From Pseudothauera nasutitermitis (lineage in GTDB: Bacteria; Pseudomonadota; Gammaproteobacteria; Burkholderiales; Rhodocyclaceae): DNA of 64,000 nt. The stretch spans positions 372,001-436,000 of the forward strand of contig NZ_SSOC01000006.1 of the NCBI RefSeq assembly GCF_004801295.1, given 5' to 3'. Of this stretch, positions 1 to 64,000 are shown piece by piece. How positions within the stretch are numbered: position 1 is the first letter of the stretch; the number at the start of each line of letters is the position of its first letter. A model generated the notes under the pieces. It saw only the letters and a list, made by a program, of their open reading frames with translations. It made no database searches and had not been told where the DNA came from. The translations under genes were made by a program, and so were the position numbers.

Positions 1-834
1 CATGGCGCCGAGCAGCTTGCGGTCCATCAGGTCCAGTCCGAGGTGGTCCACGTCCAGCATGGTCAAGGCCGCGTCGGCCACCTTGGCGGTGATGCGCCCG
101 CCGGCCTTCACTTCGGCGTAATCGCGCACGCGGCGCAGCAGGCGGTTGGCGATGCGCGGGGTGCCGCGCGCGCGCCGGGCGATCTCGAAGGCGCCGGCGT
201 CCTCGATGTCCACGTTGAGCAGGCCGGCCGAGCGGCCGACGATGTAGCCGAGTTCCTCGGCCGTGTAGAACTCCAGCCGGGCGACGATGCCGAAGCGGTC
301 GCGCAGCGGGTTGGTCAGCATGCCGGCGCGGGTGGTGGCGCCGACCAGGGTGAAGGGCGGCAGGTCGAGCTTCACCGAGCGTGCGGCCGGGCCTTCGCCG
401 ATCATGATGTCGATCTGGAAATCCTCCAGCGCGGGGTAGAGGATTTCCTCCACCACCGGCGACAGGCGGTGGATTTCGTCGATGAACAGCACGTCGTGCG
501 GTTCCAGGTTGGTCAGCAGCGCGGCCAGGTCGCCGGCGCGTTCCAGCACCGGGCCGGAAGTCTGGCGCAGGTTCACGCCCATCTCGGCGGCGACGATGTG
601 CGCCAGCGTGGTCTTGCCCAGTCCCGGCGGGCCGAACAGCAGCACGTGGTCGAGCGCCTCGGCGCGCCCGCGCGCGGCCTGGATGAAGATTTCCAGTTGC
701 TCGCGGATCTTCTGCTGGCCGACGTAATCGGCCAGGCGTTTCGGGCGCAGCGCGCGCTCGATGGCGTCTTCCTGGCGGTCGGCCGGCTGGGCGGAGATCA
801 GGCGGGGGGCGGCGAGCTTGTCGGTTTCGATCAT
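1..834 (-). CDS. ruvB: RuvB Holliday-junction branch-migration ATPase (3' end beyond window)
   Basis: Hexameric AAA+ motor that drives Holliday-junction branch migration with RuvA. The 278 visible residues start at the ATG at 834-832 (MIETD). Walker [10 protein letters not shown] lies at about residues 68-76, Walker B with DEIH at about 119-122, and the sensor-type GATTRAGML just after 165. The winged-helix DNA-binding C-terminus lies off the left edge, so this is a partial gene. It is not directly joined to ruvA: a PEP-CTERM gene and its terminator lie between them, so ruvB probably needs its own promoter or relies on read-through. Confidence 0.97.
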
Positions 835-886
835 GGAGCGAAGTGTAGCCGAAGGCCGTGCCGGGCGAGCCGCCGCATGGTCCGCG

Positions 887-919
887 GCAAAAACAAAACG
901 GGGAGCCGAAGCTCCCCGT
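887..919 (-). terminator. Rho-independent terminator after the PEP-CTERM gene
   Basis: Left arm 898-906 (ACGGGGAGC) and right arm 911-919 form a 9-bp perfect stem around a CGAA loop (907-910). Read on the - strand it is followed by a T-rich tract (TTTTGTTTTTG) at 897-887. It lies 28 bases past the stop of the gene at 947-1762 and upstream of ruvB. Confidence 0.85.
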
Positions 920-946
920 CGTGGCCGCCCGCAAGGGCGAAACCGG

Positions 947-1762
947 TCAGGCGCGGCGACGGCGCAGCACGCCCAGGCCGGCCAGGCCGATGCCCAGCAG
1001 CGCCAGCACGCCCGGTTCCGGCACTTGCAGCGGTTCGGAGGTGATGACGAAGGCGAACTGCGCGGGGGTGAAGGCGCCTTCCGGGGTCATGAAGCCGATG
1101 CAGGGCGCGGAAGTGCCGGCGGCGGCGCACGCCGCGGGCGGCAGCGGGTTGAGCGCGCCGGAGGCTTCGAAGATGCTGGCGTAGTAGGTGTAGCCGTCGT
1201 ATTCGAACTCGTCGTTGAGCGCGCCGAAGGTCAGCACGAATGCGTCGTCGCACACCGTCGTGCTGCCCGGCAGACAGGTGCCGGCGCTGTTCGGGGTTTC
1301 GACGAAATAGATCTGGAACGGATTGACCAGCACCGGCAGGGCGGCGCCGGCCGGATCGTACGGCGTCAGCGTCACGTTGGCGACCAGGGTCGCGGTCTGC
1401 AGGGTGGCGTAGTTGCCGCCGATGGCGTTGTTGTAGTGGGTGACCGTGTTGGTCAGCGCCGGGCCGCCATTGGTGTCGACGAAGCCGGAAGCCGGCGAAT
1501 TGGTGATCTGCAGGCCACTGCGGGAGTTCTCCGGCGTCTGACTGTTGTCGGTATGGTCGCCGCCGGTGGCGCCCCAACTGATCAGGGAACTGGTGATGGT
1601 CTGCGAGCCGCCGCCGCCGCTGAAGGTGGTCGCGCCCGGCGCGGTGGACCACGCCAGATCGATGGTGTAGCTCCAGGTATTGATGAAGGCCGCGTGCGAG
1701 GCCGAGGCGGTCAGGGCCAGTGCGCAGGCGGTGGTGAATTGGCGAAGTGTTTTGCTGTTCAT
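947..1762 (-). CDS. PEP-CTERM sorting-domain protein
   Basis: A 271-aa exported protein. It has an N-terminal signal peptide (about residues 1-24, ending SASHA) and a C-terminal PEP-CTERM tail at about 247-271: VPEPG, a hydrophobic stretch, then RRRR. Such tails direct processing by exosortase and export to the cell surface or exopolysaccharide matrix. The middle is Gly/Thr/Asn-rich and unrecognised, with one pair of closely spaced cysteines. The start at 1762 is supported by GGGAGG upstream. The gene sits between ruvA and ruvB on the same strand and has its own terminator. No exosortase is in the window. The family call is firm; the specific role is unknown. Confidence 0.9.
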
Positions 1763-1887
1763 GATAGGCCTCCCAGGGTTGTGAGGCCCATCAAGCAGGC
1801 TTCGTGCCTGCTGATTTTGAGATTGATTTATAAGGAGAAAAGATAAGTTTCCGGTGGGCGCTGTAAAGGCCGCCGACAGTGCGTGCC

Positions 1888-2493
1888 TTAGCCTTTCGAC
1901 AGATGGCGCAGCGCGAGCCGGATGCCCTCGGAGACACCGACCCCGGCGTCCAGGCCTTTCATCGCGCCGAGCGCTTCGCGTTCGTTGTAGCCCAGTGCGA
2001 GCAGGGCGTTGAGGATGTCGGTCCTGGCGTCCGCCGGGCCTGTGGCGGGAGCGCCCGCGCGGATCGCGCTGCCGGCCAGTGTGGGCAGGGCGCCGCCCAG
2101 CTTGTCGCGCAATTCGAGCAACAGGCGTTCGGCGGTCTTCTTGCCGATGCCGGGCACCTTGATGAGGCGTCCGGCTTCCTGCAAGGCCACGGCCTGCGCC
2201 AGATCGCTCACCGACAGGCCGGAGAGCACCGCCAGGGCGGTGCGTGCGCCGATGCCGGAGACCTTGAGCAGTTGCCGGAAGGCAGCACGCTCCTCGGTGG
2301 TGGCGAAGCCGTACAGGAAATGCCCGTCCTCGCGGATGGCCAGATGGGTGTGCAGCACTACCGCCTGGCCGGTGGCCGGCAGGCCATAGAAGGTGCTCAT
2401 CGGTACGTCTACTTCGTAGCCGACGCCGTGGGCGTCGATGAGGATTTGCGGCGGGTTCTTTTCCAGCAGGGTGCCGGTGAGTCGTCCGATCAT
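1888..2493 (-). CDS. ruvA: RuvA Holliday-junction DNA-binding protein
   Basis: A 201-aa protein that forms the tetrameric junction-recognition platform of the RuvAB complex. It starts [12 protein letters not shown], followed by the OB-fold domain (about 1-63), tandem helix-hairpin-helix motifs ([13 protein letters not shown] and [13 protein letters not shown], about 75-130), and a C-terminal RuvB-interacting domain with the [12 protein letters not shown] segment. Full length for the family. It is divergent from livJ (191-bp gap), and ruvB lies 1 kb downstream past the inserted PEP-CTERM gene. Confidence 0.97.
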
Positions 2494-2683
2494 GGGAAAG
2501 GGCAGTGGTGGAAATATTCGGCTGCAAGTCTATCAGGCTGGGCGCGCGGACACCGATTCCGCGGGTGTGCAGGCTGGCCGGGTTCCCCGCAAGCGCGGCA
2601 CGCACGCTAGAATTCGGCGCTTGTGCGGCCGGCCAGCATTCGTCCTGCCCGGCCGACACCCACCCATCCACGAGGAAACCGCC

Positions 2684-3844
2684 ATGCCGTCCATGAACAA
2701 GATCGCCGCAGCCCTGGCACTTTGCTGCGCCGCCACCGCCCATGCCGACACCATCAAGGTCGGCATCGCGCTGGATATCTCCGGGCCGTTTTCGGCCTTG
2801 GGCGCGGAGGCGCGCGACGGTTTCGAACTGGCCATCGAGAAGCTCGGCGGCCAACTCGGCGGCCAGCCAGCGGAATTCCTGCGTACCGACTTCGGCGGCA
2901 GCCCGGAGCAGGCCAATCAGTTGGTCTCCCGCTATTTGCAGCGCGACAAGATCAGCTTCTTCACCGGTCCGATCGGCTCGAACGCCGCGCTGGCGGTCGG
3001 CCCCGCGCTGTTCGCCGCCAAGGTGCCCTATCTGTCCAGCAACCCCGGCCCGAGCGTGTATGCGGGCGACAAGTGCAATCCCTACTTCTTCGCCCAGTAC
3101 CAGAACGACACCTACGACGAGGCCGCCGGCAAGGTCGCCAACGAAAAGGGCTACAAGAATGTGGTGCTGATCGCGCCCAACTATCCGGCGGGCAAGGACC
3201 ACCTCAACGGCTTCAAGCGCCTGTACGCGGGCGCGGTGAAGGACGAGATCTACACCCGCCTCGGCCAGATCGACTACGCCGCCGAGATTGCGCAGATCCG
3301 CGCGGCGCGGCCGGACGCGGTGTTCTTCTTCCTGCCCGGCGCCATGGGCATCAACTTCGTCAAGCAGTACGTCGGCGGCGGCCTGAAGGACATTCCGCTG
3401 ATCGCGCCGGGCTTCTCCGCCGACGAGGACGTGATCCAGGCCGTGGGCGAACCGATGATCGGCGTGCTCAACACCGCGCACTGGACACACGACCTCGACC
3501 TGCCGGCCAATGCCGAATTCGTCGCTGCCTTCCGCAAGAAGTACGACGGCCGCTATCCTTCCGTGTATGCGGCGATGGCCTACGACACGCTGATGGCCAT
3601 GGACGCGGCGGTGCGCGACGCGGGCGGCAAGGTGCAGGACCGCGAGGCCGTGCTGAAGGCGCTGCGCAACCCCAGCTTCCAGTCGGTGCGCGGTGAGTTC
3701 CGCTACGGCGCCAACAACTACCCGGTGCAGAATTACTACCTGCGCGAAGTCGGCAAGGACGCCGACGGCCGCCTGACCAACAAGCTGGTCGGCATCACCC
3801 TGGAACAGCACCAGGACGCCTACGTCGGCGCCTGCAAGATGTAA
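2684..3844 (+). CDS. Branched-chain amino-acid-type ABC transporter, periplasmic substrate-binding protein
   Basis: A 386-aa type I periplasmic binding protein (LivJ/Peripla_BP_6 fold). The signal peptide is about residues 1-21 (cleavage after AHA), then DTIKVGIALDISGPFSALG, the usual opening of this family. I chose ATG 2684 because a GAGGAAACC ribosome site precedes it and the signal peptide begins there; the frame stays open further upstream without a signal. It heads the livJHMGF-type operon, 34 bp before the first permease. The ligand cannot be read from sequence: members bind branched-chain amino acids, amides, urea or aromatic acids. Confidence 0.9.
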   Translation: MPSMNKIAAALALCCAATAHADTIKVGIALDISGPFSALGAEARDGFELAIEKLGGQLGGQPAEFLRTDFGGSPEQANQLVSRYLQRDKISFFTGPIGSNAALAVGPALFAAKVPYLSSNPGPSVYAGDKCNPYFFAQYQNDTYDEAAGKVANEKGYKNVVLIAPNYPAGKDHLNGFKRLYAGAVKDEIYTRLGQIDYAAEIAQIRAARPDAVFFFLPGAMGINFVKQYVGGGLKDIPLIAPGFSADEDVIQAVGEPMIGVLNTAHWTHDLDLPANAEFVAAFRKKYDGRYPSVYAAMAYDTLMAMDAAVRDAGGKVQDREAVLKALRNPSFQSVRGEFRYGANNYPVQNYYLREVGKDADGRLTNKLVGITLEQHQDAYVGACKM

Positions 3845-3878
3845 GGCGGCGGTCCGGCGCGCACCATTTCCCCCGTCC

Positions 3879-4799
3879 ATGGACGCCATCTTCGTCTTCG
3901 AGCAGTTGCTCAACGGCCTGGGCTACGGCCTCATGCTGTTCCTGATCGCCGCCGGCCTGACGCTGGTGTTCGGCATCATGGACACCATGAACCTGGCCCA
4001 CGGCTCGCTGTACATGGCCGGGGCCTACGTGGCCGCGCGCGTGCATGAGGCCAGCGCCAGCTTCGCCCTGGCGGTGCTGGTGGCCGTGCTGGTCACCGTG
4101 GCGGTGGCAGCGCTGCTGGAAGTGCTGGTGGTGCGCCACCTCTACCGGCGCGACCATCTGGTGCAGGTGCTGGCGACCTTCGGCATCATCCTCATCGCCG
4201 ACGACGCGGTGAAGGCGATCTGGGGCGTGGCACCGCTGATGGCCTCCACGCCTGCGGCGCTCGCCGGGCCGGTGCAACTCATCGACGGCCTGCCCTATCC
4301 CGCCTACCGCCTGCTGCTGATCGGCGCCGGCCTGCTGGTCGCGCTGGGCCTGTACCTGCTGGTGAGCCGCACGCGCGTCGGCATGCTGGTGCGCGCCGGC
4401 GCGTCCAACCGCCAGATGGCGGAGTACATGGGCGTGCGCGTGGGCGGCGTGTTCGCCTTCGTGTTCGCCCTGGGGGCCGCGCTGGCGGCGCTGGCCGGCG
4501 CGCTGATGGCGCCCATCAGCGCGGTGCAGATCGGCATGGGCGAGGCCATCCTGATTCCCGCCCTGGTGGTCATCGTCATCGGCGGCATCGGTTCGATTCG
4601 CGGCGCCTTCGTCGCGGCGCTGCTGGTCGGTCTGGTGGATACCGCCGGGCGGGCCTTCCTGCCCCCGGCGCTGCGCGCGGTGCTGCCGCCCTCGGTGGCG
4701 GCGGACCTGGGGCCGGCGCTGGCCGGCATCGCCATGTACGTGCTGATGGCGGCCGTGCTCACGCTCAAGCCGGCGGGCCTGTTCCCCGCCCGGGCGTGA
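3879..4799 (+). CDS. Branched-chain amino-acid-type ABC transporter permease (LivH family)
   Basis: A 306-aa inner-membrane permease with about eight hydrophobic segments. It shows the LivH N-terminal pattern GYGLMLFLIAAGLTLVFG followed by MNLAHGSLYM, and the conserved VVIVIGGIGSIRGAF loop near the C-terminus that contacts the ATPases. It pairs with the LivM-type permease downstream; the stop codon overlaps the next start as GTGA, which indicates translational coupling. Confidence 0.92.
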   Translation: MDAIFVFEQLLNGLGYGLMLFLIAAGLTLVFGIMDTMNLAHGSLYMAGAYVAARVHEASASFALAVLVAVLVTVAVAALLEVLVVRHLYRRDHLVQVLATFGIILIADDAVKAIWGVAPLMASTPAALAGPVQLIDGLPYPAYRLLLIGAGLLVALGLYLLVSRTRVGMLVRAGASNRQMAEYMGVRVGGVFAFVFALGAALAALAGALMAPISAVQIGMGEAILIPALVVIVIGGIGSIRGAFVAALLVGLVDTAGRAFLPPALRAVLPPSVAADLGPALAGIAMYVLMAAVLTLKPAGLFPARA

Positions 4800-5839
4800 G
4801 GCGGGCCGTGGCGAATCCCGTGTCCGATCCGTCGCGCGCTACCGTGCAAACCGCAGCCGCGCATCCGCAACCGCGCCTGGCCGTGCGCTTTCCCGGTCTG
4901 GTGCGCCGCCTGCCGTGGCTGGTGCTGGCCGTGCTGGCGCTGTTTCCCCTGCTGGCGCCGCTGGGCGGGCTGGAATACTACGTGGGCTTCGTGCGCCGGC
5001 TGCTGATCGTCGCCATCGCCGCGGCCAGCCTCAACTTCATCCTCGGCTACGGCGGCATGGCGGCGCTGGGCCACGCCGGCTTCGTCGGCGTGGGGGCGTA
5101 TACCGTGGTCGCGCTGGTGGATGCGGGCTTCTCGTCCGCCTGGCTGGCCTGGGGCGCGGCCCTGCTGGCGGCCGGCCTGTGCGCGGCGCTGATCGGCGCG
5201 GTGTCGCTGCGCACGCGCGGGGTGTACTTCATCATGATCACGCTGGCCTTCGCGCAGATGCTGTACTACCTGGCGGTATCGCTGCGCACCTACGGCGGCG
5301 ACGACGGCTACGGGCTGTACACCCCGCTGGCAATGGGCGCCTGGCTGGATGGCGCGCACCCCGACGTGTTCTATTGGGTGGTGCTGGGCATCGCCGCGCT
5401 GGTGTTCGCCGCCTTCGGTCGGGTGGCGCATTCGCGCTTCGGCTACGCGCTGCGCGGCATCCGCGACAACGAAACGCGCATGGCCGCGCTGGGCTATCCG
5501 GTGTATCGGCTCAAGCTGGCCGGCTTTGCCGCCGCCGGCGCGGTGGCCGGGCTGGCGGGCGGGCTGCTGGCCAGCCACAACGCCTTCGTCAGTCCGGCGA
5601 TCATGCACTGGACGCAATCCGCCCTGCTGCTGGTGATGGTGATGCTGGGCGGCCTGGGGCGGCGCTGGGGCGCACCGCTGGGCGTGGCGCTGTGGCTGAC
5701 GCTGGAAGAAATGCTCAAGCTGTATACCGACTACTGGCACTGGCCGCTCGGGCTGTTGCTGCTGCTCGTCGTGTTCCGTGCGCCGCAGGGGCTGGCGGCC
5801 CTGTTCGAGCGCCGGGACGGCCACGGAGGTGCGCGGTGA
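4796..5839 (+). CDS. Branched-chain amino-acid-type ABC transporter permease (LivM family)
   Basis: A 347-aa second permease subunit. After a hydrophilic N-terminal tail of about 40 residues come multiple membrane segments and the LivM-type signature NFILGYGGMAALGHAGFVGVG. The loop RGIRDNETRMAALGYPVYRLK is typical of LivM. I used the GTG at 4796, which overlaps the livH stop by three bases; an in-frame GTG 12 bases later is an alternative. The 3' end overlaps livG in the same GTGA manner. Confidence 0.92.
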   Translation: MRRAVANPVSDPSRATVQTAAAHPQPRLAVRFPGLVRRLPWLVLAVLALFPLLAPLGGLEYYVGFVRRLLIVAIAAASLNFILGYGGMAALGHAGFVGVGAYTVVALVDAGFSSAWLAWGAALLAAGLCAALIGAVSLRTRGVYFIMITLAFAQMLYYLAVSLRTYGGDDGYGLYTPLAMGAWLDGAHPDVFYWVVLGIAALVFAAFGRVAHSRFGYALRGIRDNETRMAALGYPVYRLKLAGFAAAGAVAGLAGGLLASHNAFVSPAIMHWTQSALLLVMVMLGGLGRRWGAPLGVALWLTLEEMLKLYTDYWHWPLGLLLLLVVFRAPQGLAALFERRDGHGGAR

Positions 5840-6585
5840 GCCTGTTCCGCGCGCAAGGGCTGGTGAAACGCTTCGGCGGCCTGCTGGCCGCCGATCATGT
5901 GGATCTGGCGGTGGAGCAAGGAGAAATCCATGCCCTCATCGGCCCCAACGGCGCGGGCAAGTCCACCCTGGTCAATCTGATCTCCGGCCTGCTGCCGGCT
6001 GATGCCGGGCGCATCGTGCTGGACGGTGTCGACCTCACTCCGCTGAGCGCCCAGCAACGCGTGCGCCACGGCCTGGCGCGCTGCTTCCAGATCGCCAGCG
6101 TGTTCCGCAGCGATTCAGTGCGCGACAACCTGCTGCTGGCGGTGCAGGCGCAGGCCGGCTCCAGTTTCCGCTGCCTGCGGCGGCGCGAATCGGAACGGGC
6201 CTTGATGGACGCCGCGCAGGCCCTGGCGGAGCGGCTGGCGCTCACCGAGGTGCTGGACCGCCCCGCCGGCGTCCTGCCCCACGGTATGCAGAAGCGCCTG
6301 GACGTGGCGCTGGCGCTGGCCGCACGCCCCCGCCTGCTGCTGCTCGACGAGCCGATGGCGGGCATGGGGCCGGAGGATTCGCGGCAGATGATCGAACTGA
6401 TCGAAAGCCTGCGCGGTGAGATGGCCATTCTGCTGATTGAGCACGACATGGATGCGGTGTTCCAGCTCGCCGGGCGCATCTCCGTGCTGGTCAATGGCCG
6501 GGTGCTGACCTCGGGCGACGCCGCGCACGTGCGCGGGCACGCGGAAGTACAGTCGGTCTATCTGGGCACCGAGGTGCCGGCATGA
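5836..6585 (+). CDS. Branched-chain amino-acid-type ABC transporter ATP-binding protein (LivG family)
   Basis: A 249-aa cytoplasmic ATPase. Walker A GPNGAGKST is at about 36-44 and Walker B LLLLDEPMAG near 160. The ABC signature is the degenerate LPHGMQKRL instead of LSGGQ, a replacement tolerated in LivG proteins. The LivG-type ARCFQIASVF Q-loop is present. Start GTG 5836 overlaps the livM stop, and the 3' end overlaps livF as ATGA. Confidence 0.93.
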   Translation: MSLFRAQGLVKRFGGLLAADHVDLAVEQGEIHALIGPNGAGKSTLVNLISGLLPADAGRIVLDGVDLTPLSAQQRVRHGLARCFQIASVFRSDSVRDNLLLAVQAQAGSSFRCLRRRESERALMDAAQALAERLALTEVLDRPAGVLPHGMQKRLDVALALAARPRLLLLDEPMAGMGPEDSRQMIELIESLRGEMAILLIEHDMDAVFQLAGRISVLVNGRVLTSGDAAHVRGHAEVQSVYLGTEVPA

Positions 6586-7298
6586 GCGACGCCCCCCTGC
6601 TGTCCTGCCGCGGGCTGGAAGCCGGCTATGGCGCCAGCCGGGTGCTGTTCGGGCTGGATTTCGACATCCGTGTGGGCCAGGTGCTGGCCCTGATGGGCCG
6701 CAACGGCATGGGCAAGAGCACGACGATCAAGACCCTGGTGGGCGGCCTGTGCCCGCAGCGCGGCGAGATCCTCTTCGACGGCCAAGCCATCCACGGCGCG
6801 CGGGCGGACCATATCGCCCGGCTGGGCGTGGCGATCGTGCCCGAGGGCCGGCAGTGCTTTCCCAACCTGACGGTGCGCGAACACCTGGTCGCCTTCGCCG
6901 ACCGGCGCAACCAGGCGGCCGAACCCTGGACGCTGGGCCGCCTGTACGAACTCTTTCCGCGTCTGGCCGAGCGCGCCGGCCACCTGGGCAACCAGTTGTC
7001 CGGTGGCGAGCAGCAGATGCTGGCGATTGCGCGCGCGCTGTCGACCAACCCGCGCCTGCTGATCCTCGACGAGGCCACCGAAGGGCTGGCGCCAGTGATC
7101 CGCGACGAGATCTGGCGCTGCCTGGCCGTGCTGAAGGCCCAGGGCCAGACCACGCTGGTGGTCGACAAGTACGTGGAAAAACTGCTGCCGCTGGCCGACC
7201 ACAACCTGATCCTGGAGCGCGGGCGCATCGCCTGGCAGGGCAGTTCGGCCGAACTGGCGGCGCAGCGCGATCTATGGAGCCGTTATTTGGGGGTGTGA
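6582..7298 (+). CDS. Branched-chain amino-acid-type ABC transporter ATP-binding protein (LivF family)
   Basis: A 238-aa ATPase that pairs with LivG. Walker A GRNGMGKST is at about 39-47, a canonical signature LSGGEQQM near 143, and Walker B LLILDEATEGLAP. Last gene of the + strand operon. Its stop lies only 3 bp from the stop of the convergent prenyltransferase gene, and no obvious terminator separates them, so the two transcripts probably overlap. Confidence 0.93.
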   Translation: MSDAPLLSCRGLEAGYGASRVLFGLDFDIRVGQVLALMGRNGMGKSTTIKTLVGGLCPQRGEILFDGQAIHGARADHIARLGVAIVPEGRQCFPNLTVREHLVAFADRRNQAAEPWTLGRLYELFPRLAERAGHLGNQLSGGEQQMLAIARALSTNPRLLILDEATEGLAPVIRDEIWRCLAVLKAQGQTTLVVDKYVEKLLPLADHNLILERGRIAWQGSSAELAAQRDLWSRYLGV

Positions 7299-7301
7299 GC
7301 G

Positions 7302-8252
7302 TCAGGCGAAGGCCAGCGCGCCGGCGAGGATCAGCCCGTGCAGCAGGGCGGCGGCAATGGTGCGGCGGATCGCAGGCCCCAGTTCTGCGGGCGTGCCGGC
7401 GTGTTCGAGCAGTTCGCGCGCGGCGGAAAAGGACAGCACCAGGGTGATGGCCGCGGCGCCGCTCTTCTGCGGCAGCACGTCGGTGCCGCTCATGCCCACC
7501 AGCCAGCCATAGGCAACCAGTGCGATCAGCAGATAGCCCCACTTGGCCGTCTGCGGGCCCAGGCGCACGACCAGGGTGCGCTTGCCGGCGGCCGCGTCGC
7601 CCTGGTGGTCGGGGAACTGGTTGATGTAGAGCAGGTTGGCGACCAGCAGCGCATAGGACAGCCCGGCCGTGAACGGCAGCGCGCTGAATGCGCCGCGCTG
7701 CACGTAGTCGGTGCCGGCCACCACCAGCAGCCACGCGGCGACGATGCACAGCTCGCCCAGGCCGCGTCCGACCAGATAAAGCGGTGGCGCGGAATACGCC
7801 CAGGCCAGCAGCAGACCGGCTGCGCCGATGACCAGCAGGCCGGGGCCGCTCGCCCACGTCAGCCACAGCCCGCCGATCATGGAGACGCATAGCAGGCCGT
7901 AGCCCAGCGCGGCGATCTGCCGCGCATTCAGCACGCCGTTCTGGATGAAGCGGCTGCCGCCGGTATAGGGAAACAGGCGCTTCCGGTTGAGCGGGTCGGC
8001 GTCACGGTCGTGGAAATCGTTGATGACGTTGCCGCCCGCGTGCGCGAACAGGGCGAGCAGCACGCTGAGCACGGCGGTGAAGGGGTCGAGTGCGACGCCG
8101 CTGCCATGGGCCGCGCCGAGGCCGACCAGGCAGGCTGCCAGGGTGACTCCCAGGAAGGCCGGTCGGGTGGCGGCCACGTAGCGCCACGGCGAGGCGCTTG
8201 GCAGCGGTTCTCCGGGCTGAGGGGCAGGGGGGGAAGGATCGGTGGTGCTCAC
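7302..8252 (-). CDS. UbiA-family prenyltransferase, MenA-like
   Basis: A 316-aa polytopic membrane enzyme that would transfer a polyprenyl chain to an aromatic acceptor in quinone synthesis. Two Asp-rich motifs are visible: GGNVINDFHDRDAD (about 95-108) and the second around NQFPDHQGDAAAGKRTL (about 205-221). The TGGSRFIQNGVL segment between them resembles 1,4-dihydroxy-2-naphthoate prenyltransferases more than UbiA. I chose GTG 8252, which overlaps the RNase G stop as GTGA. No other menaquinone gene is in the window, so the acceptor is inferred. Confidence 0.75.
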   Translation of the reverse strand: MSTTDPSPPAPQPGEPLPSASPWRYVAATRPAFLGVTLAACLVGLGAAHGSGVALDPFTAVLSVLLALFAHAGGNVINDFHDRDADPLNRKRLFPYTGGSRFIQNGVLNARQIAALGYGLLCVSMIGGLWLTWASGPGLLVIGAAGLLLAWAYSAPPLYLVGRGLGELCIVAAWLLVVAGTDYVQRGAFSALPFTAGLSYALLVANLLYINQFPDHQGDAAAGKRTLVVRLGPQTAKWGYLLIALVAYGWLVGMSGTDVLPQKSGAAAITLVLSFSAARELLEHAGTPAELGPAIRRTIAAALLHGLILAGALAFA

Positions 8253-9703
8253 AGCAGCACGATGTCGAACTGTTCCTGGGTGTAGCTGGCCTCGGGGTGT
8301 AGCGAGATCTTCTTGCCGATGAAGTCGGACAGCATGGCCAGCGATTGCGACTCTTCGTCGAGGAACAGGTCGATGACGTTGGGCGCGGCGAGCACGCGGA
8401 ATTCGCGCGCGTTGAACTGGCGCGCCTCGCGCAGCAGTTCGCGCAGGATTTCGTAGCACACCGTGCGCGCGGTCTTCACCTCGCCGCGCCCGCCGCAGGT
8501 GGGGCAGGGTTCGCACAGCAGGTGGGCCAGCGACTCCCGCGTGCGCTTGCGGGTCATCTCCACCAGGCCGAGCGCGGTGAAGCCGTTGATGCTCATCTTG
8601 GTGTGGTCGCGCGACAGCGCCTTGCGGAATTCGTCGAGCACCATGTCGCGGTGCTCGGGGGTTTCCATGTCGATGAAGTCGATGATGATGATGCCGCCCA
8701 GGTTGCGCAGGCGCAGCTGGCGGGCGATGGCCTGGGCGGCCTCCAGGTTGGTCTTGAAGATGGTGTCGTCGAAGTTGCGCGCGCCGACGAAGCCGCCGGT
8801 GTTCACGTCCACGGTGGTCATCGCCTCGGTCTGGTCGATGATCAGGTAGCCGCCGGATTTCAGATCCACGCGGCGCGCCAGGGCCTTCTGGATCTCGTCT
8901 TCCACGCTGTGCAGGTCGAACAGCGGGCGTTCGCCGGTGTAGTGCTCCAGCAGCGGCAGCACCTTGGGCATGTATTCCTGCGCGAAGGCAGAAAGCTTCT
9001 GGAAGTTCTCCCGCGAGTCGATGACGATGCGCGAGGTGTCGTCATCGACCAGATCGCGCAGCGCGCGCTGGCCCAGGCCGAGGTCCTCGTATAGCAGGCG
9101 GGGCGGGCGGGCACCCTCGGCGTGCGCGCGGATCTCGCTCCACAGCTTGCGCAGATAGCCGATGTCAGCGGCCAGTTCGTCGTCGCTGGCGGATTCGGCC
9201 ATGGTGCGCACGATGAAGCCGCCCGGCTCGTCCTCGGGCACCAGGCGGGTCAGGCGCTCGCGCAGGGCTTCGCGGCCGGCCTCGTCCTCGATACGCTGCG
9301 AGATGCCGATGTGCTTCTCCTGCGGCAGATAGACCAGCATGCGCCCGGCGATGCTGACCTGGGTCGACAGGCGCGCGCCCTTGGTGCCGATGGGGTCCTT
9401 GAGCACCTGTACGGTGAGGTTCTGGCCTTCCGACAGGATGCGCTCGATGGGCTTGGCGGCCTCGCCGTTCTGGCGTTCGCTCCAGATGTCGGCCACGTGC
9501 AGGAAGGCGGTGCGCTCCAGGCCGATGTCGATGAAGGCCGACTGCATGCCGGGCAGTACGCGCACCACCTTGCCCTGGTAGATGTTGCCGACGATGCCCC
9601 GGCTGGCGGTGCGTTCGACGTGCAGTTCCTGGACGACGCCTTGTTCGACCAGGGCCACACGCGTTTCCTGAGGCGTGCAGTTGATGAGGAATTCGATGCT
9701 CAT
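8249..9703 (-). CDS. rng: Ribonuclease G
   Basis: A 484-aa single-strand endoribonuclease of the RNase E/G family, acting in 5' maturation of 16S rRNA and mRNA turnover. An S1 domain occupies about residues 35-125. The catalytic Asp pair is D299 (TTVDVNTGG) and D342 (IIDFIDME). The zinc-link CPTC is at 400-403. There is no long C-terminal degradosome arm, which separates it from RNase E. The start ATG at 9703 lies 24 bases downstream of a long perfect hairpin (9728-9766). It is followed by the prenyltransferase with overlapping codons. Confidence 0.95.
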   Translation of the reverse strand: MSIEFLINCTPQETRVALVEQGVVQELHVERTASRGIVGNIYQGKVVRVLPGMQSAFIDIGLERTAFLHVADIWSERQNGEAAKPIERILSEGQNLTVQVLKDPIGTKGARLSTQVSIAGRMLVYLPQEKHIGISQRIEDEAGREALRERLTRLVPEDEPGGFIVRTMAESASDDELAADIGYLRKLWSEIRAHAEGARPPRLLYEDLGLGQRALRDLVDDDTSRIVIDSRENFQKLSAFAQEYMPKVLPLLEHYTGERPLFDLHSVEDEIQKALARRVDLKSGGYLIIDQTEAMTTVDVNTGGFVGARNFDDTIFKTNLEAAQAIARQLRLRNLGGIIIIDFIDMETPEHRDMVLDEFRKALSRDHTKMSINGFTALGLVEMTRKRTRESLAHLLCEPCPTCGGRGEVKTARTVCYEILRELLREARQFNAREFRVLAAPNVIDLFLDEESQSLAMLSDFIGKKISLHPEASYTQEQFDIVLL

Positions 9704-9727
9704 GGGTGCGAGAAGAATTTAATGAGA

Positions 9728-9766
9728 AATGCGCAATGGCGGACTGGCGGGCCGCCATTGCGCATT
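9728..9766 (-). promoter_or_regulatory. Long perfect hairpin in the maf-rng gap (rng leader)
   Basis: A 15-bp perfect inverted repeat, arms 9728-9742 and 9752-9766 with a 9-base loop. On the - strand it sits just upstream of rng, followed by an AU-rich single-stranded stretch up to the rng start. It could be a weak terminator or attenuator after maf, or a 5'-UTR element through which RNase G or E controls rng mRNA. The structure is visible; its function is inferred. Confidence 0.5.
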
Positions 9767-9816
9767 GCCCATCGGGCACCGCGCGCGTTCCGCCGGGCAC
9801 GGGCGGGTGCGGCGGA

Positions 9817-10440
9817 CTACAGGCAAGAATAGCCGAAGGCGTCGAGCAACTGGGCGGTTTCGAACAGCGGCAGGCCCATGATTCCGGAGTAGCTGCCGGA
9901 GATGTTCTCCACGAACACCGCCGCGCGTCCCTGGATGCCGTAGGCGCCGGCCTTGTCGAGCGGTTCGCCGGTGGCCACGTAGTTGCGCAGTTCTTCGTCG
10001 CGGATGCTGCGGAAACGCACCTCGCTCACGCTGATCTGGCTGCGCGTGCGTTCGCCGTCGGTCACTGCCACGGCGGTCAGCACCCGATGGCTGCGCCCGG
10101 ACAGCCCGCGCAGAATGCGGATGGCGTCTTCCGTGCTGACCGGCTTGCCGACGATCCGTCCATCCACTGCCAGCGTGGTGTCGGCGGCCAGTACCGGGTG
10201 GCGCGGCAGCTTGCGCCACATCAGCCGGCGCATGCCGGCTTCCGCCTTGGAGAGCGCGAGGCGCTCCACGTAGCGTTCGGCGGCCTCGCCGTCCAGCGGG
10301 GATTCGTCCACGTCGCAATCCTCCCCCCGTTCGCCGCCCCGGAAGGCCAGTACGTCGAAACGCACGCCGATCTGGCGCAGCAATTCACGCCGGCGCGGAC
10401 TGCGCGAGGCGAGGTAGATGCTGGGTGGGACGGGGCTCAT
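9817..10440 (-). CDS. maf: Maf-family nucleotide pyrophosphatase
   Basis: A 207-aa house-cleaning NTP pyrophosphatase that hydrolyses non-canonical or modified nucleotides (dTTP/UTP or m7GTP class). It begins with the Maf signature IYLASRSPRRRELLRQIG, has the catalytic-region Asp in ADTTLAVDG, GKPVSTEDA after it, and ends with the conserved GSYSGIMGLPLFET block. The Maf subtype (YhdE versus YceF) is not certain. It sits in the usual betaproteobacterial order upstream of rng and downstream of rlmH. Confidence 0.92.
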   Translation of the reverse strand: MSPVPPSIYLASRSPRRRELLRQIGVRFDVLAFRGGERGEDCDVDESPLDGEAAERYVERLALSKAEAGMRRLMWRKLPRHPVLAADTTLAVDGRIVGKPVSTEDAIRILRGLSGRSHRVLTAVAVTDGERTRSQISVSEVRFRSIRDEELRNYVATGEPLDKAGAYGIQGRAAVFVENISGSYSGIMGLPLFETAQLLDAFGYSCL

Positions 10441-10523
10441 GGCACGCTCGGGCGAGGTGGGCAGGCCCGTATTCTAACGTGTTCCCGGCACTGGCCGAAT
10501 GCGTGCGGAGCCGGGCTGCACGC

Positions 10524-10994
10524 TCATTCCCGGTGATAGGGGTGGTTCTTCAGCACGCTCCAGGCGCGGTACAGCGCTTCCGCGAGCAGCGGGCGCACCA
10601 GGGCGTGGGGCAGGGTGAGGCTGGTCAGGCGCAGAGTCTCGTCGGCACCGGCCTTGAGCGCGGGCGCCAGGCCGTCCGGACCGCCGACGATCAGCGCGAC
10701 GTCGCGGCCGTCGCCCTGCCAGCGTTCCAAGCGGTCGGCGAGCTTGCGGGTAGTCAGATCGTCGCCGCGTTCGTCGAGGATCACCCGCCGGCAGCGCGGC
10801 GGCAACACGGCTTCGATGCGTGCGGCTTCGGCGGCCATCATGGCGTCAACCGGCTTGCCGGTGCTGCGCGGCTCGGCCTTCACCTCGACGAGCTGCAGCG
10901 GCAGTTCGCGCGGCATGCGGCGGGCGAACTCCTCGTAGCCGGTATTCACCCAGTCCGGCATGCGGTGGCCGACCGCCACCAGCAGCAGCTTCAC
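10524..10994 (-). CDS. rlmH: 23S rRNA (pseudouridine-1915-N3) methyltransferase RlmH
   Basis: A 156-aa SPOUT-family enzyme that methylates pseudouridine 1915 in helix 69 of 23S r[18 protein letters not shown] opens the protein; the SAM-binding knot includes [10 protein letters not shown] and LIVGGPDGL, and the C-terminus ends NHPYHRE, as is typical. It lies directly after rsfS (7-bp gap), the standard rsfS-rlmH pairing. Confidence 0.96.
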
Positions 10995-11001
10995 CGCGGG
11001 A

Positions 11002-11361
11002 TCAGCCCGCGGCGGCGGCGCGGCGTGGCGCCGGGGCCTTGCCGGTGGCCCACAGTTCCTCGAGGTTGTAGTAGCTGCGGATGGCCGGCTGCATGATGTG
11101 CACGACGATGGCGCCCAGATCGACCAGCACCCATTCGCCGCTTTCCTCGCCTTCCACGCTGATGACCTCGCCGCCGGCTTCCTTGGCCTTCTCTTGCACG
11201 TTGCGCGCGAGCGCGCGGGTCTGCCGGTTGGAGTCCGCGCTGGCGATCACGATGCGTTCGAACAGGGCGGTGAGGCGGGTGGTGTCGATGACCTCGATGT
11301 CCTTGGCCTTGATGTCTTCGAGGGCGGAGACGACGATTTCCTGCAGGGTGGTGATTTCCAT
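11002..11361 (-). CDS. rsfS: Ribosomal silencing factor RsfS
   Basis: A 119-aa Iojap/RsfS protein that binds uL14 of the large subunit and blocks subunit joining under starvation. Conserved elements: [27 protein letters not shown], and [16 protein letters not shown] short Ala/Pro/Arg-rich tail follows the fold. Its start overlaps the nadD stop by one base (TGATG), so the two are translationally coupled. Confidence 0.95.
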
Positions 11362-12038
11362 CAGCGCGTACGGTAAAGGTGGTGCAGCCCAATATAGTCG
11401 AGAACGGAATCGGGGAGCAAATAACGGGGGCTCGCGCCGCGCGCCAGCAGGGCGCGGATGTGCGAGGCGGAAATGTCCAGTGGCGTCATGGCGAAGGCGA
11501 TCACCCGGCCGCTCGGGGAGCTTGCCAGTTCGGCCGGCTGTTCGGTCAGGCGGGCGCTGCAGGCTGCCGCGAGTTCAGCGGGCAAGCGGGCGACCCAGTC
11601 CATGTCCCGTGGAGCATGGCCGGGCCGGTTGGCCACCGCGACGTGGGCGAGATCGAACAGCTCGCCCCAGCGGTGCCAGCCGGGCAGGCCGTGGAAGGCG
11701 TCGGCGCCGAGGATCAGTACCAGCGGGCGGGCCGGGCCGAGTTCCGCGCGCAGGCGTTCCAGGGTGGGTACGGTGTAGCTGGCGGCGGCGGCGCGCACCT
11801 CGCCGTCATCCACTTCCAGTGCCGGGTTGCCCGCGGCGGCCAGGCGGGCCATCGTCAGACGGTGGTTGGCAGAGGCATGCGGCGCGTCGCGGTGCGCGGG
11901 CTGGCCGGCCGGCAGCAGGCGCACGCCGGCCAGGTCGAGGGCTTCGCGGGCTTCCTCGGCGAGGCGCAGATGGGCGAAATGGATGGGATCGAAGGTGCCG
12001 CCCAGCAGGCCCAGTGGCGCGGGCTCAGCCGTGCTCAT
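11361..12038 (-). CDS. nadD: Nicotinate-nucleotide adenylyltransferase NadD
   Basis: A 225-aa enzyme that converts nicotinate mononucleotide and ATP to deamido-NAD. The nucleotidyltransferase motif is GLLGGTFDPIHFAHLR; the usual (H/T)xGH reads HFAH here, with Ala replacing Gly. The LILGADAFHGLPGWHRW segment and the ISASHIR variant of the C-terminal ISSTxIR motif are present. Three consecutive ATGs (12044, 12041, 12038) are possible starts; I use the last. The start region overlaps the end of the upstream BPSS1780 gene. Confidence 0.93.
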   Translation of the reverse strand: MSTAEPAPLGLLGGTFDPIHFAHLRLAEEAREALDLAGVRLLPAGQPAHRDAPHASANHRLTMARLAAAGNPALEVDDGEVRAAAASYTVPTLERLRAELGPARPLVLILGADAFHGLPGWHRWGELFDLAHVAVANRPGHAPRDMDWVARLPAELAAACSARLTEQPAELASSPSGRVIAFAMTPLDISASHIRALLARGASPRYLLPDSVLDYIGLHHLYRTR

Positions 12039-12825
12039 CATCATCCACGACCAGCGGCGCGGAGTGCACCGCGTCGCCGGGCAGGCCGAACACGTCGCGC
12101 GCGTTGATGTAGAAACTGGCGAAGATGGTGGGCACCAGCACCAGCGGGACCAGGAAGCTGAGCAGGGTGGCACCCAGCGGGATCACCATGCCGATCACGG
12201 CGATGGCCATGCCCGGCAGCACCGCGCCGAACAGCATCAGGGAGATGGCGTAGGCCAGGAAGGGCCGCCAGTTGCGCAGGCAGGCGAAGAAGCTGAAGAA
12301 CATCGCCTTGGGCGCGGGAATTTTCCACCAGCCGGCCAGCAGCGGGGCGAACCAGTAGGCCATGATGACCGGTGTGGACAGGGTGAGCGCGATCAGCAGC
12401 GCCAGGGTGAGGCCGGGCGACTGCGCGGTTTCCGGGTCCATCCTGGCGCCGCCCATGAGTTTGAGCAGCACGCCGCCGTCGGCCAGCATGGTGCTGGCGA
12501 GCACCAGCAGGCTGGCGATCAGGTAGATGCCGCCAATGGCGACCAGCGCCTGCAGATTGCTGCGGAAGCCGGAGAACAGCACGTCCGGCCCGGCGCGCCG
12601 GCCTTCGTCGATGGCCCGGCAGCCGTTGAGCACGCCCAGAGAGAGCACGGGCATCAGCAGTGAGGCGATGGGCTGGCCGATCAGCGGAAAGATGCTGACC
12701 ACCACCAGGGTGAGCAGATAGCCGAAGGCCAGGAAGGTCATCAGCGCGGGGTTCTTGCGCCACAGCAGCAGGCCTTCCTTGAGCCAGGACCAGCCACGGT
12801 GCGCGGGGAGTTGTCTAGCTTGCAT
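12025..12825 (-). CDS. BPSS1780-family membrane protein (first of a tandem pair)
   Basis: A 266-aa polytopic membrane protein of unknown function, of the family typed by BPSS1780 in betaproteobacteria. Shared landmarks: a W-L-x-E-G-L-x-L-x-R/x-N-P opening (WSWLKEGLLLWRKNP), six or so hydrophobic segments, and a Gly/Ala-rich centre. It is a diverged paralogue of the gene just upstream and overlaps it by 11 bases; its 3' end overlaps nadD. The acidic C-terminus (VVDDDEHG) is encoded by the bases shared with the nadD start. Confidence 0.75.
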   Translation of the reverse strand: MQARQLPAHRGWSWLKEGLLLWRKNPALMTFLAFGYLLTLVVVSIFPLIGQPIASLLMPVLSLGVLNGCRAIDEGRRAGPDVLFSGFRSNLQALVAIGGIYLIASLLVLASTMLADGGVLLKLMGGARMDPETAQSPGLTLALLIALTLSTPVIMAYWFAPLLAGWWKIPAPKAMFFSFFACLRNWRPFLAYAISLMLFGAVLPGMAIAVIGMVIPLGATLLSFLVPLVLVPTIFASFYINARDVFGLPGDAVHSAPLVVDDDEHG

Positions 12826-13576
12826 CGTTGGGGGGTGTTTCCGGGGTGGGGGCGGGCAGCGCGGGGGCGTTGCCGAAGACGTCCTGCCAGGCGGCGCGCA
12901 GCGTGCCGGCGAGGACGGGAACCAGCACCAGCATGCCCAGCCCGGCCGGCAGCATGGCGATCCACACCAGCACGTAGAGCAGCGCAGCGAGCACCAGGAA
13001 GGTGAGCGGGCTGGCCAGGCAGGCCTGCGCGGAGAGCTTCATGGCGTCCAGCGGGGCGACCTCGTCGTGCAGCACCAGCGGGGCGGCGAACCACAGTGCC
13101 ATGATCAGCAGCGCCCACAGCACGGTGAAGATCAGCACGCCGAGCATGACGCCGCCGGCTGCCACCCCGGCGCCCGCGAAGGCGCCCAGCAGCATGCCGG
13201 TGAGCACCGCGCTGCCGCCGATGGCCGCGCCGATCAGCGCGGCGCCGAACGCGCCGACGAGATGGAACACGCCGACCAGCAGCAGGTTGCCGGTGTGGCG
13301 GCGCACGCCTTCGAACAGATGGTCGACGCGCAAGGCCTCGCCGCGCGCCTGCGCCAGCGCGCCGGTGACCAGACCGCCGGCCAGCACCGGCAGGGCGATG
13401 GGCGCGGCCGCCCAGCCGATCAGCGGCACGAAGCCGAGCGCGGCGAGAATGACGATGAACACCACGGCCTGGATGAGCCAGATGCCCGGGTTGGCGACGA
13501 AGCCACGCCAGCCTTCGGTGAGCCAGCGCAGGGTGTGGGCGGGGGCGACGTGGCGGGGCTGGGGCAGGGTCTTCAT
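12815..13576 (-). CDS. BPSS1780-family membrane protein (second of a tandem pair)
   Basis: A 253-aa membrane protein with the same plan as its downstream neighbour: a WLTEGWRGFVANPGIWL opening, about six hydrophobic segments, and a Pro-rich tail. Start ATG 13576 overlaps the homoserine kinase stop (ATGA), so the order thrB - paralogue - paralogue - nadD - rsfS - rlmH looks like one transcript. The function is unknown. Confidence 0.75.
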   Translation of the reverse strand: MKTLPQPRHVAPAHTLRWLTEGWRGFVANPGIWLIQAVVFIVILAALGFVPLIGWAAAPIALPVLAGGLVTGALAQARGEALRVDHLFEGVRRHTGNLLLVGVFHLVGAFGAALIGAAIGGSAVLTGMLLGAFAGAGVAAGGVMLGVLIFTVLWALLIMALWFAAPLVLHDEVAPLDAMKLSAQACLASPLTFLVLAALLYVLVWIAMLPAGLGMLVLVPVLAGTLRAAWQDVFGNAPALPAPTPETPPNDAS

Positions 13577-14523
13577 GCCGGGTCTCCGGGCAGCGGTGGC
13601 ACGCCCTGCGCGCGTAGGCGCAGGATGTCGCGGTATTCGTCGGGGTTCTTGACCAGCACCATCTCGCCGGCGCGCGGCAGGTGGAAATCCGCCGCGCGCG
13701 ACATCCAGAAGCGCAGCGCGGCGGCGCGCAGCATGGCCGGCCAGGCTGCGCGTTCGGCCGGGGTGAACGGGCGTTCGGCGTGGTAGGCGTCGAGCAGAGC
13801 GTGGTAGCGCGCGGGTTCCAGTTCGCCGTCCGCCGTGCAGCACCAGTCATTAACGGTAACCGCGACGTCGAACAACAGGGCGTCGCGGCCGGCGAAGTAG
13901 AAATCGATGACGCCGCCGATGTGTTCGCCGTCCCACAGGATGTTGTCGCGGAACAGGTCGGCGTGGATTACCCCGCGGGGCAGTTCGTCGATGCGCACGG
14001 CGGCCTGGAAGGCGAGTTCCGCATCGAGCAGGGCCTGTTCCGCGGCCGGCAGGAAGGGGCGCACCTGGGCGGCGGTGGCGCTGCGCCAGGCCGCACCGCG
14101 TGGGTTGTCCTGGCGGCGGCCGTAGGACAGGCCGGCCAGATGCAGGCCGGCCAGCATGGCGCCCACGCGCGCGCAGCGCTGTGGCCCGGGGGCCATGTCG
14201 GACTGGCCGCTGAGGCGGGCCACCAGCGCCGCGGGCTTGCCGGACAGGGTGCCGAGGTATTCGTTGTCGCGGTCGGCGATGGGGGCGGGCACCGGCAGGC
14301 CGTGGCGCGCGAGGTGGGCGGTGAGGTGCAGGTAGAAGGGCAGTTCGGCGCGCGGGATGGTCTCGAACAGCGTCAGCACGTAGCGCCCGAGCGTGGTGGT
14401 GACGAAGAAATTGCTGTTCTGCACGCCGGCCGGGATGCCCTGCAGATCGGTCAGCCGGCCGATGGCGTAGCGGCGCAGCCAGTCGGCGAGCGCCTCGGGC
14501 GTGACGGGGGTGAAGACGGACAT
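13573..14523 (-). CDS. thrB: Homoserine kinase type II (ThrB-II)
   Basis: A 316-aa aminoglycoside-phosphotransferase-fold kinase that phosphorylates homoserine in threonine synthesis, the form used by many betaproteobacteria in place of the GHMP-type ThrB. Landmarks: MSVFTPVTPEALADWL at the N-terminus, IPAGVQNSNFFV near residue 30, the catalytic loop GVIHADLFRDNIL and the metal-binding GVIDFYFAG. Full length. It heads the overlapping - strand run towards nadD. Confidence 0.92.
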   Translation of the reverse strand: MSVFTPVTPEALADWLRRYAIGRLTDLQGIPAGVQNSNFFVTTTLGRYVLTLFETIPRAELPFYLHLTAHLARHGLPVPAPIADRDNEYLGTLSGKPAALVARLSGQSDMAPGPQRCARVGAMLAGLHLAGLSYGRRQDNPRGAAWRSATAAQVRPFLPAAEQALLDAELAFQAAVRIDELPRGVIHADLFRDNILWDGEHIGGVIDFYFAGRDALLFDVAVTVNDWCCTADGELEPARYHALLDAYHAERPFTPAERAAWPAMLRAAALRFWMSRAADFHLPRAGEMVLVKNPDEYRDILRLRAQGVPPLPGDPA

Positions 14524-14563
14524 GGGGCGTGCGGTCGGCCGGGCAGTGTGCGCCGCGCGGGGC

Positions 14564-14896
14564 TCACCAGCTGCGGATCACCCACATCGGCACGGACAGC
14601 ACCGGGGCCGCGTCGCTATGGCGCACGAAGTTGCCGTCGCCCTGCGGATCCACCAGATAGTACGGCGTGCCATGCGGCGGGGTGACCTTGACCATGTAGA
14701 GCTTGCCGCGCAGGCGGTACTCTTCCACGGTGTCGCCGCCGCGCTGGACGATGGTGACCTCCGGCTCGAAATCGTCCTCGATCAGGCCGGGCGGCGGTGG
14801 GGGCGGCTCGGGCAGCGGCTGCAGGTCGGCGGGGCGCTGCTGGGCGAAGGCCGGCAGGGCGCAGGCGAGGGCAAGAACGAGCAGTTTGCGATGCAT
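14564..14896 (-). CDS. DUF2782 periplasmic protein
   Basis: A 110-aa small exported protein of unknown function. It has a signal peptide (about 1-19, ending PAFA), a Pro-rich linker, and then the DUF2782 core with VTIVQRGGDTVEEYRLRGK and a YMVKV-PPHGTPYYLVD segment. ATG 14896 is preceded by GGAGAATCCATC. The frame continues upstream to 14950 but without a signal peptide. The DUF2782 / type II homoserine kinase neighbourhood recurs in betaproteobacteria. Confidence 0.82.
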   Translation of the reverse strand: MHRKLLVLALACALPAFAQQRPADLQPLPEPPPPPPGLIEDDFEPEVTIVQRGGDTVEEYRLRGKLYMVKVTPPHGTPYYLVDPQGDGNFVRHSDAAPVLSVPMWVIRSW

Positions 14897-14981
14897 GATG
14901 GATTCTCCGCGGGAATGTGCCGATTCTATCAGGGGCGCGGACTTTCCCACGGGCGGGAATGCGTCCGTGTCGGGTGTCGGC

Positions 14982-15704
14982 TCAAAGATTCAGCATCAGT
15001 TCGTGTTCTTCGGGCAGCGGCAGGAAGCCGCGCGTTTCGTAATGCTTGAAGATGGCTTCCACCACTTCTTCCGGCTTGTCGATGACCTGCACCAGATCGA
15101 GATCCTCTGGATTGATCATGCGCTCGCTCACCAGCCGGTCGCGGAACCAGTCCAGCAGGCCCTGCCAGAACTGGCCATGCACCAGGATGATGGGGATCTT
15201 GCGACTCTTGTTGGTCTGGATCAGCGTCATCGCCTCCAGCAGTTCGTCCAGCGTGCCGAAGCCGCCGGGCATGACCACGTAGGCGCTGGCGAACTTCACG
15301 AACATGAACTTGCGTGCGAAGAAATGCTGAAAGGTCTGCGAGATGTCCTGGTAGGGGTTGGCGGCCTGTTCGTGCGGCAACTGGATGTTCAGCCCGATGG
15401 ACGGGCTTTTGCCGAAGTAGGCGCCCTTGTTGGCGGCCTCCATGACGCCGGGGCCGCCGCCGGAGATCACCGAGAAACCGGCATCCGACAACTGGCGAGC
15501 GATCTTTTCGGTGAGCATGTAGTACATGTGGTCCGGCGGTGTGCGCGCGCTGCCGAAGATCGACACTGCCGGACGGATGGCGTTGAGCCGCTCGGTGGCC
15601 TCGACGAACTCGGCCATGATGCCGAAGATGCGCCAGGATTCGCGGGCGTTGGAATGCGGTTCCGCGTTCTTTGCCCTGCGGGGCAGTTTGTCTTTTGCGG
15701 TCAT
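14982..15704 (-). CDS. LOG-family protein (TIGR00730-type phosphoribohydrolase)
   Basis: A 240-aa Rossmann-like protein of the LOG/lysine-decarboxylase-like family, whose characterised members release cytokinin-type bases or hydrolyse nucleotide monophosphates. The diagnostic motif PGGFGTLDE is at about residue 150, preceded by ISGGGPGVMEAANKGA and FARKFMFVK. The N-terminal 30 residues are basic and probably extra to the fold. Start ATG 15704 has only a weak ribosome site. It is divergent from polA. Confidence 0.88.
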   Translation of the reverse strand: MTAKDKLPRRAKNAEPHSNARESWRIFGIMAEFVEATERLNAIRPAVSIFGSARTPPDHMYYMLTEKIARQLSDAGFSVISGGGPGVMEAANKGAYFGKSPSIGLNIQLPHEQAANPYQDISQTFQHFFARKFMFVKFASAYVVMPGGFGTLDELLEAMTLIQTNKSRKIPIILVHGQFWQGLLDWFRDRLVSERMINPEDLDLVQVIDKPEEVVEAIFKHYETRGFLPLPEEHELMLNL

Positions 15705-15807
15705 GAGCGGGCGGGGTGATCCGGATCGGGAAAAAGAGGTAAACGATAACCCAGAGCGTGCTCGCGGTACCATTCACAGCTTCCCGTACCGATTCTTTCC
15801 GCCCGCC

Positions 15808-18519
15808 ATGCCCACGCTGCTGCTCGTCGATGGTTCCAGCTACCTGTACCGCGCCTTCCACGCCTTGCCAGACCTGCGCAACCGCGCGGGCGAGCCCACC
15901 GGGGCGATCCGCGGCGTGCTTTCCATGCTGCGCCGGCTGGAGTCCGAATACGCCGCCGAATACCGCGCCTGCGTGTTCGACGCCAAGGGCAAGACCTTTC
16001 GCGAGGACTGGTACCCGGAATACAAGGCCCACCGTCCGCCCATGCCGGACGACCTGCGCGTGCAGATCGAGCCGCTGCATGAGGCGGTGCAGGCCGAAGG
16101 CTGGCCGCTGCTGATGGTCGAGGGCGTGGAGGCCGACGACGTCATCGGCACGCTGACCCGCCAGGCCGTGGAGCGCGGCTGGCAGGTGGTGATCTCCACC
16201 GGCGACAAGGACCTGACCCAACTGGTCGCCCCCGGCGTGCGCTGGGTGAACACCATGAACGAGGAAGTGCTGGACGAAGCCGGCGTGACCGCCAAGTTTG
16301 GTGTGCCGCCGGAACGCATCATCGACTACCTGGCGCTGATGGGCGACGCGGTGGACAACGTGCCCGGCGTGGAAAAGTGCGGACCGAAGACCGCGGTGAA
16401 ATGGCTCACCGAATACGGCACGCTGGACAACCTGGTGACCAATGCCGACAAGGTGGGCGGCAAGGTGGGCGAGAACCTGCGCAAGCACCTGGATTTCCTG
16501 CCGCTGGGGCGCAGGCTGGTCACCGTGGCCACCGACGTGCCCCTGCCGGTGACGCCGGAAGACCTGCCCGCGCGCGACGACGACAAGGCCGCGCTGCGTG
16601 CGCTCTATGAGCGCTTCGAGTTCCGCTCCTGGCTGCGCGATCTGGACGACGCCCAGCGCGGCATCGTACCGGCCGCCGCTGCAGATGATGAACCCACCGA
16701 ACCGGGGGGGCATCGCGCCGGCTACGTCAGCATTATCGACTGGGCAACCTTCGACGACTGGCTGGCGCGCATCGAAGGGGCCGCACTCACCGCCTTCGAT
16801 ACCGAAACCACCAGTCTGGACCCGATGGCCGCGCGTCTGGTGGGCATATCCTTTGCCGTGAAGACGGGCGAGGCCGCCTACCTGCCGCTGGCCCACCGGG
16901 GCACCGAAGCGCCGGATCAACTGCCGCTGGACGAGGTACTGGCGCGCCTCAAACCCTGGCTGGAATCCGCCGCCCACGCCAAGGTCGGCCAGAACCTCAA
17001 GTACGATGCCCACGTGCTGGCCAACCACGGTATCACCCTGCGCGGCATCGCCCACGACACCCTGCTGGAATCCTACGTGCTGGAATCCGACCGCCCGCAC
17101 GACATGGATTCCCTGGCCCGCCGCCATCTGGGGCTGACCACCATCCCCTACACCGAGGTGTGCGGCAAGGGCGCCAAGCAGATCGGCTTCGACGAGGTGG
17201 CCGTCGACCGTGCCACCGAGTATGCCGCCGAGGATGCCGACGTCACTCTGCGCCTGCACCGCAGGCTGTGGCCCCAGGTCGAAGCCGAAGGGCAACTGGC
17301 CGCTGTGTACCGCGACATCGAACTGCCCACCTTGAGCGTGCTGCTCGACATGGAACGCACCGGCGTGCTCATCGACCCCTTCCTGCTCGCCCAGCACGGG
17401 GAAGAACTCGGCCGGCGCCTGCATGAACTGGAAGGCCAGGCGCACGAACTGGCCGGCCAGCCCTTCAACCTGGGGTCACCCAAGCAACTCGGCGAAATCC
17501 TCTTCGGCAAGCTCGGCCTGCCGGTCGTCAAAAAAACCGCCACTGGCCAGCCTTCCACCGACGAGGATGTACTCACCCAACTGGCCGAGGATTACCCGCT
17601 ACCCAAGCTGCTGCTCGAACACCGTGGCCTGGCCAAGCTGAAGAGCACCTATGCCGACAAGCTGCCGCGCATGGTCAACCCCAGGACCGGGCGGGTGCAC
17701 ACCAGCTTCTCGCAGGCTACGGCCGTGACCGGCCGGCTGGCCAGTTCCGAACCCAACCTGCAGAACATCCCCATCCGCACGGCGGAAGGGCGACGCATCC
17801 GCGCGGCCTTCATCGCGCCCCGCGGCCATGTCATCGTCTCGGCGGATTACTCGCAGATCGAACTGCGCATCATGGCCCATCTGTCGAGCGACGCCCGCCT
17901 GCTGGACGCCTTCGCGCGCGGCGAGGACGTACACCGTGCCACCGCCGCCGAGGTGTTCGGCATGGCGCCCGCCGAAGTCAGCAGCGAACAGCGCCGCTAC
18001 GCCAAGGTCATCAACTTCGGCCTGATCTACGGCATGAGCGCACACGGCTTGGCCAAGAACCTGGGCATCGAGCGTGGCGCGGCGCAAGCCTGGATCGACC
18101 GCTACTTCGCGCGCTACCCCGGCGTGGCCGACTACATGGAACGCATCAAGGCAGAAGCGCACGACAAGGGCTACGTAGAAACCGTGTTCGGCCGCCGCCT
18201 GCACCTGCCCGACATCCGCGCCCAGCAGGTCGGCCGCCGCCAGGCCGCCGAGCGCGCGGCGATCAATGCCCCAATGCAGGGAACGGCGGCAGATCTGATC
18301 AAGAAGGCGATGATCGCCGTCAGCGCCTGGCTGAAGCGCGAACAGCTTGCTTCCCGCCTGATTCTGCAGGTGCATGACGAACTGGTGCTGGAAGTGCCGG
18401 ATGGGGAGTTGGCACGCCTTCGCACGGAACTGCCCGTGCTGATGGGCGGCGTGGCGCAACTGGCCGTGCCGCTGCTGGTGGAGGTGGGAGCGGGGGGGAA
18501 TTGGGACGAGGCGCACTAA
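15808..18519 (+). CDS. polA: DNA polymerase I
   Basis: A 903-aa polymerase for Okazaki-fragment maturation and repair. The 5'-3' exonuclease domain (about 1-290) starts LLLVDGSSYLYRAFHALP. The 3'-5' proofreading domain carries DTETTSLD near residue 330, so catalytic acidic residues are retained. The polymerase domain has motif A SADYSQIELR near 674, the O-helix RRYAKVINFGLIYG near 728, and motif C QVHDELVLEVP near 851. I chose ATG 15808 because family homology begins there, although the frame is open upstream. It is followed by the - strand polysaccharide locus. Confidence 0.98.
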   Translation: MPTLLLVDGSSYLYRAFHALPDLRNRAGEPTGAIRGVLSMLRRLESEYAAEYRACVFDAKGKTFREDWYPEYKAHRPPMPDDLRVQIEPLHEAVQAEGWPLLMVEGVEADDVIGTLTRQAVERGWQVVISTGDKDLTQLVAPGVRWVNTMNEEVLDEAGVTAKFGVPPERIIDYLALMGDAVDNVPGVEKCGPKTAVKWLTEYGTLDNLVTNADKVGGKVGENLRKHLDFLPLGRRLVTVATDVPLPVTPEDLPARDDDKAALRALYERFEFRSWLRDLDDAQRGIVPAAAADDEPTEPGGHRAGYVSIIDWATFDDWLARIEGAALTAFDTETTSLDPMAARLVGISFAVKTGEAAYLPLAHRGTEAPDQLPLDEVLARLKPWLESAAHAKVGQNLKYDAHVLANHGITLRGIAHDTLLESYVLESDRPHDMDSLARRHLGLTTIPYTEVCGKGAKQIGFDEVAVDRATEYAAEDADVTLRLHRRLWPQVEAEGQLAAVYRDIELPTLSVLLDMERTGVLIDPFLLAQHGEELGRRLHELEGQAHELAGQPFNLGSPKQLGEILFGKLGLPVVKKTATGQPSTDEDVLTQLAEDYPLPKLLLEHRGLAKLKSTYADKLPRMVNPRTGRVHTSFSQATAVTGRLASSEPNLQNIPIRTAEGRRIRAAFIAPRGHVIVSADYSQIELRIMAHLSSDARLLDAFARGEDVHRATAAEVFGMAPAEVSSEQRRYAKVINFGLIYGMSAHGLAKNLGIERGAAQAWIDRYFARYPGVADYMERIKAEAHDKGYVETVFGRRLHLPDIRAQQVGRRQAAERAAINAPMQGTAADLIKKAMIAVSAWLKREQLASRLILQVHDELVLEVPDGELARLRTELPVLMGGVAQLAVPLLVEVGAGGNWDEAH

Positions 18520-18605
18520 TGCGCCATCAGGCTTCGCCTGTCGTTCCGAACACACTCCGGCAGCGGCCCTGCCCAGACCCCGCCAGGTAGGTAATCCCCC
18601 GGAAA

Positions 18606-19799
18606 TCAGGGATATTGCTTGTCGCGTGAAGCTGCGTGGCCTATCCGTGGGGAAACCGCTGCCATGCAAAAAGCCAGTGGAAGCCAGATGATGAACCAAC
18701 TTTCGTTGGGGCGCGACAAGAAGTTGCCTCCTTCGGTTAGTCCTGCAGCAAGACCGAAGACAAGTAAACAGGAAGCCAGTACCGCCTGGGGAATGGCGCG
18801 CTGTTTGAAGCAGGCATAGAGTGCCGCAGCATGCATCGCGATCCAGATCGCCAAGCCGATCATCCCTAGTTCAAGTGCGACAGCCAAAGAGATGTTGTGG
18901 GGGTCGCGCCAACTCCTGTGCATCGCCTCAACCGTGAAATCGATGTTTCCGGCGAAGCCATGGCCAATCAGGGGATGATCCATGATTTTTTGGACCGCCG
19001 CGGACCATATCTCTGGCCGCCACGATACCCCTCTGGACGTAAAAATATCAGGCTGCGCTAGATAGGCAATTAATGCCAGAAGAGCCATCACGGCGACCAT
19101 GCCGACCGTACGCGTGCTTGGCCGAATTACACAGAGCCAGCACAGCACTGCCGCAATGCCAACCAAAGGTGTGCGGGAACCTGTCATGAAGAGCCCCCAT
19201 AGCAGCAACGGGCAGCAGATCAGGGAGATCCAGAAGATTGTGCGTTGACGTACGTCGGAAAGTAGCAGCGATACCAAACTGGCTGTGAACAGAAAACCCA
19301 GGACATGCGAGGTGAGGAGCGGATGCATCAGACTGCCTGGGCCGATGTAGCGACTTCCTGGCTTGAATGTTTCTATGAATTCGTGGCTGGTCAATATGAT
19401 GAAGAAAGAAACCACGGCTGCGGAAATCAATATGATTTTTTGCAATGAAATTACAGCATGAACGCGGAAAAGGTAGATTATGCCGATAACCGCGAGTAAT
19501 ACATAAACCGGGCGTTTTGCCAGAGATAATGAAGACTGATCCCCCTCGGACCAGCTCAAGCTGATCAGCACCCAGATGATTAATGCCAAAAAGAACACTG
19601 CCGCTGGATGGCGCATGGAATCCAGTATTTCTTTTCGTGCCGTGAGAGCCCCGATGAGTGCGGGTAGTGCGAAAAGCGCATAGAACGTTTTTGGGTAGAG
19701 GCTGCGGTCTGGAAGCCAGAACAGTCCGGTCAATAGTGTAAACAGACCGATGCTGAGCCATGCGCCAAGCACAATCTGGATTTTCTTCTGATCGATCAC
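18606..19799 (-). CDS. O-antigen ligase/polymerase family membrane protein (Wzy_C)
   Basis: A 397-aa protein with 10-12 hydrophobic segments. It has the Wzy_C/WaaL periplasmic-loop pattern: MTGSRTPLVGI, then RPEIWSAAVQKIMDHPLIGHGFAGN and DPHNISLAVALELGMIGL, where the HN pair is typical. Start codon is GTG at 19799. Because a separate polymerase-like protein lies at 26922-28193, this one may be the ligase that attaches finished glycan to lipid A core or another acceptor, but WaaL and Wzy cannot be separated by sequence alone. Last gene of the 27-kb - strand run. Confidence 0.8.
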   Translation of the reverse strand: MIDQKKIQIVLGAWLSIGLFTLLTGLFWLPDRSLYPKTFYALFALPALIGALTARKEILDSMRHPAAVFFLALIIWVLISLSWSEGDQSSLSLAKRPVYVLLAVIGIIYLFRVHAVISLQKIILISAAVVSFFIILTSHEFIETFKPGSRYIGPGSLMHPLLTSHVLGFLFTASLVSLLLSDVRQRTIFWISLICCPLLLWGLFMTGSRTPLVGIAAVLCWLCVIRPSTRTVGMVAVMALLALIAYLAQPDIFTSRGVSWRPEIWSAAVQKIMDHPLIGHGFAGNIDFTVEAMHRSWRDPHNISLAVALELGMIGLAIWIAMHAAALYACFKQRAIPQAVLASCLLVFGLAAGLTEGGNFLSRPNESWFIIWLPLAFCMAAVSPRIGHAASRDKQYP

Positions 19800-19818
19800 T
19801 TCTTAATTTCCATAGGGT

Positions 19819-21204
19819 TCAGTATGCGTTCGGGTTGCGAAACCCTTTGAAGGTCGTCAGAAGAATGATCTTAAAATCCAGCCATAGCGACCAATTGTCG
19901 ATATACCACAGATCATGTTCGACCCGTGCTTTCATCTTCTCTAGGGTGTCGGTTTCTCCACGCAGCCCATTGACTTGAGCCCAGCCAGTTATGCCCGGTT
20001 TTACCTGGTGGCGTTGCATGTAGGACTCTACCAAATCTTTATAGTATTCATTGTGAGCCAATGCATGTGGGCGGGGACCAACAATGGACATCCTGCCTTG
20101 TAGCACGTTGAAAAACTGGGGTAGTTCGTCTAGGCTCGTACGTCGTAAAAAAGCGCCGAGCTTGGTAATGCGTGGATCACCTAACTTGGCCTGCGTTACG
20201 GTGCCGGAAGATTCTTTGTGCACGATCATTGACCGAAATTTGTATACTTTGAAGCGTTGTCCGTTGATGCCGGTCCGATACTGCTTGAACAGTATCGGGC
20301 CAGGAGAGGTCAGCTTGATCGCAAGTGCAATCGCGATGCACACCGGAAGAATCAGTAAAAAAATAAGGCTGCCAAGAACGAGGTCTTCCGTGCGTTTCAA
20401 AATACGGGCCACGCCGTCCATCGGCGTCATGCTTAAATCGATGGAATAAAACCCAGCAATACGACTCACCTGGTGATTGAGTAAAGGGAGATCGTTCAGC
20501 TGCGGTAAAAATCGAATCGAAACAACATGGTGCCGTAGTGCGTATACTGCTGATTGGATATGCCCCCCTTCGCTCAGAGGCAGCATTAGCCATACTTCGT
20601 GCGCCTTGGATGCATCGGCCTGCTCAGGCAGAGTCCTAAGCCAATCGGCACCTTCATCACACTCCAAGATGCTGGCGATGGCGTACCCTTGGGCGCGTAG
20701 GGATAATGTGCTGGGTAAAATCTGGCCCCTTGCCTCAGTGGGCAAAACCGCCAAGATCTGCTTCAGGTTTCGACCGGCCCGCCGAGCTTGGCGCAGTGCT
20801 AAAAAAACCAACAAACGGAGACTGGTTCCTATTCCAATGGTTATAAGGACAGTGTAAACAGCCCAAAGACGGGAATAGCTGGTTGAGGTTTTTAAAAAGA
20901 AACTCAGCATCGACAAAACAGCCGCAGCCAGCAGCCAACCGCCCCCAACGCGTGCAACCTGTCGTAGAAAACTCTGCCCGCGCCACGAGCCATAAGCACC
21001 CACTATAAATAATGCAGATACCACTAGACTTGCCCAGGTAATGGCCCCCATCAGGTAAAACGAACTCAGATCAAATTTATCGAAGCGCAGAAAAAACGCC
21101 AGATACGCTGCCAGGATGGCAATGCCTGCATCAACCAGTGCCGTAGCGAGCGCGACAGGGTAGCGTTCGGCAAAGGTAGGGGTATAGTTCAGCGAGTGGG
21201 GCAT
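19819..21204 (-). CDS. Undecaprenyl-phosphate glycosyl-1-phosphate transferase (WcaJ type)
   Basis: A 461-aa initiating enzyme for polysaccharide repeat-unit assembly, transferring a sugar-1-phosphate to undecaprenyl phosphate. It has the long polyprenyl-glycosylphosphotransferase architecture: four N-terminal hydrophobic segments (about 15-125), a soluble CoA-binding-like domain, one re-entrant helix near 275-300, then the catalytic domain with YKFRSM, RRTSLDELPQFFNVL and SIVGPRP, ending in the KPGITGWAQVNGLRG block. WcaJ relatives use UDP-glucose; a galactose user cannot be excluded. 173 bp separate it from manC. Confidence 0.9.
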   Translation of the reverse strand: MPHSLNYTPTFAERYPVALATALVDAGIAILAAYLAFFLRFDKFDLSSFYLMGAITWASLVVSALFIVGAYGSWRGQSFLRQVARVGGGWLLAAAVLSMLSFFLKTSTSYSRLWAVYTVLITIGIGTSLRLLVFLALRQARRAGRNLKQILAVLPTEARGQILPSTLSLRAQGYAIASILECDEGADWLRTLPEQADASKAHEVWLMLPLSEGGHIQSAVYALRHHVVSIRFLPQLNDLPLLNHQVSRIAGFYSIDLSMTPMDGVARILKRTEDLVLGSLIFLLILPVCIAIALAIKLTSPGPILFKQYRTGINGQRFKVYKFRSMIVHKESSGTVTQAKLGDPRITKLGAFLRRTSLDELPQFFNVLQGRMSIVGPRPHALAHNEYYKDLVESYMQRHQVKPGITGWAQVNGLRGETDTLEKMKARVEHDLWYIDNWSLWLDFKIILLTTFKGFRNPNAY

Positions 21205-21377
21205 AAAAACACGGAGGGGATGTTATTGAGAAAGTTATATAAAATCAGCTTTCCGATTGTTTGAGATCAACCTTGACTGTCTGCAGGCTTCAAGCTGAAG
21301 CGAGAATTCTCTAGTGTAAATGGATAAAGGCTGTTCGGGGAGCGTTTTCTCACCATCGCTCCGTCTCAAGTGAGTAA

Positions 21378-22796
21378 TCAAGTCCGCCCGTATTTATCCT
21401 CGAAGCGCACGATATCGTCTTCGCCCAGATAGGCACCAGACTGAACTTCAATCAGCTCCAGCGGAATCACGCCGGGATTTTCCAGTGTATGCAACTGGCC
21501 AATTGGAATGTAGGTCGATTGATTCTCAGTGACTAGATAAGATTTGTCACCATTCGTGACTCTGGCGGTACCGCTGACGACGACCCAGTGTTCCGCGCGG
21601 TGGTGATGCAGTTGTACCGAAAGCTTGGCCCCCGGCTTGACAGTGATCCGCTTTACCTGATAGCGGTGCCCGCTGTCGATGGCTTCGTACATACCCCAGG
21701 GACGGTGTACCTTGCGATGGCAAATATGCTCTTGCCGGCGATCTGATTTGAGGCGGTCAACGATTTTTTTTACGTCCTGAACTTTGTCTTGATGCGCCAC
21801 CAGTACGGCGTCCTGGGTTTCGACAATCACCAAATCCTCTATGCCTACAGTCGCCACCATGCTACTGTCTGCGTGCACGTAGGTGTTACGGGTGGCATAC
21901 CCGAGCACGTTCCCCCTGAATACGTTGCCCTCGGCGTCCTTGGTGCTTACTCTCCACAGTGCCGACCAGGAGCCGACATCGCTCCAGCCTGAATCCAGCG
22001 GTACCATTACGGCTTCGGTGGTTTTCTCCATTACCGCATAGTCGATGGAGTCCTCCGGGCAGGCTGCAAAGGCGGCCGCATCGATGCGGGTGAAGTGCAG
22101 ATCTTGTGTGCTGCCGGCTAGAGCCGTACGGCAGGCGGTGAGGATATCTGGCCGGAAACGTTCCAGTTCCTCCAGATAGCGGCTGGCGCGGAACATGAAC
22201 ATGCCACTGTTCCAGAAGAACCGACCGCTCGTCACGTAGCCCTCGGCAGTTGCAAGGCAGGGCTTCTCGACGAAGCGGGCGACTGTAAAGCCGCCGCTGT
22301 CGATCGCTGCACCTCGCTCGATATAGCCGTAGCCGGTTTCGGGATAGCTGGGTACGACCCCGAAGGTCACCAACTTGCTGTCGTTTGCGAGCGATAGCGC
22401 TGTCCGGATGTTGGAGTGAAAGCCACTCACGTCCTGAATCAGATGATCGGCAGCCAATACCAACAGTACTGCGTCACCATCTTCTGCAATCGCTTGAAGC
22501 GCCGCCAAGGCAACAGCGGGGGCCGTATTCCGGCCAACCGGTTCGAGTAGGATGTTGGCTTGGTCCATACCTAACTGGCGCAACTGTTCGGCGGCGAGGA
22601 AGCGGTGCTCCTCGTTACAGATCAGCCGGGGAGGGGCGATATCCAACCCCTGCAGGCGTTGGATGGTGGCCTGCAGCATCGACAACTGGGTATCACCGAG
22701 TGTCAGGAATTGTTTGGGATTGAGCTGGCGTGAAAGCGGCCACAGGCGCGAGCCTGTCCCCCCGGCCATGATGATGGGTAGAATCGTATGATTCAT
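21378..22796 (-). CDS. manC: Mannose-1-phosphate guanylyltransferase / mannose-6-phosphate isomerase
   Basis: A 472-aa bifunctional enzyme supplying GDP-mannose. The nucleotidyltransferase signature [20 protein letters not shown] is near residues 11-30, with FVEKP near 160. The C-terminal cupin (type II PMI) contains [18 protein letters not shown]. The start ATG 22796 follows an almost ideal AAAAGGAGG at 22801-22809, so the upstream in-frame start at 22829 is unlikely. It feeds gmd and rmd, from which it is separated by a decayed IS4-type transposase. Confidence 0.95.
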
Positions 22797-22891
22797 GCAG
22801 CCTCCTTTTATTAAACCGCCGTCAAGCATAAAGTATAGGCGTACGGGGGGTCGGTTATTTCAAGCAGGAAATAATCCATTGCACGCATGTC

Positions 22892-23360
22892 GTGAACCAG
22901 TTGGCCAATTTCCTGAATTCAAAGAAGTTTCTCGTATCCGGCCGTACTGCTTTACAGCTTTTTACCCGCTGTTGTGTTCACCCCTGCCCTGTGGCGTGTA
23001 CGCGGCCGTGCAGGGAGCGCTCAACCACTTCTTCTCCCTGCTCGGGCAACGCATCCGGCTGCTGGCGTGATCAGCGCGCGGGTCTTTTCCAAGGCGTGCC
23101 ACCGGATCCGTGCGGATTTCTTCGAGCAGATCAACCGCGCCCTGCTCGATATCGTCGGCGAGCAGATCGGTTGCGCGCGCGAGTGCGGGCTGCGCCTGGT
23201 GAGCGGCTATCCCCGTGCTTGGCTGGCCTTGCTCCTGACACGCAGTATCGACTCTTGCATCCACTGCGACATCGAGGGCTGCGGATTCAGGGCAGTACGC
23301 CGGCTTGTGCGTTCGGGCAGCCGCGACCATCGTCTAGCTTGCCCACCCTCAACGCCCGCG
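22892..23360 (+). pseudogene. IS4-family transposase remnant (frameshifted N-terminal part)
   Basis: The 632-bp gap between manC and rmd holds broken + strand pieces of one protein in three frames: MNQLANFLNSKKFLVS from 22892, then GALNHFFSLLGQRIRLLA ending near 23070, then ISARVFSKACHRIRADFF from about 23067. In this order they match the start of IS4-type transposases (target-region, then the SA-x-x-FSKAR-like block). The catalytic DDE part is absent, so it cannot move. No terminal repeats were identified. The family call rests on memory of the motif pattern and the right boundary is approximate. Confidence 0.55.
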
Positions 23361-23428
23361 ATGAAGCCCCGACCCGACTACGCGTGCCCCATCCCCCTCG
23401 TGCGTGCGTCTGAGCCATCAGGTCTAAG

Positions 23429-24319
23429 TTAAGAGGACTGTTCCAGCATCCAGCGCAAGGTGTTTTTCAGCGGCGGTGTTTCCCAGTCCCCGATCAGCGA
23501 ACGGAGCCTCGAAGCGTCCCCGCACAAGGTTTTTACTTCGTTGGCGCGCACGAAAGCCGGATTCACCTCCACCTGGATCCTGTGACCAGTAATCGCCTCG
23601 GCCATCGCCAGCACTTCCCGCAACGAATGGGAGTGCCCTGAACACACATTCACGGTTGCCGCCATCGGGCGCACCTCCAGTAGCCGCCGATACGCGCATG
23701 CCACGGCGCGGACGTCGGAAAAATCCCGCCACACGTCGAGATTGCCTAGTTCAATCACCTCGGCCCCACGACGGAAATGCCCCACGATCTTCGGCAACAG
23801 AAAGGATTCCGACTGCCCGACGCCGGTGTAGTTGAACGGCCGCACAATCACCAACGGTAGCTTGTCCGACCACAAGCGCGCCATGTACTCCATCGCCAGC
23901 TTACTCACGGCATATTCATTGGCCGGATTGGCTGGCATCGTCTCGTCCAGCATACCTTCGGCCGAGTTGCCGTACACGTTCGCGCTGCTCGCCAACAGGA
24001 CACAATCGGGTGTTTTCCCACTGCCCGCCAGTGCAGCGAGCAGGTTGCGGGTGCCGATCAGGTTGACCTTGTAGAACGATTCGGCGTCCCCATGTCCGAC
24101 GAAGGAGATGGCCGCTAGATGCACGACGGCGTCTGGCCGTAGCTCGGCGAGCACGCTACGCACTGCTTCGGCGTCGGTGAGATCCGCGCGTCGGTAGTTC
24201 CCGTCACCGGACTCGTCGTGTGCCCCCATGCCCCATACTTCCCAACCATGCGCCTGCAACTCAGCAGCGACGTAGCGTCCGGTAAAACCTTTGATGCCGG
24301 TAATCAGCACCCGTTTCAT
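23429..24319 (-). CDS. rmd: GDP-6-deoxy-D-lyxo-4-hexulose reductase (GDP-D-rhamnose synthase)
   Basis: A 296-aa extended SDR that reduces the Gmd product to GDP-D-rhamnose. NAD-binding motif GIKGFTGRYVA is at 8-18; the catalytic set includes ASSANVYG and the YAVSKLAME Tyr-x3-Lys; RPFNYTGVGQ follows. It lies 11 bp downstream of gmd on the same strand, the standard pairing. A fucose synthase (Fcl) role is less likely because Fcl proteins are longer and carry different motifs, but this was not tested. Start ATG 24319 has CGAGGCG upstream. Confidence 0.88.
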   Translation of the reverse strand: MKRVLITGIKGFTGRYVAAELQAHGWEVWGMGAHDESGDGNYRRADLTDAEAVRSVLAELRPDAVVHLAAISFVGHGDAESFYKVNLIGTRNLLAALAGSGKTPDCVLLASSANVYGNSAEGMLDETMPANPANEYAVSKLAMEYMARLWSDKLPLVIVRPFNYTGVGQSESFLLPKIVGHFRRGAEVIELGNLDVWRDFSDVRAVACAYRRLLEVRPMAATVNVCSGHSHSLREVLAMAEAITGHRIQVEVNPAFVRANEVKTLCGDASRLRSLIGDWETPPLKNTLRWMLEQSS

Positions 24320-24330
24320 CGCCTCGGGCC

Positions 24331-25386
<1,056 letters not shown>

Positions 25387-25539
25387 TCAAATAACGCCTT
25401 TGTCGCCGAACTGTCGATCATGCCGAAGTCAGGCAGCACACCGGAAACTGCCGCATTGTAGTCGCTATCATGCTAACTACGTCCTCAGCCGCTTTGCCTG
25501 AAGTTCTTCTGCTAAGGCGCCGGTCCCGATGTGTCGTGA

Positions 25540-26682
25540 TCAAGCCGGATTTCTTCTATTTCCCGGCTCAACGGATGAAAAGAATTCTGCGCATTTCTGT
25601 TCCACGAACGCTTGAAACTCCGATCGGAAATGCTCTGTCGAGAAGATGCAGGCATTTCTTCTTATGGCATCGGCGTCCGGCTGAAACTCCCTTTCGAAAC
25701 GATCGACGGCCGCCATGATCGAGGCCTCCGTTTGCTCCGAGAAGAAGACCCCAGTCACCCCGTCCACCACGGTCTCGAGAGCCCCACCCTTTGCAAAAGC
25801 AATGACCGGGGTTCCGCAAGCCTGAGCCTCTACAGGAGCGATGCCGAAGTCCTCCTCGGCGGCAAAAACGAATGCCTTAGCTCTTTGCATGTAGTCCTTG
25901 AGCACTTCGAACGGTTGATAACCCAGAACCTCTACATTGGGGGAGGCCATTCTTTGCACTTTCTCGAACTGCGGCCCTTCGCCGATGACGACAAGTTGCT
26001 TGTCCCTCATCTTGGAAAAGGCGCGAACGATCAGGTCGACTTTCTTGTAAGGAACCAGACGGGAGGCTGTGACATAAAAATCCTCCTTTTCATGCACCAG
26101 AGGGAAATCGTCGACGGCGACGTTGGGGTAGATCGTGATTGAATTTCTGCGGTATGCCTTTTCTATTCGACGGCCGATATAGTTGCTGATGGCAACGAAG
26201 AAATCCACTCTGTTGGCAGTTCTGTGGTCCCACCCCCGCATTTTGAACAGGACATAGCGAGCCAGCCATCCCTTCAGCCCCTTATCCATTCCGGTTTCGG
26301 AAAGATATTGATTCTGCAGATCCCATGCGTATCTTATCGGGGTGTAGCAATAACATATGTGGAGTTGATCCGGCCCCACTATGACTCCTTTGGCTACGGC
26401 ATGGCTGCTGCTGATGATCAGATCATAGTCTGACAAATCCAGTTGTTCGATGGCGAGCGGCATCAAGGGAAGATAAGCTTGATAGCGGGTGGCAGCCCTT
26501 GGCAATTTCTGGATGAATGTCGTCCTGGCGTGCTTGCCAAGTAAATTCTTTCTGTCCTCGTCTGAAAGGAAATCGATGACGGAAAACAAATCAGCCTGCG
26601 GCCAAATCCTGATTATTTCTGCCAGGACTCTCTCTGCCCCCGCGTAGGTAACCAGCCAGTCGTGAATAACAGCTATTCTCAA
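25540..26682 (-). CDS. Glycosyltransferase family 4 (WbaZ-like)
   Basis: A 380-aa GT-B retaining glycosyltransferase, probably mannosyl- or rhamnosyl-transferring given the adjacent GDP-sugar genes. It opens RIAVIHDWLVTYAGAERVL, a pattern of WbaZ-type mannosyltransferases. The donor-site region has EEDFGIAPVEAQACGTPVIAF with the E-x7-E motif. The start is a TTG (26682-26680) with GAGGTC seven bases upstream. The A+T content begins to rise here compared with gmd. Confidence 0.88.
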   Translation of the reverse strand: MRIAVIHDWLVTYAGAERVLAEIIRIWPQADLFSVIDFLSDEDRKNLLGKHARTTFIQKLPRAATRYQAYLPLMPLAIEQLDLSDYDLIISSSHAVAKGVIVGPDQLHICYCYTPIRYAWDLQNQYLSETGMDKGLKGWLARYVLFKMRGWDHRTANRVDFFVAISNYIGRRIEKAYRRNSITIYPNVAVDDFPLVHEKEDFYVTASRLVPYKKVDLIVRAFSKMRDKQLVVIGEGPQFEKVQRMASPNVEVLGYQPFEVLKDYMQRAKAFVFAAEEDFGIAPVEAQACGTPVIAFAKGGALETVVDGVTGVFFSEQTEASIMAAVDRFEREFQPDADAIRRNACIFSTEHFRSEFQAFVEQKCAEFFSSVEPGNRRNPA

Positions 26683-26921
26683 AATTTTGACCTCGTTGGA
26701 AACTTTAAATCTTTCGGCATCTTAAGCTAATGAACATTGAATTATCCTTGAAGCGCACCCATGCTGCGCATGGTGACGCGCGCAGTGAATTTTGAGCAAC
26801 GGAAATGTGTGATGGAGAACTAATTGAACCTAGTGCTGTATGGCGGTCAATTTATAATTGAAATTTTCTTTAGTCCAAGGGTTTTCAAGACAGAGAAAGT
26901 GAAGATGTTTTCTATATTCAT

Positions 26922-28193
26922 TTAGGTGTCGCGTGATGCGGGAGGTTTGCTCGGATGCTTGATCCACTTTAATGCAGGATAAGTGAGCAGCGCGACTAGC
27001 AAATATATCTGCCCGTTAATCACGGCTAGGATGTTCACCGCTGCGGCAAAGGGTAGCGCAGTGCATAGTGCTATGTAGAGTGGCAAGAGCTCTAATCTTC
27101 CTCTAAAGAGGTATTTGGATATTCTTCCGGAATAAAATCCGATGACGCATGAGGCAAATAATGCGTAATGGCCAAAATCGAAGAACAAAGGGCCAAAATA
27201 TGTTGTGTACACATAAGCGCGGGGCATGGCTTCCTGCACACGTTCATCTGCTGATGGGTTTATATCAAAAAGCGTAACGACAATCTTGAATGGAATATAG
27301 AAAGAGTATGCCCCATCTGATGTGGTGCCGCCATGATGCTCTATCGCATAGAAAAACTCAAAGACGCCGTGAGAAAAATATTGGGCTATATGAACTAGAC
27401 CGTAGATAAAGCCAGTTTGGTCTTTTCGGACAAAATCCTCCCCTTTTGGGGAAATCGGAGTAAACGCGGCATAAGCAGATTGTGTCATGGAGTCGATCGG
27501 GTCTATTCCTGACTGCGATGCTCTCAAGGTAAAAGTGTATCCCAGTGTCCATACAATTACCGGAGCTAGAGCAAAAAGCAAAAAGTTGCGTTTTAAAAAT
27601 TTGCCTCTTTTGTAAAATAGTCCAGATGTTATCCAAATGCTGACGAGCTGGATAATGATCGGATACCGCAATCCAAACAACAGGAGGTCCGTCATGGGGT
27701 ATAAGAAGCAAATTAATAGTACTAACTTATCGCTACTTTTTCTCTGCCCTCCTGCTTTCCTTATGGCGAGGAGTGTGGGTATTATGAGGGAGAAATGACA
27801 AAAAAGTAATGCAAAGAACGACACTGCACTTGTTTCGACTTCTGTAACAGCTAGCCTGTTGTCCATAAAGTTCGAAGTAAAGCTTGCGCCGCGCAGTGCG
27901 ATACGATCTATTAATCTTAGTGCAACCCCGATCAATACAATAAACATAAGGGTATGTATAGTAATGCTCAGCCGATTGGGATTTATGTTAATATCGAAGC
28001 TTGATGGGGTTCTGCGTTGTCCGATTAAATAGAAAAGGGCGAAAGTAAGGGGGAATGAAACCCCAATTAAAATGCTCAGTGCGCTGAAATCGTTCTTGCT
28101 TTCGATTGGTGCTATAAGCAGGAGAGTCAGGAGGGCCAGATACGAGCCGACAAAAAGACGCAAAGGCTTGTTGTTAAATAATATAATTTGCAT
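26922..28193 (-). CDS. Polytopic membrane protein, probable Wzy O-unit polymerase
   Basis: A 423-aa protein with about 11 hydrophobic segments. There is no clear family motif, but the size, topology and position in a Wzx/Wzz cluster fit a Wzy polymerase: a large loop near residues 230-300 (SPKGEDFVRKDQTGFIYG) and the late YFGPLFFDFG element. The gene is markedly AT-rich compared with the rest of the window, as Wzy genes often are. Flanking gaps of 239 and 276 bp are AT-rich and contain nothing I recognise. The role is inferred from context. Confidence 0.6.
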   Translation of the reverse strand: MQIILFNNKPLRLFVGSYLALLTLLLIAPIESKNDFSALSILIGVSFPLTFALFYLIGQRRTPSSFDININPNRLSITIHTLMFIVLIGVALRLIDRIALRGASFTSNFMDNRLAVTEVETSAVSFFALLFCHFSLIIPTLLAIRKAGGQRKSSDKLVLLICFLYPMTDLLLFGLRYPIIIQLVSIWITSGLFYKRGKFLKRNFLLFALAPVIVWTLGYTFTLRASQSGIDPIDSMTQSAYAAFTPISPKGEDFVRKDQTGFIYGLVHIAQYFSHGVFEFFYAIEHHGGTTSDGAYSFYIPFKIVVTLFDINPSADERVQEAMPRAYVYTTYFGPLFFDFGHYALFASCVIGFYSGRISKYLFRGRLELLPLYIALCTALPFAAAVNILAVINGQIYLLVALLTYPALKWIKHPSKPPASRDT

Positions 28194-28469
28194 CTTTGGT
28201 TGAATGTGGGTGATTGTTAATCAATGGTCAAAGAGATAGCTGTTCTGTGGCCTATTCGGCAAATCGTTTGCTTGTGAAAAGTGCTGTGCCAATGAAAATT
28301 GTTTATGCAATTAATAAAAATTGAATTAAAAGAGAAAGTCGTTCCCTCGGGGGCAGGCTCAAAGTTGACTTGCGATGATAATCGCTAGGTCGATAATTCG
28401 AGCATAAGCAATACTATTGCCGCGCAATCTCCGCTCATCGCCCAGTAGTTAGTCCAGAGAAATCGAGAT

Positions 28470-29807
28470 TCAGGCGCATTGTTCCGAAACCTCCAAGATG
28501 GTACGAGCCACAGTTTGTATATTCTGCTGCGTCATCACGACTGGCGAGTTTGCGGGGTCTGAAATCATTCCAGGGAAAGTCGTTTTGTAAAGGCGCTGAA
28601 TCAGTCGTATACGATCCGCGTCAGACGCGGTGATGAAGAGATTTGTCTCGATTTCTTGAATGACATCCCTAATACGGCCGGTTTCGCTAAGCAGTGTGCA
28701 ACCTCTTCCGCTGTCGACGATCCCTGGCCCTAGTTGAACCACTGGTTTCGAGGACAGAACACACTCGACGGCTACTGTTCCCGTGACAGTACAGACGAGA
28801 TCGACCCGGTTAAGCGCATCGGCCATGCTATCAGTAAGCGATATCGGTGAAATCCGAGCATCCCTACGCAGTACGTCGATCAATTCAGCGCTGAGTTCAT
28901 ATTTCGCCTTCGGGTTGGCTTTCACAAGCAAGTGCCATCCCTGCTGTAGATTGTCCGCAAGGTCGCTGATGAGTTTTGTCTGATCCCGGAATTTCTGTCC
29001 CCAAACGTCTATATTGGCCTCTGGTTGCATCTGCAGAGGGTAGAGAACGAAGCGTGCCCCTCTCGGAGGCGCTTTGGCTGATGCGAGCTGCTCCCACGTC
29101 GATAAATACTTCTTGGTCTGCCGATCCAGTAGCCACTTTTTCAAAGGCGATGGTGTGTTGAAGCGCTCCCCCTGGAGGTAGCCACGCAAAATAGTCAAAC
29201 GGTCCTTAAGCGAACCTGGCCGTGGATGGTTGCGCTCTGGTTCGCGCCCAGAGGGCAAAGTCATGTAGTCAGGAACCTTTTCGCGCCTTCGAATGGACTC
29301 GGCGATGGCCAAACACTCTTGTTCTGCGGGAATATCCTGGCTTTCTCCAAGAGGTTCCTTGGTGGCATAGGCATAAACAGAGAAACGCCCCCCTGGATAT
29401 CCTGGTGTGCTCGGATGGAGATAGGGGATCCCCCTTGAGAGACACTCATCGATGACTAGAAATTCGTGAAACAATGTGCTCTCTCCAATTACTACATCTG
29501 GAGTTTGGTCATCGAGCCATTTTTTGATTTGAAGATGATAGTGGTAGTAGTGACGATCATTGCCACCGAAATAGTTGATAAAACGATCCCCGGCGCGGGC
29601 CCAATGCAAGCCATGCGAACGGCTATCAAGGTCCGTGTGCAAGTCGGTGCATCGAGGGAAAGGCGCTAAGAACACGGATTCATCATCCGGCGAAAACACT
29701 GGGTTCTGCACTAGCCAGGTAATGCGGTGTCCAAATGACCTTAGCTCTTTGGCTATGGCAGCCCAAAATATGGTCTTGTATCTGTTCTCTATAAATGCGA
29801 ATTTCAT
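28470..29807 (-). CDS. Capsule-synthesis-like glycosyltransferase (GT-B fold, uncertain family)
   Basis: A 445-aa soluble protein resembling capsular polysaccharide synthesis transferases (KpsS/Capsule_synth group). Visible landmarks: FAIENRYKTIFWAAIAKEL at the N-terminus, PDVVIGESTLFHEFL, RFVLYPLQMQPEANIDVWG, HLLVKANPKAKYE, and VDLVCTVTGTVAVECVLSSKPVVQLG, a donor-site-like motif. No signal peptide or membrane segment. It lies between the polymerase and the PIG-L gene. The substrate is unknown; a nonulosonic-acid or Kdo-type donor is possible given the Pse genes next door. Confidence 0.6.
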   Translation of the reverse strand: MKFAFIENRYKTIFWAAIAKELRSFGHRITWLVQNPVFSPDDESVFLAPFPRCTDLHTDLDSRSHGLHWARAGDRFINYFGGNDRHYYHYHLQIKKWLDDQTPDVVIGESTLFHEFLVIDECLSRGIPYLHPSTPGYPGGRFSVYAYATKEPLGESQDIPAEQECLAIAESIRRREKVPDYMTLPSGREPERNHPRPGSLKDRLTILRGYLQGERFNTPSPLKKWLLDRQTKKYLSTWEQLASAKAPPRGARFVLYPLQMQPEANIDVWGQKFRDQTKLISDLADNLQQGWHLLVKANPKAKYELSAELIDVLRRDARISPISLTDSMADALNRVDLVCTVTGTVAVECVLSSKPVVQLGPGIVDSGRGCTLLSETGRIRDVIQEIETNLFITASDADRIRLIQRLYKTTFPGMISDPANSPVVMTQQNIQTVARTILEVSEQCA

Positions 29808-29921
29808 TTTTTGCGAGATTTTGCAAATTTGAATTCTTCAAAATCCGTGTACATAAATGCGGCCCTTTCAGGAATTAGCGCCGATTTCGAATGCAGGACA
29901 GATGGGTCGTCTTGCCGGCGA

Positions 29922-30590
29922 TCAACGTAAAAGCCTAACAACCATAAATGCTTCCGCGGCCACTACTCCAACCGTGTTGCCTCGATGCCTTGCCAAGGAT
30001 TCCAAGTGCTTTAAGCTGCGAGAATGCGGCTCATCACGCATTTCAAGTTCATAAGCCTGGAGTGCTTGAAGCTTCACATCCAGGAAATCACTGATATCCA
30101 CGTAGTGATTCGGCTGAAAAGGAGATTCCGATGGTGTGGCCCATTCTGTGCTGGACATGACTTCAAAAGCATAAATCTCGCGGACGCTGCATCCCGGCAT
30201 CGGCCTGCAGGCAGTCAAGACGGCCGCGTGAGTGATTCTATGGTCAATGTTCAAATCGCCGTGGTGGTGCGTATAGATCACATCCGGTCGTACTTTTCGG
30301 ACGATTGGCTCAAGGCATTGAACAACTTCGATCAGTGGTAAATAGTCAAGCCGGTTGTCAGGTAGACCCAGGTAGTAGGATTCTCGGATGCCTAACAGTT
30401 GGCGGGCTTTTTCTGCGGCCCCGGTGCGTTGCTCAAGCTCGACATTACCCGACGTCTCACGTGCACTGACCCCATCCGCCAGGAATACAGCATATACGAT
30501 ATCGCCTTCCGAAACATGCCGGGCGATGGTACCGCCGCAGCCGAGAGCTTCATCATCGGGATGAGCGGAAACGATAAGAACGGTTTTCAT
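29922..30590 (-). CDS. PIG-L-family N-deacetylase
   Basis: A 222-aa zinc-dependent deacetylase of the LmbE/PIG-L family. The metal-binding motif AHPDDE is at 9-14, with the second set in YTHHHGDLNIDHRITH. Start ATG 30590 overlaps the pseI stop as ATGA, so it is coupled to the nonulosonate synthase. Family members deacetylate N-acetyl sugars; here it may trim an N-acetyl group from the nonulosonic acid or its precursor before another acyl group is added. The substrate is inferred from position only. Confidence 0.82.
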   Translation of the reverse strand: MKTVLIVSAHPDDEALGCGGTIARHVSEGDIVYAVFLADGVSARETSGNVELEQRTGAAEKARQLLGIRESYYLGLPDNRLDYLPLIEVVQCLEPIVRKVRPDVIYTHHHGDLNIDHRITHAAVLTACRPMPGCSVREIYAFEVMSSTEWATPSESPFQPNHYVDISDFLDVKLQALQAYELEMRDEPHSRSLKHLESLARHRGNTVGVVAAEAFMVVRLLR

Positions 30591-31639
30591 CCGATGTAAT
30601 TCCAAGAAAAAGCCGTCCCCTTTTTTAAATCCTGGTTGACGCGTCGACCAAGAACAATTTCATAATACTTTGGAGCCAGTCCGAATCCAGGTCTTATGAC
30701 ACGAATATTATTTTCTGTCAGCACTTCTCCAGCGACCATGTCCCTGCTGACGTAGATAGATCGTCGAAATTTAAGCGAGTTTCGTTCATTTTTACTTCCC
30801 CCATACTCTACCGCGCCAAGCGCTTGCCATGCGCGTTCCGTTTCCTCGACCAAGATTTTCAGCTCATGGGGTTCCAGCGAAAACGCAGAATCTACTCCAC
30901 CATCTGCGCGCGCCAAGGTGAAATGCTTTTCAATGACAGTCGCCCCCATTGCGACCGCTGCGCATGAAGCTCCAACTCCCATGGTATGGTCCGACAAACC
31001 AACTATGGTCTTGAATGCATCGCGTAAATGTGGAATGGTTAATAAGTTAGTGTCCGACGGTTTGGCTGGGTAGGTCGAGGTGCACTTGAGAAGAACAATC
31101 TGATCGTTGCCTTGATCGCGGACGGTGTTGACGGCCGTTTCGATTTCGCTGAGGGTCGCCATTCCTGTCGATAAAATGACCGGTTTCCCGGTCTTGGCTA
31201 CGCGGCGCAATAACTGCGTATCAACCAGTTCAAATGATGCAATCTTGTATAGAGGGGCATCGAGTTCTTCAAGAAAATCTACTGCTTTCAGTTCGAAAGG
31301 GGAGCTGAAGACAATAATTCCCTTTTTTTGGCAATATTCAAAAATGGGGGCGTGCCAATCCCATGGAGTGATGGCTATTTCGTACAGTTGATAAAGATTC
31401 TTGCCATACCAGAGGCTCTCTTTATCCAGTATCTGAAAGTCTGGCGAATCGATGTTCAGTGTTAATCCATCAGGGCTAGCTGTCTGCAATTTAATGGCAT
31501 GTGCGCCAGCGGAAATCGCTGCATCAATTATCCTATAAGCACGATCCAGGGATTGATTGTGGTTGCCAGACATCTCGGCAATAATGAAGGGTCGGCTCTT
31601 GAGTCCTATCGAAAAATCGCCAACTGATATGTTCTTCAT
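30587..31639 (-). CDS. pseI: Pseudaminic acid synthase (NeuB family)
   Basis: A 350-aa enzyme that condenses phosphoenolpyruvate with a 2,4-diacetamido-2,4,6-trideoxyhexose to give pseudaminic acid. The NeuB TIM barrel begins near FIIAEMSGNHNQSLDRA, the PseI form of a region that reads differently in sialic and legionaminic synthases. KCTSTYPA and VIEKHFTLAR follow. The C-terminal SAF/antifreeze-like domain (about 285-350) contains RRSIYVSRDMVAGE. The start overlaps the LpxD-like gene as ATGA. AT-rich compared with pseB and pseC. Confidence 0.92.
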   Translation of the reverse strand: MKNISVGDFSIGLKSRPFIIAEMSGNHNQSLDRAYRIIDAAISAGAHAIKLQTASPDGLTLNIDSPDFQILDKESLWYGKNLYQLYEIAITPWDWHAPIFEYCQKKGIIVFSSPFELKAVDFLEELDAPLYKIASFELVDTQLLRRVAKTGKPVILSTGMATLSEIETAVNTVRDQGNDQIVLLKCTSTYPAKPSDTNLLTIPHLRDAFKTIVGLSDHTMGVGASCAAVAMGATVIEKHFTLARADGGVDSAFSLEPHELKILVEETERAWQALGAVEYGGSKNERNSLKFRRSIYVSRDMVAGEVLTENNIRVIRPGFGLAPKYYEIVLGRRVNQDLKKGTAFSWNYIG

Positions 31640-32592
31640 AGGTATTTTTTCCTTTTGATCTCAATCGGCCTAGCGGGATTCCCGATAACCGTTGTGTTGC
31701 TTTCAACGGACTTTGTTACGACTGCGCCCATCCCGATAATGGCTTCATCTCCTAAATCAATCCAGTCGCGTATTGCACTGGCTGGCGCGAGCCAGCAGTT
31801 TTTCCCAATGCGGGTGCTGCCTCCAATAATTGAAAGTGCTACTATACGTGTCTCATTTCCGATCTTGACGTTATGGCCAATGTGGCAAAGATTGTCAATC
31901 TTCACATTGTCACCAAGGATAGTTTCGCCTATAGACGCCCTGTCAATGCATGTGCATGCTCCCACGCGGACGTTGTCCCCCATTCGCACTGTGCCGATAT
32001 GAGGAAAATCGATGATTTCCCCTGTCGCGGGGTCTTTCTCGAAGCCAAATCCTATCCCACCAATTACGGCGTTTGCGCCGATGCTGCATTTATTGCCGAT
32101 CATGGCGTTTTCGATAACTGCGCCCGGGAAAATAACTGTATCGTCACCTATTGACACATTTTTGCCGATAATCGCGCCTTTCATGATTTTTGCGCTATTA
32201 GAGATTCTGGCCTGAGGGTGCACTAAGCCGCCATGCCTATGATTGGTGTAGGCTGAGTCGGAATCGAGTTCGATCCAAAATCTCTTGAGGAAGTAGGCTA
32301 GTTCCAGCCTAGGTGTTTCGCATGCCAAATACATCAATCCATTGTCGTTGCGCGCGAGACGATCAGCCTCCTCTAATAGTGAGAACGGTATGAACAATAG
32401 GCCTGCTGACGAATTCTTTATCAGGGATACCCCCTGTTCGCCCTCAAATCGACAAAAGGAGACGTCTTCTGGCTTCGCCAGTGCTATGGGCTTTATGCTT
32501 GTGAATTTCTTACTTGGATGCGCCTTTCCGATGATTGTTATGCATCTTTCGCTGGAAAAGGACTCTATGTCGTGAATTGTAATGTTTAGCAT
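31636..32592 (-). CDS. LpxD-like hexapeptide-repeat acyltransferase
   Basis: A 318-aa protein with an LpxD-type N-terminal domain (SIKPIALAKPEDVSFC) followed by a left-handed beta-helix of hexapeptide repeats (about 115-300), including GGIGFGFEKDPATGEI and the catalytic-type IDNLCHIGHNVKIG histidine. It is not in an lpx gene context but is fused by ATGA overlap to pseI, so it probably N-acylates a sugar of this polysaccharide rather than lipid A. I start at ATG 32592; a TTG at 32664 is possible but lacks support. Confidence 0.78.
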   Translation of the reverse strand: MLNITIHDIESFSSERCITIIGKAHPSKKFTSIKPIALAKPEDVSFCRFEGEQGVSLIKNSSAGLLFIPFSLLEEADRLARNDNGLMYLACETPRLELAYFLKRFWIELDSDSAYTNHRHGGLVHPQARISNSAKIMKGAIIGKNVSIGDDTVIFPGAVIENAMIGNKCSIGANAVIGGIGFGFEKDPATGEIIDFPHIGTVRMGDNVRVGACTCIDRASIGETILGDNVKIDNLCHIGHNVKIGNETRIVALSIIGGSTRIGKNCWLAPASAIRDWIDLGDEAIIGMGAVVTKSVESNTTVIGNPARPIEIKRKKYL

Positions 32593-33037
32593 GATTGATA
32601 GAAATTCGATTGGGGTTTGCCGTGCCAGGGGTCGATTATTCCTATTCTTGCGCTGGAATTCCAAGGAAAACAGGGCTGCAATGGCTGGAGTTTATAAAGT
32701 AATGTTCTATCAAAATCCCTTCCTGATGGATTGCAAGTTTTTATGAGCTCTCAGTGATGCTTGGTTGATGCACAATACTATTCCCGTAGTCTTGCTAAAA
32801 AAGTGCGCTGGTTGCCGTATATCCGATTCGACTGCGTGACAGGGCTTCGGTGTCTGAAGAGCATGCGATCTATATATAAGGGCTTTCCTGGGCGGACGCA
32901 TGGAACACAGCGCAAGTTTCTTCATTCGCTCGAACTCTTTAATGATACTGTGCTCTAGCAGATTGATACAGAGTCTGCTGAGTGCACCAAAAGTCGGTAG
33001 CCATAGAACTGTCCCCAAATTTTCCGTCCTGACAGCG

Positions 33038-34097
33038 ATGCGAGACCAACCCAATCCCCTGCAGTCCTTAATGTTCCACTATTTCTCGCTGGAGTCGCGC
33101 ATACCGGCCGAACACTGAGCGCGATTTCGTCGGATCTGGATGCGCTGCACTCGGCAACGCAACGGGGCGGCCGTCGATTCCGTTCGACCGCCCGCTCAAT
33201 GGTCAGTTGCTGATTGCGCTGTACTCGATGCGCTCGGCTAAGCAGTTCTGCGGGTAGTTGGACTACAATTTTCCGTTCCGCAGGTTTCTCGACATGGATC
33301 TGGAGAGTGCGGACCTGGGTCAGTCCAATTTCATCTGGTTGTGCGAGTGTCTGATAGTGATCGACATCGCGCGACGTTTCTTTGACGAAGTGGTGAGCCT
33401 GGTCCGTCGAGACAGTTTGCTGTTCTCGGATCATTTCACAGCCGATGGCACCTTGATCGAGACGTGAGCCTCCTTCAAGAGCTTCAGGCGCAAGGACGGC
33501 GAACTGCCGAAAGACGGTGGCGGCTGCAGCGAAATGGTCAACTTCGAGGGCGGGAAGCGCTCGAACGCCACGCACCAAAGCTCCACCGATCCGGACTCGC
33601 GGCTCATGTGCAAGGGCAACGGACAGCCGGCGAAACCGAGCCACGGCGGGTATGTTCTCACGGGGAACCGCAACGGGCTGTGCGTCGACATTCTGGTGAC
33701 CGAATCGACGCAGGCTGAATATTATGCCGCACACTCGATGCTGACGCGCGCCCGTCGGCGGCGGATTCATCCAAAGACGCTGACCACCGACAAGGGTTAC
33801 CACGTCCAGGATTTCGTGGCACACCTGCGCGATCAGTGAATTCGTCCGCATATCGCCCGAATCGAGGGCCGGAAGACGCCGGGCCTCGATGGTTAGACGC
33901 GTACCGAAGGCGATCGGATCAGTCTGCGTAAACGAAAGCGGGTGGAGGAAATCTTTGGGCGGTTGAAGACAGTCGGTGGTATGCGCAAGACGCGTTTCAC
34001 TGGCTAGGCGAAGACACAGAGGGCAGCCTTTATCTCTGGAGCCGCATACAATATGTTGAGAATCGCGAAATTGAGCGATTGGAAGATGGCTGTGTGA
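33038..34097 (+). pseudogene. IS5-family transposase, degraded by frameshifts and stops
   Basis: The 1.65-kb gap 32593-34250 contains the remains of one transposase on the + strand. MRDQPNPLQSLMFHYFSLES starts at 33038, a TGA follows IPAEH, then come LDYNFPFRRFLDMDL, ADGTLIE and a TGA. The NFEGGKRSNATHQSSTDPDS block and HSMLTRARRRRIHPKTLTTDKGY follow, then an interrupted RPHIARIEGRK and a KRVEEIFGRLKTVGG tail ending at 34097. This order matches IS5-type (DUF772 + DDE) transposases. Multiple lesions make it inactive. No convincing terminal inverted repeats were found. The bases 32593-33037 and 34098-34250 show nothing I recognise. Confidence 0.85.
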
Positions 34098-34250
34098 GCC
34101 GAACAGTCGAAAGGCGCGGCGACGCACCTTCGGCGAACCACTTGGGAAATACAAGTCGAATTGAAGGGGCAATTCTCGCAACGAAGTCACCAGGGAGGTC
34201 AATTCGAATCCTTTGGTTGGAGTGGTGCTCGGCACTTTTACATCAACCTG

Positions 34251-34949
34251 TCAATCGCCACTTTTGGATTCGACTTTAAATAGTTGTACTGTATAAACCC
34301 GTCCTTCCATCTCGAAATAAGCAGGATATCGTTCATTGTCGACTATCCGAAACAAATTAAATTGTTCTCGCAAGGATTTGTCGACATCAAGCCGACTATC
34401 GGCAGGAATACGGCGGGAATAGTAAGAAGGCTCGCCTCCTTGTTGCTTAACTGGTTTGAGTGTTGGATAGGCACTCACGAACTTCAAACACAGCTCTACG
34501 GTCTTTTGCCCTTGAAGCGACCGCCACTCGTCGCACAGCTCGGTTCCATCAAGCTCGATGACGTCGCTTAGCCAGATATCGCCGGCATCGACCTCGTCAG
34601 TTGCCTCGATCAGACATATCGGGATGCTGCGTTTGCCTTCGAGAATCTGCCATGCCATGGGCGCAAAACCCCGCCCTTTAGGCAGGTCACTTTCATGTAC
34701 GACCAGGTTATGTTGGTTGCGCTGCAGCACTTCACTTCTGATGATACGCGTGCAGCCCAGAATGAAATTGACCCAGCCTGGATATACTTTGTCAGCACTA
34801 TCGACAAACTCAGCGTCGAACCCTTTTTTCTTTAGGGCCTGCACAAGGTGATGGGCGTAAGGAATGATCCAAGAATCATTGTCCACCAGAACAGTGATTG
34901 AGTTATTTTCCAAGCAGTATTCTCCCGACACGTTCAGTACCTGATCCAT
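34251..34949 (-). CDS. Formyltransferase, sugar N-formyltransferase-like
   Basis: A 232-aa protein of the methionyl-tRNA formyltransferase superfamily, lacking the long C-terminal tRNA-binding domain of Fmt. Catalytic-region motifs are visible: VVHESDLPKGRG (the H-x-S-x-LP type) and EVDAGDIW with the catalytic Asp. It would transfer a formyl group from 10-formyl-tetrahydrofolate to an amino sugar. The true start is uncertain: ATG 34949 overlaps pseG by 47 bases, while a TTG at 34913 with GGGAGAA upstream would fit the usual family N-terminus (ITVLVDNDSW). It lies downstream of pseG and upstream of the IS5 remnant. Confidence 0.8.
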   Translation of the reverse strand: MDQVLNVSGEYCLENNSITVLVDNDSWIIPYAHHLVQALKKKGFDAEFVDSADKVYPGWVNFILGCTRIIRSEVLQRNQHNLVVHESDLPKGRGFAPMAWQILEGKRSIPICLIEATDEVDAGDIWLSDVIELDGTELCDEWRSLQGQKTVELCLKFVSAYPTLKPVKQQGGEPSYYSRRIPADSRLDVDKSLREQFNLFRIVDNERYPAYFEMEGRVYTVQLFKVESKSGD

Positions 34950-36024
34950 CACAGATCGAAGCTGCTATCTGGGCGCTTTCCCTAAGCCGGGCTGGTGTGC
35001 GATAACTGTCTATTACCAACTTTAGCTGGGAGGCTAACGTTCCTGCCTCCAGGATGATCGTCTTGGCAGCGCCAGTTCGGTTCAGCTCAGACGAGATGAA
35101 TCGCTGGTTTTCAGCCAATACCAGCACGATGCTAGGCAAGCCCAGACAGCAACGCTCCCACGAGGTACTGCCAGCAGCTCCTATGGACAGGTCACTGTTC
35201 GTCATCAGGAGGCCCATGTCAGCGACGTTGACCAGCACCTGAGTTGGCCAAGGCATCCCTTTGGCGATTTCCTGCACCTGTTCAAGCCATAGCGCTTTCG
35301 ATCCCATCACTACGGTTATTTCGCAGTCGCTCGGCAAGGAGCAAACCTGCAGCGCCTGCAAAACCATGCTGGTGGCGTTGGGCCCGTCTACTCCACCCAT
35401 TGAAATAAGCAATCTGCGCAAACGAGGTGCGGCGCGTCGACTCAGGCTAGCCTCACGCAACGCGGCAAACTCGGGGCGTAGCAACGCATAGCGCGGCCCG
35501 GTAAGAACGGTGCAATGCTCCGGCACCAAGCTTTCATAGTCGACAGCCTGCCGCCCTAAATTTTGATCGAGCAGCAGATCGCACTGATGGTGCCGATCAG
35601 CTAGGTCATCAATGACCATCAAATGTGGGCAGCAATTGCGTAGAGCCTGTTCCCAGTGAATTTCCAACGCATAGTGGTCAACAATCAGCCAGTTGGGGCG
35701 CTGTGCCGCCAGAATGGGGGCGCAGGCCTCGGCGTCCTGCGCCTGGGGGGCGCCGAGCCAGTGACCGTGGGCGAGGTTGGGGTGCGTAGCTGTTTGCTCG
35801 GTTGCAAGCGACCCAGTCCTCGCAGCGGGTGGCGGCAGGGTGTGCACGATATGGCCTTTGCTGCGAATGAGTTCAATCAAGTTGCCGGGGTGCTCGCGGC
35901 AAATGAAGTGGCAATAGGCACCACGTTCGGTAAGCGCATCGGCTAGCGTCAAGCAGCGCATGACGTGACCGGTGCCGATCTGCAGTGAGGCGTCTGTACG
36001 GAAGGCAAATTGCATCGTAGTCAT
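34903..36024 (-). CDS. pseG: PseG UDP-sugar hydrolase of pseudaminic acid synthesis
   Basis: A 373-aa GT-B-fold hydrolase that removes UDP from UDP-2,4-diacetamido-2,4,6-trideoxy-L-altrose. N-terminus FRTDASLQIGTGHVMRCLTLA is the PseG/SpsG signature; DDLADR, LLISMGGVD and the C-terminal IGAAGSTSWERCCLGLP motif are all present. At 373 aa it is longer than the compact PseG proteins (about 275-340), mainly through an insertion near residues 65-105 rich in Ala/Thr/His. Start 36024 overlaps the upstream stop by one base (TGATG); ATG 36015 is an alternative. Confidence 0.9.
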   Translation of the reverse strand: MTTMQFAFRTDASLQIGTGHVMRCLTLADALTERGAYCHFICREHPGNLIELIRSKGHIVHTLPPPAARTGSLATEQTATHPNLAHGHWLGAPQAQDAEACAPILAAQRPNWLIVDHYALEIHWEQALRNCCPHLMVIDDLADRHHQCDLLLDQNLGRQAVDYESLVPEHCTVLTGPRYALLRPEFAALREASLSRRAAPRLRRLLISMGGVDGPNATSMVLQALQVCSLPSDCEITVVMGSKALWLEQVQEIAKGMPWPTQVLVNVADMGLLMTNSDLSIGAAGSTSWERCCLGLPSIVLVLAENQRFISSELNRTGAAKTIILEAGTLASQLKLVIDSYRTPARLRESAQIAASICDGSGTERVGRILLGK

Positions 36025-38051
36025 CAGTTCAGGCGTTTGAACCCTCCGTGACACACTGGGCCATTGAGCAGGCTGGCGATATCGCGGCCTTCTTCGCACT
36101 CCTTGATCAGACCGAATACCGGATCAAGTACCGAAAAATAATCCTGGACGATTTGGGGGGTGTGATCGATGCACACATAGACGCTGGTGCCGCCGAGATA
36201 ACCCTTTGCGAGCATTTCCTGCGTGATCAAGGTTTTGTAGGCCAGGGCGTTGTCACTACGGAAGGAGAAACCGGTGAGGGCGGGAAGGCCCCAGTGATCG
36301 ATGACCAGACCGTGTTTGTCGGCGAGCTGCTGCCAGCATTCGCGAATCTGTAGCCCGGTGGCTGTAATGGTTTCCCAGGAGTGGAGACGTTGCATGACTT
36401 CGAGCGTCTTGAGGGCCGCGCTGGGGCCTATGCGCTCGGTCCAGAATGTGCTGCTGATGAAGGTGCTTTGTGCGGCTTCCATGATTTCGCGTTTGCCGAT
36501 GGTGGCGGTAATCGCGTAGCCATTGCCGAGTGCCTTGCCGAACATGGCCATGTCTGGTTCAACTCCGTAAAGTTGATGCAGCCCGCCAAAGCTTTGTCGG
36601 AAACCGGAAGTGCATTCGTCGAAGATCAGCACGATGCCGCGGTCGGTGGCGAGCTTGCGTACTTTGTGGAGAAAGTTGTCTTCAGGCCCTTTGTTGCGCA
36701 CGACCTCCATCTTGATGACGCCGATGTCGTGCGTATTGACCAGGGATTCGAGCTCGGCAAAATTGTTGTAGCTGAAGGGGAAGACGGTACCTCGCAGGTT
36801 GCGTGGCACGCCGTTGGGCTCCAGCCCGGGCAGCAGATGCCCCGCGAGGCTTTCATCGTCGCCCAGGTTCGCCGACAGATACCAGTCGTGCCAACCGTGG
36901 TAGCCACACACGGCCACTTTGTCCTTCCCGCTGGCTGCACGGGCGATACGGATTGCGATGGCGTTGGCTTCTCCGCCGGAGCGGGCGAAGCGTGCCATAT
37001 CGGCCCATGGATGGAGTTCGATGAGCTTTTCCGCGAGATAGACTTCCTCGGGGCAGTTGAAAGTGGACATGTTGCCCGCGCTGACGGTTCGCTGCACGGC
37101 TTCGTCTACTTCCGGGTGGCCGTAGCCAAGCGTGTTGGTACCAATGCCCATGATGGACATGTCGATGTACGCGTTACCGTCCAGATCCCAGACCGTGCAG
37201 CCTTTGGCCTTGCTGAAGTAAGCGGGCCACTGTTCGGGGAGGAACATTTCCGCGCGTTTGGACAACAGCATGTTGCCGCCAGGAATGACGCGTTTGGCGC
37301 GTTTCCAGAGTTTCTGGCCGGTTCCCATCGAGGCTCCTTCGTTGCGAATCAGATGGTGGTTGGTGGCGAAAAGAGCCGGGCGTATCTGTTGCAGCGCCAG
37401 CACGTCCCGCCAAGAGAAGTGAATGTTGGGGGCGAAGTGTGCGAACACTGCCGTGACGACGTCGAAATCCGCCTGTTCATCAACTGTCCAGCGCAGTGTG
37501 TCGTGATTTTCTTCGGCCTGCAGGGATGCTTGGCTGAAGCGTCCCGATTCTCGTAGATAGGGTGTCACATGTTCGCGGTCGTGCGGGCGGGCTGTTTCCG
37601 CCGCAGCGCGTTCGAGTGCCGCCATGCTGAAGACCTCGGTATCCAGCCCGTCGGGGTAGGTGGGAGGGGATATGTTGCTGAAATAATTCACCCCGCTGGC
37701 TTTGAAGCCGCGAATGACCTCGTCAACCAACTCGGGGTCGATCAGTGGGCAGTCTCCGGTCACGCGCACCACGACGTCCGCACGGTGTGCGCGTGCGGCC
37801 TGCAGATAACGCGCAAGCACGTCTGTTTCGCTGCCCATTTCACATGCATAACCGAGTTTGCGCACATGCTCGGCAAGCACTTGGTTGCGGGGATCGATCG
37901 AGGTGGCGACGACGATCTGGTCGACTTCGCGTGCGCGAGAGAGCCGGGTGAGCAGCAGTTCGATCATCGGCACGCCGCCGATGGGCTTCATCACCTTGTT
38001 CGGCAGGCGTGTCGAACCCATGCGGGCTTGGACGATGGCAACGACTTTCAT
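36024..38051 (-). CDS. Fusion: SpsF-like cytidylyltransferase + GSA-aminomutase-like class III aminotransferase
   Basis: A 675-aa two-domain protein. Residues 1 to about 237 form an SpsF/PseF-type CMP-sugar synthetase (AIVQARMGSTRLPNKV near 6-20; RVTGDCPLIDPELVDE), ending in the family's usual RNEG tail. Residues 242-675 form a glutamate-1-semialdehyde-aminomutase-like PLP enzyme: GYHGWHDWY near 383-391, FDECTSGFR, and Schiff-base lysine K506 in FGKALGNG. The start overlaps the aldo/keto reductase stop (ATGA). The junction Met242 has AAGGAG five bases before it, so the second domain may also be made alone. It is the only cytidylyltransferase in the cluster, so it probably makes the CMP-nonulosonate. 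The aminotransferase substrate is unknown. Confidence 0.88.
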   Translation of the reverse strand: MKVVAIVQARMGSTRLPNKVMKPIGGVPMIELLLTRLSRAREVDQIVVATSIDPRNQVLAEHVRKLGYACEMGSETDVLARYLQAARAHRADVVVRVTGDCPLIDPELVDEVIRGFKASGVNYFSNISPPTYPDGLDTEVFSMAALERAAAETARPHDREHVTPYLRESGRFSQASLQAEENHDTLRWTVDEQADFDVVTAVFAHFAPNIHFSWRDVLALQQIRPALFATNHHLIRNEGASMGTGQKLWKRAKRVIPGGNMLLSKRAEMFLPEQWPAYFSKAKGCTVWDLDGNAYIDMSIMGIGTNTLGYGHPEVDEAVQRTVSAGNMSTFNCPEEVYLAEKLIELHPWADMARFARSGGEANAIAIRIARAASGKDKVAVCGYHGWHDWYLSANLGDDESLAGHLLPGLEPNGVPRNLRGTVFPFSYNNFAELESLVNTHDIGVIKMEVVRNKGPEDNFLHKVRKLATDRGIVLIFDECTSGFRQSFGGLHQLYGVEPDMAMFGKALGNGYAITATIGKREIMEAAQSTFISSTFWTERIGPSAALKTLEVMQRLHSWETITATGLQIRECWQQLADKHGLVIDHWGLPALTGFSFRSDNALAYKTLITQEMLAKGYLGGTSVYVCIDHTPQIVQDYFSVLDPVFGLIKECEEGRDIASLLNGPVCHGGFKRLN
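37326..37339 (-). promoter_or_regulatory. Internal ribosome-binding site and ATG at the domain junction
   Basis: On the - strand AAGGAG (37339-37334) lies five bases before an in-frame ATG (37328-37326) exactly between the two domains of the fusion. Translation from here would give a 434-aa stand-alone aminotransferase beginning MGTGQKLWKRAKRVIPGG, the natural start of unfused relatives. Confidence 0.6.
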
Positions 38052-38941
38052 GTTCTGTTCCAAAGAGCGGGATTGAGCAGCGCGGGGTCATCGGTGTCGA
38101 GGCTGGCCGGGCGTGCGGGCAGGACACCTTGCGCAGCAGAAAGAATGCCCTCCAGATGAGCTGTGCTGTCAACACCGATCACCACTCGTTTGACATCGGC
38201 TGTCCGCAGCGCATGGCGCACGCAGAGCTGAAGGGGGGACAGGTCGGTTTCGACAAGCCAATTTTCCCACCTTCTCCAAATTACATCCCATCTGGAAAAG
38301 TAGGCTGGTCGTGCGGAGGCGGACATCAGGAGTAAACCTTGCAAAAAAATAGATCGTGCGTGCAACTCACAGCCCGTTTCCGCCAATCGCGCAGCCCAGC
38401 CGGAGCGGACGATGCGGGTATCGAGGACGTTCAGCGGGGCCTGGACAATGTCGAATGTCATTTCCGATGGCAACTGCGCGAGTTCTTCTGGGTCGTAGAT
38501 CGAAATACCGATTTTCCGGACATGTCCCAGATCGCATTGAGTGCGCAATGCACGGTATAGGGCCGCCCCCTCGGCGGTACGCAATTGCGCTGGCCGATGG
38601 AGTAGCAACCCGTGCAGAACGGGTACCCGGAGCCTTGTAAGCGATCCCTTCACCTGTGCCTCGACCCACGCGGCCACGTGATCCGCGCCGGGCAGTGCGG
38701 GCATTTCCGGCAGCTTGGTGATGATTTGCCAGTCGGCGACGTTCAAGATCCCCAGTGTCGTCTCGCTATCGCCGTAGGCAATGGCCGTATCGAGTGTCCG
38801 GATACCGGCTTGGCGGGCAAGTGCAAGTATCCCGGCGCCTTGCTGGCGAGAGACTTGTCCCTGGGTGTTCGAAATGCCGTAAGGCAAGCCAAATTGCACG
38901 GTGCCCAAGATGATTTTATCGGGGTCGCTATTGCCATTCAT
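38048..38941 (-). CDS. Aldo/keto reductase in the nonulosonate cluster
   Basis: A 297-aa TIM-barrel oxidoreductase. It starts with ILGTVQFGLPYGISN; the catalytic tetrad is visible as Asp and Tyr in TLDTAIAYGDSE, Lys in IITKLP, and His in LLLHRPA. An aldo/keto reductase is not needed for canonical pseudaminic acid synthesis, so it may reduce a keto-sugar intermediate acted on by the adjacent class III aminotransferase. It overlaps the GNAT gene upstream by 14 bases and the fusion gene downstream by ATGA. Confidence 0.88.
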   Translation of the reverse strand: MNGNSDPDKIILGTVQFGLPYGISNTQGQVSRQQGAGILALARQAGIRTLDTAIAYGDSETTLGILNVADWQIITKLPEMPALPGADHVAAWVEAQVKGSLTRLRVPVLHGLLLHRPAQLRTAEGAALYRALRTQCDLGHVRKIGISIYDPEELAQLPSEMTFDIVQAPLNVLDTRIVRSGWAARLAETGCELHARSIFLQGLLLMSASARPAYFSRWDVIWRRWENWLVETDLSPLQLCVRHALRTADVKRVVIGVDSTAHLEGILSAAQGVLPARPASLDTDDPALLNPALWNRT

Positions 38942-39461
38942 CTTTCAACACCCCCAACCAAAAGCAGCCCTGGCGGTTACCGTCCAGCACGACGTTTTTT
39001 CTGAAAAAACCTTCGACGGTATAGCCGGATTTCATGAATGCCTTGAGGGATGCCAGATTCTCGTTGTAGCAGCCTGCTTCGACCCGCAAGAGACCGAGAT
39101 CCTCGAAAGCGTGGCGTGTGGCGAGGCGGATTGCCTCAGTAGCATAGCCCTTGCCCCATGCCTGCTTGCTGCCGATGAAAAGGCTGAGCTGAGCGGTGCT
39201 GTACCGCGAGTTGATAAAACCAATCTTGATGTTGCCGATGTGTTCGTCCATTCCAGCCAGAAAGATGCCGAAAAGGTGATGTACAGGGTTGTTATTCATG
39301 CTCTCGATGAATTGGCGGCAACTTTCGACGGAATGGTGCTGATGCCGAATTTCGAGAAAACGATTGACTTCGGGGTCATTGAGCCAGGCCGCATAGGAGG
39401 GACTGGCGTCGCTTGGGCAAAGCGGACGTAGGTAAAGTCGTTCAGAATTCAAAAAGGGCAT
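38928..39461 (-). CDS. GNAT N-acetyltransferase (PseH-like)
   Basis: A 177-aa acetyl-CoA-dependent acetyltransferase of the RimJ/L-like GNAT group. Acetyl-CoA pyrophosphate-binding motif SKQAWGKGYATEAI is near residue 100, and NENLASLKAFMKSGY is the C-terminal GNAT element. Between PseC- and PseG-type genes it most likely acts as PseH, acetylating the 4-amino group of the UDP-sugar. Starts at ATG 39461 or 39470 (MKQMPFLN); AGGCAGGATG lies just upstream and favours the inner one by spacing. Confidence 0.85.
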   Translation of the reverse strand: MPFLNSERLYLRPLCPSDASPSYAAWLNDPEVNRFLEIRHQHHSVESCRQFIESMNNNPVHHLFGIFLAGMDEHIGNIKIGFINSRYSTAQLSLFIGSKQAWGKGYATEAIRLATRHAFEDLGLLRVEAGCYNENLASLKAFMKSGYTVEGFFRKNVVLDGNRQGCFWLGVLKDEWQ

Positions 39462-39478
39462 TTGTTTCATCCTGCCTG

Positions 39479-39950
39479 ATGTGGTGTCACGCCGTATGTT
39501 TGATGGGTACGTCCGGTCTGATCGTCGAGTATTGACGGCACGATAGTGGCAATTGTATCCACTTGTTGTTCGCTCAGCCCGATCCACAGAGGCAGGCGCA
39601 CCAGTCGCTCGGCGACGTCCCGTGTCACCGGCAGATGCCATGGGGTCGACCATAGCGCAGCCCGGCTGGAGCGGTGTGCAAGGGGATGTAATGGAATACG
39701 GCATGGACACCGCGTTGCTGCAGGCCGTCGATGAACGCCGTGAGTTCGTGCGGGGCCAGTGCCTGATGGTAGCGCTGCCAGGTTGTCCGGCAAGCCGTGA
39801 TGATGTCGTCGGCCGCTTCCATCTGGGCCCACAGGAAGGTCGCGATCAGTTCGCCGGGTAGGTCGTTGGAGCCCAAGTCGCACCACGTGTACTTGTCCGC
39901 CGGGCCGCGGAAAAAGGCGCTGTCGCAGGCGAGGCATTGTTTCACGGTCG
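39479..39950 (-). pseudogene. wecE: Decayed dTDP-4-amino-4,6-dideoxygalactose transaminase (WecE/RffA), C-terminal fragments
   Basis: The 624-bp gap between the GNAT and acyltransferase genes holds WecE-like pieces in two - strand frames. The first reads AFFRGPADKYTWCDLGSNDLPGE..., then FLWAQMEAADDI, WQRYHQALAP and VFHYIPLHTAPAGLRYGRPHG. A frameshift near 39640 then gives LPVTRDVAERLVRLPLWIGL down to the tail at 39479. About 30 residues between QALAP and VFHYIPLH are missing, and so is the whole N-terminal two thirds with the PLP lysine. It is therefore inactive. Bases 39950-40085 encode a short hydrophobic stretch in one frame that I cannot assign. Confidence 0.75.
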
Positions 39951-40085
39951 GGACTCCACGGCGGGATGGCGAAAGAAGAAGCACCTGAACGCGATGAACA
40001 GAAAGCTTGCCACCATGAACACCGCCACGGCTTGCGCCCCTCTTGATAGGGATAGCCCAGCAAGTCCCCGGACAAGGCCCGGAAT

Positions 40086-41183
40086 CTACGGCGTTTCATT
40101 TCTTGACGATATTCGTCTTGTAAATGGTAATGGCATTTTATAGGCGATTATTTTGGAGGACCAATGTTGGTTTTCAACGTAAGTGGATGCAAATTTGGAA
40201 AGCAGGACGCATGCGGCCAGCACACAAAGCATGACGGTGGTCGCGGTGACCAGGCCGTTGCCGAGATGGGACCTCATCAGGCTATGCGTGAACATGAGTA
40301 CCGGGAAATGGATCAAATAAAGGGTATATGAAAAGGTCGCTGCTTGTTTTCCTATATGGATTTTTATTCTATTTGAATTTATCATCAGGAAGAGTGCGAA
40401 GGTGAAGGCCAAGCCGATCCGAACGTTGTACTGGATGATATCGTCGTTCTTCTTGGTGGTGGCGAAAGTGGTTAACGGATCGAGTGCATGGAAGGCCAGG
40501 GAGATCGATGCAAGAAGCGCAGCCCATTTAATGATGCGATGGATGTTCCGGCCTTGCACGAAACACAAAGCGAAGCCGGCCGCCCACACCTGCGAGTAGG
40601 GATAGAAGAAGGGGTTTGACTGGAAGCCGATCCAGAACAGCAGGACTCCAATCAACATGAGGAAGGGGCGAGCAGTGAAAAGTAGCCCTGCGACCGCGTA
40701 GTACCAGACTTCGATTGACAAGCTCCAGAGAGGACCATTAATTCGGACTCCCGGAGTAAAGAAACCGTTCAGAAAAAACAGGCTGCCGAAGATCTGTTGG
40801 TACGTAGTTTGGAAAGCTCGAGTCGCGAACTCTTTCGGCACAAACGCCCACGATGCCTCGATGATCAGGACCGTCAGGAGCGTAGCTAGTAGCAGAGGGG
40901 GGTAAATGCGTAGTGCGCGGCTCCGCGCATATTGAGCCAGGCTAAATGCTCTGCTGTTATTCTTGATGTTGTTTTGGATGGATGTGCCAATGAGAAAGCC
41001 GCTTAGCACAAAGAAAACCATGACGCTGGCTTGAGCGAATCCAGCTATGTACGTGTTTATCTTCAGGTCCGGGGCAGCAGGCTCCACAAAGATATGTAAC
41101 CCGTGCGCGAGCGCAACGACAAGTGCGGCGCAACCTCGCAAAGCGTCCAATGTGTCGAAGTGGTGGTTTTGTGGTGAGCGCAT
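40086..41183 (-). CDS. Acyltransferase 3 family membrane protein (O-acetyltransferase)
   Basis: A 365-aa integral membrane acyltransferase with about ten hydrophobic segments. Family motifs: FDTLDALRGCAALVVALAHG with the catalytic His, VMVFFVLSGFLIG, RALRIYPPLLLATLL with the conserved Arg, and GPLWSLSIEVWYYAVAGLLF. It would O-acetylate a sugar of the repeat unit, using cytoplasmic acetyl-CoA. I start at ATG 41183 because the family homology begins immediately after; the frame is open 69 bases further. 78 bp downstream of pseC. Confidence 0.9.
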   Translation of the reverse strand: MRSPQNHHFDTLDALRGCAALVVALAHGLHIFVEPAAPDLKINTYIAGFAQASVMVFFVLSGFLIGTSIQNNIKNNSRAFSLAQYARSRALRIYPPLLLATLLTVLIIEASWAFVPKEFATRAFQTTYQQIFGSLFFLNGFFTPGVRINGPLWSLSIEVWYYAVAGLLFTARPFLMLIGVLLFWIGFQSNPFFYPYSQVWAAGFALCFVQGRNIHRIIKWAALLASISLAFHALDPLTTFATTKKNDDIIQYNVRIGLAFTFALFLMINSNRIKIHIGKQAATFSYTLYLIHFPVLMFTHSLMRSHLGNGLVTATTVMLCVLAACVLLSKFASTYVENQHWSSKIIAYKMPLPFTRRISSRNETP

Positions 41184-41261
41184 TTTACAAACTGCGGGAA
41201 TGGTCAGATTACAGGTAAGTGGATATCTGCGGAAAACCGCCCAGGCGCGCATGGCTGGATG

Positions 41262-42428
41262 CTACTGCGCCGGACGCAGCACGTGTGCGAGGGCCGTCAC
41301 GACCTGTTCGAGCTGGGCGTCCGTCATGCGCGGGTACAGCGGCAGGCTGATCGCCTCGGCGTAATAGCGCTCCGCTTCGGGGAAGTCGCCTGCCTGGAAG
41401 CCCATGGCCTGGTAATACGGTTGGGTATGGACGGGAATGTAGTGCAGATTCACGCCGATGCCCTGCTCGCGCAGCGCTTCGAAGATCTGGCGGTGGTTTC
41501 TGCCGATGCAGTCCAGTTGCAGACGGATGATGTAGAGGTGCAGGCCGGAGTAACCGTCCGGGTGCTGCCACGGCGTGGTCACCGGCAGGCCGGCCAGCAG
41601 TTCGTCGTAGCGGCGGGCCAGTTGATGGCGGCGGGCGACGTAGTCGTCGAGCCGTGCCATCTGGCTCGTGCCGAGCGCGGCCTGCAGTTCGGTCATACGG
41701 TAGTTGAAACCGAGTGCGATCTGCTGGTAGTACCACGGGCCGCCGGCGTCGTGGGTCATACGCGCCGGGTCGCGGGTGATGCCGTGGCTGCGCAGCAGGG
41801 CCATCCTGTCGGCGAGCACGTCGTCGTTGGTCAGCGCCATGCCGCCCTCGGCGGTGGTGACGATCTTGACCGGGTGAAAGCTGAACACGGTGATGTCGCT
41901 GTAGCGGCCGCTGCCGATGTATTCGCCTTGGTATTTGCCACCGATGGCGTGCGAGGCGTCCTCGACGATCTTGAAGCCGTAGCGCTGCGCCAGCGCGTGG
42001 ATGGTCGCCATGTCGCAGGGCTGGCCGCACAGGTGCACCGGCACGACGATTTTCGGCAGACGGCCTTCGCGTTCAGCCTGCTGGAGCCTGCGTTCCAGTG
42101 CTTGCGGACACAGGTTGTAGGTGCGCGGATTGATGTCGACGAAATCGATCTTGGCACCGCAGTACAGTGCGCAGTTGGCCGAGGCGACGAAGGTGATCGG
42201 GCTGGTCCACAGCCAGTCGCCCGGCCCCAGGCCGAGCGCCAGACAGGCGAGGTGCAGCGCCGAGGTGGCGCTATTGACCGCGACGGCGTGCTTTGCACCG
42301 ACATGCCGGGCGACCTGCTGCTCAAAGCGCGGCACCTGCGGGCCCTGGGTCAGAAAGTCGGAACGCAGCACCGCGACGACGGCGTCGATGTCTGCCTCGG
42401 TGATGTCCTGGCGGCCGTAGGGGATCAT
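41262..42428 (-). CDS. pseC: UDP-4-amino-4,6-dideoxy-N-acetyl-beta-L-altrosamine transaminase PseC
   Basis: A 388-aa DegT/DnrJ/EryC1 aminotransferase (PLP, glutamate donor) for step two of pseudaminic acid synthesis. It opens IPYGRQDITEADIDAVV with LRSDFLTQGP, as PseC/SpsC do. Asp157 is in VEDASHAIGG and the Schiff-base lysine is K188 in FSFHPVKIVTTAEGG. HYIPVHTQPYY and the SLPLYPRMTD C-terminus are typical. It follows pseB with a 3-bp gap. Confidence 0.94.
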   Translation of the reverse strand: MIPYGRQDITEADIDAVVAVLRSDFLTQGPQVPRFEQQVARHVGAKHAVAVNSATSALHLACLALGLGPGDWLWTSPITFVASANCALYCGAKIDFVDINPRTYNLCPQALERRLQQAEREGRLPKIVVPVHLCGQPCDMATIHALAQRYGFKIVEDASHAIGGKYQGEYIGSGRYSDITVFSFHPVKIVTTAEGGMALTNDDVLADRMALLRSHGITRDPARMTHDAGGPWYYQQIALGFNYRMTELQAALGTSQMARLDDYVARRHQLARRYDELLAGLPVTTPWQHPDGYSGLHLYIIRLQLDCIGRNHRQIFEALREQGIGVNLHYIPVHTQPYYQAMGFQAGDFPEAERYYAEAISLPLYPRMTDAQLEQVVTALAHVLRPAQ

Positions 42429-42431
42429 GGT

Positions 42432-43430
42432 TCAGATCTTCCCGATTTTCTCTTGATTGGCGGCGACCCAGGCCTGCAAGGCCTCTCGGGACATCCAGTC
42501 GGGGTTGTTGTCGCTGGTGTAGCTGAAGCCTTCGGTGACGCGCTGGCCGTTCTTGATGCGTTTTTCGCAGCGATGCCAGTCGTTGATCGCCGGAAGAATC
42601 TTGAAGTGCTCCTCGTATTCGTAGGTATAGAGGGAATCTTCCGCACTGATCATTTCTTCATGCAGCTTTTCGCCCGGGCGGATGCCGACGATTTCCTGTT
42701 GAGCCTCGGGCGCCACGGCTGCGGCCAGGTCGGTGATGTTCATCGATGGAATCTTCTTGACATAGATCTCGCCGCCTTCCATGTCGTGGAAGGCATGCCA
42801 GACCAGTTCCACACCCTGTTCGAGCGAGATCATGAAGCGCGTCATGCGCGGATCGGTGATCGGCAGCACGCCCTTGTCCTTGATCGACAGGAAAAACGGG
42901 ATCACCGAACCGCGCGAGCCCATGACGTTGCCGTAGCGCACCACGGCGAAGCGGGTGTCGTGGGCGCCGGAATAGGAATTGCCGGCGACGAACAGTTTGT
43001 CCGAGGCCAGTTTGGTGGCGCCGTACAGATTGACCGGGCTGCTGGCCTTGTCGGTGGATAGCGCGACGACGCGTTTGACACCCTTGTCGATGCAGGCGTC
43101 GATGAGGTTCATCGCACCGTTGATGTTGGTCTTGACGCATTCGAAGGGGTTGTATTCGGCGGTCGGTACGATCTTGGTGGCCGCCGCGTGGATCACGTGG
43201 TCCACGCCGTCGAGCGCGCGGTACAGGCGGTCCTTGTCGCGCACGTCGCCGATGAAGAAACGCACGCGGGGGTCGCCCCGAAACTGCTTGGCCATTTCCC
43301 ATTGCTTCATTTCGTCGCGCGAGAAGATGATGATTTTCTTGGGGTTGTACCTGGCGAGCGTCATCGGAACGAAGGTGTGGCCGAAGGAGCCGGTGCCGCC
43401 GGTGACGAGAATGGTCTGGTTGGTGAGCAT
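42432..43430 (-). CDS. pseB: UDP-N-acetylglucosamine 4,6-dehydratase (inverting) PseB
   Basis: A 332-aa SDR, the first enzyme of pseudaminic acid synthesis. The NADP motif TGGTGSFGHTFV is at 10-21; IIFSRDEMKQWEM, HAAATKIVP and STDKASSPVNLYGATKLASDK with Tyr-x3-Lys identify the FlaA1/PseB group. It lacks the membrane segments of the long FlmA/PglF dehydratases. ATG 43430 is chosen since homology begins there. The gap to the flippase gene is 32 bp. Confidence 0.95.
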   Translation of the reverse strand: MLTNQTILVTGGTGSFGHTFVPMTLARYNPKKIIIFSRDEMKQWEMAKQFRGDPRVRFFIGDVRDKDRLYRALDGVDHVIHAAATKIVPTAEYNPFECVKTNINGAMNLIDACIDKGVKRVVALSTDKASSPVNLYGATKLASDKLFVAGNSYSGAHDTRFAVVRYGNVMGSRGSVIPFFLSIKDKGVLPITDPRMTRFMISLEQGVELVWHAFHDMEGGEIYVKKIPSMNITDLAAAVAPEAQQEIVGIRPGEKLHEEMISAEDSLYTYEYEEHFKILPAINDWHRCEKRIKNGQRVTEGFSYTSDNNPDWMSREALQAWVAANQEKIGKI

Positions 43431-43462
43431 GGGAACAATCCGTGAAGCAGAAGAAAGCGGGG

Positions 43463-44707
43463 TCAAAGGGGCACGGCGAGGGGGCCGCAGCGCTTGAAGG
43501 CGCCGAGCTTGGCGAGCAACAGGAACAGGAAGGCCGAGGCCATTGCCGCCGGAACGGCGGCAATGCCGAGCAGCGGGCCCAATGCGAGTGTCGCAATGCA
43601 GAAGAGCGGCAGCGAAGCCAGATGACTGAGGATGATAGGTCGATCCTTGCGGCGTGCGTAGAGTCCGTAATGGGGAACCATACTGAGCCCGAAGAGCGCG
43701 GCGGCCAGGACGGTCCAGTACAACAGGGTGAAGTGCTGCGAGTAGCTAGGACGGTCCAGCCAGTCGATGACGGGGCCGGCACACAGGATTGCGGCGACCG
43801 ACAGGCCCGCGGTAACCGCCAGCGTATGCTGGCCAAGGCGGCGCATCTGCCCATCGAAGGCAGTCTGGTCGCCCTTGCCCGCGGTGGCAATCAGCGCGGG
43901 GTAGGCGAAGGTGAAGACCGCGGCATCCAGGAAGCTCATGATGGCGTTGGCGATGCCGACGAACAGCACGTAGGCCGCGAGCACCTCAAGACCGCCCAGC
44001 GCTTCGATCCAGTAGCGGTCGACGGTGTACAGGGCGCGTAGCGACAAAGTGGCGAGGACGAAGGGAAAAGCGATGCGGATTCCCTGCCGGATCCACTGCC
44101 AATCGATCGCACGGCGCAGTGAGGCGGAGTCGAGATTCCGCATGCGCCATACTCCGAGCCCACAGGCGGCGAACACGCCGGTCGTCCACGCCGCAAGCAC
44201 AAACGCCAGCGAGCGCTGCCCGGGATCGAGCCACATCCAGAGTGTAGCCACGACGGCCCAGGCTCCTGAACGCACGAACAGTACGGCGCTCGCCCAAAGC
44301 GGCTCGGAGATGGCCACGAGCAGCCGGTTGAGCTCCTGTGCCAGATGCTCGAGCGCGAGCAGCGGGAAGAACCAGACCGCCAGATGCCAGGGCAGCAAGC
44401 CAAGCCAGAAAAGCAGCAGGCAGAGCGGAAACAGGGCGGTGTAAGTAATCCCGTAGAACACGCCCTGGTCGCGCAACATGCCGGCCCAGTTGCGGCGGTC
44501 GGTGACGATCAACTCGCGCGTGGAGAAGGTGTAGAAATCGAAGCCGAGCGCCATCAGCACGTAGAGCACCGTTGCGGCAAGCAGGCCATACAGGCCGACT
44601 TCCGCAGGTTCGAGGAACTTTGCCAGAACGAAGATGAGCGCAAACTTGCTTACCAGTGTGGCGGCACGCAGGATGAGGTTGAGGAGGCGCTTGGCGGGGG
44701 CTGGCAC
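43463..44707 (-). CDS. Wzx-type polysaccharide flippase
   Basis: A 414-aa MATE/MOP-superfamily membrane protein with about 12 hydrophobic segments. It would flip undecaprenyl-linked repeat units to the periplasm. The N-terminus RAATLVSKFALIFVLAKFLEPAEVGLYGL is typical of polysaccharide exporters. Start codon is GTG at 44707 with no strong ribosome site. It lies between wzz and pseB, as expected for a Wzx/Wzy-dependent locus. Confidence 0.85.
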   Translation of the reverse strand: MPAPAKRLLNLILRAATLVSKFALIFVLAKFLEPAEVGLYGLLAATVLYVLMALGFDFYTFSTRELIVTDRRNWAGMLRDQGVFYGITYTALFPLCLLLFWLGLLPWHLAVWFFPLLALEHLAQELNRLLVAISEPLWASAVLFVRSGAWAVVATLWMWLDPGQRSLAFVLAAWTTGVFAACGLGVWRMRNLDSASLRRAIDWQWIRQGIRIAFPFVLATLSLRALYTVDRYWIEALGGLEVLAAYVLFVGIANAIMSFLDAAVFTFAYPALIATAGKGDQTAFDGQMRRLGQHTLAVTAGLSVAAILCAGPVIDWLDRPSYSQHFTLLYWTVLAAALFGLSMVPHYGLYARRKDRPIILSHLASLPLFCIATLALGPLLGIAAVPAAMASAFLFLLLAKLGAFKRCGPLAVPL

Positions 44708-44741
44708 GGGAAGGGGAGATCAGGCGACAACTTGGGTGGTG

Positions 44742-45962
44742 TCAAGCCTTGCCGGTAGTCTCATCTTGATCGCTCCGCCACCAGGCGCGTACCAATGCGA
44801 TGAACATGCCGAGCATGCCGCCCAGAAGGCCCCCCAGCACGATGCCGAGTTTCAAGCCAGGCTTGCGCTCCTTGACCTCGGCACCTTCCGGCGATGCGAT
44901 GAAGCGCATGCCCTGAAGATAGGTATTGGCCCAGTTTTCGCGCTTGACGTCGAGCTCGTTCCAAGTCTGCTCGACAATGTCGATGGTCTTGTCCTGATTC
45001 TGGAACACGGCGGCCTGAATGCGTTTCAGCTCCTCCAGGAACGCGCGGCCCGTAGTGGGCTTCTGCAGGGTTTGCTGAGCCTGACAGTAGTAGTCGCGCT
45101 TGAGTGCGCTGGTGATACGGTCGCGTTCGCGGCGGATTTCGGCGAGCTTCATGTCGGCGATCTGTATTTCGGCAGCGACCAGTTGTGCCGCTGGCGACAG
45201 GAAGCGTTCGCTACCCTTTTCGAGGGAGACGATCTGGCGGTTGTCGCTGGCGGCGGCGCCCGGGTTGCGGGTGATGATGTCGCGCAGGGTGGCGGCGCGC
45301 TTTTCTTCCTGGGAGATGGCGAAGTCATTGGCAATTTGGGCATTGCGCAACACTTGTTCGCGGCTGCGGTGTCTTGCGCACTGCTCCAGAGTGACGGTCT
45401 CCATGTCGACGCGGATGATGGTGTCACGTACGTACTCGGCCAGCAGCACCACGGGCATGCTCCCCGAGGGTTCACGCGCTTCGTACCGGAGCCTGATACC
45501 GATCAAGGCGTCGGAGGGAGTGCCCTTGACTCCGAATACCCTGGCGTCCTTGTCCGTGAAGGCAAACTCCGGCCGGATGGCCCCGCTGAGTCCATCGGAT
45601 GCGTCACCCAATCGCAGCAGTGCGGTCACGGCTGAACCCTGGGCATCTGCGTACTCTTGCAGGAACGCAGTCATCCGCGGCATGTTCGAGAAGGCGCTTT
45701 CGTAGCGCTTGAACGCGTCCACAGTGATACTCTGCGCGACCGTGACATCCTGGTTATAACTGTCGGTGCTGACGGTCCGCGGAATCAGGAACAGTCCTTC
45801 GGAGACGTATTTTGCAGACAGGAGGCTTGCACCAGCTCCGAGCGTCGCACACGCCAATGTGCTGACCGCGATGATGCCTTTCTGGCGCCACAACACCCCG
45901 ACCAGTTGGCGCAGGTCGATCTCGTCGTCGTAAGTTTGGGCGGCCGGCCGGGTGTTCTGCAT
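44742..45962 (-). CDS. Wzz-like chain-length determinant / co-polymerase
   Basis: A 406-aa inner-membrane protein with Wzz topology: one hydrophobic segment near residues 30-50 (IIAVSTLACATLGAGASLL) after a DDEIDLRQLVGVLWRQK cytoplasmic start, a long periplasmic helical region (about 55-350) with coiled-coil-like stretches, and a second membrane segment near 370-392 (LGIVLGGLLGGMLGMF). No C-terminal tyrosine kinase domain. First gene of the - strand polysaccharide run, divergent from the carbamoyltransferase. Confidence 0.88.
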   Translation of the reverse strand: MQNTRPAAQTYDDEIDLRQLVGVLWRQKGIIAVSTLACATLGAGASLLSAKYVSEGLFLIPRTVSTDSYNQDVTVAQSITVDAFKRYESAFSNMPRMTAFLQEYADAQGSAVTALLRLGDASDGLSGAIRPEFAFTDKDARVFGVKGTPSDALIGIRLRYEAREPSGSMPVVLLAEYVRDTIIRVDMETVTLEQCARHRSREQVLRNAQIANDFAISQEEKRAATLRDIITRNPGAAASDNRQIVSLEKGSERFLSPAAQLVAAEIQIADMKLAEIRRERDRITSALKRDYYCQAQQTLQKPTTGRAFLEELKRIQAAVFQNQDKTIDIVEQTWNELDVKRENWANTYLQGMRFIASPEGAEVKERKPGLKLGIVLGGLLGGMLGMFIALVRAWWRSDQDETTGKA

Positions 45963-46095
45963 GGGGTGGGGTCGTTCGGAAAAGCCCGGATTGTCTCACA
46001 TGATTGTGGGCTCTTTAATTGGGCAAACGTAATAGTTCCTGCCGCGCAGGGCAGGGCCAGCAGCGTTGGCGCCATGCAGGAGTTTTTCCGGCAAT

Positions 46096-46123
46096 CTGAC
46101 CAGGGCGGGCCTGGTTGTATAAT
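46096..46123 (+). promoter_or_regulatory. Putative sigma-70 promoter for the carbamoyltransferase operon
   Basis: A consensus -10 TATAAT at 46118-46123 with CTGACC at 46096-46101 (four of six -35 bases) and a 16-bp spacer. It lies about 60 bp before the TTG start at 46184, in the only divergent intergenic region of the polysaccharide locus. Confidence 0.5.
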
Positions 46124-46183
46124 TCGCCCTGTACATGCCTGAGCTGCGGCTCGGCGTAACTTCTCGTTGCAAAAGGTACTTCC

Positions 46184-47938
46184 TTGTCCCTGATTATCCT
46201 CGGTTTGTCCGGTGCGCTGACCCACGACCCTTCCGCCGCGCTGTATATCGACGGCAAGCTCGTTGCCGCGGCGGAAGAAGAGCGCTTTGTGCGCGACAAG
46301 CATGCAAAGAACCGCATGCCCTACGAGTCTGCGCGCTTCTGTCTGGATTTTGCCGGCATCAAACCAAAAGACGTTACGGCCGTTGCCATCCCCTTCGCGC
46401 CGATCAGCATCTTCGACAAGGCACGCTGGCACTACGCCAGGCGCTACTGGTATGCGCCGGACCGCGGGCTGGACGCCATCCTGACGGGCAACCGACGTTT
46501 CCACCGCTACAGGAAGCGCATCGAGTGGTGCCTGCAGCAACTGGGCTTCGAGCTGGCGAAGACCGAGATCGTCCCGGTCGAGCACCATCTTGCCCATGCT
46601 TCCAGCGCCTATCACTGCTCGGGTTTCGCGGAAAAGACCGCCATCCTCGGCATCGACGGCAAGGGCGAATACGCCACCACTTTCTTCGGCTGGGGTGAGA
46701 ACGGCCGCATCCACAAGATCAAGGAGTTCTACGACCCCGACTCGCTGGGCGGCCTGTATGGCGCGCTTACCGAGTACCTCGGCTTCGAGATGCTCGACGG
46801 CGAATACAAGGTCATGGGCATGGCGCCCTATGGCGACCCGGACAAGTACGACTTCTCGCGCCTGGCCCGGTTCGAGAACGGGGAACTGGTGGTCAACACC
46901 GAACTGGCCAACGTCATCGGCCTGCGGCGCTACAAGGAAAACGGCAAGGGCTACTACTTCTCGCCCAGACTTGTCGACTGGCTGGGCCCGATGCGCCACG
47001 GCGACGTGGCCGACGAACCCTACGTCCACTACGCAGCGAGCATGCAGAAGCTGTTCGAAGATCTCGCGCTGCAGATGATGGACTACTATCTGGGGGACGT
47101 CCTGCGCGAAACCGGCAAGCTTGCCTTTGCCGGCGGCGGTGCGCTCAACGTCAAGCTCAACCAGAAAATCATCGCGCGGCCGGAGCTCAAGGAACTCTTC
47201 GTGCAGCCGGCCTCAGGCGATTCCGGTACCGCGGTGGGCGCGGCCGCCTATGTGTCGGTGGCGCGTGGCGTGCCGGTGGACAAGATGGAGCACGTCTATC
47301 TCGGCCCCGCCTACAGCAACGAGGAGGTGATCGCCGCCTGCGTGCGCCACCCTGCCAAGCCGCATTGGGAACGCATCGAAGGTGGGGATGCCGCAGTGCC
47401 GCAACGTATCGCGCGGATTCTGGCCGACGGCAATCCGGTGGCCTGGTTCCAGGGGCGCATGGAGTTCGGTCCGCGTGCGCTCGGCGGGCGTTCCATCCTC
47501 GGCTGTCCCAGTGCGCCCGGCGTGGCCGACCGCATCAACGAGCAGATCAAGTTCCGCGAGCGCTGGCGGCCGTTCTGCCCCAGCATGCTCGACACCGTCG
47601 GCCCGCAGATGCTGGGTACCGACCATCCAGCGCCGTTCATGACCTTCACCTTCGAGGTCGCGCCGGGCTGGAAGGACCGCGTGCCCGAGGTCGTGCATGA
47701 GGACGGCACGTCGCGCGCCCAGGTGCTCAGGCGCGAGCACAACCCGCGCTACTACGATCTGATGAAGGAACTGGAAGCGCTGACCGGCAACGGCGTGGTG
47801 CTCAATACCTCGCTGAACCGCCGCGGCGAGCCAATGATCTGCTCGCCCACCGATGCGTTGAACATGTTCTATGGGTCGGATCTGCAGTATCTGATCATGG
47901 AGGACGTGCTGGTGGTGAAGGGGCAGGGCGACGCGTAA
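46184..47938 (+). CDS. Carbamoyltransferase (NodU/CmcH/TobZ family)
   Basis: A 584-aa enzyme that would O-carbamoylate a sugar with carbamoyl phosphate and ATP. The N-terminal Kae1-like domain opens LIILGLSGALTHDPSAALY and has the metal-binding EHHLAHASSAYHCSGF. GGGALNVKLNQKI and FQGRMEFGPRALGGRSIL are family signatures, and the C-terminus has VLNTSLNRRGEPMICSPTDAL. The start is TTG (46184), since homology begins exactly there; AAAGG lies about eight bases upstream. First gene of the + strand half of the locus, 197 bp before the next. Confidence 0.92.
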   Translation: MSLIILGLSGALTHDPSAALYIDGKLVAAAEEERFVRDKHAKNRMPYESARFCLDFAGIKPKDVTAVAIPFAPISIFDKARWHYARRYWYAPDRGLDAILTGNRRFHRYRKRIEWCLQQLGFELAKTEIVPVEHHLAHASSAYHCSGFAEKTAILGIDGKGEYATTFFGWGENGRIHKIKEFYDPDSLGGLYGALTEYLGFEMLDGEYKVMGMAPYGDPDKYDFSRLARFENGELVVNTELANVIGLRRYKENGKGYYFSPRLVDWLGPMRHGDVADEPYVHYAASMQKLFEDLALQMMDYYLGDVLRETGKLAFAGGGALNVKLNQKIIARPELKELFVQPASGDSGTAVGAAAYVSVARGVPVDKMEHVYLGPAYSNEEVIAACVRHPAKPHWERIEGGDAAVPQRIARILADGNPVAWFQGRMEFGPRALGGRSILGCPSAPGVADRINEQIKFRERWRPFCPSMLDTVGPQMLGTDHPAPFMTFTFEVAPGWKDRVPEVVHEDGTSRAQVLRREHNPRYYDLMKELEALTGNGVVLNTSLNRRGEPMICSPTDALNMFYGSDLQYLIMEDVLVVKGQGDA

Positions 47939-48135
47939 TGCCTGTTACACGGCGGGAAGATCATGGAGCCTTTGCCGCCGTGCGGGTTGCGGCCTGGGCG
48001 TACGGAGCGCCGGCAAGCTCTCGATCGCGAACATCGGCCGATAGTGCCCGCGATTCCGGTTGCTTCTATGAGTCGATTTCGTATGCGTGAAGTGTCTGCA
48101 GGATGGAGTGCCAGGCCGTTGGAGATTGACCGCCC

Positions 48136-49062
48136 ATGGTAAGCACGCATGTTACGGGACCCGAGGCCGGGGGATATCCGCTTATCAAGGTGCTCATTCC
48201 GTATTTTGGTGCCTGGCCGGTGTGGTTTCGTTTCTTCCTGGAAAGCTGTGCATGGAATCCACACTACCGCTGGGTAATCTTTACCGACTGCGGGGCGCCG
48301 GCGGAGTTGCCCGCCAATGTCCGGATCGTTCAGCTGTCCTTTGCCGAGTACTGTGCTCATGTCTCTGGGCAGCTAGGTATTAGCTTCGCTCCTTCATCCC
48401 CCTACAAGCTCTGCGATATCAAACCCGCGTTGGCGGAAGTTCATGCGGACGAACTCGAAGGGGTGGATTTTTGGGCGTTTGGGGACATCGACGTCATTTA
48501 TGGTGATCTTGCTGCATATTTCACCGCGGAGCGATTGGCGGGTCATGATCTCTACTCGACGCACGCCCGGCGTGTGTCAGGGCATTTCACCCTGCTTCGC
48601 AATCGGCCCGACATGAATTCGGCGTTTCGGCGGGTTGATGGCTGGCGGGATGCCTTCGAGTCGAAGGAGCATCGCGCTTTCGACGAGCGTGCGTACTCGA
48701 AGGTGTTCCTGCGCCACAAGAATTCTCCGGGATTCGTGCGTACGCTTGCCAAGGCGCTGGATCCCTGGTTGAGGCGGGCCGAGTTCGTCGAGGCATATAG
48801 CACGCCCAATGCGGGCATACCCTGGCGTGATGGATCGAGTGGTTTTCCGCAAGTCTGGACGTGGAACCGCGGGCGTTTGAGCAACGATCTGGATCGGAAC
48901 TCCATCTATCCATACTTTCACTTCATGACCTGGAAGCACGAGTGGCGGAAGTTCGTGTGTATGGCTGATGCGAATGCGGAGGGTTCTCTTGGGGATTTTG
49001 AGTGGTCGATTTCCTGCAATGGCATCGATCTTGTGGAGTTGGTCAGCATGGAGCGCGTCTAG
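48136..49062 (+). CDS. DUF6625-like putative glycosyltransferase
   Basis: A 308-aa soluble protein resembling DUF6625, a family found in surface-polysaccharide loci. It opens IKVLIPYFGAWPVWFRFFLES and has FTDCG, then a DxD-like metal motif in FWAFGDIDVIYGDL and the RRVSGHFTLLRN segment, which suggest a GT-A-like transferase. No signal peptide. Its stop overlaps the next gene's possible GTG start. An internally deleted copy of the same family lies at 53742-54055. Confidence 0.72.
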   Translation: MVSTHVTGPEAGGYPLIKVLIPYFGAWPVWFRFFLESCAWNPHYRWVIFTDCGAPAELPANVRIVQLSFAEYCAHVSGQLGISFAPSSPYKLCDIKPALAEVHADELEGVDFWAFGDIDVIYGDLAAYFTAERLAGHDLYSTHARRVSGHFTLLRNRPDMNSAFRRVDGWRDAFESKEHRAFDERAYSKVFLRHKNSPGFVRTLAKALDPWLRRAEFVEAYSTPNAGIPWRDGSSGFPQVWTWNRGRLSNDLDRNSIYPYFHFMTWKHEWRKFVCMADANAEGSLGDFEWSISCNGIDLVELVSMERV

Positions 49063-49067
49063 TGGAA

Positions 49068-50219
49068 ATGCGCAGATTGAAAATCCTTCTGCTTCAACCC
49101 GACTATCACGAGAACTCCCACAACTGGTCGGATCTTGTCGAGCAGATTGTCCAGGCATTCGATCCTGTGCGCTACGAAATGGTGACGGCCTTTCTGCATG
49201 GGCATCCTGATCCCGGTGATCCGGAGACCCGTGCTTCGAGAGCCGTTTACTTTGATTTTCCGCCGGACTGGTCCAGGGGGCTGCGTCTTCGCATGGGGGC
49301 TCGGCTACGTGAGTTCTTGGCGGAAGAGAAGTTCGATGTGGTGATTTGCAACCGATACAAGCCGGTGAATATGCTGATGGGGCTGAGCCTGAAGCTGGAA
49401 ATCCCGCTGTGCATCGGAATTTCGCATAGCCTTGGGGAATATGACAGGGTGTGGCGGCGCTTTCGTTTTCGCCGCCTTGTTCGCCCGAATTGGCGTTTCG
49501 TTGGCGTGTCGGATGCCGTGAAAGACTATCTGATCGGTCTGAACTGTGGATTCAGCGCGGACAATACGGTAGCCATCCAGAACGCGATCGACATCGATCG
49601 GGCCGTCTCGGAGCAGTTCTCCAGAGAAGAGGCACGAGAGCGCCTCGGGCTTCCCGCACATGCCCGGATCGTGGGCGCTGCGGGCCGCCTGGTGGCGGTG
49701 AAGGCGTATGACGTGTTGATCCGTGCGTTTGCCAGCGTCGCCGAGGATTACCCGGATGCTCTCCTGGCCATTGCTGGAGAGGGAAAGAAGCGCGGCGAGC
49801 TGGAGGCGCTGATTGTCGAACTGAATCTGCAGGAACGCGTACGGCTGCTGGGCTTCATCGCTGGCGTGAAGCGCTATACCAAGGCATTCGATATATGGAC
49901 GATGCCGTCGTACAAGGAGGGGCTGGGACTTGCCTTGCTCGAGGGCATGGCAGGTGGGCTGCCCGTGATAGCCAGTGATGTCCCGGCGATGCGCGCGCTT
50001 GTGGAAGGAGCGCGGGGCAGGCTCGTTCGCCCTGGGAACGTGGACGATCTGGCTGCCGCGCTCGATGCGTACTTGAGAATGTCCGACGATGAGCTTCGCA
50101 CGGCGGGGGAGCTAAGCTTCAGGTACGTTTCCGCGGCACATCCCATTGACCGTTACCGCTCGCAGTATCGTGCACTGGTCGAGGAAGGGCTTGGTCCTGC
50201 TGAACGGGGATCGCTCTGA
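49068..50219 (+). CDS. Glycosyltransferase family 4
   Basis: A 383-aa GT-B retaining glycosyltransferase. It starts RRLKILLLQPDYHENSHNW, has GVSDAVKDYL at the domain boundary, GAAGRLVAVKAYDVLIRAF opening the donor domain, and MPSYKEGLGLALLEGMAGGLPVIASD with the E-x7-E motif. ATG 49068 is used; GTG 49062 overlaps the upstream TAG and is possible. It resembles the GT4 at 51123-52253 in layout (ICNRYKPVNM versus LAHRFKPIYI), so the two probably come from an old duplication. Confidence 0.9.
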   Translation: MRRLKILLLQPDYHENSHNWSDLVEQIVQAFDPVRYEMVTAFLHGHPDPGDPETRASRAVYFDFPPDWSRGLRLRMGARLREFLAEEKFDVVICNRYKPVNMLMGLSLKLEIPLCIGISHSLGEYDRVWRRFRFRRLVRPNWRFVGVSDAVKDYLIGLNCGFSADNTVAIQNAIDIDRAVSEQFSREEARERLGLPAHARIVGAAGRLVAVKAYDVLIRAFASVAEDYPDALLAIAGEGKKRGELEALIVELNLQERVRLLGFIAGVKRYTKAFDIWTMPSYKEGLGLALLEGMAGGLPVIASDVPAMRALVEGARGRLVRPGNVDDLAAALDAYLRMSDDELRTAGELSFRYVSAAHPIDRYRSQYRALVEEGLGPAERGSL

Positions 50220-50232
50220 TGGTGGTGAGGAA

Positions 50233-51102
50233 ATGAGTGTGCAGAAGGGACTGGTAAGCGTCGTCATTTCGTCCTACAACCACGAGCCCTATATCGAGGA
50301 GGCGATTCTGAGCGTCCTTGGCCAGAGCTATCCGAGTGTCGAGCTTCTGGTCGTCGATGATGGGTCGACGGATAACAGTGTAGAGCGTATCCGCAGGCTG
50401 CAGGAGCGTCACGGCTTCGATTTTCGCGTCCAGCAGAACAAGGGGCTGACCCGGACGCTCAACGAGGCGTTCGCGCGGGCGAAAGGGGAGTTCTTTGCCC
50501 CCTTCGGCTCTGACGACATCATGCTTCCCGACCGGCTGGCGGTTCAGATGGCGCATATGGAGGGCAAGCCCGAGGTGGGCATCTGTTCGGGCAACATGCA
50601 GCTGATCAGGGCGGATGGCTCCCGATATTCCAATGCCGACCCTGGAGAGCATGCGCCCTATCGCCGGCTGCAATTTGATGACCTCTTTCGAAATCGCAAA
50701 TCCGGGATTTCGGCACCAACCATGCTGATCCGCAGAGAGGCGTTCGAGAAGGCGGGCGGGTTCAACCCGGATATCAGGCTGGAAGATCTGTACATTCAGC
50801 TCAAGATCACTCGGTTGGGCTATTGTGTGGATGCACTGGGTGTGCTGATGGCGAAGTATCGCAAGCATGAGACGAACGCCCATAAGAACATCCGTTTCAT
50901 GACTGAGAGCATTCTTCGGATCTATGCCGAATACTCGGATCACCCGGATTATGATCGTGTCCGTTACCGGTTCATAAATTCCATGTTCGCCAAATCCGCG
51001 AAGCGTGATCATCAACTCGCGCGCGAGCTGCTGGCCATGCTGCCACTGCGCGAGTGGACGCCGAGAACGCTGAAGAGTCTGATTCGGTACGTTTTTTCCT
51101 GA
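50233..51102 (+). CDS. Glycosyltransferase family 2
   Basis: A 289-aa GT-A inverting glycosyltransferase. VSVVISSYNHEPYIEEAILSV is the nucleotide-binding start, VVDDGSTDNS follows, and FGSDDIM is the DxD-type metal site. SAPTMLIRREAFEKAGGFNPDI is the acceptor-side segment. ATG 50233 has TGAGGAA just upstream. It lies 13 bp after the GT4 stop and 20 bp before the next GT4. The C-terminal 60 residues are basic and may contact the membrane. Confidence 0.9.
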   Translation: MSVQKGLVSVVISSYNHEPYIEEAILSVLGQSYPSVELLVVDDGSTDNSVERIRRLQERHGFDFRVQQNKGLTRTLNEAFARAKGEFFAPFGSDDIMLPDRLAVQMAHMEGKPEVGICSGNMQLIRADGSRYSNADPGEHAPYRRLQFDDLFRNRKSGISAPTMLIRREAFEKAGGFNPDIRLEDLYIQLKITRLGYCVDALGVLMAKYRKHETNAHKNIRFMTESILRIYAEYSDHPDYDRVRYRFINSMFAKSAKRDHQLARELLAMLPLREWTPRTLKSLIRYVFS

Positions 51103-51122
51103 TCCTTTTAGCGAGGCGTGTC

Positions 51123-52253
51123 GTGTCCCGGGGCGACCATATTCTCCAGTTTTGTCATTGCTATTACGGGCCCTTTGGCGATGTGGCGCGTCAGTATGCG
51201 GAACTGTTCCGTGGAACACCCTATAAGGTGACCACTGTTTATCTCACCGAGCCTCCAAGTGCGGAAGTGGCGGAGCAATCCGCATCGGAGAGGGTGGTTT
51301 TTCTGAACTACTCTTCGGACGACGTGGGCGGCCTCAAGCTCGGGCCGATCCGCGCCTTGCGGAAGATCGTCGCTGAGCATGATTTCCGCCTGGTTCTGGC
51401 GCATCGGTTCAAACCGATTTATATCGCGTGCTGGGCTACGGGGCTGCCGGTCATTGGGGTGCATCACGCCTTTGGCGATTACGACCGCTTGTCCCATAGG
51501 CTTTTCGCCCGATTTTTCAGCAATCGGCTTGGCTTGCTCGGCGTGTCCGACTCAGTGCGGGACGATATCCGGAGAAATCTGCCCGGCTGGCCTGCGACAC
51601 GCATCGAGACACTGCATAATCGTATCGATGTCGACGCCGTGCGTTCCGGCCTGTATTCCCCGCAGGCGGCGCGTGAGGTTCTCGGGTTGCCGAGCGATGC
51701 ATTCATCGTCGCGAATGTCGGTCGTTTGCATCCGGACAAGGATCAGGCGACCTTGCTGCGCGGCTTTGCCCGCGCGCGGGCACATCTGCCTCCTGGGGCC
51801 CTGCTGGTGATTCTGGGAACGGGGCGGCTTGAGCGCACTCTCAAGGCGCTTGCCAATGAGTTGGGCATAGCGGAGTACGTGCGCTTCCTTGGGCAGGTCC
51901 CTGACGCCAGGAGATTGTTTGCCGCGTTTGACCTGTTTGCGCTGAGCTCGGATCATGAACCCTTTGGCATGGTCTTGCTGGAGGCCATGGCGGCAGGGGT
52001 GCCGGTCATCGCGACCAATTGTGGTGGTGCTCCGGAAGTGGTGGCCGATGTACAGGCTTTGTTTCCCCTCGGCGACGATGAGGCGTTGGCGCGGTTGATG
52101 GTCGAGCGGGCAAGCTGGTCTGTAGAAATCCGGGCACAAACCGCCGAACACAACCTGAAGCGGCTCTATGAGCACTTCTCCGATGAAGCCGTGCGCAGTG
52201 CATTCTTTGAGCTTTCGATGGTCCGAAAGGTGCTGGGCAACGCCCTGGCATAG
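51123..52253 (+). CDS. Glycosyltransferase family 4
   Basis: A 376-aa GT-B transferase. N-terminus HILQFCHCYYGPFGDVARQYAE; VANVGRLHPDKDQATLLRGF opens the donor domain; SSDHEPFGMVLLEAMAAGVPVIA carries E-x7-E. Start GTG 51123 has GCGAGGCG upstream. Its N- and C-terminal ends reappear, joined directly, in the 60-codon relic at 53563-53745. Downstream lies a 447-bp gap with an IS3 fragment. Confidence 0.9.
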   Translation: MSRGDHILQFCHCYYGPFGDVARQYAELFRGTPYKVTTVYLTEPPSAEVAEQSASERVVFLNYSSDDVGGLKLGPIRALRKIVAEHDFRLVLAHRFKPIYIACWATGLPVIGVHHAFGDYDRLSHRLFARFFSNRLGLLGVSDSVRDDIRRNLPGWPATRIETLHNRIDVDAVRSGLYSPQAAREVLGLPSDAFIVANVGRLHPDKDQATLLRGFARARAHLPPGALLVILGTGRLERTLKALANELGIAEYVRFLGQVPDARRLFAAFDLFALSSDHEPFGMVLLEAMAAGVPVIATNCGGAPEVVADVQALFPLGDDEALARLMVERASWSVEIRAQTAEHNLKRLYEHFSDEAVRSAFFELSMVRKVLGNALA

Positions 52254-52275
52254 CTGCGTACTTGGCCGGTGAGGG

Positions 52276-52550
52276 ATGGCACCTGCGGCCGTCTTCACCT
52301 GGACCGCGGGCTGGTACAACCCACGCTGCCGTCATTCCGCCCTCGGCTATTCGTCACCGATGAACTTCGAGGAGACAAGCCAACCCTACGCCGCTGTAAC
52401 GCCGTGCTCCGAACACGGGTTACCCACCGGGCCGATCGCCTCCGGGCTGAGAGGGGCTGGCGGCGGCCCCGTGGATGACCCCGCTCTGGGGTACGACCAC
52501 ACCGCTTGGGATTCAAGCGCCAACTTGTCCACGGGAAGGGGGTAACTCCA
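52276..52550 (+). mobile_element. IS3-family element tail (orfB C-terminus and probable right end)
   Basis: Within the 447-bp gap 52254-52700, codons from 52276 read TAGWYNPRCRHSALGYSSPM followed by NFE, the C-terminal block of IS3-type OrfB transposases (WYN-x-x-RRHSALGY). The catalytic DDE core is absent. A sequence near 52527-52550 (GTCCACGGGAAGGGGGTAAC) resembles the right terminus of such elements, but no left end is present. The rest of the gap up to 52700 shows nothing recognisable. Confidence 0.65.
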
Positions 52551-52700
52551 TTCCCAGATAGCTTGTGGGAATAAAGCAACAGAATGTAAAATCTGAGCTG
52601 TCCGCGGATAAGAACCGAGCCTCGAAGCGGCTCACTGCGCGGGCATGAATACGACAAGAGCTCGTCATGCATTTCGGGGTGTAGCCAATCAAGGGGGGGA

Positions 52701-53561
52701 GTGGTGTTGCATCTGCGCCAGTTCGTGCAGGGGCTGGACAAGGTCGTCTACCCGGGGCATGTTTTTTACCTTTCCCCCGAATTGTCTGACGAACGGCGGC
52801 AGATAGCCGATTTTCTTGATGGGAAGCGTCGCTTGACAAGCTTGTACTTCAAGGAAAACATCCGCGCGGTTTACCTGCTTGATGGCAATGCATACGTTCT
52901 GAAGCACGGCTTCCTGAAGGGGTGGAAATATCGCCTCAAAAGGCATCTTGGTGTAACCGGCCACGGTGGTCTGTGCAGCGAATTCATCAATCTGAGACGG
53001 CTGGGCAGCAGCGCACTGGCACCCAATGTCTATGGGGTCGGGTATCGGCGGTATGGGATTCTGAGGGAAGAGTTCCTGGTGGCCGAATTCCATGGGGGCA
53101 TGCTCACCATTGATGCCTTCCTGAAAATGAATTCATCATTGGCAGAGTGGGTGTTGGTGCGAGTGGTGGGACTGTTCCGCCGGATGCTCGATGACGGCTT
53201 CGTGCATATGGACCCGAATCCCATGAACATTCTTGTGAGCGATGAAGGGGAGATGCGCTTCATCGATTTCGAGTTCTGTTCGTTCGAGGCATCGGATCGG
53301 GGGTTCGTGCTGTCGTTTGCCCTGGGTTATTTCTATCATTTCTGGTTTCGGCGCTTTCTTGGGGAAGAGCATTATGACCATCTGGTGCTGGGGGTCTTGG
53401 TGCGCGAAGAGCGTGGAATGGTGGATGAAAAGTTTCTGAACGTTTACCGGCGTTTCAAGCAAGGCAAGATCGGCCGCAAGGAAAGCCACGCTTACTTGCT
53501 TTCTCCCGCCCGCAGGCAGGCGTTCGTGGGTGCTTGCCAAATTGCAGCGGGCGAATTCTAG
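52701..53561 (+). CDS. LPS-kinase-like protein (InaA/RfaY-type kinase fold)
   Basis: A 286-aa protein with a small kinase fold. The catalytic loop FVHMDPNPMNILV (H-x-D-x4-N) is near residue 170 and a DFE metal motif (MRFIDFEFCSF) near 190. An N-lobe lysine may be the one in AYVLKHGFL. Members phosphorylate heptose or Kdo of the LPS core. Start GTG 52701 follows AAGGGGGGGA. Lower confidence on the substrate: inside this glycosyltransferase run it may decorate core or repeat-unit sugars. Two bases separate its stop from the next relic gene. Confidence 0.75.
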   Translation: MVLHLRQFVQGLDKVVYPGHVFYLSPELSDERRQIADFLDGKRRLTSLYFKENIRAVYLLDGNAYVLKHGFLKGWKYRLKRHLGVTGHGGLCSEFINLRRLGSSALAPNVYGVGYRRYGILREEFLVAEFHGGMLTIDAFLKMNSSLAEWVLVRVVGLFRRMLDDGFVHMDPNPMNILVSDEGEMRFIDFEFCSFEASDRGFVLSFALGYFYHFWFRRFLGEEHYDHLVLGVLVREERGMVDEKFLNVYRRFKQGKIGRKESHAYLLSPARRQAFVGACQIAAGEF

Positions 53562-53562
53562 G

Positions 53563-53745
53563 ATGAGGCTTGGCACTCCCGTTGTGATACCGGCTTTGCG
53601 TGAGCCGCGTATCCCCCGGTTCTGCCACGACGGCCCCTCTGCCGATGTGGCGAGGCAGTACGCCGGTTTCTCGGACGCAGTCGTACGCAAGTGCTGCTTC
53701 GCACTGTCCATGGTGCAGGCGGCGCTGGGCGGAGCGTTGCCATGA
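53563..53745 (+). pseudogene. Internally deleted GT4 relic (60 codons)
   Basis: The frame encodes RIPRFCHDGPSADVARQYA followed directly by GFSDAVVRKCCFALSMVQAA and LGGALP. The first part matches the N-terminus of the GT4 at 51123 (QFCHCYYGPFGDVARQYA) and the second its C-terminus (HFSDEAVRSAFFELSMVRKV, LGNALA). About 330 codons between them are gone while the frame is kept. The stop overlaps the next ATG as ATGA. Both glycosyltransferase domains are missing, so no enzymatic function is expected. Confidence 0.8.
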
Positions 53746-54055
53746 TGGTGGAGGCTGCTGCTGCGCCCAGCCTGTGTTTCGTCATCCCGTATTTCGGCAA
53801 GTGGCCGTTCTGGATGCCTTTCTTCCTCGCCAGTTGCCGCGCCAACCCCACGGTGGACTGGCTGTTGTTTTCGGATTGCGGCGAACTGCCGGACTGTCCG
53901 CCCAGCGTGCGCATGGTGGGGACGAGCTTTGTGATCTCAAACCGCCTGCGCAGTCCGCGCTGCGTGAATTGGCCGCGTCCGGCCGCTGGATGGTAGACGA
54001 ACATGGATTTCATCCAGCCGCCACCCGGCTGCTGGCCACTGAGGACAAAGGATGA
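53742..54055 (+). pseudogene. Internally deleted, frameshifted DUF6625-like relic
   Basis: From ATG 53742 the frame reads SLCFVIPYFGKWPFWMPFFL, then WLLFSDCGELPDCPPSVRMV, matching the first 60 residues of the DUF6625-like protein at 48136 (VLIPYFGAWPVWFRFFLES, FTDCG). It then loses register and ends at 53996. Another frame carries a C-terminus-like piece ELAASGRWMVDEHGFHPA up to a TGA at 54053-54055 that overlaps the next ATG. The middle of the gene is deleted. Confidence 0.7.
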
Positions 54056-55050
54056 AGATTCTCCTGCTCGTTCAGAAGGAGCAGCGCGTCATACTCGATC
54101 GCCTGTATGACGGTATCGCCGCCCATGCCGATTGCGACCTGCGTTGGCTGGGCAGGGCCGAACAGGCCAATCTCCGGCGCTACTTCCGCCACGCAGTCGA
54201 TGTCTGCGCATACGATCGTATCGTGTTCTTTTTGCGTTTCAAGCAGGAGATACGCCAGGTTCCATTCATCCGCACCGTCCCCAATCTTGTCATCCTCGAA
54301 CACGACGCCTGTCAGAACTACTTCCCCGGCAAATACCAGGGGAAATTCAGCCGCCACTATGCCCAGTTGCCATGGGTGCGCATCATCAGTTCTGGCCATG
54401 TGGTGGCCGAGCGCCTGCGTGCGGAGGGGTTCGACGCGCTGTTCGTTCCCAAGGGCTATGATCAGGCAACCCTGCGCAACCTGGGGCTGGAGCGGGATGT
54501 CGAACTCGCCTTCGTCGGCAGTACCAAGAGTTCCGTCTATACCGGTCGCCGTCGCCTGCTTGAAGAGATCGCCGCGCGTGAAAATCTGCTGATCACGCGC
54601 ACCGAGTCCGGTGACGAATATCTGCGCATGCTCAACCGCATCCGCTTCTTCGTCAGCGCCGATGCCGGCATTGGCGAGTACATGATCAAGAATTTCGAAG
54701 CCATGGCCTGCGGCTGCGTGCTTTTTGCCTACGACCAGGGTGAGGCCGAGAATGAGGCGCTCGGTTTTCGGGACATGGTGAACGTGGTGCTCTACCGCGA
54801 CGTGGAGCAACTCCGCGTCAAACTCGCGCAACTCCGTGCGGACCCGGCCCTGGCAGAACGCATCGCGTGTGCAGGCCAGGCCCTGGTCGAGCGCGAGTAT
54901 CGCTTCGATGTGCTGGGCCGGCGCGTTGTGGAAGCCATGCAGGCGCCTTTGCGCCCTCATCCGCCGCTCGGCTGGCTGGATCGTCTGCGCTTGCGGCTGG
55001 GCGTGCGCCTTTATGCGGATTTCACTGAAATAGCGGATGCTCGTGGGTAG
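54052..55050 (+). CDS. CgeB-like glycosyltransferase (GT-B)
   Basis: A 332-aa protein of the CgeB/Glyco_trans_1_2 group. MKILLLVQKEQRVILDRLYDG opens it; NLVILEHDACQNYFPGKYQG, VELAFVGSTKSSVYTGRR and the donor-site IKNFEAMACGCVLFAYDQGE follow. AAAGG precedes ATG 54052, whose codon overlaps the stop of the relic upstream. The sugar transferred is unknown. The end overlaps the next frame if that gene begins at 55037. Confidence 0.8.
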   Translation: MKILLLVQKEQRVILDRLYDGIAAHADCDLRWLGRAEQANLRRYFRHAVDVCAYDRIVFFLRFKQEIRQVPFIRTVPNLVILEHDACQNYFPGKYQGKFSRHYAQLPWVRIISSGHVVAERLRAEGFDALFVPKGYDQATLRNLGLERDVELAFVGSTKSSVYTGRRRLLEEIAARENLLITRTESGDEYLRMLNRIRFFVSADAGIGEYMIKNFEAMACGCVLFAYDQGEAENEALGFRDMVNVVLYRDVEQLRVKLAQLRADPALAERIACAGQALVEREYRFDVLGRRVVEAMQAPLRPHPPLGWLDRLRLRLGVRLYADFTEIADARG

Positions 55051-55057
55051 GTTGGGT

Positions 55058-55861
55058 ATGGTGTTGAAATTGTATTGGTGCCGTGGGAAGGGACGCGATG
55101 ACCCGGGGCAGTGCAACTTTGGTGATTTCCTGTCCCCCCTGATCGTCGAAATGGCCGCCGGGCGGGCGGTGGAATATGCACCCATCCACAAGGCGGACAT
55201 GATGGCGATCGGTTCCATCATGAACCGGGAGGTGAAGGCCAGGCGCCTTTTGCTGCCCCGTCGGCTGCACGTATGGGGCAGCGGAACCGATGCCCCGGGA
55301 AGAGCCTTTTCTGCGCGGCACCATTATCACGCCGTGCGTGGGAGCCACACCCGCGATCAGATCACAGGGGAGGGGTTCAGCGCGGTGGCACTGGGTGATC
55401 CGGGCCTGCTGGCGAACGAATGGTGGAGCGGGCGGCCACGGCCGGGCAAGCGCTACACACTGGGCGTCATTCCACATTACGTAGACCGCGACGATGCCGC
55501 GGTGCAACGGGTGGCGATGCAGCCGGGTGTGCGCATCATCGATGTCTATTGGCCGGTGGAGGATGTGCTGAAGGCCATCCAGGAGTGTCACTTCATCCTG
55601 TCTTCGAGTATGCACGGGCTCATCGTGGCGGACGCCTTCGGCATTCCAAACCGTCGGGTGGTACTGTCGCAGGGAATGATCTCGGACTTCAAGTTCGTCG
55701 ATTACTACTCGGCCTTCGGGCTGGCGGAGCCGGCCAGCCTGACTGCCGGGGATCTCGCGGGAGCGACGGCGGCCAGTGCCGAGCGGTTGGTCGGCGAATA
55801 CCTCCGGCCCGGACTGGATGGGATCAAGCGCGGCCTGCTTTCAGCTTTCCCGTCTCTCTGA
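55058..55861 (+). CDS. Polysaccharide pyruvyl transferase family protein
   Basis: A 267-aa member of the PS_pyruv_trans family, which adds ketal-linked pyruvate to sugars using phosphoenolpyruvate. Diagnostic: CNFGDFLSPLIVE near the start, HVWGSGTD, YHAVRGSHTRDQI, ALGDPGLLAN and SSSMHGLIVADAFGIPN. ATG 55058 follows AGGTTGGGT and begins where homology does; ATG 55037 would overlap the upstream gene by 14 bases. Followed by a 369-bp gap without a gene. Confidence 0.85.
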   Translation: MVLKLYWCRGKGRDDPGQCNFGDFLSPLIVEMAAGRAVEYAPIHKADMMAIGSIMNREVKARRLLLPRRLHVWGSGTDAPGRAFSARHHYHAVRGSHTRDQITGEGFSAVALGDPGLLANEWWSGRPRPGKRYTLGVIPHYVDRDDAAVQRVAMQPGVRIIDVYWPVEDVLKAIQECHFILSSSMHGLIVADAFGIPNRRVVLSQGMISDFKFVDYYSAFGLAEPASLTAGDLAGATAASAERLVGEYLRPGLDGIKRGLLSAFPSL

Positions 55862-56230
55862 CCACGGGTCGAGCGCAATCTCCGCCATTCATGGCGGGGG
55901 CAGCGAGACCAGCGTGCCTGGAGCCGGTTCGTGGCGAGGAGGCCCCAGTTTCAGGCTGGGGCGACTCACAGCGCAGGCACCGTTGAACAGGAAGAGGGCC
56001 GTGCGCCCTCCTTGCAGGCCACGGTTATATCAAGTCCGATGCGGTTCGGTTGTAAGCGTCATTCCGAGACTGCATCGACGAGAAGGGCTTGATCTTATAA
56101 TCCCCCTCGCGGCGGCCTCGTCACCGTGGATGTTCGCTGAGGCTCCGAGGCCGCGCAGAGGCGGGTTCGCACTACCTGCGGGCCGGATCGCCTTCAACGA
56201 GACCGATCTCACCATCCATAAAGGGTAATC
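55862..56230 (+). other. 369-bp intergenic region with a possible -10 box
   Basis: No supported coding frame. A TATAAT hexamer lies at 56096-56101, about 130 bp before the GT9 start, but no good -35 is spaced to it. The stretch is otherwise GC-rich and shows no repeat or IS sequence that I recognise. It may hold the promoter of the GT9 gene. Confidence 0.35.
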
Positions 56231-57235
56231 ATGATTCCGGCAGGGCTTCGGGTGGCGATCGTGCCGTTCCCGGCATTGGGCGATCTGACCATTTATCTGA
56301 GACTGGCCCAGGCGTTCAGTGCCGCCGGTGCCTGTGTGACCTACTATTCGGACCACTTGTCTGCGGCAGCATCGCGGTTTGACTGGTTGCAGGTAACCGC
56401 TCTGGGCCAGACGGGCGTCCGCGCACTGCTTGCCGAGTTCGACCTGGTTATCTGGGATGCCGGAGCCCCGCTGGGGCGAGACCGTCGGGAGGATGGTTTT
56501 GTGCTGGCCGAAATGGTCGATGCACATGCGCATCTTGCCGTCGTGACGGCCAAGAAACTTCCCCAGCCCCTGAGTGACTGCCGGCTGCCGCTGACGATCG
56601 GGGGACGTGAGTTCGGGCCCAAGTGTGCGACGTTCTGCCAGGATGGGAAGGCGGGCCTGACGATGGTCGACTGGGTCGATCGATATGCCGCCGAAACGTT
56701 CGGACTTGCCGTGCCGTCGACGCCGCCGGGGGTGACGGGCGAAGGCTCCTCCCGAGCCGTCGGACGGAAGGCAGTCATTTTCCCGACGACGCCCAATCCG
56801 CGGAAAAACTACTGGCCGCAGGGCTTCAGACGGATCGCGAATTCGCTTGCGGCCGCGGGCTGGGATGTGTCATTTGTCGTCATGCCGGCCGAGCATTCGC
56901 GTCTTGAGGGCGAATATCCGCGTTTTCCCGTGGTGACCTTTCCTGACCTCGATCAGTTGATCGCCTATCTGCAGGATACCTGCATCGTCATCAGCAACGA
57001 CTCCGGCGGCGGGCACCTTGCGTCCATGATGGGCCTGCATACCGTCACCATTACGCGCAAACCCCCGAACTTCGTCTGGCGGCCAGGTTTCAATGGGCAC
57101 AATACCGTGCTTTCTCCATTGCTCACCTTCAAGGGCTGGGGCGGGCATGTCTGGCGGCCGTTCGTGCCGTACTGGCGAGCCCAGACCTGCGCGGAGGAGG
57201 CTTTACGCCGATTGGTCGGATGCCGACGTGCGTAA
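56231..57235 (+). CDS. Glycosyltransferase family 9 (heptosyltransferase-like)
   Basis: A 334-aa GT-B transferase of the ADP-heptose LPS heptosyltransferase family. RVAIVPFPALGDLTIYLRLAQA is the N-terminal signature; VIFPTTPNPRKNYWPQGFRRIA opens the donor domain; CIVISNDSGGGHLASMMG is the usual SNDSG element. AAAGGG lies eight bases before ATG 56231. The last 33 bases overlap the 3' end of the convergent rfbC. Confidence 0.87.
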   Translation: MIPAGLRVAIVPFPALGDLTIYLRLAQAFSAAGACVTYYSDHLSAAASRFDWLQVTALGQTGVRALLAEFDLVIWDAGAPLGRDRREDGFVLAEMVDAHAHLAVVTAKKLPQPLSDCRLPLTIGGREFGPKCATFCQDGKAGLTMVDWVDRYAAETFGLAVPSTPPGVTGEGSSRAVGRKAVIFPTTPNPRKNYWPQGFRRIANSLAAAGWDVSFVVMPAEHSRLEGEYPRFPVVTFPDLDQLIAYLQDTCIVISNDSGGGHLASMMGLHTVTITRKPPNFVWRPGFNGHNTVLSPLLTFKGWGGHVWRPFVPYWRAQTCAEEALRRLVGCRRA

Positions 57236-57769
57236 CATGGCGAACGCGGCACCCTGTCGGTCCTTGGAGGACAGTATGGGGTCGATGCCGTCCAGGGGCC
57301 AGGCGATTGCCAGCTTTGGGTCATCCCAGGCGATACAGCGTTCGTGTTCGGGTGAGTAGAAATCGGTGGTCTTGTACAGGAACTCGGCATGCTCCGTCAG
57401 TGTGAGAAAGCCGTGTGCGAAGCCTGGAGGAATCCACATCTGCTTCTTGTTATCGGCGGACAGGGTTTCGCCGACCCACTGGCCGAAAGTGGGGGAGTGC
57501 GGGCGGATGTCCACCGCCACGTCGAACACCGCCCCCAGGCTTGCACGTACCAGTTTGCCCTGGGCGTGAGGCTCGATCTGGTAATGCAGGCCGCGCAGCA
57601 CGCCCCGTGCGGAGCGGCTGTGATTGTCCTGGACGAAGCGCGTTTCGAGTCCGGTGGCTTCCTGGAAACTATGCTCGTTGTAGCTTTCGAAGAAAAAGCC
57701 GCGCTCGTCGCCGAATATCCGGGGAGTGAACACGAACACGTCTGGAATGGCGAGTGGGGTTGCCTGCAT
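57203..57769 (-). CDS. rfbC: dTDP-4-dehydrorhamnose 3,5-epimerase
   Basis: A 188-aa cupin-fold epimerase, the third step of dTDP-L-rhamnose synthesis. FTPRIFGDERGFFFESYN, DNHSRSARGVLRGLHYQ with the catalytic His, and WIPPGFAHGFLTL are full RmlC signatures. Start ATG 57769 overlaps the rfbA stop by one base (TGATG). It runs into the end of the convergent GT9 gene. rfbB and rfbD are not in the window. Confidence 0.95.
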   Translation of the reverse strand: MQATPLAIPDVFVFTPRIFGDERGFFFESYNEHSFQEATGLETRFVQDNHSRSARGVLRGLHYQIEPHAQGKLVRASLGAVFDVAVDIRPHSPTFGQWVGETLSADNKKQMWIPPGFAHGFLTLTEHAEFLYKTTDFYSPEHERCIAWDDPKLAIAWPLDGIDPILSSKDRQGAAFAMLRTSASDQSA

Positions 57770-58644
57770 CAGAACACCTTTGTCTGCAGCAGACTCAACA
57801 GATACTGCCCGTAGCGATTCTTCGCCAGGGGCTCGGCAAGCGCGCGCAGCGCCGCGTCGTCGATCCAGCCGTTGCGCCAGGCCACCTCTTCCGGGCAGGC
57901 GATCTTCAGCCCCTGCCGGCTCTCCAGGGTGGCGATGAACTGGCTGGCATCGAGGAGGCTCTCGTGCGTGCCGGTGTCCAGCCACGCGTAACCGCGCCCC
58001 ATGATCTGCACGGAAAGTTCGGCACGCTCCAGGTAAAGGCGGTTGAGGTCGGTGATCTCCAGTTCTCCCCGGGCGGAGGGCGTGAGTTGCCGGGCGAACT
58101 CGACGGCGCGTCCGTCGTAGAAATACAGGCCGGTAACCGCATAGTTGGATTTGGGGCGAACCGGCTTCTCTTCCAGGGAAAGCGCCTTGCCGGCGGCATC
58201 GAACTCGACTACCCCGTAACGTTCCGGGTCATGCACGTGGTAGGCGAATACGCGAGCGCCGTGCTGCAACCGGCTGGCTTCGTGCAGCAGCAGGTGAAAG
58301 TCATGGCCGTGGAAGAGGTTGTCACCCAGCACCAGCGCGCAGGGCTCTCCATCGATGAATTCCTCGCCGATCAGGAAAGCCTGGGCCAGTCCATCCGGGC
58401 TGGGCTGCACCGCATACCGGAGGTGCAGGCCCCAGTGCGCACCGTCGCCCAGCAACTGCCGGAAGCGGGGGGTGTCCTGGGGTGTGGAGATGATCAGGAC
58501 GTCGCGGATGCCCGCCAGCATCAGGGTGCTGAGCGGGTAATAGATCATCGGCTTGTCGAACACCGGCAGCAACTGCTTGGAAACGGCCAGGGTGGCGGGG
58601 TGCAGGCGGGTGCCTGCGCCGCCGGCGAGGATGATGCCTTTCAT
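57769..58644 (-). CDS. rfbA: Glucose-1-phosphate thymidylyltransferase
   Basis: A 291-aa nucleotidyltransferase, the first step of dTDP-L-rhamnose synthesis. [20 protein letters not shown] near residues 8-27 and [20 protein letters not shown] are RmlA signatures; [16 protein letters not shown] and GLYFYD follow. Full length. First gene of the - strand rfbA-rfbC pair, 106 bp from the porin stop. Confidence 0.96.
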
Positions 58645-58694
58645 GGTTCTGTGTTCGCCGAAAAATCCTATTCTGGGCGAAATCTTCGAGTGCA

Positions 58695-58726
58695 GAAATA
58701 AAAAACGGGCGCCGAAGCGCCCGTTT
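58695..58726 (-). terminator. Rho-independent terminator after the first porin
   Basis: Stem arms 58703-58712 and 58717-58726 (10 bp, AAACGGGCGC) around CGAA. Read on the - strand the hairpin is followed by a T-rich tract at 58705-58695. It begins about 25 bases past the porin stop at 58751. Confidence 0.88.
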
Positions 58727-58750
58727 GCCGTTCAAAACGTCCGGAGACGA

Positions 58751-59875
58751 TCAGAACTTGTGGCGCAGACCGATGTTGATGCCACGCTTGTAGTTGCTTT
58801 CGTTGCGGAACACGGAGTCGAATGCCAGATCATCGCCCACCTTGTCGCTGCTCAACTTGGCGTAGGCGGCGTACAGGTTGGTGCGCTTGGACAGGTCGTG
58901 GGTGTAGCCGATGGAGAACTTCTTGGCATCGCGGTCCTTAAGACCGGTGGAGGAGCTGTAGTCCAGTTCGGTCTTGATGTAGGACACCAGCACCTTGCCG
59001 GCTTCGCTGACCGGGATGGTCGCACCGACCAGCCAGGAGGTCTGGGTGTTCTTGATGCCAAGGGTATCGATAGCGTCGCCGGACAGCTTGCTCTTGCCGT
59101 ACAGGGCGCTCAGGCGAACCGCACCGAAGTCATACGCACCGCCCAGATCCCAGACGCTGTTCTTCGCGTCGTTGTTGGAGGTGCCATCGAGGCTGTCGAT
59201 GGTGATGCGGTGGTAGTTCAGACCGACCAGCAGCGGGCCGTTCTTGTACACCGGGTTGATCGCCCAGACCTTGGCGTCGGTGCTCTTGGTGTTCTTCTCG
59301 GTAGCGCTTTCGTCGGCGAGACCGTTGGCGGTGTAGGCCGCGGTCACGGTCAGGCCGCCGAAGTCCGGAGAAACGTAGGCGACCACGTTGTCCAGGCGGA
59401 TCGCGCCAGCGCCAAGGTCGGCGCCAACGGCGGAGTTCACGCCGGTGGCGTACAGGTTTTCGACGTTACCCACGGTGCCGGTGTTGAACGGATCGATGGA
59501 ATCGAAGAAGGTGTGTTGCGGGGTGTACTGACGGCCGAAGGCAAAGGTACCGAAGTTGCCGACCAGGGCCAGGTAGGACTGGCGGTTGGTGCTGCCGCCG
59601 AGCAGGCCGCCGCTGGTGTTGCGGTCGACGTTGAGGCCCTGTTCCAGCACGAAGGCGACCTTCAGGCCGTTGCCCAGGTCTTCCACGCCGCGGAAGCCGA
59701 TGCGGCTGCCGGACTGCAGGCCGGAGTCGATGCCGCTGCGGTTCTTGTGGGTGCTGGAGCCGCCCAGGTTGGAGAAGCCGACGTCAACCAGGCCATAGAC
59801 GGTGACGTTGGATTGGGCGAAAGCCGGAGCGGAAACCAGGCCAGCGACGGCCAGCGCGATCAGTTTCTTCTGCAT
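58751..59875 (-). CDS. Gram-negative porin (betaproteobacterial OmpC/Porin_4 type)
   Basis: A 374-aa outer-membrane trimeric porin. The signal peptide is about 1-20 (ending PAFA), the mature start is QSNVTVYGLVDVGF, and the GSRIGFRGVEDLGNGLKVAFVLEQG block is the family signature. It ends in NIGLRHKF with the C-terminal Phe needed for Bam-dependent assembly. GAGGAGAATTAC precedes ATG 59875. Its paralogue lies directly upstream, separated by 246 bp that contain that gene's terminator. Confidence 0.95.
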   Translation of the reverse strand: MQKKLIALAVAGLVSAPAFAQSNVTVYGLVDVGFSNLGGSSTHKNRSGIDSGLQSGSRIGFRGVEDLGNGLKVAFVLEQGLNVDRNTSGGLLGGSTNRQSYLALVGNFGTFAFGRQYTPQHTFFDSIDPFNTGTVGNVENLYATGVNSAVGADLGAGAIRLDNVVAYVSPDFGGLTVTAAYTANGLADESATEKNTKSTDAKVWAINPVYKNGPLLVGLNYHRITIDSLDGTSNNDAKNSVWDLGGAYDFGAVRLSALYGKSKLSGDAIDTLGIKNTQTSWLVGATIPVSEAGKVLVSYIKTELDYSSSTGLKDRDAKKFSIGYTHDLSKRTNLYAAYAKLSSDKVGDDLAFDSVFRNESNYKRGINIGLRHKF

Positions 59876-60063
59876 GTAATTCTCCTCTTGCATGAAGTGG
59901 AGGTCGCGGTTGCCCGCGGCCTGTGGACCTCTCTAACGAGGGGTTGGGGCGATTCTGCAAACCTCGGCCACGGGAGACAAGTTTTCGACACCGAAAAGTC
60001 ATGGGGTCTGAAAAAAACTGTAGCGTTCACGCAACGTATTGCAGATCGCATATGCAAGAGGGG

Positions 60064-60097
60064 GCAAAAAGCGAAAACGGGCGCCTGGGCGCCCGTT
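60064..60097 (-). terminator. Rho-independent terminator after the second porin
   Basis: Arms 60076-60084 (AACGGGCGC) and 60089-60097 form a 9-bp stem with loop CTGG. On the - strand a T-rich run (TTTTCGCTTTTTG) follows. It lies about 25 bases past the stop at 60122. Confidence 0.85.
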
Positions 60098-60121
60098 GGG
60101 TCAAGGCCGTACCACCGGTGC

Positions 60122-61180
60122 TCAGAAGCGGTGGCGGATACCCACATTCAGGCCATTCTTGTAGCCGGTGTTGTTTTCCACCACGCCCGAGCCGCTGTTG
60201 GTGAAGCGCATCTCGTCGGAGCGCTTGGCATAGGCCGCGTAGAGATTGGTGCGCTTGGACAGATCGTGGAAGTAGCCGACGGCGACCTGCTTGCCCTCGA
60301 TGTTGTTGCCGGCGATCTTCTTGTCGTATTCGGCGTTGACATAGGAGACGGCCACCTTGCCGGCGGCGCCGACCGGAATGCTGGCGCCGAGCATCCACTG
60401 CTTGCGGTCGTTGTCACCGTAGGTGGCGTGGTTGTCGTAGTCGATCTCGCCGTACAGCACGCTCAGGCGCAGCACGCCGAAGTCATAGGCGGCACCCACT
60501 TCCCAGGTGCTGGACTTGTTGTCCTGGGTGGCGGTTTCGGCCTTGGTGCGGATGTAGTTCAAACCGACCAGCAGCGGCCCGTTCTTGTACACCGGATGCA
60601 GGGCGAAGACTTTCAGGTTGGTGTCCGGCGTGTTCTTGGGGATGGCGGCCTCGTCCGCCGTGCCATTGGCCGTGTAGGCGGCAGTCAGGCTGAAGCCGCT
60701 GAAGTCGGGCGTAACGTAGGCGATGACGTTGTCGAGCCGGCTGGCGGTTTTCGCATATACGCCGTTGGCCTGGCCGACGGTGCCACCGCCAAACGGGTCG
60801 ACGGCGTCGACGAACTTGTGCTGCGGGGTTTCCTGGCGACCCAGGGCCACGGTACCGAAGCCGCCGGAGAGGGCGAGGAAGGATTGGCGGTTGGCGTTGC
60901 TGCCGAGCAGGCCAGCAGTGGAGTTGCGGTCGACGTTGATGCCCTGTTCCAGTACGAAGGAAGCCTTCAGGCCGTTGCCCAGGTCTTCGACGCCGCGGAA
61001 GCCGATGCGGCTGCCCGATTGCAGGCCGCTGTCGAGGCCGCTGCGGTTCTTGTGGGTCTTGCTGCCGGAACGGTGGTCCAGGCCCATATCTACGACGCCG
61101 TAGACAGTGACGTTGGATTGAGCGAACGCCGGGGCGGCAACCAGGGTGGCGACGGCCAGTGCGATCAGTTTTTTCTGCAT
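60122..61180 (-). CDS. Gram-negative porin (paralogue of the 58751-59875 gene)
   Basis: A 352-aa outer-membrane porin. The signal peptide is near-identical to that of its neighbour (MQKKLIALAVATLVAAPAFA), then QSNVTVYGVVDMGLDHRSGS and the shared GSRIGFRGVEDLGNGLK block; the C-terminus is NVGIRHRF. The two genes are tandem duplicates that have diverged in their loop regions and each has its own terminator. AGGAGATTCAC precedes ATG 61180. Confidence 0.95.
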   Translation of the reverse strand: MQKKLIALAVATLVAAPAFAQSNVTVYGVVDMGLDHRSGSKTHKNRSGLDSGLQSGSRIGFRGVEDLGNGLKASFVLEQGINVDRNSTAGLLGSNANRQSFLALSGGFGTVALGRQETPQHKFVDAVDPFGGGTVGQANGVYAKTASRLDNVIAYVTPDFSGFSLTAAYTANGTADEAAIPKNTPDTNLKVFALHPVYKNGPLLVGLNYIRTKAETATQDNKSSTWEVGAAYDFGVLRLSVLYGEIDYDNHATYGDNDRKQWMLGASIPVGAAGKVAVSYVNAEYDKKIAGNNIEGKQVAVGYFHDLSKRTNLYAAYAKRSDEMRFTNSGSGVVENNTGYKNGLNVGIRHRF

Positions 61181-61489
61181 GTGAATCTCCTGTGCATGAT
61201 TGGGACGCGCTGATCTGCGCCCGGAGAGCCTCTCGAAGCGAGAAGTCGGGCCGATTCTGGAAGCCGTTTGCGACCCCAATGTGACGGTGCAGGGGCGAAA
61301 GGGGAGAATGGGTTTTTCAGGTGAATTGTGTTGTATTGGCGCAACATTTCGGGTGTGCCGATCCGGTGAAAACACTGCTGGCCGGGCCGGTACTGCGGAT
61401 GTCGCGAACTGGAGTGCCGCGGCAGGCGCCACGACTGACCCTTGTTCCCGGAGAAGTTATACTTCGTTGTGTAACTTGAAGGAGGTGCC
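61181..61489. other. 309-bp divergent intergenic region (porin / toxin-antitoxin)
   Basis: No coding frame is supported. The right part contains the promoter, operator and ribosome site of the antitoxin gene; the left part must hold the - strand porin promoter, but no clear -35/-10 pair stood out. Confidence 0.5.
61435..61476 (+). promoter_or_regulatory. Promoter and palindromic operator of the toxin-antitoxin pair
   Basis: CTGACC (61435-61440) and TATACT (61458-61463) are separated by 17 bp, a plausible sigma-70 promoter. Overlapping the -10 is an 8-bp inverted repeat with one mismatch, arms 61455-61462 (AGTTATAC) and 61469-61476 (GTGTAACT). This is where antitoxins of this type usually bind to repress their own operon. 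Confidence 0.6.
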
Positions 61490-61729
61490 ATGGAAGCGAC
61501 GACCAGGGACTTGCGCCTGCATACGGCCGAGGTGCTGGCGGCGGCGGACCGCGGGGAGCGGGTGGTGATCACCTACCGGGGACGTTCGCGCGCCGTCCTG
61601 ACCCGTTGGGAAGGCGCCGAGCGGGCCGCGGGCGCCGCGCGCAACCCCGCTTTCGGTTTGTGGTGCGACAGCGGTGAGGCAGTCGACGATCAAATCCGGC
61701 GCCTGCGTCAGGGCAGGGAATTGCCGTGA
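61490..61729 (+). CDS. Type II antitoxin, Phd/YefM-like
   Basis: A 79-aa DNA-binding antitoxin. The N-terminal part MEATTRDLRLHTAEVLAAAD, then GERVVITYRGRSRAVL, is the Phd/YefM fold (T-x-x-L-R-x-x..., GE-x-V-x-IT). The C-terminal half, with GLWCDSGEAVDD and RRLRQGRELP, would wrap the toxin. GAAGGAGGTGCC gives a strong ribosome site. The stop overlaps the toxin start. Confidence 0.88.
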   Translation: MEATTRDLRLHTAEVLAAADRGERVVITYRGRSRAVLTRWEGAERAAGAARNPAFGLWCDSGEAVDDQIRRLRQGRELP

Positions 61730-62106
61730 TGCTGGTGGATACCGATGTGCTGATCTGGAATCTGCGCGGCAATGCCAGGGCTGCAGACTTGCTGGATGCT
61801 GCGCCGGGGTTCTCGATTTCCGCGGTGACGTATATGGAACTGGTGCAGGGCATGCGCGACAAGCGTGAACTCAGGGCGATCAGGCAGGCGCTGTCGTTCT
61901 GGTCGGCACGCATCGCGCAGATCGATACGGCGGTGTCGGCGCGTGCGTGCTTTCTGGTGGAACAGCACGCGTTGTCCCACGCGATGCGCCTGGCCGATGC
62001 CTTGATCGCGGCGACCGCGCTCGAATTGGGGGCAGTCCTGCTTACGGCCAACGACAAGCACTACAAGGCGGTGGATGGGCTGGAACTGAAGGTGTTCCGG
62101 CCGTAG
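61729..62106 (+). CDS. PIN-domain toxin (VapC-like ribonuclease)
   Basis: A 125-aa PIN-domain RNase. Acidic metal-site residues: D4/D6 in MLVDTDVLIW, E37 in SAVTYMELVQG, D90 in MRLADALIAATA, and N108-D109 in LTANDKHY. Start ATG 61729 overlaps the antitoxin stop (TGATG); a GTG three bases earlier is possible. Targets in this family are tRNA or rRNA loops, unknown here. It lies between a porin and an LPS-kinase-like gene. Confidence 0.92.
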   Translation: MLVDTDVLIWNLRGNARAADLLDAAPGFSISAVTYMELVQGMRDKRELRAIRQALSFWSARIAQIDTAVSARACFLVEQHALSHAMRLADALIAATALELGAVLLTANDKHYKAVDGLELKVFRP

Positions 62107-62149
62107 CCGGCTTGGTGCAAGGTCGTGGAGCCGCAGGAAAACGACCAGA

Positions 62150-64000
62150 TCAGCGCTTGAGTTTGCGGTAGAGCGCCGTCCCTCGCAGGCGGCGCTTGAG
62201 GGCGGCCTTGAGGTCGTAGAAGGCGAAGCCGGCGCGCTGCAAGGGCGTGAAGCGGCGCCCGAGGCCCTGCAGGTAGAGCGCCATGAAGGCTTCCCGGCCT
62301 TCCGGGTGCAGCTTGTGGCAGGCGCGCGCGAGGTCGGACAGGCGCCGGCGCAGCGGTACGCCCTGCGGGTAGAGGCGGATGCGGGCGGTGTCGATGAGGG
62401 CGAATTCCAGTTCGCCCGGTGCGGCGGGCTTCACCAGAATGTTGCCGCCGGACAGGTCGCGGAAGAAGATGCCGCGCCCGTGCATGCGCAGCAGGAAGGC
62501 GGCGAGCTGGGCATACACCGTTTGTGCCGCGAGGCCGGCGTGGGCCTGTTCGCCGCGTGCATAGGCGGAGAACAGCTGGCCCACCGAAGTCTGGCCTGTC
62601 ACGTACTCGCAGGTATACCAGTTGAGGGTGAGGTCGCGGCCGCTGCGCTGTTCGAACCAGGCCACCGGCGCGGCGGAGCCGAGCCCGCGGCGCAGCAGTT
62701 CACAGGCGCCGTTCCAGCTTCTGCGCGCCTTGGAGGGTTTGAGGCGGTCGAGCAGTTTCTTGTGCAGGTGGTGTTTGACCGGCTGCTTGACGGCCAGCCG
62801 GGCTGCGGGGTTGCGCGGGTCGGGCAGCGTCCAGATGGCATTGCGCGCGTGGCGCAGAGTGTCGGCCTCCCGCGGGCCGCCGACGTGTTCGGGATGCAGG
62901 GCGTGGATCAGGGCATCGGCTTGCGGGCCGTCGGCCGCGCGCACCATGCCGTGCCAGGCGGCGTCGCGGTAGTAGTAGTGCAGGCCGCCGCCGTGGGCGT
63001 GTACGGCAAGGCCGGGCAACGGGGCGGCGGCAGGGGAAACGGCGGGGGCCTGGTCCGCCGGCCAGGCGAGATAGAGCGGCTTTTCGGTGACGGCGAGCGT
63101 GGCGAGGCGGGTTTCGAGGGCCGGGGTGCCGCTGAGTTCGCCACCGTCCCGGTCGAAGATGCGCACGGTGGCGAGGGCGGCGGTGTCGTAGAGGTCGGGC
63201 AGTGCCGCCGCGCGGGCATTGGTGGTCCATACCACGTGGATCTGGCGCGTACCGTTCTCGAAGGCGTGTACTTCCAGTTCCTGCCCGTGGTTCAGGCGGC
63301 CGCGGTAGATGCTGCCGGGAATCAGGCGGTTGAAGGCCGCCAGAGCATGGAAGGCCGGGCGCGGACGGTATTCCGGGCCGGTGACCGAAGCATAGTGGGT
63401 GATGCGTTCGAGCGCCGGATAGGGTTGCGCACCGTCGTCGATGAGACCTTCGCGGTGGCAGGCCAGCGGACCCCAGCCAGCATGTTCCAGCGCGCCGGAG
63501 GCGGCGCACAGGACGAAGTAGCGGGTGAGGTAGTCGGCCTGCTTCTGTTCGCTGTCCGGCAGGCGGCGTTCGATGCGCGGCAGGGTCCAGAACGCGGCGG
63601 GCGACACCAGCCGCGGTACACCGGCCTGGGCGCCGATGCGTGCCAGCAGGCGGGCTTTCTTGACGAGGTTGAAGCGGATCAGCGGGGCGAGGCGGCGGCC
63701 GAGAATCTTGTGGTCCCAGCGCTCGGGGCGGATGGCGCGCTCGGCGAACAGGTTGTCGGTGTGGATGTCCGGCAACTGGCCGCAGTCGCGCAGCAGGGAG
63801 AGCAGGCCGACGTTGTAGATGGGTTCGAAGTCGGTGATGCTGGGGCCGGCCAGGGTCAGGCCGCGGCGGCGCACTTCGTCGTGGGCGATGCGCCAGGCGT
63901 CGAGCAGGCCTTCCAGGCGGTAGCCGGCCCAGCGCCGACGGTTGACCGTGGAGGTGATCTCGACGATGTCGGCAAGCGTGCCATAGCGGTCCAGCGTGTC
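62150..64000 (-). CDS. Glycoside-hydrolase-like region fused to LPS-kinase-type domain (5' end beyond window)
   Basis: The frame is open to the right edge, so only the C-terminal 616 residues are seen. Residues 1 to about 260 resemble a TIM-barrel glycosidase/cellulase-like part: DIVEITSTVNRRRWAGYRLE, GPSITDFEPIYNVGLLSLL, ASVTGPEYRPRPAFHALAAF. A beta-rich segment follows. The last 240 residues form an LPS-kinase-like fold with catalytic loop IFFRDLSGGNILVK and metal site ALIDTARIRLY. The combination is suggestive of a two-activity LPS or glycan enzyme. The N-terminal assignment is tentative; the kinase part is firmer. Confidence 0.7.
   Translation of the reverse strand, partial: DTLDRYGTLADIVEITSTVNRRRWAGYRLEGLLDAWRIAHDEVRRRGLTLAGPSITDFEPIYNVGLLSLLRDCGQLPDIHTDNLFAERAIRPERWDHKILGRRLAPLIRFNLVKKARLLARIGAQAGVPRLVSPAAFWTLPRIERRLPDSEQKQADYLTRYFVLCAASGALEHAGWGPLACHREGLIDDGAQPYPALERITHYASVTGPEYRPRPAFHALAAFNRLIPGSIYRGRLNHGQELEVHAFENGTRQIHVVWTTNARAAALPDLYDTAALATVRIFDRDGGELSGTPALETRLATLAVTEKPLYLAWPADQAPAVSPAAAPLPGLAVHAHGGGLHYYYRDAAWHGMVRAADGPQADALIHALHPEHVGGPREADTLRHARNAIWTLPDPRNPAARLAVKQPVKHHLHKKLLDRLKPSKARRSWNGACELLRRGLGSAAPVAWFEQRSGRDLTLNWYTCEYVTGQTSVGQLFSAYARGEQAHAGLAAQTVYAQLAAFLLRMHGRGIFFRDLSGGNILVKPAAPGELEFALIDTARIRLYPQGVPLRRRLSDLARACHKLHPEGREAFMALYLQGLGRRFTPLQRAGFAFYDLKAALKRRLRGTALYRKLKR

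Follow-up and report, generated by a model that had tools for sequence, protein, structure and literature searches.

Genes and domains at the locus

The window, i.e. the whole 64,000-nucleotide stretch of Pseudothauera nasutitermitis DNA that was analysed, contains a gene (36024..38051, minus strand) in which an SpsF/PseF-type cytidylyltransferase and a class III aminotransferase are fused, as identified by homology and domain matches. Its frame of 675 codons runs uninterrupted on the minus strand from the ATG at 38051 to the TGA at 36026-36024. The two domains named in the initial annotation are both recovered above their Pfam cut-offs in the fused protein: CTP_transf_3 at residues 4-174 (E 2.7e-30, 106.3 bits, cut-off 22.6) and Aminotran_3 at residues 277-604 (E 1.1e-39, 136.7 bits, cut-off 30.5).

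The SpsF-type domain (37335..38051, minus strand; residues 1-239) has the conserved motif RNEG as its C-terminal end and a relative of known structure in PDB entry 6oew (E 1.4e-36). The CTP_transf_3 score, above the curated cut-off, places it at the domain level in the family of SpsF/PseF-type CMP-sugar synthetases, and from the cluster context it is predicted to CMP-activate a pseudaminic-type nonulosonate. No PseF model was found among the matches listed (25 of 75) for the profile search of the cluster. The aminotransferase domain (36027..37328, minus strand; residues 242-675), which resembles glutamate-1-semialdehyde aminomutase (GSAM) in sequence and fold matches, belongs to the class III PLP family by its Aminotran_3 score, its fold matches and a conserved lysine; this residue, K506, is invariant in 43 alignment rows and is presumably the PLP lysine. 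Identity with HemL, the glutamate-1-semialdehyde aminomutase itself, was rejected (TIGR00713 score 180.9, equivalog cut-off 527.3). The top-scoring NCBIfam model for the fused protein is NF004856 (PRK06209), with a score of 240.8 that stays below the cut-off of 486. The same genome has another GSAM-like gene (C5:333707-334741), which is 35% identical.

The neighbouring genes described here all lie on the minus strand. Immediately upstream is an aldo/keto reductase (AKR) gene (38048..38941), the stop codon of which overlaps the ATG of the fusion (ATGA), while the likely ATG of the PseG gene (34903..36024; TIGR03590, 323.8 bits, cut-off 153.55) overlaps the stop codon of the fusion (TGATG). PseB (42432..43433; TIGR03589, 543.2 bits, cut-off 407.75), PseC (41262..42428; TIGR03588, 573.5 bits, cut-off 423.5) and the pseudaminic acid synthase PseI (30587..31639; TIGR03586, 492.1 bits, cut-off 340.25) are also encoded, so that four Pse proteins score above their cut-offs in one pseudaminic acid cluster. 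Domain matches further identify a formyltransferase-like protein (34251..34952), present in 10 of 59 fused loci, a PIG-L-family deacetylase (29922..30590) and a GNAT acetyltransferase (38928..39500; the coordinates are those of the stretch scanned, and the start is provisional). As the initial annotation also remarked, the textbook pseudaminic pathway does not, to our knowledge, include a class III aminotransferase.

The junction and its internal start signal

The minus-strand sequence at the junction reads GAAGGAGCCTCGATGGGAACC. It holds an internal Shine-Dalgarno (SD) sequence, AAGGAG (37334..37339, minus strand; codons GAA GGA G), as judged from sequence, anti-SD pairing and comparative data, and five bases past it the in-frame start codon ATG242 (37326..37328, minus strand), exactly as first described. 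The initial annotation regarded the inner Met as the natural start of unfused homologues, and most unfused relatives listed indeed have Met there. The hexamer is partly dictated by coding, as it spells the conserved SpsF motif N-E-G.

Anti-SD pairing at codon 242 (-8.0) is the strongest among the in-frame ATG, GTG and TTG codons of the gene, the own start of which scores -3.3. The RNA opening energy averages 13.7 over the gene and is 7.2 at the main start; the inner site, with 11.4, is only mildly favourable. Averaged over the alignment, the SD energy places codon 242 at rank 14 of 675 columns; SD energy alone is no proof, because the 13 stronger columns have no known start. AAGGAG-N4-9-ATG occurs seven times in the window, ordinary gene starts included; shuffled sequences have it 2.2 times on average, and none of 100 reaches seven. 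With this protein sequence and the codon use of the gene, AAGGAG would arise at the junction with a chance of about 10%, so that the single case is weak and the weight falls on the comparative data.

Distribution and origin of the fusion

One-frame fusions were found in 65 of 85 distinct related loci from many phyla; this set leans towards fused forms, because the search started from a fused query and its best 80 of at least 583 matches were kept. Full-length homologues reach 80% identity among the matches listed, contiguous homologues of 64-77% identity occur in five other families (369 genomes of the class, E 1e-47), and members of the fusion diverge to below 50% identity. The close homologues (at least 55% identity) in our genome samples comprise 12 fused and five unfused forms; here the own and seed genomes were left out, repeats were counted once, and one sample yielded only its seed. 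The cut-off was E 1e-47 for the 369-genome set and 1e-90 elsewhere, the latter missing unfused relatives of about 35-40% identity.

This divergence and spread do not agree with the recent fusion that was initially envisaged, nor does its supposed origin by loss of a stop codon hold: split SpsFs extend 8-17 residues past RNEG, and as these residues are missing in the fusion, a deletion was needed. The spacing from Gly239 to residue 242 is identical in 50 of 50 core genes, showing a shared junction geometry. Two fusions (L091, L146) retain the SpsF tail together with an inner Met, and others (L028, L030, L031, L133, L134, L136, L151-L154) are joined at other junctions with no ATG there. Free aminotransferases are nested among the fused ones (seven duplicate rows were dropped before counting), a pattern in the sequences that indicates later fission of the fused gene. 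In Rhodoferax (L094) the frame of a free aminotransferase still encodes RNEGA, and in the split relative L131 the aminotransferase begins with GGAG-N5-ATG, the geometry of the fused junction.

Conservation of the inner site

Of 49 core genes, 28 encode the junction Gly by GGA, with 9.9 expected; the codon is at expectation in 19 split SpsFs (5 vs 6.1) and 19 other fused genes (7 vs 6.6). In this comparison the 'split' row of L004 matched a neighbouring INAG and not RNAG, and motif variants that the search expression did not cover (e.g. L097, L103) are uncounted. By alignment column, 29 of 50 core genes have GGA239; the other conserved Gly columns, 46 in number, use this codon at a mean fraction of 0.183 (sd 0.075), and column 239 ranks 1 of 47. 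From the genes' own codon use 9.5 would be expected and 25 were observed (45 genes, with L072 (= L026) excluded). Homologues that combine GGA with ATG at the junction include those of Massilia sp. ZL223 and Marinobacter persicus. By parsimony, 12 changes account for the 29 GGA codons at 239, whereas other Gly columns come close to saturation, one of them with 14 changes for 14.

Synonymous shuffles gave a z-score of -4.65 at the inner site (0 of 1000), and codon 242 is fifth among 664 columns, whose z-scores span about -6 to +5 and are overdispersed by shared ancestry; raw P values and shuffle z-scores are weak evidence, the sequences being related. Independent-pair tests of start codon against GGA gave three pairs on starred branches, with one or two informative, and have no power. 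No SD signal was found in 20 fused genes of less than 60% identity (z +0.49). Eleven of the 19 other fused genes are divergent members with the core junction geometry, of which five have GGA, roughly the codon-use level. Conservation of the SD beyond coding need, as expected for in-frame internal initiation, is thus seen among the related sequences of the core clade and is absent in the divergent members. The inner site looks to be under selection in the core clade, and the earlier view that an initiation signal was kept at the junction now has comparative support in the GGA excess of that clade.

Partner genes and proposed function

A tblastn match to the AKR lies near the fusion in 55 of 59 fused loci; of the adjacent split loci 6 of 8 have one, and of the remaining loci 2 of 12. 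L093 retains the AKR, and its cytidylyltransferase-like gene is a different one. Some free close relatives of the aminotransferase adjoin NanA/NanE/NanK-type genes and an Opp-type transporter. The route to Kdo8N (8-amino-Kdo) employs KdnB, the aminotransferase KdnA and a CMP step; it concerns an octulosonate, and its genes are not known to be fused. An oxidoreductase partner as in such a route is present here in the AKR, an enzyme class other than that of KdnB. By analogy with the KdnB route, a nonulosonate is the presumed substrate of the aminotransferase; C8 as the site of amination is a guess by the same analogy.

We propose, with a probability of about 0.55, that the encoded enzyme is bifunctional and serves to make a modified nonulosonate of the pseudaminic type, that the fusion was born by deletion, and that ATG242 is still used. 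The deletion would have joined the Asn-Glu-Gly codons of SpsF (GAAGG) to the ribosome site of the aminotransferase (AAGGAG), removing the SpsF tail and stop codon. Ribosomes may still initiate at ATG242, and the products would then be the full-length enzyme plus an extra dose of a free aminotransferase of 434 residues. The upstream AKR would create a keto group on the nonulosonate, the aminotransferase would convert it to an amine, and the SpsF half would then CMP-activate the aminated product, much as in the making of Kdo8N by KdnB and its partner enzymes.

Alternative explanations

Several other readings of the inner site were weighed. AAGGAG could be a mere consequence of encoding the N-E-G motif, the codons GAA GGA G belonging to a motif that split SpsFs also have. 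Since the same motif is at expectation outside the core clade and GGA is enriched within it only, coding constraint alone was rejected as a sufficient cause, and a hexamer devoid of meaning is very improbable. The SD-like run might instead slow ribosomes between the domains to allow folding. It does lie at the domain boundary, the AlphaFold model being confident on both flanks and weak at about residues 231-280; however, GGA accompanies the start codon (it occurs in 27 of 41 genes with a start codon and in 2 of 9 without; Fisher p 0.025, uncorrected for ancestry) and appears once among seven fusions with other linkers (L133, L134, L136, L146, L152-L154), which makes slowing improbable. A more serious contender, though still unlikely, is that the fused enzyme acts alone and that the SD and ATG are a decaying relic of the unfused gene, yielding no separate protein. 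Consistent with this, a start codon at 242 is missing from 9 of 50 core genes (2 of these 9 keep GGA), divergent fused genes lack the signal, and fusions at other junctions manage without an inner ATG. An old fusion that is common but devoid of the internal SD had been named at the outset as contrary to internal initiation; the fusion is indeed widespread, but the SD is not absent, as GGAG and ATG are present together in 25 of 50 core genes, although the other half misses the pair. Against a relic, near-saturated synonymous Gly sites should have decayed to the codon-usage level, yet GGA stays at 0.58 against 0.18, and at three further inner Mets (261, 298 and 448) the SD-like sites fall short of synonymous shuffles in strength.

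The substrate allows another doubt: the aminotransferase half may be a GSAM-like aminomutase that shifts an amino group within the sugar, or may act on a sugar precursor and not on a nonulosonate. This is possible, if doubtful. GSAM is among the best matches of this half, but the aminotransferase FumI ranks first among solved structures in both the sequence and the fold comparison; moreover, the AKR partner suggests a pair that oxidises and then transaminates, and Nan-type clusters would handle nonulosonates, not UDP-sugars.

Implications

Two nonulosonate enzymes are fused in many unrelated bacteria, and the junction often keeps an apparent start for the second, which suggests a gene within a gene. 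Amination by the fused enzyme, as proposed above, would suggest an uncharacterised step in the synthesis of sialic-acid-like surface sugars. Nonulosonates coat many bacteria and the catalogue of their chemistry is still growing; a common module with an aminotransferase lacking an assigned role predicts sugars that have perhaps never been sought. More speculatively, the AKR and the cytidylyltransferase-aminotransferase might form a mobile, widespread module for a new class of amino-nonulosonates (e.g. 8-amino-pseudaminic acids), in which a selected inner site would give two proteins, excess free aminotransferase would set the flux, and freed copies would serve sugar breakdown in Nan-type operons. 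A pointer to the substrate class of the aminotransferase comes from its nested free copies that sit in Nan-type clusters. The junction is also an experiment of nature on the survival of an internal start after two genes have fused: the same two families are fused at several junctions and the SD-codon excess was seen in one clade only, which allows a direct comparison of what free aminotransferase does.

Comparison with known systems

With the pathway PseB-C-(H)-G-I-F the cluster shares PseB, PseC, PseG and PseI, the SpsF domain taking the place of PseF; it differs in its additional AKR, class III aminotransferase, formyltransferase-like protein and PIG-L deacetylase, and in the fusion of the cytidylyltransferase. 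In the O-antigen locus of Legionella pneumophila Sg6, the available text describes adjacent genes Lp6_763-Lp6_765 for PseG, an annotated glutamate-1-semialdehyde aminomutase and an acylneuraminate cytidylyltransferase (PMC3694923), which are separate, in contrast to the window gene. A NulO synthase-phosphatase fusion in Leptospira likewise joins an adapter enzyme to a nonulosonate enzyme, but the enzymes are different, and an inner start is not among the features described in the available excerpt of that report (PMC3438082). In-frame internal starts giving two products per frame are known from bacterial N-terminal proteoform pairs, which according to the excerpt available were demonstrated by ribosome profiling (PMC11005335, where clpA is cited), whereas the inner start of the window gene is suggested by comparative sequence data. 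In the open-licence literature searched, no description of a cytidylyltransferase-aminotransferase fusion was found, nor of triamino- or 8-amino-nonulosonates, the leads going to Kdo8N only. For Kdo8N in Shewanella, the accessible part of the source has an oxidoreductase acting on C8 of a keto-sugar acid towards an 8-amino product, as in our proposal, with KdnB being an iron-type alcohol dehydrogenase (PMC5125639) and the window partner an AKR. The same fusion is found as one CDS in WP_089422657.1 from a Pseudosulfitobacter plasmid (60% identity), within a pse cluster with an AKR; it is annotated for one half only ('aminotransferase class III-fold PLP-dependent enzyme'), and the AKR lies two genes further upstream.

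Fused protein and gene cluster

The frame at 36024-38051 (minus strand) encodes a protein of 675 residues, in which CTP_transf_3 matches residues 4-174 and Aminotran_3 matches residues 277-604. The junction reads AAC GAA GGA GCC TCG ATG GGA ACC, and together with the Pfam domains this confirms that AAGGAG stands five bases ahead of the in-frame ATG of codon 242 at the boundary of the two domains. The AlphaFold model contains two confident domains (mean pLDDT 86.5, pTM 0.62) and is weak at about residues 231-280. The nearest solved structures to the aminotransferase are FumI and GSAM. HemL identity is ruled out for this half, as it misses the hemL cut-off (180.9 bits versus 527.3); another GSAM-like gene is present in the P. 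nasutitermitis genome.

The gene overlaps both its neighbours, its start with the stop of an upstream aldo/keto reductase (AKR) gene (ATGA) and its end with the likely start of PseG (TGATG). PseB, PseC, PseG and PseI pass curated cut-offs and are encoded on the same strand, and the cluster also includes a formyltransferase-like gene, a GNAT, a PIG-L deacetylase and an LpxD-like acyltransferase. The latter (31636-32664, minus strand) scores 214.3 against NF002060 (cut-off 207), falls below the lpxD cut-off of TIGR01853, and gave zero tblastn matches with >40% coverage across 79 loci. A broken transposase fragment (33534-33839, plus strand; weak DDE_Tnp_1 match under the cut-off, E 0.0017) separates it from the formyltransferase gene. 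Part of a second WecE-like sugar aminotransferase (39628-39984, minus strand; TIGR02379 positions 214-276, without a match in a Pfam scan) is apparently a remnant.

Distribution and origin of the fusion

The initial annotation, right about a two-domain frame with an AAGGAG-ATG junction, had suggested that the fusion was recent and had arisen by loss of a stop codon; neither is borne out. Among six genomes of the genus the fusion was found in the window's own alone (E up to 1e-47), and contiguous homologues with 64-77% identity turned up in five other families when 369 genomes from the same class were searched. From a collection covering 84,980 species the best 80 of 583 matches were retained; adding the locus of the window itself and the five found in the class genomes gave 86 loci, 85 of them distinct. 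In this set, built on the best 80 of 583 matches, 65 of the 85 distinct loci are fused in one frame, with identities down to 44-48%, eight have adjacent separate genes, and 12 have the aminotransferase without a matching SpsF inside or alongside. Close homologues in the genome samples were 12 fused versus 5 unfused (own and seed genomes excluded). Record titles among these best 80 of 583 name Massilia, Marinobacter, Chlorobium, Moorena, Prochlorococcus, SAR116, Pelagibacteraceae and Acidimicrobiaceae; many records are metagenome-assembled, and binning errors are possible for some labels.

Split SpsFs, encoded separately from the aminotransferase, continue for 8-17 residues past the conserved RNEG motif where the tail was printed (e.g. 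RNEGYEKSINSENL-stop; the motif is absent in L107 and L029), and the aminotransferases of split loci mostly begin with MG(K/T)GQ. Since this tail is missing from the fused form, a stop change alone is insufficient. A GAAGG-like stretch occurs on both sides, in the N-E-G codons and in the aminotransferase ribosome site (e.g. GGAGTCATCATG of split locus L131), and a deletion between the two would yield the observed junction. The spacing from the RNEG glycine to residue 242 is identical in 50 of 50 core genes (those close to the window's), which points to a single fusion event. Two other fusions, L091 (Sphingobacterium) and L146, retain both the SpsF tail and the inner Met and look like read-through. 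In L028, L030, L031, L133, L134, L136 and L151-L154 the same two families meet at different junctions that lack an ATG.

The putative inner ribosome site

The proposal that the old initiation signal has been kept is supported in the core clade. The glycine codon completing the Shine-Dalgarno (SD) sequence is GGA in 29 of the 50 core genes; across 46 other conserved Gly columns the fraction of GGA is 0.183 (sd 0.075). On the tree this codon is slow to change, with 12 changes for 29 GGA, other Gly columns being near saturation (14 changes for 14 in one example, but 5 for 8 in another). SD energy ahead of codon 242 is stronger than in synonymous shuffles (0 of 1000), and Mets 261, 298 and 448 go the opposite way; these statistics are inflated by relatedness, and codon 242 ranks fifth of 664 columns. 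Also in favour of an inner site, the RNEG-type motif has GGA at the level predicted by codon use both in 19 split SpsFs and in 19 fused genes outside the core. On the other side, no SD signal was found in fused genes of <60% identity, and 11 of those 19 fused genes are such members that share the core junction geometry. The start codon at 242 is missing in nine of the 50 core genes, and the inner start is less accessible than that of the whole gene. From these sequence data, we estimate a probability of about 0.55-0.6 that free aminotransferase is produced in vivo from the inner start.

Free aminotransferases

The fused label requires 12 changes on a FastTree tree of 132 rows with many weak forks. 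Free aminotransferases from L131, L093, L094 and three Devosia loci are nested in the core clade, suggesting that fission and partner swap probably came after fusion. The partner in L131 is a different SpsF, and in L093 the enzyme lies beside a different cytidylyltransferase-like gene without NCBIfam match, still accompanied by an AKR. In L094 (6962-8383; Rhodoferax) the frame retains a stretch resembling the end of an SpsF, which aligns from residue 215 onwards and clearly so at RNEGA, and is likely a fission relic. More distant aminotransferases (41-51%) in L159 and L148 have an N-terminal part that is amidohydrolase-like by eye.

At least one gene of NanA/NanE/NanK type lies close to each of seven free copies that belong to a single clade (L111, L114, L118-L121, L150) and to Devosia L115, and all six of these loci with sufficient flank have an Opp-type (oligopeptide-type ABC) transporter; neither was seen near Devosia L112 and L116. 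In L114 (4472-8299), NanA passes NF003164 (294.3 versus 281) and NanE its NCBIfam cut-off (282.7 versus 189); NanK is under its cut-off (219.1 versus 283), and the stricter nanA model is also missed (251 versus 382). No AKR was found in the Nan-type loci with free aminotransferases, which are possibly breakdown clusters for modified nonulosonates. The substrate shared by fused and free enzymes would then most simply be a nonulosonate or its cleavage product.

Proposed route and known systems

Among 59 fused loci from the best 80 of 583 matches, an AKR is present in 55, usually directly upstream, PseI-like genes in 42, and PseB-like and PseC-like genes in 37 each. We propose a route in which a nonulosonate would first be oxidised, then aminated (position C8 being a guess for both steps), and finally CMP-activated. 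The analogy is with KdnB, described in PMC5125639 as the Kdo 8-oxidase that opens the Kdo8N route.

A fused protein is already present in databases (WP_089422657.1), named for one half; no paper describing the fusion or the inner start was found in the open-licence literature searched. A second plasmid match comes from an archaeon, Halorussus, where the annotation has two genes. The same kinds of neighbour genes are tabulated for Legionella pneumophila Sg6 in PMC3694923, but there they are unfused.
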